In this document: positions 1 to 23,629 of the stretch, in pieces
How the letters are laid out: each line of letters opens with the position of its first letter
Position numbering within the stretch: the first letter of the stretch is position 1
IMG/VR virus record: IMGVR_UViG_3300025096_001669
Coordinates: 1 to 23,629 of that record
Origin: a virus
Direction: 5' to 3' (one strand)
Length of the DNA: 23,629 bases
Notes under the pieces: generated by a model
What the model was told of the DNA's origin: nothing
Databases searched by the model: none
Seen by the model: the letters and a program-made list of their open reading frames with translations, nothing else
Translations under genes and position numbers: made by a program

Positions 1-382
1 CCTCCTCTTCTGCCCATAAATGAGGTATCAAACTATTCTCACCAATCTCCATACCACCATGTTTATAAGTACTCTCACTTTTTATTGAATCAGACTTCCA
101 CCACTGTGTTACTCCTTCCTGCGGACCCCAAGTTACATTAATTTTTACATGATTGGTATAACCTGAATGATCTGTATGAATAGGAATTTTACTATAAGGT
201 GGAGTATAAAATGTTTCACCCATGTATAACTCAACACCAAGATTATTCATCCAGTTATATAACTCAGGAAATTCAAAAGCATTGTACAAATAATTATGCT
301 GAATGATATCTCTTTCTTCATCAAAATGTGATAAAGGTTTAATCTCAAATGGTAGATTAAGATACCGATGACATTTGTTCAT
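1..382 (-). CDS. Possible Fe(II)/2-oxoglutarate-dependent oxygenase, 3' part outside window
   Basis: About 127 codons are visible from ATG at 382 to the left edge with no stop, so the C-terminus is missing. The start overlaps the halogenase stop in an ATGA arrangement (TGA at 381-379), which implies translational coupling and a shared operon. Seen: a beta-strand-like stretch ending in an H-x-D motif (His69, Asp71, in IPIHTD), followed by VKINVTWGP. In the Fe(II)/2OG oxygenase fold, HxD supplies two of the three iron ligands; the expected distal His and the 2OG-binding Arg would lie beyond the window. T4-like cyanophages commonly carry such oxygenases. The family call is an inference from one short motif. 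A cupin or another metal-binding jelly roll remains possible. Confidence 0.5.
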   Translation of the reverse strand, partial: MNKCHRYLNLPFEIKPLSHFDEERDIIQHNYLYNAFEFPELYNWMNNLGVELYMGETFYTPPYSKIPIHTDHSGYTNHVKINVTWGPQEGVTQWWKSDSIKSESTYKHGGMEIGENSLIPHLWAEEE

Positions 383-1821
383 GATATAGCATCCTTATGT
401 GATATCCATTTCCACCTTTTCTTTTCAATTTCTAAAATCCTATACTCATTTTTCATCTCATCCCATATCTTTCTTCCATCAATCTTATATTCTAAGAAAT
501 TCTTAATTGATTGATTATTAACCATATTAAGACCCTTTGCAATCTGAATATAACTATCAAGTATCCAGAAAGTTTTCTCTCGATGACAAGTTCTGGCATC
601 TAAAAATTCTTCCCTACATTTCTCATCAAAATTCTTAACCCAATCTACTTTATTGGCAGTCATATATCTCCAAAACTCAGAATCAGTTCTATTTGTATTA
701 TAATGTAAGCAAATAAAATCAATTATCTCTTCATGTAATTTTCTATTAGCCTTGTTTATTATTACCCTATTATATTGTAAGTTATTCAAAGTAGAATTTA
801 TCGTCATAAATTCTTGAACTTGAGATAAAATAATTTGTATTCCTGTAGACTCTAATGGTTCAACAAATCCACTAGATAATCCTATTGCTAAACAATTACC
901 AATCCAATAATCTTCATAATATCCAGATCTATAACGAATAATCCTATCAGTTTGTAACTCTGCATTGTGATTTTTTAATAACCATTCATTATATTTTTCT
1001 CTTGCTTCTTCATCAGAAGTAAATCTTGACGAGTAAATATATCCTGTTCCAAATCTATCTCCAATTGGTAATTGCCAAATCCATCCATTCTCTGTTGCTT
1101 CTGCCACAGTGTGAGAAGGAATTTCATTAGAATTATTAGGAACTTGTTGAGGAATTGCTCTATCTAATGGTAAAGAATTAGAAAGATCATTCCACTTAGG
1201 ATTTAAATGTTTAAATAAGACTGCATTAAACCCAGAAGCATCGATAAAAAGATCTGCCTCAACAATACCACTATCTCGACATCTTATACTCGTAATATTC
1301 TCACCATCAACAATTACTTCCTCTACTAAATCATCTACGAGATCTATCTTGCCTTTTAATTTCTTAATAACATACTCAGAAAATTCCTGAGTATCAAGAT
1401 GTAGTGCATAATCATACTTATCAAATGGTAACTTTGGAATCGTAGTAGTTGCTTCATTATAATTGGTTCCACCATTAAATTTACCCTGAGTAATAGAATA
1501 TACACCACTAGAATTCAGGTTAGGTTTATATATTTGACCAAACCCATGAAAATATTCTGTACCAGGAATCCAATTCTTAAAATTAATTCCTAACTTTAAA
1601 GAAGCATTATTCCTAAATTCTTTAAAAAATTGCTCAGTAGTTACTCCAAGATGTGACAAAAGCAATCTAATAATTGGAGTTGTACTTTCTCCTACTGCAA
1701 TATTCTTACTGGTTGCATCATAATAAAGAGATATATCTACCTTATTACCCCAATAATTTTTCATCATTGCGGCACAGCACAATCCAGCAGTACCAGACCC
1801 AACAATTACAATTTTTTTCAT
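379..1821 (-). CDS. Flavin-dependent tryptophan-halogenase-family protein
   Basis: 480 aa, close to the usual length of about 500-540 for this family. These enzymes use FADH2, O2 and chloride or bromide to make hypohalous acid, which a lysine passes to an aromatic substrate. Seen: the FAD-binding GxGxxG at residues 8-13 (GSGTAG), the VGEST segment near residue 45, Lys76 in LKLGINFKNW at the place of PrnA Lys79, the WxWxxP flavin-halogenase signature WIWQLP at 247-252, and PLESTG with Glu324 at the place of PrnA Glu346. All the key residues are present, so the enzyme looks intact. No flavin reductase is visible nearby; the host would have to supply reduced flavin. A CCTAAATA late promoter lies 22 nt upstream, which puts expression with the virion genes. 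It is coupled by overlap to the oxygenase-like gene. The substrate (free Trp, peptide or other) cannot be read from sequence. Confidence 0.9.
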   Translation of the reverse strand: MKKIVIVGSGTAGLCCAAMMKNYWGNKVDISLYYDATSKNIAVGESTTPIIRLLLSHLGVTTEQFFKEFRNNASLKLGINFKNWIPGTEYFHGFGQIYKPNLNSSGVYSITQGKFNGGTNYNEATTTIPKLPFDKYDYALHLDTQEFSEYVIKKLKGKIDLVDDLVEEVIVDGENITSIRCRDSGIVEADLFIDASGFNAVLFKHLNPKWNDLSNSLPLDRAIPQQVPNNSNEIPSHTVAEATENGWIWQLPIGDRFGTGYIYSSRFTSDEEAREKYNEWLLKNHNAELQTDRIIRYRSGYYEDYWIGNCLAIGLSSGFVEPLESTGIQIILSQVQEFMTINSTLNNLQYNRVIINKANRKLHEEIIDFICLHYNTNRTDSEFWRYMTANKVDWVKNFDEKCREEFLDARTCHREKTFWILDSYIQIAKGLNMVNNQSIKNFLEYKIDGRKIWDEMKNEYRILEIEKKRWKWISHKDAIS

Positions 1822-1843
1822 TCAGAATAATATAGTTAAAAAA

Positions 1844-1851
1844 TATTTAGG
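1844..1851 (-). promoter_or_regulatory. Candidate T4-type late promoter (CCTAAATA)
   Basis: CCTAAATA resembles the T4 late -10 element TATAAATA. It contains the TAA stop codon of the 700-aa fibre gene and ends 22 nt before the halogenase ATG. Confidence 0.5.
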
Positions 1852-3949
1852 GAACAGTTGCTATACCAATCCAGTTACCACCAAGTCTAACTTCTAACCT
1901 ATCTGTAGTCTCATTATAGATTATAGCAGCAGGAGCCGCAACTTGGAAGTTATTTCTTACAGAAGTAGTAACTTTTGGAAGAAGCATAAATCCAGCAGTA
2001 GCACCCATCGTACCTTCTCCAGCACCAGAAAAGTCTACCGCACATCTAGGAGCATACGTTCCTACCCCAAGTCTTGAACTAGAAGTATTATCAGCAATAG
2101 TAAGAGTTTCACCCCAAATTGTAGTCTTCTTACCATGTATCTGAACATTTCCTAATGCAGCATCAGTAACAATACCAACAACAGTCTGAAGTGCTGTAGT
2201 TCCAATACCTACATTATCAAGTGAACTTAATCCCTTAACTTCAACTGTTGCTAATGGATTTGTAGTTCCGATACCCACTCCTTGGAAAAGTCCTGTTCCT
2301 GAGAAGAAGTCTAACTCAGTCCTTGGAGAAGTATTATTAAGTCCAATCTTACCAGTAAGATTAACATTATTAAAGGTTGAAACACCAGTAGTATTATTGA
2401 GATTAGTACCATTAACTACAGTTGGTAAAGTCACTGTACCAGCACTCATGTTGCCGCTGATAACAAGATTACCTCCAACCCAAGCATTACTTGTAACAGT
2501 AGAAGTTCCTACAACATGTAAGGTATTATCAGGATTTGTTTTACCCAGACCCAATCTACCTTCCAAAGTAAGAGACATCAAATCAGCATTTGTTTGCCCA
2601 TAAATCCAGTCAAATCTACCTGTATTAATACCTGCACCTCCTTTATGGAGATACATGTTGACATTACCAGTATCATTATTAATGATATCTAACGTATTAG
2701 CTTGAGTTCCATATCTGAATAGTGCGGTACTATTACCAACACCAACACTATTTCCAATGCTAATCCTTGATGATCCAGTGTCAGCAATTACCTGTAACAA
2801 CAGACTAGAATCTTTTTGAATCTTAATATCATTACTAAAGGTAGCAACACCAGCAACATTCAGATCATCTAATTGTGTATCTCCATCTACATCTAAAGTA
2901 CTGTTGATATCAACCGCACCAGCAAATGTTGTAATACCAGATACATTAAGAGCATCTAATTCTGTATTACCGTCTACATCTAAATCACCATTAGCATCTA
3001 TATTAGATGAGAAGGTAGCAACACCAGCAACAGTTAAATCATCTAGTTGAGTATCTCCATCTACATCTAAACTTCCATTAGCATCAATAGCAGCAGAGAA
3101 CGTAGCAGCTTCAGCAACATTAAGAACATCGAGATCCGTTTGCCCATCTACATCAATACCACCTGTTCCTATATCAAGTTGAGTGAATGAACCAATTCCA
3201 GATACATCTATTCCACCAGCAGTAAATCTTACATCATCTCCAAAAGTAGAAATTCCAGTAACATTTAGACCATCAATACTAACTCCACCTACAACGTTAG
3301 CACCACCATTAGCATCAATTGCTCCAGTAATTGTGGCAACACCAGCAACATTTAAGTCATCTAACTGAGTATCTCCATCTACATCCAAAGTACTATTGAT
3401 ATCAACAGCAGAAGAGAATGTAGAGACACCTGTTACATTTAAATCTACGCTCTTAATAAATCCTGTTGCTTCATATCCACCAGCTGTGATAATTCCAGCA
3501 AATACAGCATTACCTGTAGAATCTATACCAACACCCGTACCTGTTGTTGGACTATTTCCAATTTGTAGAAAAGTTAGAGGATTTGTGGTCCCGATACCAA
3601 CGTTCGATGTTGTAGAAATACCTGCGTCATTCTCTACAACCCATCCTGTTTTTGCAATACCAGCTACACCTAATAATGCGCTACCATCTCCAATAAACTT
3701 AGTTGCAGTAACTACACCAGTATAATTTCCCTGCGTTGCAGTAATCATACCAACGATATTTACATCTTCACTTACCCATAAATCAGAAGTTGTTACTACA
3801 CCACTTACCGCTATATTGCCTTTAACATCTAAAAATTCAGTAGGAAGAGAAGTCCCTATCCCAACCAGACCGTTCGCATTTACTATAAAATTGTCATTAT
3901 CAACTTGAACACCATTACGGAAGTTAAAGGACTTTCTATAATTAGCCAT
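1847..3949 (-). CDS. Repeat-rich virion structural / tail-fibre-like protein
   Basis: 700 aa. The N-terminus carries fibre-type segments such as KFIGDGSALLGV and VGIGTTNP, which recur in cyanophage tail-fibre and structural proteins. Residues of about 180-369 contain tandem units of about 29 residues built around LDVDGDTQLDDLNVAGVATF, with the variants DGNTELDAL and DGQTDLDVL. More VGIGTTNPL-type segments follow, and the C-terminus is GGNWIGIATVP. No enzymatic motif, signal peptide or membrane segment is visible. It lies directly downstream of the 1884-aa S74 fibre with 16 nt between them, and has its own GATAAATA late promoter. The neighbourhood and the Gly/Thr/Val/Asn-rich beta-structured composition suggest a trimeric fibre or fibre-associated protein, possibly host-range related. 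It lacks an S74 chaperone domain of its own, unlike its neighbour. Confidence 0.8.
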   Translation of the reverse strand: MANYRKSFNFRNGVQVDNDNFIVNANGLVGIGTSLPTEFLDVKGNIAVSGVVTTSDLWVSEDVNIVGMITATQGNYTGVVTATKFIGDGSALLGVAGIAKTGWVVENDAGISTTSNVGIGTTNPLTFLQIGNSPTTGTGVGIDSTGNAVFAGIITAGGYEATGFIKSVDLNVTGVSTFSSAVDINSTLDVDGDTQLDDLNVAGVATITGAIDANGGANVVGGVSIDGLNVTGISTFGDDVRFTAGGIDVSGIGSFTQLDIGTGGIDVDGQTDLDVLNVAEAATFSAAIDANGSLDVDGDTQLDDLTVAGVATFSSNIDANGDLDVDGNTELDALNVSGITTFAGAVDINSTLDVDGDTQLDDLNVAGVATFSNDIKIQKDSSLLLQVIADTGSSRISIGNSVGVGNSTALFRYGTQANTLDIINNDTGNVNMYLHKGGAGINTGRFDWIYGQTNADLMSLTLEGRLGLGKTNPDNTLHVVGTSTVTSNAWVGGNLVISGNMSAGTVTLPTVVNGTNLNNTTGVSTFNNVNLTGKIGLNNTSPRTELDFFSGTGLFQGVGIGTTNPLATVEVKGLSSLDNVGIGTTALQTVVGIVTDAALGNVQIHGKKTTIWGETLTIADNTSSSRLGVGTYAPRCAVDFSGAGEGTMGATAGFMLLPKVTTSVRNNFQVAAPAAIIYNETTDRLEVRLGGNWIGIATVP
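2842..3410. repeat. Degenerate in-frame tandem repeats inside the fibre gene
   Basis: Blocks of about 70 bp recur, for example starting near 2842, 3014 and 3333. Each reads on the plus strand roughly as gcaacaccagcaaca, then a variable part, then tatctccatctacatc. They encode the repeated LDVDGDTQLDDL-type unit on the minus strand. Spacing stays in multiples of three and copies differ by point changes, as expected for a coding repeat rather than a mobile or CRISPR array. Confidence 0.75.
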
Positions 3950-3965
3950 TTACTGTATTTTTTAG

Positions 3966-6900
3966 TTATTTATCCGATAGTTTTTGTTCAAGGCTATCAA
4001 CCTTAGCAGACAATTCCTTGACTGCTTCAATTAGGAGTGCAGTGAGTTTTTCATACTTAACCGCTTTAATTCCAGTCTCTCTTGTAACAGCAAGACCAGG
4101 AAGTCCAAGAGCTTCAATCTCTTGTGCGATAACACCAGTATCTTCTCCACTATGTATTGCACCTTCTTTCCATGTAAATGTATTACCACTAATAGAAAGA
4201 ACTTTAGCAAGAGGATCGTCAATAGGTGTAATATTCTCTTTCAGAGTTTCGTCAGAAGACCAGAATGCTGTAATATCACCTGTACATCTAATGTCTCCAT
4301 CAAAGTCAGCACTTTTGAACGTAGAAACACCAGTTACTTCAAAAGCATCATCAACTATAACCGTACCACCAGTAGAATCAAGGGTTAAATTACCAGTTGC
4401 AGTATCAATTTCACCATTACCACTTACACCAATTCTAACCTCATCAATGTGTGCCTCAGACCAAGGTTTGGATGCGGTTCCAAAATATGCACCCTCATCA
4501 GTATCAGGAACTATACCAGTACGAACTTCAACTTCACCAACTAATGTGGAAATACCACTTACACCAAAATCACCATTTACCCATAAGTCATCAGCGAATG
4601 TAGCAGCTGCAGTAACACTAAGGGCATTACAATCTAACTGGTCGAATACGGTAACACCAACTCCAGAAGTTTCTAATCGTTTTGTACCCTTATAATATAA
4701 AGCTGTTGAACTATTTTCAGTAGCAACAAGTAGATTTGCTGAATCAGCACTATTTTTTAAATTAATAGTACTACCAGTAATATTTAAATCTCCAGTGCCT
4801 TGATCCTTAATGTAACTATGTGTACCTGAATGGAAGACTGCTAGATCGTCATCATTACCAAATGTTGCTTGAGCATTGTCTGGAAGACGTATAGATGATC
4901 CAGCACCAAGATTAACTGTTCCTCCAATACCAACACCACCAACAACCACCAAAGCACCTGAGTTCTTATTAGTTGAAGCAGTTGTATCACTAATCTTTAA
5001 TGCACCCTTAAGAGTGAATTTACCCTTAGCAATAACCTCATTATTAAATGTAACTGGACCGTCAAATTCTGAAAGAATCTCATTTGAATCTCCACCTTCT
5101 ACTACAAGTCTCTCTTTAATAGTAACTTCATCAAAGACAACACTTAATCTTGCAGGATCTTCACCAGTAACAGTTGGAACTGGAGTATCGAATGTCCTTT
5201 CTTCACCAGTAGAAGATGATTTCTTCTGGTTTCCAATAAAGAAGTCACCCTTACTGTTCATACCAGTGTAAACAACAACACCAGCAGATCTTTCTTGTGC
5301 CTGAGATAGATACTCTTCAGTTTCAGTCAGAGTTCTATCCTGAACTTGTGGAAGTCCAGTTGAATAGTTACCAGGACCAAATCCAAGATATTCAAATGTA
5401 TGTCCAGATGCACGTAGAATAGAAGGACGACGGAATTCAATTGGAATCGATTGTATCTTATTAATGTAAGATCCAACAGCGTGTGTTGCAATTCCAGTTC
5501 CTAAAGTACCACGTATTACTGTGAGTTCATCGTTATTAACACCAGATAAAGTGCTACTTGCGATTCTCATAACTTCATCATCAACTTGGACATATGTACC
5601 AAGTGGGAATCTCTTAGTAGTTGCAATACCAGAAGAAGGAGCAGTTACCTTAAGTTTGTTATCGCCATTATATCCGGAAATTTTTAAATATTCATTATCA
5701 TATAATGAAAATCCTCTAGCAGCAATACCCTCAACATCTCTATCAGAAATGGAATCATTCGCAGATAAACCATGTTTTAACAAATATTTTGGATCGTTAG
5801 AACCAGCAAATAAATCTGCATTAGTAAGAGTAGTAAATGTATTAACACCTACTCTTGATTTTACTAGATAATCTCCAAGTTTATTGTTATTAACATCAGT
5901 AAGTGTAAATCTACTACCAGCAACTAGTCCATGAGCAAAATCACAAACTATTGTTGAATTTCCAGTTGTTGAATCATAAGTAGAACTTGTACTTACATCT
6001 ACAACAGGAGCAACAGGAACTACAAATTGTCCAGCAATGCTAAATGGATCACCTACTGATTTTCCGATAGCAATTGTATTCTTGCCAGGAATATCTAAGA
6101 CTCTATAATGTCCTCCAGCAGTTGTTCCAATACCTGTTACCTGAACAACATTACCAGAACCACCTGTTAAATTACTAGAAGCAATTGATATCTTCGAGTT
6201 TGCAGTTCCACCAATATAAGCAGTGTCAACAAATAACTCATTACCTGCCTGATATCCAGAACCAGGAGATTGAACATCTACACTAACAACAGCACCACCT
6301 TGAACACCAACAACTGCTGTAGCACCATTCCAACTAGATAATCCAACCTCATTAAAGAGTTTTACATTATAATAGGTTCCATTAACATGTCCAGAACCAG
6401 CAGTAATAGTACTATATGTTGCAATTCCAGAAAGATTATGATTCTTTGTTAGAGTTAATGTTGCAATACCAGCAACAACACTTAAAGCAGATTCGCTTGA
6501 TATAGTAAGATCTTTATCAAAGTTCTTAATAAATGAATCTGTAGATGCTCTAGTAAGACTCTTCTTAAGGTCACTTGTTTGAACTTTACCAAGAGGAGCT
6601 CTTAAAGCAAATGATTTAGCAGACTCAGGACTATCATCTAAATTATCCCTATCCATCTGAGGATAAAGGTCTGTGACATTCTGACTATATTCTAAATCTG
6701 TAAATTCTGTAGTAATTCCAACATCAGCATTTAATGCGTAGATATGATAGATACCATCTTGCTGATTCTGAATATAATCAGAAACGGTTTCATTCCTATA
6801 AACATAAAGATTATTTTGTAAATCATTTACCTCAAATCTTGGTAAACTACTATCTCTAGTAGTTAAATCATTTGTTAATGCTGGACCAGGAACCCTACCA

Positions 6901-9620
6901 GTTGTGTAGGTATATTCCATTTCATTAGGAACTGATACAACAGTAAATGTTCCATTATATCCACTATTACCAACACCTGTAGTATTGGTTGTATCTTTTA
7001 TATTGTGTGTAATAACAACATCACCAGCATCTAAATTATGTGGAAGTTCTGTTCTAACTGATACTGTTCCACCTGAATATGTACAACTACCAATAAATCT
7101 TGGATTTCTATTATATCCATAATCTACTCTACTAATAGAATTGAGAAGGAAATCGCCATCAGTTCTTATACCAGTAGTACTAGATTCTTGAATAATGAAT
7201 CCACTTTCAGGATTCTTTGCATTAGTAAGTTCTTTTGGAATTACAACTCTAAGTTTGTAAATCTTTTCATCTAAACTTCTGCTATCTGCTGTTCTCTTAA
7301 AGTATGCTGATTCTGTTCTTGCCCCAGCTCCTTCACCAGTAGATACACCAACTGTATTGAATGTGGTATAAATTTCATTATCTGCCTTGGCAGTAACATA
7401 CCATTGACCTTGAGTATTATCCCACTGAACAGGATGCCCAATATCACCAGATACTTTATCACTTACTCTACTTAAAATAGTAAGATTGGTTCCACCATAA
7501 ACATCGATAGCCTCACTATTATCTGCATCAGCCTTTGAAGAAGCTAATTTTATGTCATTATTATTACCCATATTAATGACATAATATATGGTTTCTCCCT
7601 CCAAGTTCTCTGGCAAGTCACCATCGTTACTACGGATAATAACTTTCTCACCTGTTTGGAGAGAATGTGCATTAATAGAGAATTTATTTAATGTTGGTCC
7701 AGATATTACTGGATATTCTTTAGCACTACTGGTTTGACCATCACTCATGGTGACGTATGCTTCACTTATACCATATCCAGTAACACTCGTGAAGTCTACA
7801 AATATTTTATCGTTTCGTTTTGCACCAACTCTATATCCCTGTGTAAGAGATCCAGGTAAAACATCTTGATTAGTGAATCCATAAAGATACAATCTACTAG
7901 TATTTGCAACAGCAGTTGTTACACCAACATCCAATCCATACCATTCAACATCCTCTTCAGTACCATTAATTGCTCTAGGTGTAATGAGGTTAGTAACAAA
8001 TGCCTTATTATCTTTCGCAAATGCTTCTTTCTTAAATCCAGTAGCAGTAAGTGATAATTGTCCAAAGTTTGAGTTGGAGTTAGTAATAGAAGCATCACCA
8101 CCAGTATTAGCACTAAAGTGTCTATTATATCCAATAGCAAATACTGAAACTATCTGAAGAATTGCATCATTATCAATTCTAATATGACCAGTTTCCCAAC
8201 CACTTCTGTAAATAGCGTCAGAATCTAAATGATAGATTGTATTGGGATTAGTTGATGATGATTCAGCAGCAAGTGTAGATGCTGTTACCTTAGTAGTTGA
8301 AAGTCCTTCGTATTTTCTATTAGACTTATTATATTTTACAAATGCCCTATCGTCTTTCTGTAATGATATACCCGTAAACTGGGCAACAACCATTGATTTA
8401 AATCCAGATGCCTTTCCACCATCTGCCGACATTCCGTTCATACCATAAACAGAACGCAATGAGCAGTTAAAGATATATGGTGAAGCACCAGATACGGTAT
8501 CAGTCTCAATTGTTACTTTTGCTGCGGATGCGTTTGCTGGTGTGGTTAAATTCTTTCTATAGTCTGGAAGTAGATATGTAAATACCTTCTTATTAGTAGC
8601 AGAAACACTCTGAACTGTTGTAGAAATATTATAATCAGATGGGGAAACATCTTCAATTTTAATTGGAGTTCCTTGTTGGAATCCATGATCAGTTTTACAT
8701 GTAACAGTAACAATATTACTAGGAGTTCCACCTGAACCTGCTTCAATAGCAGAAATCTCAACTGGGTCAGCAGCAAATGCACCTACAATTTCCCATTCTG
8801 GTCTTTGCTTCTCAAATCCTTCTGGATTAGCAGGATATTTCTCATCAATATCTCTACCTGATGCAGTATTATATGCGTTAGAAAGTTTCGCATAATACAT
8901 GTCAAGATCAGTAAGATTATAGTTACCTACATTATTGACACCATCCGCATATTCAAAACAAGTTAATTTGTGGTGGGAGAATATTGGTTTTGATCTATTA
9001 TCTACTGAGAAATCTTTATCATCAGTATAAACTACTCCAGCTTCATCACCATCAAACATAGTGAATTGCCAGAAATAACAGCCACCAGTAATCCTGAAGA
9101 TTGCCGATGTGCCAACAGTAGCATCAGTTGGATTTGGTACATATTTTGGTCGGAATTTTGTCTTTCTTAAATCTAGACCAACAACAGATGTACCTCTAGG
9201 TATAACAATACCACCATTAACACTATTAAACTTATAAAGAATATTATCTTCTTGCTCAAGATCGAAATTTGAATCTAGCTTAAGGTTTAGGGTATCCTGT
9301 GCTGCTGTTTCCGATCCACCAGGAGAAAATACTTTTGCTACCCCACCAATATTTTTAAGTGCAAATCCGGGTCTATTATCAATGGTATGCGCTCCAGGCA
9401 TCAAGAGGATTGTAGTCTTCTCTATAGCATCATTACTGTTACCTTTCAAATAAGAGAATCTTGCCGCTTCCAAAAGTGCTCTTTGAAGCGTCTTGAATGG
9501 TTGAGCAAGTGAATTGCCCTGATTATTAATACTATCCGTAGAGTCTAAATCGCTCGGACTCACATAAAGAATGCGACCCTCTGTATTCTTTATAAAATTA
9601 TCTAATTTATTCAGCGGCAT
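3966..9620 (-). CDS. Giant tail-fibre protein with C-terminal S74 intramolecular chaperone
   Basis: 1884 aa, the largest gene here. The N-terminus (residues 1-90, with GRILYVSPSDLDSTDS and PFKTLQRALLEAARFSY) matches a cyanophage structural-protein type with a beta-helix or pectin-lyase-like look. The long middle part is beta-rich with no catalytic motif I recognise. Residues of about 1650-1780 carry fibre repeats (ATFADDLWVNGDFGVSGIST). The last 96 residues are a peptidase S74 / endosialidase-type chaperone domain beginning SDETLKENI, with GVIAQEIEALGLP and a final coiled coil. Ser1789, Asp1790 and Lys1794 have the same spacing as endosialidase Ser911/Asp912/Lys916, so self-cleavage between Ser1789 and Asp1790 is predicted after trimer folding. 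An ACTAAATA late promoter lies 32 nt upstream. It probably acts in host recognition as a distal tail structure. Confidence 0.9.
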   Translation of the reverse strand: MPLNKLDNFIKNTEGRILYVSPSDLDSTDSINNQGNSLAQPFKTLQRALLEAARFSYLKGNSNDAIEKTTILLMPGAHTIDNRPGFALKNIGGVAKVFSPGGSETAAQDTLNLKLDSNFDLEQEDNILYKFNSVNGGIVIPRGTSVVGLDLRKTKFRPKYVPNPTDATVGTSAIFRITGGCYFWQFTMFDGDEAGVVYTDDKDFSVDNRSKPIFSHHKLTCFEYADGVNNVGNYNLTDLDMYYAKLSNAYNTASGRDIDEKYPANPEGFEKQRPEWEIVGAFAADPVEISAIEAGSGGTPSNIVTVTCKTDHGFQQGTPIKIEDVSPSDYNISTTVQSVSATNKKVFTYLLPDYRKNLTTPANASAAKVTIETDTVSGASPYIFNCSLRSVYGMNGMSADGGKASGFKSMVVAQFTGISLQKDDRAFVKYNKSNRKYEGLSTTKVTASTLAAESSSTNPNTIYHLDSDAIYRSGWETGHIRIDNDAILQIVSVFAIGYNRHFSANTGGDASITNSNSNFGQLSLTATGFKKEAFAKDNKAFVTNLITPRAINGTEEDVEWYGLDVGVTTAVANTSRLYLYGFTNQDVLPGSLTQGYRVGAKRNDKIFVDFTSVTGYGISEAYVTMSDGQTSSAKEYPVISGPTLNKFSINAHSLQTGEKVIIRSNDGDLPENLEGETIYYVINMGNNNDIKLASSKADADNSEAIDVYGGTNLTILSRVSDKVSGDIGHPVQWDNTQGQWYVTAKADNEIYTTFNTVGVSTGEGAGARTESAYFKRTADSRSLDEKIYKLRVVIPKELTNAKNPESGFIIQESSTTGIRTDGDFLLNSISRVDYGYNRNPRFIGSCTYSGGTVSVRTELPHNLDAGDVVITHNIKDTTNTTGVGNSGYNGTFTVVSVPNEMEYTYTTGRVPGPALTNDLTTRDSSLPRFEVNDLQNNLYVYRNETVSDYIQNQQDGIYHIYALNADVGITTEFTDLEYSQNVTDLYPQMDRDNLDDSPESAKSFALRAPLGKVQTSDLKKSLTRASTDSFIKNFDKDLTISSESALSVVAGIATLTLTKNHNLSGIATYSTITAGSGHVNGTYYNVKLFNEVGLSSWNGATAVVGVQGGAVVSVDVQSPGSGYQAGNELFVDTAYIGGTANSKISIASSNLTGGSGNVVQVTGIGTTAGGHYRVLDIPGKNTIAIGKSVGDPFSIAGQFVVPVAPVVDVSTSSTYDSTTGNSTIVCDFAHGLVAGSRFTLTDVNNNKLGDYLVKSRVGVNTFTTLTNADLFAGSNDPKYLLKHGLSANDSISDRDVEGIAARGFSLYDNEYLKISGYNGDNKLKVTAPSSGIATTKRFPLGTYVQVDDEVMRIASSTLSGVNNDELTVIRGTLGTGIATHAVGSYINKIQSIPIEFRRPSILRASGHTFEYLGFGPGNYSTGLPQVQDRTLTETEEYLSQAQERSAGVVVYTGMNSKGDFFIGNQKKSSSTGEERTFDTPVPTVTGEDPARLSVVFDEVTIKERLVVEGGDSNEILSEFDGPVTFNNEVIAKGKFTLKGALKISDTTASTNKNSGALVVVGGVGIGGTVNLGAGSSIRLPDNAQATFGNDDDLAVFHSGTHSYIKDQGTGDLNITGSTINLKNSADSANLLVATENSSTALYYKGTKRLETSGVGVTVFDQLDCNALSVTAAATFADDLWVNGDFGVSGISTLVGEVEVRTGIVPDTDEGAYFGTASKPWSEAHIDEVRIGVSGNGEIDTATGNLTLDSTGGTVIVDDAFEVTGVSTFKSADFDGDIRCTGDITAFWSSDETLKENITPIDDPLAKVLSISGNTFTWKEGAIHSGEDTGVIAQEIEALGLPGLAVTRETGIKAVKYEKLTALLIEAVKELSAKVDSLEQKLSDK
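3967..3974 (-). promoter_or_regulatory. Candidate T4-type late promoter (GATAAATA)
   Basis: GATAAATA differs from the T4 late element at one base. It overlaps the last codons and TAA stop of the 1884-aa fibre gene (GAT AAA TAA) and ends 17 nt before the ATG of the 700-aa gene. Confidence 0.55.
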
Positions 9621-9652
9621 GAGATTATGACTACTAAAATATTTCTATATTC

Positions 9653-9660
9653 TATTTAGT
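9653..9660 (-). promoter_or_regulatory. Candidate T4-type late promoter (ACTAAATA)
   Basis: ACTAAATA ends 32 nt before the ATG of the 1884-aa fibre gene, within the 54-nt gap after the 75-aa gene. It has the same core TAAATA as the other late-promoter candidates in the window. Confidence 0.45.
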
Positions 9661-9674
9661 TAGGCAAATCTTCT

Positions 9675-9902
9675 TTAATTTTTCTCTTTTTCAATTTCTT
9701 GTCTAACTTCACCTTTTATTCTTTTTCTTTCAGATGCTTTACGTTGTGCATCTCTTTTACTTTGCAAATCAGCCTTTATTACATCAGCTGATGCAGTTGC
9801 TCTAGCCCGTGATGTTTCCCTAGTCTGCCTATGCTTCTGCTTTTGTATTGCCAATCTTTTTTGAAGTGTAGTCATCTCCAACAATTCTTTAAATGTTTTC
9901 AT
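9675..9902 (-). CDS. Small highly charged helical protein, unknown function
   Basis: 75 aa, starting MKTFKELLEM and continuing with a Lys/Arg/Glu/Gln-rich, Pro- and Gly-poor sequence that should form one long helix or coiled coil (for example RDAQRKASERKRIKGEVRQE). Small cyanophage proteins beginning MKTFKEL/MKSFKQF are frequent in T4-like genomes. A GATAAATA late promoter sits 22 nt upstream, which supports the start and late expression. The strong positive charge would fit nucleic-acid or capsid contact, but no function can be assigned. I do not recognise a named family. Confidence 0.7.
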   Translation of the reverse strand: MKTFKELLEMTTLQKRLAIQKQKHRQTRETSRARATASADVIKADLQSKRDAQRKASERKRIKGEVRQEIEKEKN

Positions 9903-9924
9903 CTGTACACTTCTATGATAATAA

Positions 9925-9932
9925 TATTTATC
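9925..9932 (-). promoter_or_regulatory. Candidate T4-type late promoter (GATAAATA)
   Basis: GATAAATA lies between the 3' end of the tRNA and the 75-aa gene, 22 nt before its ATG. It overlaps the TGA stop (9933-9931) of the ORF that contains the tRNA. Confidence 0.55.
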
Positions 9933-10161
9933 AATTTATGCCATCAGACGGATTTGAACCGCCGACCTTGGCTTTACAAAAGCCCTGCACTACCGCTGTG
10001 CTATGATGGCAACCCATAAGAAATCTTTCTGCTAATCTAAATGCATCAGAATCCGATTCAATTAACTTTGACATCCAAATTCTCTGTGTAAGAGTAACTG
10101 TTCTACCAAGTTTGATTTTACAGCAAATCTCTGTTAAACGCAACCTACTATCTTTAGTCAC
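9931..10161 (-). CDS. Small cyanophage-type protein whose ORF runs through the tRNA-Thr gene
   Basis: 76 codons from GTG at 10161. Residues 1-50 (MTKDSRLRLTEICCKIKLGR, then TVTLTQRIWMSKLIESDSDA) look like a real basic helical protein and resemble a family of about 50-aa hypothetical proteins that I associate with T4-like cyanophages. The last 26 or so codons coincide with the tRNA gene; the segment VGGSNPSDG is simply the translated T arm. An AATAAATA late promoter lies 22 nt upstream. Either the mature protein really carries a tRNA-encoded tail, or the tRNA inserted into the 3' end of the gene, or tRNA processing cuts the message. The stop (TGA) forms part of the next late promoter. Start and function are uncertain. 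Confidence 0.6.
   Translation of the reverse strand: MTKDSRLRLTEICCKIKLGRTVTLTQRIWMSKLIESDSDAFRLAERFLMGCHHSTAVVQGFCKAKVGGSNPSDGIN
9939..10010 (-). tRNA. tRNA-Thr (anticodon UGU)
   Basis: A 72-nt cloverleaf can be folded by eye. The acceptor stem GCCATCA/TGATGGC is a perfect 7 bp with discriminator A. The D stem is GCAC/GTGC with loop AGCGGTA. The anticodon stem is GGGCT/AGCCA, where the outermost pair is a G-A mismatch, with loop TTTGTAA (U33, anticodon UGU). The T arm is GGCGG-TTCAAAT-CCGTC. CCA is not encoded. Anticodon UGU reads ACA and, by wobble, ACG and possibly other threonine codons. A tRNA-Thr with this anticodon is plausible cargo for an AT-rich phage in a less AT-rich host. It lies wholly inside, and in the same orientation as, a small ORF. 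Confidence 0.93.
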
Positions 10162-10183
10162 TACTTTCTATCTAAACTTGTAG

Positions 10184-10191
10184 TATTTATT
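10184..10191 (-). promoter_or_regulatory. Candidate T4-type late promoter (AATAAATA)
   Basis: AATAAATA overlaps the TAA stop of the 62-aa gene (AAA TAA ATA) and ends 22 nt before the GTG start of the tRNA-containing ORF. Confidence 0.4.
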
Positions 10192-10375
10192 TTACAGCAA
10201 CATCAGCATATGTAATAATCTCTGGATTTGCTCTATCCGTAATAACCTTCACCACATTCATAAACTGTTCTGTAGTATCACATTCAACTGTTTTACTACT
10301 CCCTTCATCACTATGAAGAAGGATAGTTTTCTTACAAACATCAATCACAATACTCTCAACGCATTCAGCATCCAT
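10187..10375 (-). CDS. Small hypothetical protein of cyanophage type
   Basis: 62 aa, acidic and rich in beta-branched residues (SIVIDVCKKTILLHSDEG, then EQFMNVVKVITDRA). It resembles small conserved hypothetical proteins of T4-like cyanophages; no functional motif is visible. The start is supported by an AGGAA Shine-Dalgarno at 10388-10384, 8 nt before the ATG, and by a sigma70-like promoter whose -10 box ends 20 nt before it. It therefore looks like the first gene of an early or middle transcript that may continue into the tRNA. Three Cys residues are present (5, 14, 32) but without a metal-site pattern. Confidence 0.75.
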   Translation of the reverse strand: MDAECVESIVIDVCKKTILLHSDEGSSKTVECDTTEQFMNVVKVITDRANPEIITYADVAVK

Positions 10376-10395
10376 AGAAATTATTCCTTTTTCTT

Positions 10396-10424
10396 ATTGT
10401 ACAGTACTCTGTACTTAAAGTCAA
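10396..10424 (-). promoter_or_regulatory. Sigma70-like promoter with inverted repeat in the spacer
   Basis: On the minus strand TTGACT (10424-10419) is followed by a 17-bp spacer and TACAAT (10401-10396), a near-consensus host-type promoter. The spacer and the start of the -10 box contain the inverted repeat GTACAG-AGTA-CTGTAC (10414-10399), a possible operator. The -35 box overlaps the TGA stop of the 295-aa gene. It is the only promoter of this kind I saw in the window and would give early or middle expression of the small ORFs and the tRNA. Confidence 0.65.
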
Positions 10425-11308
10425 GGAGTATAAAGATCGTTTACAGCAGTAATCACAGTTGTCTCAGAAGTCTTCCTAGCTGTTATCTCTGATTCCAAAC
10501 TCTTACATCCCCAATTTTCCAATTCCTTATCTGCCTTTTTAGTTTTAACTATAATCAAATTTCCTCTTAGTGTATCCATATCACCCCTTAAAGTCATAAT
10601 TTCATTATATAAAGTAGTAATACTGCTTGCTATTTGAGCACAAGTTTGAGAACCACTAGCAGGTGAACCAGATCCGTTAATATCAAATCTACCTAAAGTA
10701 TTAATTCCACTACCACTTCCATCAGTTTTAAGACCAGTTACACCACTACTATTTTCCCTCACCATAGATTCTGCTACATTTGAATACCCATATCCAACTA
10801 ATACCTCAGTTAATGCTTTCGTACTATCAGGATCAAAAGGATTCTCTGTTCCAAAATCAACATCAGGTCCTGCCATCTTATCATATATGTTAATCCATTC
10901 CACTTCTTCTTTCATATTAATACAAGTAAATCCACCACCAACTTGGCTGGAAGTACAATTCATATGAGTACCAGCGTTAAGTGAAAGGGTAACTATCTGA
11001 CGTTTCTTATCATCAATCTGACTTGTAATTCCTAATAATCGACTATCAACTTCTCCACAAAATTGTTGTAAGGTTTTTGCATCATCTTCAATTTCCTTCT
11101 CCTTTTCACCAATTACACCCTCATCCTTAATATTAGTATCTACTGTGGTTTTATTCTCATCCCATGTCCCATCAGGATTTTCGGTGACAGTCACCTTATC
11201 CATTGTTTTGGGAGCTTCATATTCTGATTGCTTATCTTCTACCCCATCTAGTATATTTTGATCACCTTCAAGCAATTCAACCGTTCTGTTTTTTAAATTT
11301 TCATCCAT
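10421..11308 (-). CDS. Probable virion or fibre-associated protein, unknown function
   Basis: 295 aa. Its ATG overlaps the end of the upstream S74 gene by 8 nt (ATGGATGA), so the two are translationally coupled. Residues 1-75 are acidic and low-complexity (Asp/Glu/Lys/Thr-rich). The middle is Gly/Ser/Asn-rich (for example TDGSGSGINTLGRF). Residues of about 225-285 look helical and coiled-coil-like (TLYNEIMTLRGDMDTLRGNL). Five isolated cysteines are present, with no obvious zinc motif. Position after a small S74 fibre suggests a structural partner or adaptor of that fibre. I do not recognise the family. Confidence 0.75.
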   Translation of the reverse strand: MDENLKNRTVELLEGDQNILDGVEDKQSEYEAPKTMDKVTVTENPDGTWDENKTTVDTNIKDEGVIGEKEKEIEDDAKTLQQFCGEVDSRLLGITSQIDDKKRQIVTLSLNAGTHMNCTSSQVGGGFTCINMKEEVEWINIYDKMAGPDVDFGTENPFDPDSTKALTEVLVGYGYSNVAESMVRENSSGVTGLKTDGSGSGINTLGRFDINGSGSPASGSQTCAQIASSITTLYNEIMTLRGDMDTLRGNLIIVKTKKADKELENWGCKSLESEITARKTSETTVITAVNDLYTP

Positions 11309-12110
11309 GAGATTCTAGTACCGCTATTCTGGTTTTCAATTCTTCAATTTGTTCTTGTTGTTCTTTGACTGCTCCAATTAATACTGAAGTGAGTCTCGCA
11401 TAATCAACTCCTTTCCATTCATTGTCATAAAGTTTCTCTTTATTAACAAGTTCTGGAATAACTTCTTCAACTTCTTGTGCGATTAATCCAAGTTGTCTAC
11501 CTTCCTTTTGTGTCTTTAAAAAACTAGATGGAAGAACATCTTCTCTCCACTCATAAGACACTGGATTCAATTTTAGCACACTATCAAGAGAATTATTCAA
11601 TGGATTTACATTCTTTTTAATTCTTGCATCAGAATGAACATGAAGCCAACCTAATGGTCTTCCATTATATGTCCAGTTTCCTAGTAATCTACCACTTGAT
11701 GATAATAATTGATGTCTAGCTGTAATATCTCTCTTTGTAGTAGTAACAGTATTTTCAATTGCAACTACTTTACGATCCATACTTGCATAACATGCTCGTA
11801 AAGCACCAAGAGTTATATTAGAACCTATTTTAACATCTGTACCAATTAAAGTTCTTATTCCTGTTTCTAATCCTATACCTAAAAAATTCCACGTTAGTGG
11901 AGTTGGTATCGCTGGTGGTACTGCTATTGGAGGCCCAGCAACTATCGATGCACTATATGGAAGGGTACTAGATCCTTGTCCAAAATGTCCTTTATGTACT
12001 GATAAGATACCACCACCTGGCTCAGTAAAAATCTTTGGAAAGATTAAACCACCACCAACAACGGAATTAAAAACATCTAAATGTTGAACTTCTAATGAAT
12101 CAAATGCCAT
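11301..12110 (-). CDS. Short fibre-like protein with S74 intramolecular chaperone domain
   Basis: 269 aa. Residues 1-155 are Gly/Pro/beta-rich (PPIAVPPAIPTPLTWNFLG). From about residue 155 a peptidase S74 domain starts with HVHSDARIKKNV, followed by QLGLIAQEVEEVIPELV, DYARLTSVLIGAVKE and a C-terminal coiled coil. Ser160, Asp161 and Lys165 keep the catalytic Ser-Asp-x-x-x-Lys spacing, so cleavage after Ser160 is predicted, leaving a mature part of about 160 residues. An AGGAGA Shine-Dalgarno at 12121-12116 overlaps the stop of the gene before and lies 5 nt from the ATG, the strongest ribosome site noticed in the window. Placed beside hub and spike genes, it may be a short fibre or baseplate-attached protein. 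Confidence 0.87.
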   Translation of the reverse strand: MAFDSLEVQHLDVFNSVVGGGLIFPKIFTEPGGGILSVHKGHFGQGSSTLPYSASIVAGPPIAVPPAIPTPLTWNFLGIGLETGIRTLIGTDVKIGSNITLGALRACYASMDRKVVAIENTVTTTKRDITARHQLLSSSGRLLGNWTYNGRPLGWLHVHSDARIKKNVNPLNNSLDSVLKLNPVSYEWREDVLPSSFLKTQKEGRQLGLIAQEVEEVIPELVNKEKLYDNEWKGVDYARLTSVLIGAVKEQQEQIEELKTRIAVLESHG

Positions 12111-12119
12111 ATATATCTC

Positions 12120-12731
12120 CTACTTACACGTTTTCCTAATAGCATCAATAAATGATTCAAGAGTGAATGCAGCTGGACCCTGCAACAATATCTTCATAAT
12201 AGGATTATCAGCAGATTTCTTATGAATGTCACTACAAAGGAACCATAATGGACCTTTAGAATTTAAACTAATAGTATCAGAACTTAACATACAAACCTTA
12301 GCACCACCCAAAGTCATCTGCTCACCAGCAGTCATCGTTATATGATCGTTTGCTTTCACCATAAATGATCCATCATTACCACTACCAGTAGTTTCAATCC
12401 AAATATTTTTTGCTTTTAATTTAATATTTCCCTCTTCTGCAACAATTACAATGTCACCTTGATGAGCTGTAATAGATTTAGATACTTCCTCATTTGATGA
12501 AGTTGTATTTTCACCCTGAACTAAACTAGATCCACAATGTTCATGAGATGCTCCAGGAACAATTTCACCTTTATTCCCATCCTTATTATAAGTTGTAAAG
12601 TGTCCTCCTTTTAAAGCAACCACCATTGCTGTATTATCATCCTTATTCTCTGGTGCAATAGGACCAAATGCAACCCTTCCATGAGGATTATCTGCTAGTA
12701 CATATTCTGGATGGACTTTCATTTTTGCCAT
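12120..12731 (-). CDS. Baseplate-spike-like beta-helix protein (putative)
   Basis: 203 aa from MAKMKVHPEY. I chose ATG at 12731 because it overlaps the TAA of the upstream gene by one base (TAATG); an in-frame ATG at 12749 would add six residues inside that gene. Residues of about 85-170 show short alternating strands with Gly/Asp/Asn turns (GDIVIVAEEGNIKLKAKNIW, then SFMVKANDHITMTAGEQMTL and TISLNSKG), the pattern of the gp5/VgrG C-terminal triple-stranded beta-helix. The neighbouring gp5 gene lacks such a needle, so this protein could supply the spike. Context and repeat pattern support a baseplate role; the exact function is inferred. Confidence 0.7.
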   Translation of the reverse strand: MAKMKVHPEYVLADNPHGRVAFGPIAPENKDDNTAMVVALKGGHFTTYNKDGNKGEIVPGASHEHCGSSLVQGENTTSSNEEVSKSITAHQGDIVIVAEEGNIKLKAKNIWIETTGSGNDGSFMVKANDHITMTAGEQMTLGGAKVCMLSSDTISLNSKGPLWFLCSDIHKKSADNPIMKILLQGPAAFTLESFIDAIRKTCK

Positions 12732-14596
12732 TAAACACCCCTGGGACAATCAATAACACGGACTATATTCTTCTGGGCAAGTTCTGCAATAGTAGCATCA
12801 CAAGTTCCTATATCAACAGAAACAACTGTATTTGGTGGTTTCTCTTTAAACCCAACATCTTCAATTTTATGAAAACTAAACACTGGTTTAATTTGAACAC
12901 CTACTCCAGTTGGACTATTTATTACCACTTCCGGAATATCAGTCAAACCACACGGATTCTCTATAATCTGAATTCCAATAATTTGACCTACCTCTGTCAT
13001 TTCCACATTTGCTTCTAAATTTGGAATATCAGGTACAATTGTAATTTCATCAGTAGGTTCATATCCAATTCCTGTTGAAATAATTTGAAATTCCTCTAAA
13101 CATACAATATAATCATTTACATCACCATTTTTAACTTCATCAGGTATTGGAAGAATACTTGGTATTCCCTCAGTATCATCAAATTCTGTAAGTCCATTTG
13201 GTTCATTCAAATATCCATTTCCAGGATTTACCATAACAATTCTTGTAACCTCACCATCACTATTAATTTCAGAGTATGCAGAAGCATATCTACCATTATC
13301 ACAAGAATCAACAATACTTACAAATGGTGGTCTACTATATCCTGAACCTCCATTATTTAAATTAATACCATAAATCTGCCCTAAATTATTAACAACTGCA
13401 CTTCCAGCAGCACCAAGACCACCTCCACCAAAGATTTCAATTTTTGGTGGACCACATCGATAAGCATCTACATCACATTGAGTAATACTTGATGGGATAT
13501 CAGTTGGTGCATCACCCAATCTTTCACCAAATATTGTTAAATCGTCAATATAACTAGTAATAGAAGTTGCTAATCCAGTATCTGATGGTACTTTAAAATT
13601 ACCAAAAGCATCTCCAATAGGTTTCAATGCTCCACTACCAAATGGATCCATTTCAGCAGCTTTAAGTTCAGGGCAATTTGGTTTTTGACACAAATAAGAC
13701 TCAAATCCAAGAATGAAATCAATCGCTTCAAATACAGATCCTGCTATTTTACCAACACCCTTCAAAAGATTATTAATTTGTTTCAAAACTGGACCTAATG
13801 CTTCATCAACCATCGCAGCAACATTATTAATTAATCCATTAGCAAATTGTTCAGCAGCACAGAATGGAATATTGGCAACCTTACCAATAAGTTCAAATAA
13901 GAAATCTCCAACAAGTTGTCCAAGATTCTCAATAATATTCTTAAACTTACAAAGAACGTTATTAATAATTTCACCAATTATAGTATTCTTCCAAATTTTA
14001 GCAAGAGTCGGGAATATCATATCAATTAACTTCTCAATAGCATCTCTAATTTTCCCTATCAACCAATTACGGGTCTTTTGCATAAGGGATTTCAAAGCAG
14101 CTCCAATAATCTGTGATGTACTTCTAATTAAACTTTGTACATTCTCCAATTGATTAGTAGCATTCTTCAAATATTTTTTTCCATACTTCTTAATAGATTT
14201 TAATTTCTTAAAGAATTTTAAAAGTGATGTATTAATCTTTGATAACTCACTTTTTCCGCAAGGATCTGGCAAATCTACTGGTTGCTTGAATATAGCATAT
14301 GCCTGAGCATATGCATTAGTTGCTAAAAATTGCTCACACTCAGGAGTATCTTCAAAAACAGATGATTTAGCAGTAGTTTCTTTAGCATTACATCCTGCTG
14401 CAGTTGCTCTATTTTTTAACTCTTCTTTAAAATCATTTAATAGAGAAGCCGCATCATCATATTGCTGCCTTTCTTCATCTGACCACAAATCGCTACTTTT
14501 TTCATTTAATTTATTAATTACCTCTACCTGCTCCTTAGCCAGCTCAAGTAATTGAAGAGAAGATCTATCTGTAATGTCTATTTGTTCTTCTGCCAT
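12731..14596 (-). CDS. Large virion structural protein, baseplate-associated (unknown)
   Basis: 621 aa. Residues 1-70 form an acidic helical segment (LLELAKEQVEVINKLNEKSS). Residues of about 120-310 are helical with hydrophobic and amphipathic stretches (LIDMIFPTLAKIWKNTIIGE). The C-terminal third is beta-rich with recurrent GxGY turns (NNGGSGYSRPPFVSI near 415, NPGNGYLNEPNG near 460, STGIGYEPTDEI near 509), a motif recurrent in cyanophage structural proteins. It is Cys-rich for a phage protein. A GATAAATA late promoter precedes it, and the next gene starts on its stop codon. It sits between gp5 and the spike-like gene, so a hub, tail-lumen or spike-associated role is plausible. I cannot match it to a T4 gene. 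Confidence 0.75.
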   Translation of the reverse strand: MAEEQIDITDRSSLQLLELAKEQVEVINKLNEKSSDLWSDEERQQYDDAASLLNDFKEELKNRATAAGCNAKETTAKSSVFEDTPECEQFLATNAYAQAYAIFKQPVDLPDPCGKSELSKINTSLLKFFKKLKSIKKYGKKYLKNATNQLENVQSLIRSTSQIIGAALKSLMQKTRNWLIGKIRDAIEKLIDMIFPTLAKIWKNTIIGEIINNVLCKFKNIIENLGQLVGDFLFELIGKVANIPFCAAEQFANGLINNVAAMVDEALGPVLKQINNLLKGVGKIAGSVFEAIDFILGFESYLCQKPNCPELKAAEMDPFGSGALKPIGDAFGNFKVPSDTGLATSITSYIDDLTIFGERLGDAPTDIPSSITQCDVDAYRCGPPKIEIFGGGGLGAAGSAVVNNLGQIYGINLNNGGSGYSRPPFVSIVDSCDNGRYASAYSEINSDGEVTRIVMVNPGNGYLNEPNGLTEFDDTEGIPSILPIPDEVKNGDVNDYIVCLEEFQIISTGIGYEPTDEITIVPDIPNLEANVEMTEVGQIIGIQIIENPCGLTDIPEVVINSPTGVGVQIKPVFSFHKIEDVGFKEKPPNTVVSVDIGTCDATIAELAQKNIVRVIDCPRGV

Positions 14597-14617
14597 CGTG
14601 TTATATTACTGTATTGA

Positions 14618-14625
14618 TATTTATC
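14618..14625 (-). promoter_or_regulatory. Candidate T4-type late promoter (GATAAATA)
   Basis: GATAAATA overlaps the TGA stop of the gp5-like gene (TGATAAATA) and ends 21 nt before the ATG of the 621-aa structural gene. Confidence 0.55.
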
Positions 14626-15163
14626 ATGGTGTAGCGAAACTCTCTTCATCAGAACTAAACCAAGAACCTGCAAAAGTTTTATTCGCACTCTTAAATTCCC
14701 CAGAAGTAGGTAAAGCACTCGCCGTAGGTTTTGGTCCACCCATAAGTTGATGTGCTTCTGCTGTCATACCAAAATTATACCTCTTAACTTTTTTAAATTG
14801 AGTACTACCATTTTCAGATTTAATAATCTCTGAATGTGTATCATTAACTCCCAAAACATGAGTAATTACAGGAATTTGTTCTGACTCATCCATAAAGAAT
14901 CCAACAACCCATTCACCACCCCATAATCCAGTTGATCCACCATTTCTATTTCCTTGTGAAGTTGGTTGAGCAACAATTGCCCAAGGTAGATCATCATCTG
15001 CTAGTTCACCAGACTTTGGATGCTTTCCAGGTATTCTTACTTTAACTCGCTCTCCATGAGCATCGTTCCATATTGGATTTTTTACATATTGATTTTGTCC
15101 AGGAGGCACTTGCCCTATAAACCACTTATAAGTTTGCCCAACAAATCCTAAATTATTTTTCAT
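14624..15163 (-). CDS. 5: Baseplate hub protein, gp5-type OB-fold domain without lysozyme
   Basis: 179 aa. The first 115 residues match the gp5 N-terminal OB-fold: FVGQTYKWFIGQVPPG, then DAHGERVKVRIPGKHP, LPWAIVAQPTS, GLWGGEWVVGFFMDE and PVITHVLG. T4 gp5 (575 aa) has OB-fold, lysozyme and beta-helix needle; only the first is here, as in other lysozyme-less gp5 and VgrG-like proteins. The C-terminal 60 residues are Ser/Thr/Gly-rich. It starts by ATGA overlap with the gp27-like gene, its expected hub partner: in T4 gp5 and gp27 form a 3:3 complex at the tail tip. Late structural protein; orthology is fairly secure from sequence and context. Confidence 0.85.
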   Translation of the reverse strand: MKNNLGFVGQTYKWFIGQVPPGQNQYVKNPIWNDAHGERVKVRIPGKHPKSGELADDDLPWAIVAQPTSQGNRNGGSTGLWGGEWVVGFFMDESEQIPVITHVLGVNDTHSEIIKSENGSTQFKKVKRYNFGMTAEAHQLMGGPKPTASALPTSGEFKSANKTFAGSWFSSDEESFATP

Positions 15164-16419
15164 GATTTGTTTTTATTAGTATATAGACCATAACTGTCAC
15201 GAGCTAGTGTTAGTGAAGTAATTGATCTGGTTGGTTCATAATGATGACATAAATCAACGATTAAATACTTTCCACTCTGAACTGGATCACTAGATCCTTC
15301 TTGTATATTATCTTGTGAGATTATTTCAAAATCACAATTAATCGTATCACCTGCTTTGAGTTGAGGATTGCATGGAACTTGTATATTTAATACTTGACTG
15401 AACAATAGATTATATCTCATTGTTGTCTGCCATTGCCAATTTTTAGGATCATTATTATCTGTACCCTTGACTGTTTTCTCAAGTGTTCCAACATCCATAA
15501 TATCATAATGTGTTCTAGTAAAATTATCTACTACAGGTGCTTCTGCAGATTTACCTAAAGATTTTTTCAATTTCCCATCATTAAAAGTATAAATTACTTC
15601 CTCTTCTTTAAATGTTTTAGGATTAAAATAGATGTTACGACTATGATAAACACCTGTCTTCAAAGCATTAAGTATATTTTGATTTTTAGTGATATTGGAT
15701 GATAAAATTTTATTATCATTATCACCAGCTCTTAATGCACCCGATTTATAATAAGTTGTTATAGGAGGTTGAGATATCAAACTATCAATTGATTTAAAAT
15801 TAAATCCCTCTTTAGTTTCATAAAAGAAGAATCCAGCACTATCCTTATCAGCAATAGATTTTGCTGCTAACCAACAAATTACATCAAAAACAGAATCACT
15901 GTTACCAGTAAAAGAAAAAGAATTTCCAGTTTTTTCTATTGATACTTTATCTGTATCTAAGAATTGTTCTATTAATGTTGTAACAGAAGTACTAATATTT
16001 CCTTGATATTTTTTATAAACAGTTGATTCTTGATTAAGCTTTGCCCCTTTAGAAAACAAACTTAAAACAATAGTTTCTCGTTGAGATTCTTGACCTGGAT
16101 TAATAGCACCATTAACAAAAAATGGATTATTTTCAAAATTGATTACACCCAAAGAAGAATCAATTTTAAAACTTACCTTTTCACCTCCAGTTATTGGAAG
16201 TGCGTTATAAACAGATCCAACTCTTTCTTGCCTATCATATTTTTGATCGTAAATGATAGAGCCTCCAGTATCTACAAATGTCATTGTTGCTGTGACATTT
16301 GGAGACAATAAGCTTTCATAATAATCAAAACTAGTTGTCTTACCTTTTAACGTAGCTTCTTTACCATCCCTAGAAATGGTAAGAATATCATAAATTGCTG
16401 GATCTATTGCTTTTAACAT
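15160..16419 (-). CDS. 27: Baseplate hub protein, gp27-like
   Basis: 419 aa, near the length of T4 gp27 (391). Seen: an N-terminal domain with tube-like strands (ATLKGKTTSFDYYESLLSPN, VTATMTFVDTGG), then a central segment FDVICWLAAKSIADKDSAGF followed by FYETKEGFNFKSIDSL, typical of gp27-type hub proteins of T4-like marine phages, and a C-terminal part with LKAGDTINCDFEI and KYLIVDLCHHYEPTRSITSL. Its stop overlaps the gp5-like start (ATGA), reproducing the gp27-gp5 functional pair. In the virion it forms a trimeric ring that adapts the spike to the six-fold tube. Confidence 0.83.
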   Translation of the reverse strand: MLKAIDPAIYDILTISRDGKEATLKGKTTSFDYYESLLSPNVTATMTFVDTGGSIIYDQKYDRQERVGSVYNALPITGGEKVSFKIDSSLGVINFENNPFFVNGAINPGQESQRETIVLSLFSKGAKLNQESTVYKKYQGNISTSVTTLIEQFLDTDKVSIEKTGNSFSFTGNSDSVFDVICWLAAKSIADKDSAGFFFYETKEGFNFKSIDSLISQPPITTYYKSGALRAGDNDNKILSSNITKNQNILNALKTGVYHSRNIYFNPKTFKEEEVIYTFNDGKLKKSLGKSAEAPVVDNFTRTHYDIMDVGTLEKTVKGTDNNDPKNWQWQTTMRYNLLFSQVLNIQVPCNPQLKAGDTINCDFEIISQDNIQEGSSDPVQSGKYLIVDLCHHYEPTRSITSLTLARDSYGLYTNKNKS

Positions 16420-16424
16420 TTATT

Positions 16425-17573
16425 TTAGGCACTCCATAGAGATGATAATGATGCTGGTGCAACATTACTTTTTGATCTTGTTCCAGAAGGAACTACTTGA
16501 GTAACTGGAAAAGGTTGTAGTATAGGTTGTCTAGCAATAATAATAGTTCTACCAGTCGCACTACTAGATTGGTCTCCATCAATAACTGTATTAGAAGGTT
16601 CTACTGGTGTTATAGAAGATTCAGATGGTAATTGATGCTCAAATAACATCTCATTAATCCAATTAAACTTCCACCAAGGAGGTTTTCTTCCAGTTGATTT
16701 TTCAACCCACACTCCATCAGAATTCTTTATTAATCCAGATTCTCCTTGCAATTCATCAAATGTTAGAGTTTCTCCTGTTTTTTCATTATAAGGTAAATCA
16801 AATGTATCACTGAATCTTTCAGGTTTTCCAGTTTTTTCATCTAATTCTCCTGCTTTTCCCGCGTCTGTTAAAGGATCAATTCGTCCTTCATCATCTATTA
16901 TATGTCCATCCACTCCTAATGCCTCATTTATCGAATCTACTAATGGTTTAAGTTTTGCAATTTCATCTTGCAAATTCTTTAATTGTCCACTTTGAAGAGT
17001 TCCATCATCATTAAATTTCGCAAGCCAATCTAAACTTCCTTCTTCTGCAAATGGTCCAGTAAATGACTCAAAAATGTTACCAAATGCATCGGTAATCATC
17101 TTAACAACATTCCCAACAGCTTCAAATACTCCAGCATTAGCAGTTTTGAATTTTCTCCATTGCTCAATGATTCCATCTAAAGCATTTACTATTATTCCAG
17201 TTAAAAATATACCACCCAATCCCAATAACTTATCTCCTATAGTCATAGGAAGAGCAATTACTGATTTTATAGTATTGCGAAATGTACGATTCTTCTTAAC
17301 TTCTAATTCTTTTTCTTTTTCTGATGATTTTCTTCTTTGAAGAATGTTATGTTGGATTCGTTTTCTATTAAGACGGAATTTTTTATCTTTTTTCTGAAAT
17401 ATATTAATATTACCTTTAATTTTTTTAGAAATCTTTAATATATTAGTGGATTTTTTACCAACACCTTTACCTATTTTTGCAGTCGCTTTTCCGGCCATAA
17501 CAAGTCCCTTTACAGATCCTGCTACCACTGATTTACCTACTGCTGCTACTGCTCCTAACATTGGTATTGCCAT
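16425..17573 (-). CDS. Hydrophobic tail protein, possible second tape-measure or hub component
   Basis: 382 aa. The N-terminus is small-residue-rich and amphipathic (MLGAVAAVGKSVVAGSVKGL), then comes a very basic segment at about 45-100 (KKDKKFRLNRKRIQHNILQR). A hydrophobic region follows at about 101-141 (LLGLGGIFLTGIIVNAL), then amphipathic helices to 190 and an acidic, low-complexity C-terminal half. It starts 3 nt after the stop of the tape-measure-like gene and precedes gp27. Position corresponds to T4 genes 28/29 near the hub. A protein with membrane-active and charged segments here could be a second tail-lumen component. No family is recognised with certainty. Confidence 0.7.
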   Translation of the reverse strand: MAIPMLGAVAAVGKSVVAGSVKGLVMAGKATAKIGKGVGKKSTNILKISKKIKGNINIFQKKDKKFRLNRKRIQHNILQRRKSSEKEKELEVKKNRTFRNTIKSVIALPMTIGDKLLGLGGIFLTGIIVNALDGIIEQWRKFKTANAGVFEAVGNVVKMITDAFGNIFESFTGPFAEEGSLDWLAKFNDDGTLQSGQLKNLQDEIAKLKPLVDSINEALGVDGHIIDDEGRIDPLTDAGKAGELDEKTGKPERFSDTFDLPYNEKTGETLTFDELQGESGLIKNSDGVWVEKSTGRKPPWWKFNWINEMLFEHQLPSESSITPVEPSNTVIDGDQSSSATGRTIIIARQPILQPFPVTQVVPSGTRSKSNVAPASLSSLWSA

Positions 17574-17576
17574 ATC

Positions 17577-18893
17577 TTACACAAATATCCCATATATTGA
17601 TGGAGTTAAATGCCTATATGGATCTGCTCCATTACTACTTGCTACATTTGGAACATCATTTGCTGAGCCAGATGACTGATCAACTTCTGGCATCTTTGCA
17701 GTAATTGCTGGAAGATCAATTGGTATAATATTATTTGTCCCAAAATCAGAAAGGAATCCTTCTCCTCGATTTATCCTCTCAAGTCTACTGATTCCAATTT
17801 TTTGAGTAATTGCCGGTCTAAGAACAAATTCATGAGGATGAACTATTCCACCAGTTTCACCAGTATATCCACCTTTATTAAACATTTGTCCCATTCCTTC
17901 TCTTGTTATTGAATCTTCCCATGCTCGACCAACAGTTCTCCAGAAGTTACCCCACCAAGTACCTCCAGTATCAGCATTACCAACATCTTCAGGGTCATAA
18001 CTGATTCTAGGATTACTACCATCCTCATCCGTTACTATTACATTGGGTGTAATTTCACCACTCTCTTCTCTTATTTCATTTAATCTATCAACTCTCTTTT
18101 GACCAGCAATACCACCACCCAAAAATGCAAGTAGAGTCAATACCCAAGGATTAGCAAGAGCTGTTAAAGCTGCACCAATAGTTGTTATAAGACCAATTAT
18201 ATCCAAAGTAACTTTTGCCGCTACCAAAACCCCAAGAGTACCTGCTATCCACTTCCAATTCTTCCCTAAAATATTAAAGAACTTACCCATCTTTCTCTGA
18301 TTTTGTTCGTCCGTAAGCCAACCAAATACTACATTAGTTCCTATTCCTGCACCAATAATTCCAACAAACTCAAGTATCTTATCAAAAATTCCTTTAAAAG
18401 GAGTCATCATTTTAGATGCTGTAGCAGTAATTATATTTCCAACTCTCTTTGATGATTGTTCTATTGAAGATTCTTCTTCTTTAAATCTTTTTCTCGATGT
18501 TTGTAATTTTAATTTCTCCTCTGCCTCCTTAGCTTCAGCAATACGATTAGCAAAATCTAATGCTAATGCATTCCCAATATCTTCAAGAATTGTTGTTGTC
18601 TCTGTTAATACACCATGAAGTTGATTTAATCTTATTGCTTGTCCATTAATTCTTGAATGTAATGATGCAACCTCAGCCTGAACAGCTCTTATAATATTAG
18701 CAAGAGGATTAGCTTGCGGAGCATCTATCTTAGGTGGTGCTAAAAGACTTGGTTGTGTTCCTATTGATTTTGCAAGAGTTCCAAAAGGAAGAGTCTTTCC
18801 TCCAAAAACAGCACTACTAGATGTCGAATTAAAAATCGAACTAGACGAAATTGACTTTCTTAATGATTGTGATTGTTGATTAATGAACGCCAT
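17577..18893 (-). CDS. Tape-measure-like tail protein (gp29 analogue)
   Basis: 438 aa. Residues of about 75-150 are predicted helical (LHGVLTETTTILEDIGNALA; AKEAEEKLKLQTSRKRFKEE). Residues of about 181-258 form two or three hydrophobic segments (ILEFVGIIGAGIGTNVVFGW, ALANPWVLTLLAFLGGG). Near residues 340-360 lies GGYTGETGGIVHPHEFVLRP, a form of the GG-x-H-x-x-E-F-V motif common near the C-terminus of tail tape-measure proteins. Its start overlaps the 60-aa ORF by 14 nt. Gene order (gp26, 60-aa ORF in the -1 frame, this protein) parallels lambda G, T, H. At 438 aa it is shorter than T4 gp29 (590). Tape-measure assignment is inferred from motif, hydrophobicity and position. Confidence 0.7.
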   Translation of the reverse strand: MAFINQQSQSLRKSISSSSIFNSTSSSAVFGGKTLPFGTLAKSIGTQPSLLAPPKIDAPQANPLANIIRAVQAEVASLHSRINGQAIRLNQLHGVLTETTTILEDIGNALALDFANRIAEAKEAEEKLKLQTSRKRFKEEESSIEQSSKRVGNIITATASKMMTPFKGIFDKILEFVGIIGAGIGTNVVFGWLTDEQNQRKMGKFFNILGKNWKWIAGTLGVLVAAKVTLDIIGLITTIGAALTALANPWVLTLLAFLGGGIAGQKRVDRLNEIREESGEITPNVIVTDEDGSNPRISYDPEDVGNADTGGTWWGNFWRTVGRAWEDSITREGMGQMFNKGGYTGETGGIVHPHEFVLRPAITQKIGISRLERINRGEGFLSDFGTNNIIPIDLPAITAKMPEVDQSSGSANDVPNVASSNGADPYRHLTPSIYGIFV

Positions 18894-19062
18894 TACGTTG
18901 TTGGTGCTTTAAATTTTCCTCTTCAATGTATTGTTGGAGTAAAGAGACATAAACCTCTCTTTCCCAAGGAATCATATTTTCTAGCTCTGTTAATGAATAT
19001 TTATGATGTTGCATCAAAGCAAAATTAGTCTTATAGTATGACTCAAGACTAGTATGAGCCAT
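18880..19062 (-). CDS. 51: gp51-like baseplate hub assembly factor; probable -1 frameshift extension of gp26
   Basis: 60 aa: MAHTSLESYYKTNFALMQHH, then KYSLTELENMIPWEREVYVS and LLQQYIEEE. The pattern aromatic-YY...LExMxPWERE...YIEEE is the short 'gp51' hub-assembly type of T4-like cyanophages and also resembles the C-terminal extension of tape-measure chaperones. The ATG lies 2 nt after the gp26 stop, in the -1 frame relative to gp26, and is buried in a 6-bp hairpin. No good Shine-Dalgarno lies at normal distance; GGAGGG is about 24 nt upstream of the ATG. Translation as a -1 frameshift fusion to gp26 (18880-19787, 302 aa), alone or besides independent initiation, fits the sequence. The frameshift is inferred. 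Confidence 0.8.
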   Translation of the reverse strand: MAHTSLESYYKTNFALMQHHKYSLTELENMIPWEREVYVSLLQQYIEEENLKHQQRNGVH

Positions 19063-19092
19063 ACTTAGCTGAAAAAAGCTGCTAATCCCTCC
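19026..19092 (-). promoter_or_regulatory. Candidate programmed -1 ribosomal frameshift site
   Basis: Reading the minus strand: GGAGGG (19092-19087), 9 nt, slippery heptamer T_TTT_TTC (19077-19071) in the gp26 frame (GCT TTT TTC AGC TAA), 5 nt, then hairpin AGTATG-GCT-CATACT (19065-19051). A second possible stem TAGTCTT/AAGACTA (19051-19045 with 19032-19026) follows. After slippage the codons are TTT TTT CAG CTA AGT ATG, open into the 60-aa ORF. The element order and spacing are like the E. coli dnaX -1 site (Shine-Dalgarno, slippery heptamer, hairpin). Confidence 0.7.
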
Positions 19093-19787
19093 AATACAAC
19101 TTCAGATTCTACTTTAGTCTTAGGATTCTTCACTACAACTGTATGAGTTAGTTTAGGCATTGTAGTAAAAAACTTTTCAATTTGCTTAAACTGTTTCGTA
19201 TTCAACTGCTCGATAAATTCTTCCAACTCTTTTTGCGTTGAATCAGATGCATTCCAACTTTCTTCTTCATTGTATATCATATCAATACATGATGTAATCA
19301 TACTTAAAGACTGTCCAACATTATTCTGCACATCACGGACATCAAAATTACTTTCTATAAATTGATCCAAAGAAGGATACCTAAGTTTCATTGAAAGTTC
19401 ATCATTAATTTTTATAGTACTTCTATGTGCTCGATTCTTCTTAACTTTGATAGCATCAATATCAATTTCCATCTGAACTTTGGTTTCACCATCATCAGGA
19501 CATGTCACGTTCACTTCTACTTTTTCACCAACAGACTTAGAACGAACATTTAAGAACAAATATTCAATATCAAAAGTAGAAAGTTTTTCAACTTTAATAC
19601 CCTTAGTAATAATACAATCACTTAAAATCTGAACAATCGAATCTGTAATCTGTTTCATATCATCAGATTCCATTGCCATGATTAATATCTTTTCTTCTCT
19701 TACTAGAAAAGGACGATATTTAATTTTCTTTCCAGTCGAAGGTAATTCCAACTCAAATGTTGGGGTATTAATTTTCGGTAAAGGCAT
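19065..19787 (-). CDS. 26: Baseplate hub / hub-assembly protein gp26
   Basis: 240 aa (T4 gp26 is 208). The sequence FELELPSTGKKIKYRPFLVR followed by EEKILIMAMES is characteristic of the T4 gp26 hub family, as are VTCPDDGETKVQMEIDI and MKLRYPSLDQFIE. The protein has no membrane segment. It ends AAFFS with TAA two nucleotides before the 60-aa gp51-like ORF, and the codons for its last residues form a slippery heptamer, so a fraction of ribosomes may extend it. The upstream 38-nt gap has no clear nnTAAATA promoter or Shine-Dalgarno; expression probably comes from the gp54 promoter. Its role in hub assembly is known for T4; the chaperone analogy with lambda gpG is inferred from gene order. Confidence 0.87.
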   Translation of the reverse strand: MPLPKINTPTFELELPSTGKKIKYRPFLVREEKILIMAMESDDMKQITDSIVQILSDCIITKGIKVEKLSTFDIEYLFLNVRSKSVGEKVEVNVTCPDDGETKVQMEIDIDAIKVKKNRAHRSTIKINDELSMKLRYPSLDQFIESNFDVRDVQNNVGQSLSMITSCIDMIYNEEESWNASDSTQKELEEFIEQLNTKQFKQIEKFFTTMPKLTHTVVVKNPKTKVESEVVLEGLAAFFS

Positions 19788-19825
19788 AATATCTTATAAA
19801 GATTTTCAGTATCTTATATAGGGGT

Positions 19826-20635
19826 CTAAATGTAAGCTTCTGGACCTGCTGAAGAATCGTCACGTCCAGGATTTGAACCTGAACCAGGTTGTACATCAAT
19901 AGATGGAATATCTCTATAAGTTCTATATCCCTCACCAGTTCTATCTTGTATAGAAAGTCCATCATCAAAATTAGAATATCTTGGTACATCACGGAAGAAA
20001 CCTACATTAGACTTCCTAATAGAACCTCTAGGATTCATTATATAACGATCATAGTTAAAGGAAATAGTCACTCTTAATAAATCAGCAGCACCATAAGATA
20101 CAGGAATTGCTGTAACCAATTTGGGGAATGCATTTATAAATTGAAAATCTATCTGAGAATCTAAATCTCGTTCAAACTTTGAAATAAACATTGTTTGAAC
20201 TTTATATTCATCTGGATATCTAAATCTTCTATAATAATTATCATTTAATTCACCGAGTTCACCACCACTTGAAATGAAATCCATCCATCCTTCAAAGATT
20301 TGCAAATTAGTATAATCACTATCAATATAAAAAGTAAAATCAATATCAGTATATAAACGAGTATGAGCATACTCTTGAGGAATGCCCATAAAATTATCCT
20401 TTACTTCTCCAGTTGCGAATGAACTTGATGGAAGTGATGCATCAGAACAAAGCAATCCAGTTTTTCTTGATAAAAATTCTGCGGGATTAGGTATTCCAAT
20501 ATAATTAACCAAGTGCCGCATTATTGAATTATTTAATGCAGAAAAACTCACAAGATAATGATTGGTTTGCGCGAGATCACCAACTACATCCCTCACCTGA
20601 TTCATTGTTATTTTTCTAACAAGTCTATTTGCCAT
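19826..20635 (-). CDS. 54: Baseplate-tail tube initiator gp54
   Basis: 269 aa (T4 gp54 is 320). The tube-protein-like core is visible: LPSSSFATGEVKDNFMGIPQ, then YAHTRLYTDIDFTFYIDSDY and NLQIFEGWMDFISSG, a pattern shared by gp19/gp54-type tube proteins. A segment MFISKFERDLDSQIDFQFIN and FPKLVTAIPVSYGAADLLRV follows, and the last 55 residues are a low-complexity Gly/Ser/Asp/Pro tail. First gene of the leftward operon; a TCTAAATA late promoter lies 31 nt upstream. In T4, gp54 starts tube polymerisation on the baseplate with gp48, which here is the third gene of the divergent operon. A tail tube (gp19) paralogue is the alternative, but tube proteins are shorter. Confidence 0.75.
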   Translation of the reverse strand: MANRLVRKITMNQVRDVVGDLAQTNHYLVSFSALNNSIMRHLVNYIGIPNPAEFLSRKTGLLCSDASLPSSSFATGEVKDNFMGIPQEYAHTRLYTDIDFTFYIDSDYTNLQIFEGWMDFISSGGELGELNDNYYRRFRYPDEYKVQTMFISKFERDLDSQIDFQFINAFPKLVTAIPVSYGAADLLRVTISFNYDRYIMNPRGSIRKSNVGFFRDVPRYSNFDDGLSIQDRTGEGYRTYRDIPSIDVQPGSGSNPGRDDSSAGPEAYI

Positions 20636-20642
20636 CTAAATA
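20635..20642 (+). promoter_or_regulatory. Candidate late promoter for the gp4-gp53 operon (TCTAAATA)
   Basis: TCTAAATA on the plus strand, ending 31 nt before the gp4 ATG. It begins on the first base of the gp54 ATG of the opposite strand. Confidence 0.5.
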
Positions 20643-20666
20643 TCTTAAGAGTCTTATATTATTAGT

Positions 20667-20674
20667 TATTTAGA
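20667..20674 (-). promoter_or_regulatory. Candidate late promoter for the gp54-led operon (TCTAAATA)
   Basis: TCTAAATA on the minus strand, ending 31 nt before the gp54 ATG; the mirror image of the gp4 promoter, beginning on the gp4 ATG. Confidence 0.5.
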
Positions 20675-21111
20675 TGGCTTATAAAGGAAGATATCAACCA
20701 TCCCGTCCTAACAAATATAGAGGCAATCCCAGAAATATCATTTATAGATCTTTATGGGAATTAAAATTCATGCAGTACTGTGATTCTAATAAACATATAT
20801 TAGAATGGGGAAGTGAAGAAATAGCACTTCCATATCGCTCACCCATAGATAATAGATATCATAGATATTTTCCAGATTTTTATATTAAAGTAAAGGAAAG
20901 TACCGGAAGAATTAAAAAGTATATCATTGAAGTCAAACCTAAAAAACAATGTATAGAACCCAAGGTTCAAAAAAAGAAAACCAGAAGTTATATCTATGAA
21001 GTCTGTGAATATGCAAAGAATCAGGCAAAATGGAAAGCAGCAAAAGAATATTGTATGGATAGAGGATTAGAATTTAAAGTGCTCACAGAAGATGAATTAG
21101 GTATCAGATAA
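20674..21111 (+). CDS. 4: Head completion protein gp4
   Basis: 145 aa, about the size of T4 gp4 (150). MAYKGRYQPSRPNKYRGNPR, then IIYRSLWELKFMQYCD and ILEWGSEEIALPYRSP are close to T4 gp4. It also shows a PD-(D/E)xK nuclease-like layout: Glu29 in SLWEL, Asp68 in YFPDFY, and Glu86-x-Lys88 in YIIEVKPKKQ. In T4, gp4 is needed to complete filled heads before tail joining; a role in trimming DNA has been discussed for such proteins, but activity here is inferred. First gene of the rightward operon; its TAA overlaps the next ATG by one base (TAATG). Confidence 0.93.
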   Translation: MAYKGRYQPSRPNKYRGNPRNIIYRSLWELKFMQYCDSNKHILEWGSEEIALPYRSPIDNRYHRYFPDFYIKVKESTGRIKKYIIEVKPKKQCIEPKVQKKKTRSYIYEVCEYAKNQAKWKAAKEYCMDRGLEFKVLTEDELGIR

Positions 21112-21458
21112 TGAGTCGTATTAGAAGTGTAAGAAACAATATGGTTGGAACTGAATCTCCTGATGATTTAATGTTTGAAATTATCAGCGTTTTAGAGGAA
21201 GGTGGTAAAGTTCCAGAAGCTGGTAATTTCTACGTCTTTGTATATAATCCCAAAACACCTAATATCCAATATGATCAAAATCCACTAGTCGCAGTCACTC
21301 AAGTTTTAGAATGGGGATTCCGTGGACTTAACTTTCATTGGGGTGAATCTAGACAATATACATGGAGTGAAGTAGCAGGAGGACTATATCAAGTAACTGA
21401 TGATGAGCTAAATGATCTTGATGCTATACCTTTTGCTAATATTCGCCTAAATAAATAA
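21111..21458 (+). CDS. Conserved-looking phage protein between gp4 and gp48, unknown
   Basis: 115 aa, starting on the last base of the gp4 stop codon. The region NFYVFVYNPKTPNIQYDQNP, then LVAVTQVLEWGFRGLNFHWG and RQYTW suggests a compact beta-barrel (SH3-like) domain: the 'Y-N-x-K-T-P' and 'G-F-R-G-L-N-F-H-W' pattern occurs in small T4-like phage proteins I cannot name. It has no membrane segment and no catalytic motif. Its last codons and stop (CTA AAT AAA TAA) form late-promoter-like sequence for gp48. Placement among neck, tube-cap and wedge genes suggests a minor structural or assembly protein. Confidence 0.8.
   Translation: MSRIRSVRNNMVGTESPDDLMFEIISVLEEGGKVPEAGNFYVFVYNPKTPNIQYDQNPLVAVTQVLEWGFRGLNFHWGESRQYTWSEVAGGLYQVTDDELNDLDAIPFANIRLNK
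21446..21457 (+). promoter_or_regulatory. Candidate overlapping late promoters before gp48
   Basis: CCTAAATAAATA contains two phased copies of the TAAATA core (CCTAAATA at 21446-21453, AATAAATA at 21450-21457), embedded in the stop region of the 115-aa gene and ending 13 nt before the gp48 ATG. The short distance leaves little room for a leader. Confidence 0.35.
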
Positions 21459-21470
21459 AAAGATAATTTT

Positions 21471-22478
21471 ATGGCTTGGAAATATAACACTGGACCAAAA
21501 TTGTTCAGATATCCATTAAAAATATTCGCTGAGAAAACTGATTATCTACAAATTGATATGCAGGAATATGTTCCTGTAGGAAGAAAGGGACAAGCAACTT
21601 ATAGAAAAGAAGTTGGTTATACAAATGCCAATACAGGTGAGGTTCATATTGAAAGGGAAGAAACAGTAACAAGGGATATTGTCAGTATGGCAAGAAGTCC
21701 TCATGATAGATTTAGAAAAAATAGCAATAAAAGAGCTTTAGGAACTGTATTACTACCAATACCATCTGACATTAAAGATGGTAATGCTGTTAGTTTCGCA
21801 GATGATAAATTAAACAGTGTTACAGCTGCAGCAGTTGGTGGTTCAGCAGCAATAATGGAAGGTGCAGGTGAAGAAATTAGAAAAGGTAATTGGTCTGGTG
21901 CATTAACTGCAGCTACTAATTCATTTCAGAATGCAATAGGTGAATCAGGAATGAGTTTAGATGCTGCACAAGATCTTGCAACAAAATGGTTATCAGCACA
22001 AGCAGTCAGTATCTTTGGAGGTAATGTAACTGTTCAACAATTATTAGCAAGAGAAAGTGGTCAAATCTTTAATCCAAATATGGAACTTCTGTTTAATGGA
22101 CCAACATTAAGAGCATTTAAATTTTCGTTTAAAATGACACCTAGAAATCAAGAAGAATCATATCAGGTAAAAGAAATTATAAGAATGTTCAAAAAGGGTA
22201 TGTCACCAAAGACAGGTGCTAGAAACTTATACTTAAAATCACCTAATGTTTTTGAATTAAGGTACAGACAAGGAGCAAGAGAACATTCATTCCTACACAA
22301 ATTCAAACAGTGTTTCTTACAAGATATATCAGTTAATTATACTGGTGAAGGTACTTATGCCACTTATGAAGATGGAACACCAATCTCTATGATAATGGAC
22401 TTAACATTCAAAGAGCTTGAACCAATTTATGATATTGATTATGATTCTGAAGATGCAGGACAAGGAGTAGGTTACTAA
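21471..22478 (+). CDS. 48: Baseplate tail tube cap gp48
   Basis: 335 aa (T4 gp48 is 364). The N-terminus KLFRYPLKIFAEKTDYLQID is of gp48 type. The central part is Ala/Gly-rich (about residues 115-190). The diagnostic block IFNPNMELLFNGPTLRAFKF, then SFKMTPRNQEESYQVKEIIR and MFKKGMSPK is the tube-like domain, followed by LHKFKQCFLQDISVNYTGEG and SMIMDLTFKELEPIYD. In T4, gp48 binds the hub-wedge baseplate and, with gp54, forms the platform for tube growth. Its stop overlaps the gp53 ATG (TAATG). Orthology is well supported. Confidence 0.9.
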   Translation: MAWKYNTGPKLFRYPLKIFAEKTDYLQIDMQEYVPVGRKGQATYRKEVGYTNANTGEVHIEREETVTRDIVSMARSPHDRFRKNSNKRALGTVLLPIPSDIKDGNAVSFADDKLNSVTAAAVGGSAAIMEGAGEEIRKGNWSGALTAATNSFQNAIGESGMSLDAAQDLATKWLSAQAVSIFGGNVTVQQLLARESGQIFNPNMELLFNGPTLRAFKFSFKMTPRNQEESYQVKEIIRMFKKGMSPKTGARNLYLKSPNVFELRYRQGAREHSFLHKFKQCFLQDISVNYTGEGTYATYEDGTPISMIMDLTFKELEPIYDIDYDSEDAGQGVGY

Positions 22479-23125
22479 TGGGTTATTTTAGAGAGCTACC
22501 AAATTTAGACTATCAATCATTCTTATCTGATAGTAATTCTTCCCAAAATTATTTACGGGTTAAAAATCTTTTTAGAAGATGTAAATTACGTGATGATTTA
22601 CAAAATACATTCACACTCTTTGACAAATATGAAATCGTAAGTGGTGCCAGACCTGATACTGTTGCTGAAGAAATGTATGGTAGTGATGAACTAGATTGGG
22701 TTGTCTTAATGACTGCTGGTATTATTAATGCAAGAGATGAATGGCCATTATCGGATAAAGAAATTTATGATTATTCACTAGATATCTATGGTGATGATTT
22801 AAACAATGTACACCATTGGGAAACGACAGAAGTAAAAGATAATAATGGAAAATTAATTCTCCCTAAAGGTAACGTTGTAGATTCAACTTTTGAAATTCCA
22901 AATCCAGATGCTTACACAGATACTTTAAATCCAGTTGCATTCGTAACTAATTATGAATATCAAGTTAGAAAAAATAATGCTAAAAGGTCAATTTACCTTT
23001 TAAAGCCAGGATATTTACAACAATTCTTGAGTGATATGAGAAATGCAATGCTTTATGATAAATCATCCCAATATATTACTGAAGATTTAGCTAGAACAGA
23101 AAATACTAGAGTTACAATGCCATAA
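22478..23125 (+). CDS. 53: Baseplate wedge protein gp53
   Basis: 215 aa (T4 gp53 is 196). Seen: YFRELPNLDYQSFL at the N-terminus, FTLFDKYEIVSGARPDTVAE, then EMYGSDELDWVVLMTAGIIN and ARDEWPLSD. The 'P-x-x-x-A-x-x-x-Y-G-x-x-x-x-x-W-V-x-L-M' pattern is shared with T4 gp53 and LysM-like wedge subunits. Its C-terminus has SIYLLKPGYLQQFLSDMRNA. gp53 joins neighbouring wedges around the hub in T4. It is coupled to gp48 by a one-base overlap. Its TAA lies at the base of a hairpin that terminates the converging gp32 transcript. Confidence 0.9.
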   Translation: MGYFRELPNLDYQSFLSDSNSSQNYLRVKNLFRRCKLRDDLQNTFTLFDKYEIVSGARPDTVAEEMYGSDELDWVVLMTAGIINARDEWPLSDKEIYDYSLDIYGDDLNNVHHWETTEVKDNNGKLILPKGNVVDSTFEIPNPDAYTDTLNPVAFVTNYEYQVRKNNAKRSIYLLKPGYLQQFLSDMRNAMLYDKSSQYITEDLARTENTRVTMP

Positions 23126-23149
23126 AAAAAGGACTCCGAAGAGTCCTTT
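23124..23149 (-). terminator. Intrinsic terminator for gp32, C(UUCG)G tetraloop
   Basis: On the minus strand AAAGGACTC-TTCG-GAGTCCTTT is a perfect 9-bp stem with a UUCG loop closed by C-G, running straight into a T run (seven Ts at 23130-23124). It lies 67 nt after the gp32 stop. On the plus strand the stem has a weak T run, so it may terminate gp53 transcripts less well. Confidence 0.92.
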
Positions 23150-23216
23150 AGTGGATATCCTGCTTATACTCAGGCCCTACCACTATACGGGGGGTCTTAT
23201 TGACAGTGCCCTTAAA

Positions 23217-23629
23217 TTATTCTTCTGCTAATTTAGCGAAGTATGATAGTGCATCATCATCCTCATCATTACTAGATGATTTTGGAGCTGATACTGCAGC
23301 AGTAACTAATTGCTCTGCTGAACCACGACCTTCACTCTCGTCCTCTAGTTCCTCATCAACTACAGTTGTACGTGCTTTGTTACCAAGTACATAACCAAGA
23401 CGTGTTTTCAAAGCGTCATAAGACTTGAACTGATCAGGAGCAACAAACTCTTGAAGAGAACTTTCTTTCTTCCACAATGCTTCCATAGCATCGTCATCAT
23501 CTAAGAGAGCATTTTGAGTAGCAAACTCAGAGGAATCATAGTTACGATATCCAGCAACGTTCTTTGCCTTCAACTTGAAGTTAGCACCTTGCCAGAAATC
23601 GAATGGATCGATTGCTTCCTCATCCTCAA
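23217..23629 (-). CDS. 32: Single-stranded DNA-binding protein gp32, C-terminal part
   Basis: The frame stays open to the right edge, so the N-terminal OB-fold lies outside; an internal TTG at 23573 is not the real start. Visible residues read DPFDFWQGANFKLKAKNVAG, then YRNYDSSEF and LWKKESSLQEFVAPDQFKSY, which match the end of the cyanophage gp32 core. An acidic tail follows (VVDEELEDESEG; NDEDDDALSYFAKLAEE). In T4, the acidic C-terminal domain recruits replication and recombination partners such as gp43, gp59 and UvsY. The gene converges on the gp53 operon and ends in a strong terminator. Confidence 0.88.
   Translation of the reverse strand, partial: EDEEAIDPFDFWQGANFKLKAKNVAGYRNYDSSEFATQNALLDDDDAMEALWKKESSLQEFVAPDQFKSYDALKTRLGYVLGNKARTTVVDEELEDESEGRGSAEQLVTAAVSAPKSSSNDEDDDALSYFAKLAEE

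Follow-up and report, generated by a model that had tools for sequence, protein, structure and literature searches.

Sequence evidence for a probable -1 programmed ribosomal frameshift at the end of gene 26, with two predicted tail-assembly chaperones, in T4-like phages

The window analyzed here, a 23,629-nucleotide stretch of viral DNA, encodes on its minus strand a gp26 homolog of 240 residues (19065..19787), the 0-frame product and putative short chaperone form (TAC-N), which matched the profiles PF12322 (E 5e-72) and phrog_150 (E 5e-80). The last codons of the gene were GCA GCT TTT TTC AGC TAA, in which the heptamer T_TTT_TTC (19071..19077, minus strand) is in register with gp26 and is followed, after one sense codon, by the stop TAA (19065..19067, minus strand). 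The original prediction was that gp26 is fused by a -1 programmed frameshift to a gp51-like ORF of 60 residues, and we found the four signals on which it relied (the heptamer, a GGAGGG block, a hairpin and an open -1 frame) all on the minus strand. The GGAGGG, which resembles a Shine-Dalgarno (SD) sequence, occupies 19087..19092 (minus strand), the predicted 9 nt upstream of the heptamer. A slip back by one base on T_TTT_TTC would bypass the TAA, and the -1 frame was indeed open into the 60-residue ORF, continuing to 18880. The resulting extension (18880..19071, minus strand), the putative C-terminal domain of a long form and hereafter the C-terminal extension, would add 63 residues past the slip point, giving a predicted fusion ...LAAFF/QLSMAHTSLESYYK... 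of 239 + 63 = 302 residues. The 60-residue ORF (18880-19062, minus strand) is part of this extension, and its ATG (19062-19060) lies in the 5' arm of the stem described below, in line with its placement inside the hairpin. The ORF matched phrog_634, annotated as a baseplate hub assembly catalyst (E 1e-28), as well as positions 239-278 of phrog_150, the part of that profile beyond gp26 itself. The read-through and +1 frames past gp26 were rejected, as they closed early or had no homolog of the extension.

The gene preceding gp26 (19826..20635, minus strand) belongs to the tail-tube family (gp54-like), with matches to PF23849 Phage_TTP_2 (E 1e-21) and phrog_45 tail tube (E 2e-35). The next gene (17577..18893, minus strand; 438 residues, three hydrophobic segments by hydropathy) overlaps the ORF of the extension by 14 nt and is a candidate tape measure gene. 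Its earlier description as tape-measure-like found a weak PHROG match in the window (E 8e-4) and a clearer basis in relatives, where the corresponding gene matched tape-measure profiles down to E 3e-13. The order tail tube, gp26, C-terminal extension, tape measure parallels the V-G-T-H order of lambda; the tube and tape-measure flanks were clear in Rhizobium I1_18, phiM19 and ValKK3, the tape-measure match of the window being the weak one. The two genes past gp26/51 were very variable in length in cyanophages (loci L097 of Syn30, 4895-8711, and L096 of MC09, 4934-8705), having 438 and 382 residues in the window and 972 residues for the first of them in Syn30, a difference worth noting if tail length is set by either gene.

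Elsewhere in the window, and on the same strand, we observed a flavin-dependent tryptophan halogenase gene (379-1821; PF04820, E 1.5e-84) adjoining tail-fiber-like genes; cyanophages are known to carry halogenases of this type. There were also a tRNA-Thr (TGT) gene between structural genes (9938-10011), a 62-residue protein with DUF7294 (10187-10375; PF23966, E 5e-20) and a gene (11301-12110) with a C-terminal Peptidase_S74 (endosialidase chaperone) domain, PF13884. The last of these contains two internal in-register TTTTTTA heptamers, which are probably there by chance.

We compared the junction in 80 close viral relatives, 79 of which were readable through it, and the heptamer was invariant in all 79. 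The addition of 16 phages of very different hosts (phages of Sinorhizobium, Rhizobium, Pseudomonas, Stenotrophomonas, Cronobacter, Vibrio, Aeromonas, Pseudoalteromonas and Acinetobacter, cyanophages, and RB43), together with further scans, gave 267 readable loci, which formed 39 clusters below 60% identity and 21 below 40% after removal of redundancy. T_TTT_TTN was present in register at the homologous place in 264 of the 267 gp26 loci (last base C, T, A or G) and in every cluster of both sets. The codon before the Phe-Phe pair was GAT, AGT, AAT, GCT, TCT, CGT, ACT or GGT, and thus ended in T every time (log10 P = -11.3 over the 39 clusters, or -22.3 with the TTT codon included), while NNT TTT TTN was found at 19 of 517 other Phe-Phe sites of the same loci. 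In three clusters the second Phe codon had become TTA or TTG (Leu) with the heptamer retained, so that the RNA motif was kept where the protein had changed. The background of in-register T_TTT_TTN was 15 in 39,529 codon pairs, and among 129 further long ORFs from the relatives none had it in its last 10 codons. The heptamer at the end of gp26 is therefore far above chance. In addition, the run of 6-8 T was at every locus preceded by a base other than T and read as T_TTT_TTN.

The phase of the C-terminal extension was constant. An HMM of the extension placed its homolog in the -1 phase in 265 of the 265 loci that have one, and gave no match in the other phases of these loci. The alignment of junctions that had been proposed as a check thus found both heptamer and phase conserved, and homologs with the ORF in another phase, which would have spoken against the prediction, were not seen in the heptamer-bearing group. 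Start codons for the extension were often lacking: in 21 of the 39 clusters ATG, GTG and TTG were all absent from the first nine codons of the -1 frame, and where the extension had an ATG, 2 of 78 such cases (sequences filtered at 90% identity) also had an SD-like site. Among cultured relatives, Syn30 has no start codon for the extension and P-SSM2 has one. In 13 of the 39 clusters, including that of the window, the -1 frame has an ATG close past the slip site, so re-initiation could there add a free peptide of the extension.

Downstream of the heptamer of the window, after a spacer of 5 nt, we identified a putative stimulatory stem-loop (19035..19065, minus strand) with a 9-nt loop and an 11-bp stem, the arms of which are AGTATGGCTCA (19065-19055) and TGAGTCATACT (19045-19035) and include one G-U pair. 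The hairpin had been predicted to begin at this distance and to have 6 bp; its start stood and its size did not, and the version with 6 bp and a 3-nt loop was dropped because it is broken in P-SSM2, where the 11-bp stem persists. The folding energy of the window stem had a z of -4.2 against synonymous-codon randomization. Under the same null, downstream structure in the 39 clusters had a mean z of -1.75, with 49% below -1.64; for control windows taken from these genes the mean was -0.56 and the share 15%. Across 28 related sequences 94.5% of the cells of the 11-bp stem pair, and 5 of its 11 pairs were changed on both sides, a level reached in 0 of 500 shuffles. In a sister cyanophage clade the hairpin was another one, of 5 bp (GGTCC/GGACC) and set a few bases farther downstream; here both partners had changed in 24 cells, which again exceeded every shuffle. 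The shuffles leave relatedness in, and slid controls dropped off for both hairpins. Synonymous conservation was 0.82 over the hairpin versus 0.60-0.64 in the gene body. RNAalifold chose no more than a 6-pair part of the stem when given a mixed-clade set, and the clades were therefore analyzed apart. Together, the covariation and the synonymous-codon control indicated conservation of the hairpin beyond coding constraint, but a simple stem was not obvious in about half of the clusters and is thus not a universal feature. The upstream purine block was strong in the window, where the GGAGGG-anti-SD duplex was calculated at -9.8 kcal/mol; across clusters it was only mildly enriched (a strong site in 24 of 39 clusters, mean z -1.0 versus the synonymous-codon null).

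The gene pair of T4 itself was informative. T4 gp26 and gp51 both belong to PF12322, align with one another at E 2e-6 and are, on this sequence evidence, paralogs. T4 gp26 ends at the position of the heptamer (...GLKEFFELL) and gp51 reads on into the extension. Four phages (T4, RB43, Aeromonas 31 and Proteus phiP4-3) had one short and one long paralog in place of a frameshift site, and the T6 run, looked for in both paralogs of such T4-type pairs, was absent. The HMM of the extension matched the gp51-type proteins of these four phages, in T4 at the C-terminus of gp51, and none of their short paralogs. AlphaFold models of the window gp26 (pLDDT 87) and a T4-like gp51 (pLDDT 88) had a matching order of elements, with extra helices in the gp51 model past the slip point (206-221, 226-230 and 234-248). 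A tree of the core domain joined the short and long paralogs beyond one branch with 96% SH-aLRT (a quick method; several branches were long), which is consistent with a duplication within the T4 group. These comparisons suggest that the T4 group swapped the frameshift for two genes, and that relatives both near and distant rely on slippage.

Ackermannviridae and related Vibrio phages had the extension in the -1 phase without the T6 heptamer. Their genes end in ATT TTC ATT TAA, GTT TTC ATC TGA, CTT TTC or CTT TTT, and an ATG for the extension is usually missing; the site in the Ackermannviridae gp26 homologs was NTT TT[C/T], with GGTTTTC in Serratia MAM1, which we take to be the frameshift site of T7 gene 10. 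The next annotated large gene in Ackermannviridae was the hub/lysozyme gene, not a tape measure gene. The gp26 homologs of Vibrio D509 and 207E48.1 lack the T6 heptamer and have a TAATG stop/ATG overlap; these two may re-initiate instead, and only there do we consider re-initiation to be on a par with frameshifting. We give even odds to the view that the stimulator has been re-invented recurrently, with clade-specific covarying stem-loops at a near-constant distance from an invariant heptamer, T7-like NTT TT[C/T] sites with the -1 phase kept in Ackermannviridae, and the removal of both heptamer and stimulator by duplication in the relatives of T4.

Two other ways of accounting for the junction were considered. 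The 60-residue ORF could be a separate gene, translated by ribosomes that re-initiate at its ATG (19062) once they have terminated gp26, in which case the heptamer would be merely a conserved Phe-Phe pair. This would agree with the retention of that ATG in 79 of the 79 readable close relatives, with the TAATG or TGATG overlaps of several distant phages and with the annotation of the ORF as a separate gene in records. However, no SD sequence is near the ATG in the window, where the GGAGGG is more than 20 nt upstream and the ATG itself is within the stem. In addition, the clusters without any start codon for the extension, a heptamer codon choice far exceeding what Phe-Phe coding needs, a -1 phase that is never broken and the in-frame fusion of the same domain in T4 all argue against this explanation, which we consider highly unlikely. 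The homopolymeric run of 6-8 T could also suggest that RNA polymerase slips on it and inserts a base, producing edited mRNAs. A T6 run is short for polymerase slippage, though, and the fixed register and preceding non-T base, together with a stem-loop and spacing that suit a ribosomal site, leave this explanation scarcely credible.

A third alternative accepts the frameshift and concerns its products, which could be structural or catalytic proteins of the baseplate hub and not tape-measure chaperones. Some genetic studies assigned T4 gp26 to the hub (PMC3004832), but that review itself counts gp26 and gp51 among the chaperones of hub assembly and reports gp51 to be absent from the final particle. 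The short/long scheme and the gene order match known tail chaperones, and the proteins have been identified as such in published work as cited in PMC12846349. A role as hub components thus appears improbable. The best-supported reading of the sequences is that gp26 and gp26-51 are a TAC-N/TAC-NC pair like lambda G/GT. The existence of short and long forms with a shared N-terminal part is predicted from sequence, and the paralog pair of T4 agrees with it.

Based on the heptamer, the phase, the missing starts of the extension, the covarying stem, the SD-like block and the short/long pair of T4, we put the probability that gene 26 makes two tail-assembly chaperones via -1 programmed ribosomal frameshifting at roughly 93%. 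Most ribosomes would end at the TAA and yield gp26, the 240-residue short form. A minority would stall at the 11-bp stem-loop that starts 5 nt past the heptamer, probably with a second hold from GGAGGG-anti-SD pairing behind the ribosome, and would slip back one base on T_TTT_TTC, with tRNA-Phe re-pairing from TTT TTC to TTT TTT. The slipped ribosomes would add 63 residues to give the 302-residue gp26-51 fusion, the long form. The slipping, its rate and the chaperone function are inferred. By analogy with lambda gpG/gpGT, many short and few long forms may coat the tape measure protein, and the extension may serve to bring in the tail tube or hub.

Vladimirov et al. (2022) reportedly found that several T4-like groups frameshift at these genes, with T4 using separate genes 26 and 51. 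The original prediction regarded the gp26/gp51 frameshift as undescribed. A literature search naming this frameshift in cyanophages directly found no prior report, and the 2022 paper surfaced via PMC12846349 (2025), which cites Vladimirov, Gautam and Davidson (Virology 2022) for poly-T frameshift signals in T4-like phages. As far as that citation goes, the frameshift has been in print for T4-like phages since 2022; it was thus real and rightly read, but not new. G-T frameshifting has been described as conserved among long-tailed phages "except T4" (Atkins et al. 2016, review, PMC5009743), and our comparisons would explain the exception, the relatives frameshifting and the T4 group having two genes. 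As this answer too has apparently been in print since 2022, what we add is stronger evidence, the RNA element and a correction of annotation; the covarying stem-loops and the T7-like slip sites of Ackermannviridae may be new detail. Genes labeled "gp51 / baseplate hub assembly catalyst" in cyanophage records would be the -1 end of gp26. In several records the extension was wholly unannotated, as in Cronobacter S13, Aeromonas AS-zj and Syn30, and it was present, often unannotated, in the Ackermannviridae loci L274, L298-L306 and L310-L312.

The analogy with lambda G/GT was well supported by the signals, the phase and the short/long pair of T4. The heptamer of lambda, GGGAAAG, differs from that of the window, which unlike lambda has a clear downstream stem-loop, and no protein homology was found. 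The most probable PDB fold match to gp26 was HK97 gp14 (2ob9; probability 0.33, E 1.8), which is no more than suggestive, and neither sequence nor fold comparison proved a shared ancestry with HK97 gp14 or lambda G; a fold search with the long form gave no meaningful PDB match, and the gp26 profile had no match when PDB sequences were searched with it. The chaperone locus of Vandenendeviridae/Andersonviridae, with a -1 shift on the poly-T motif GTTTTT (PMC12846349), and the T7 gene 10 site resemble the window in shifting by -1 on poly-T, although their sequences differ from its heptamer. T4 gp26 and gp51 have the homologous core, and gp51 bears the homologous extension, but they are encoded by two separate genes without a slippery site. 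The system of Vladimirov et al., to the extent that it is described where cited, involves the same genes and the same short/long scheme as the window.
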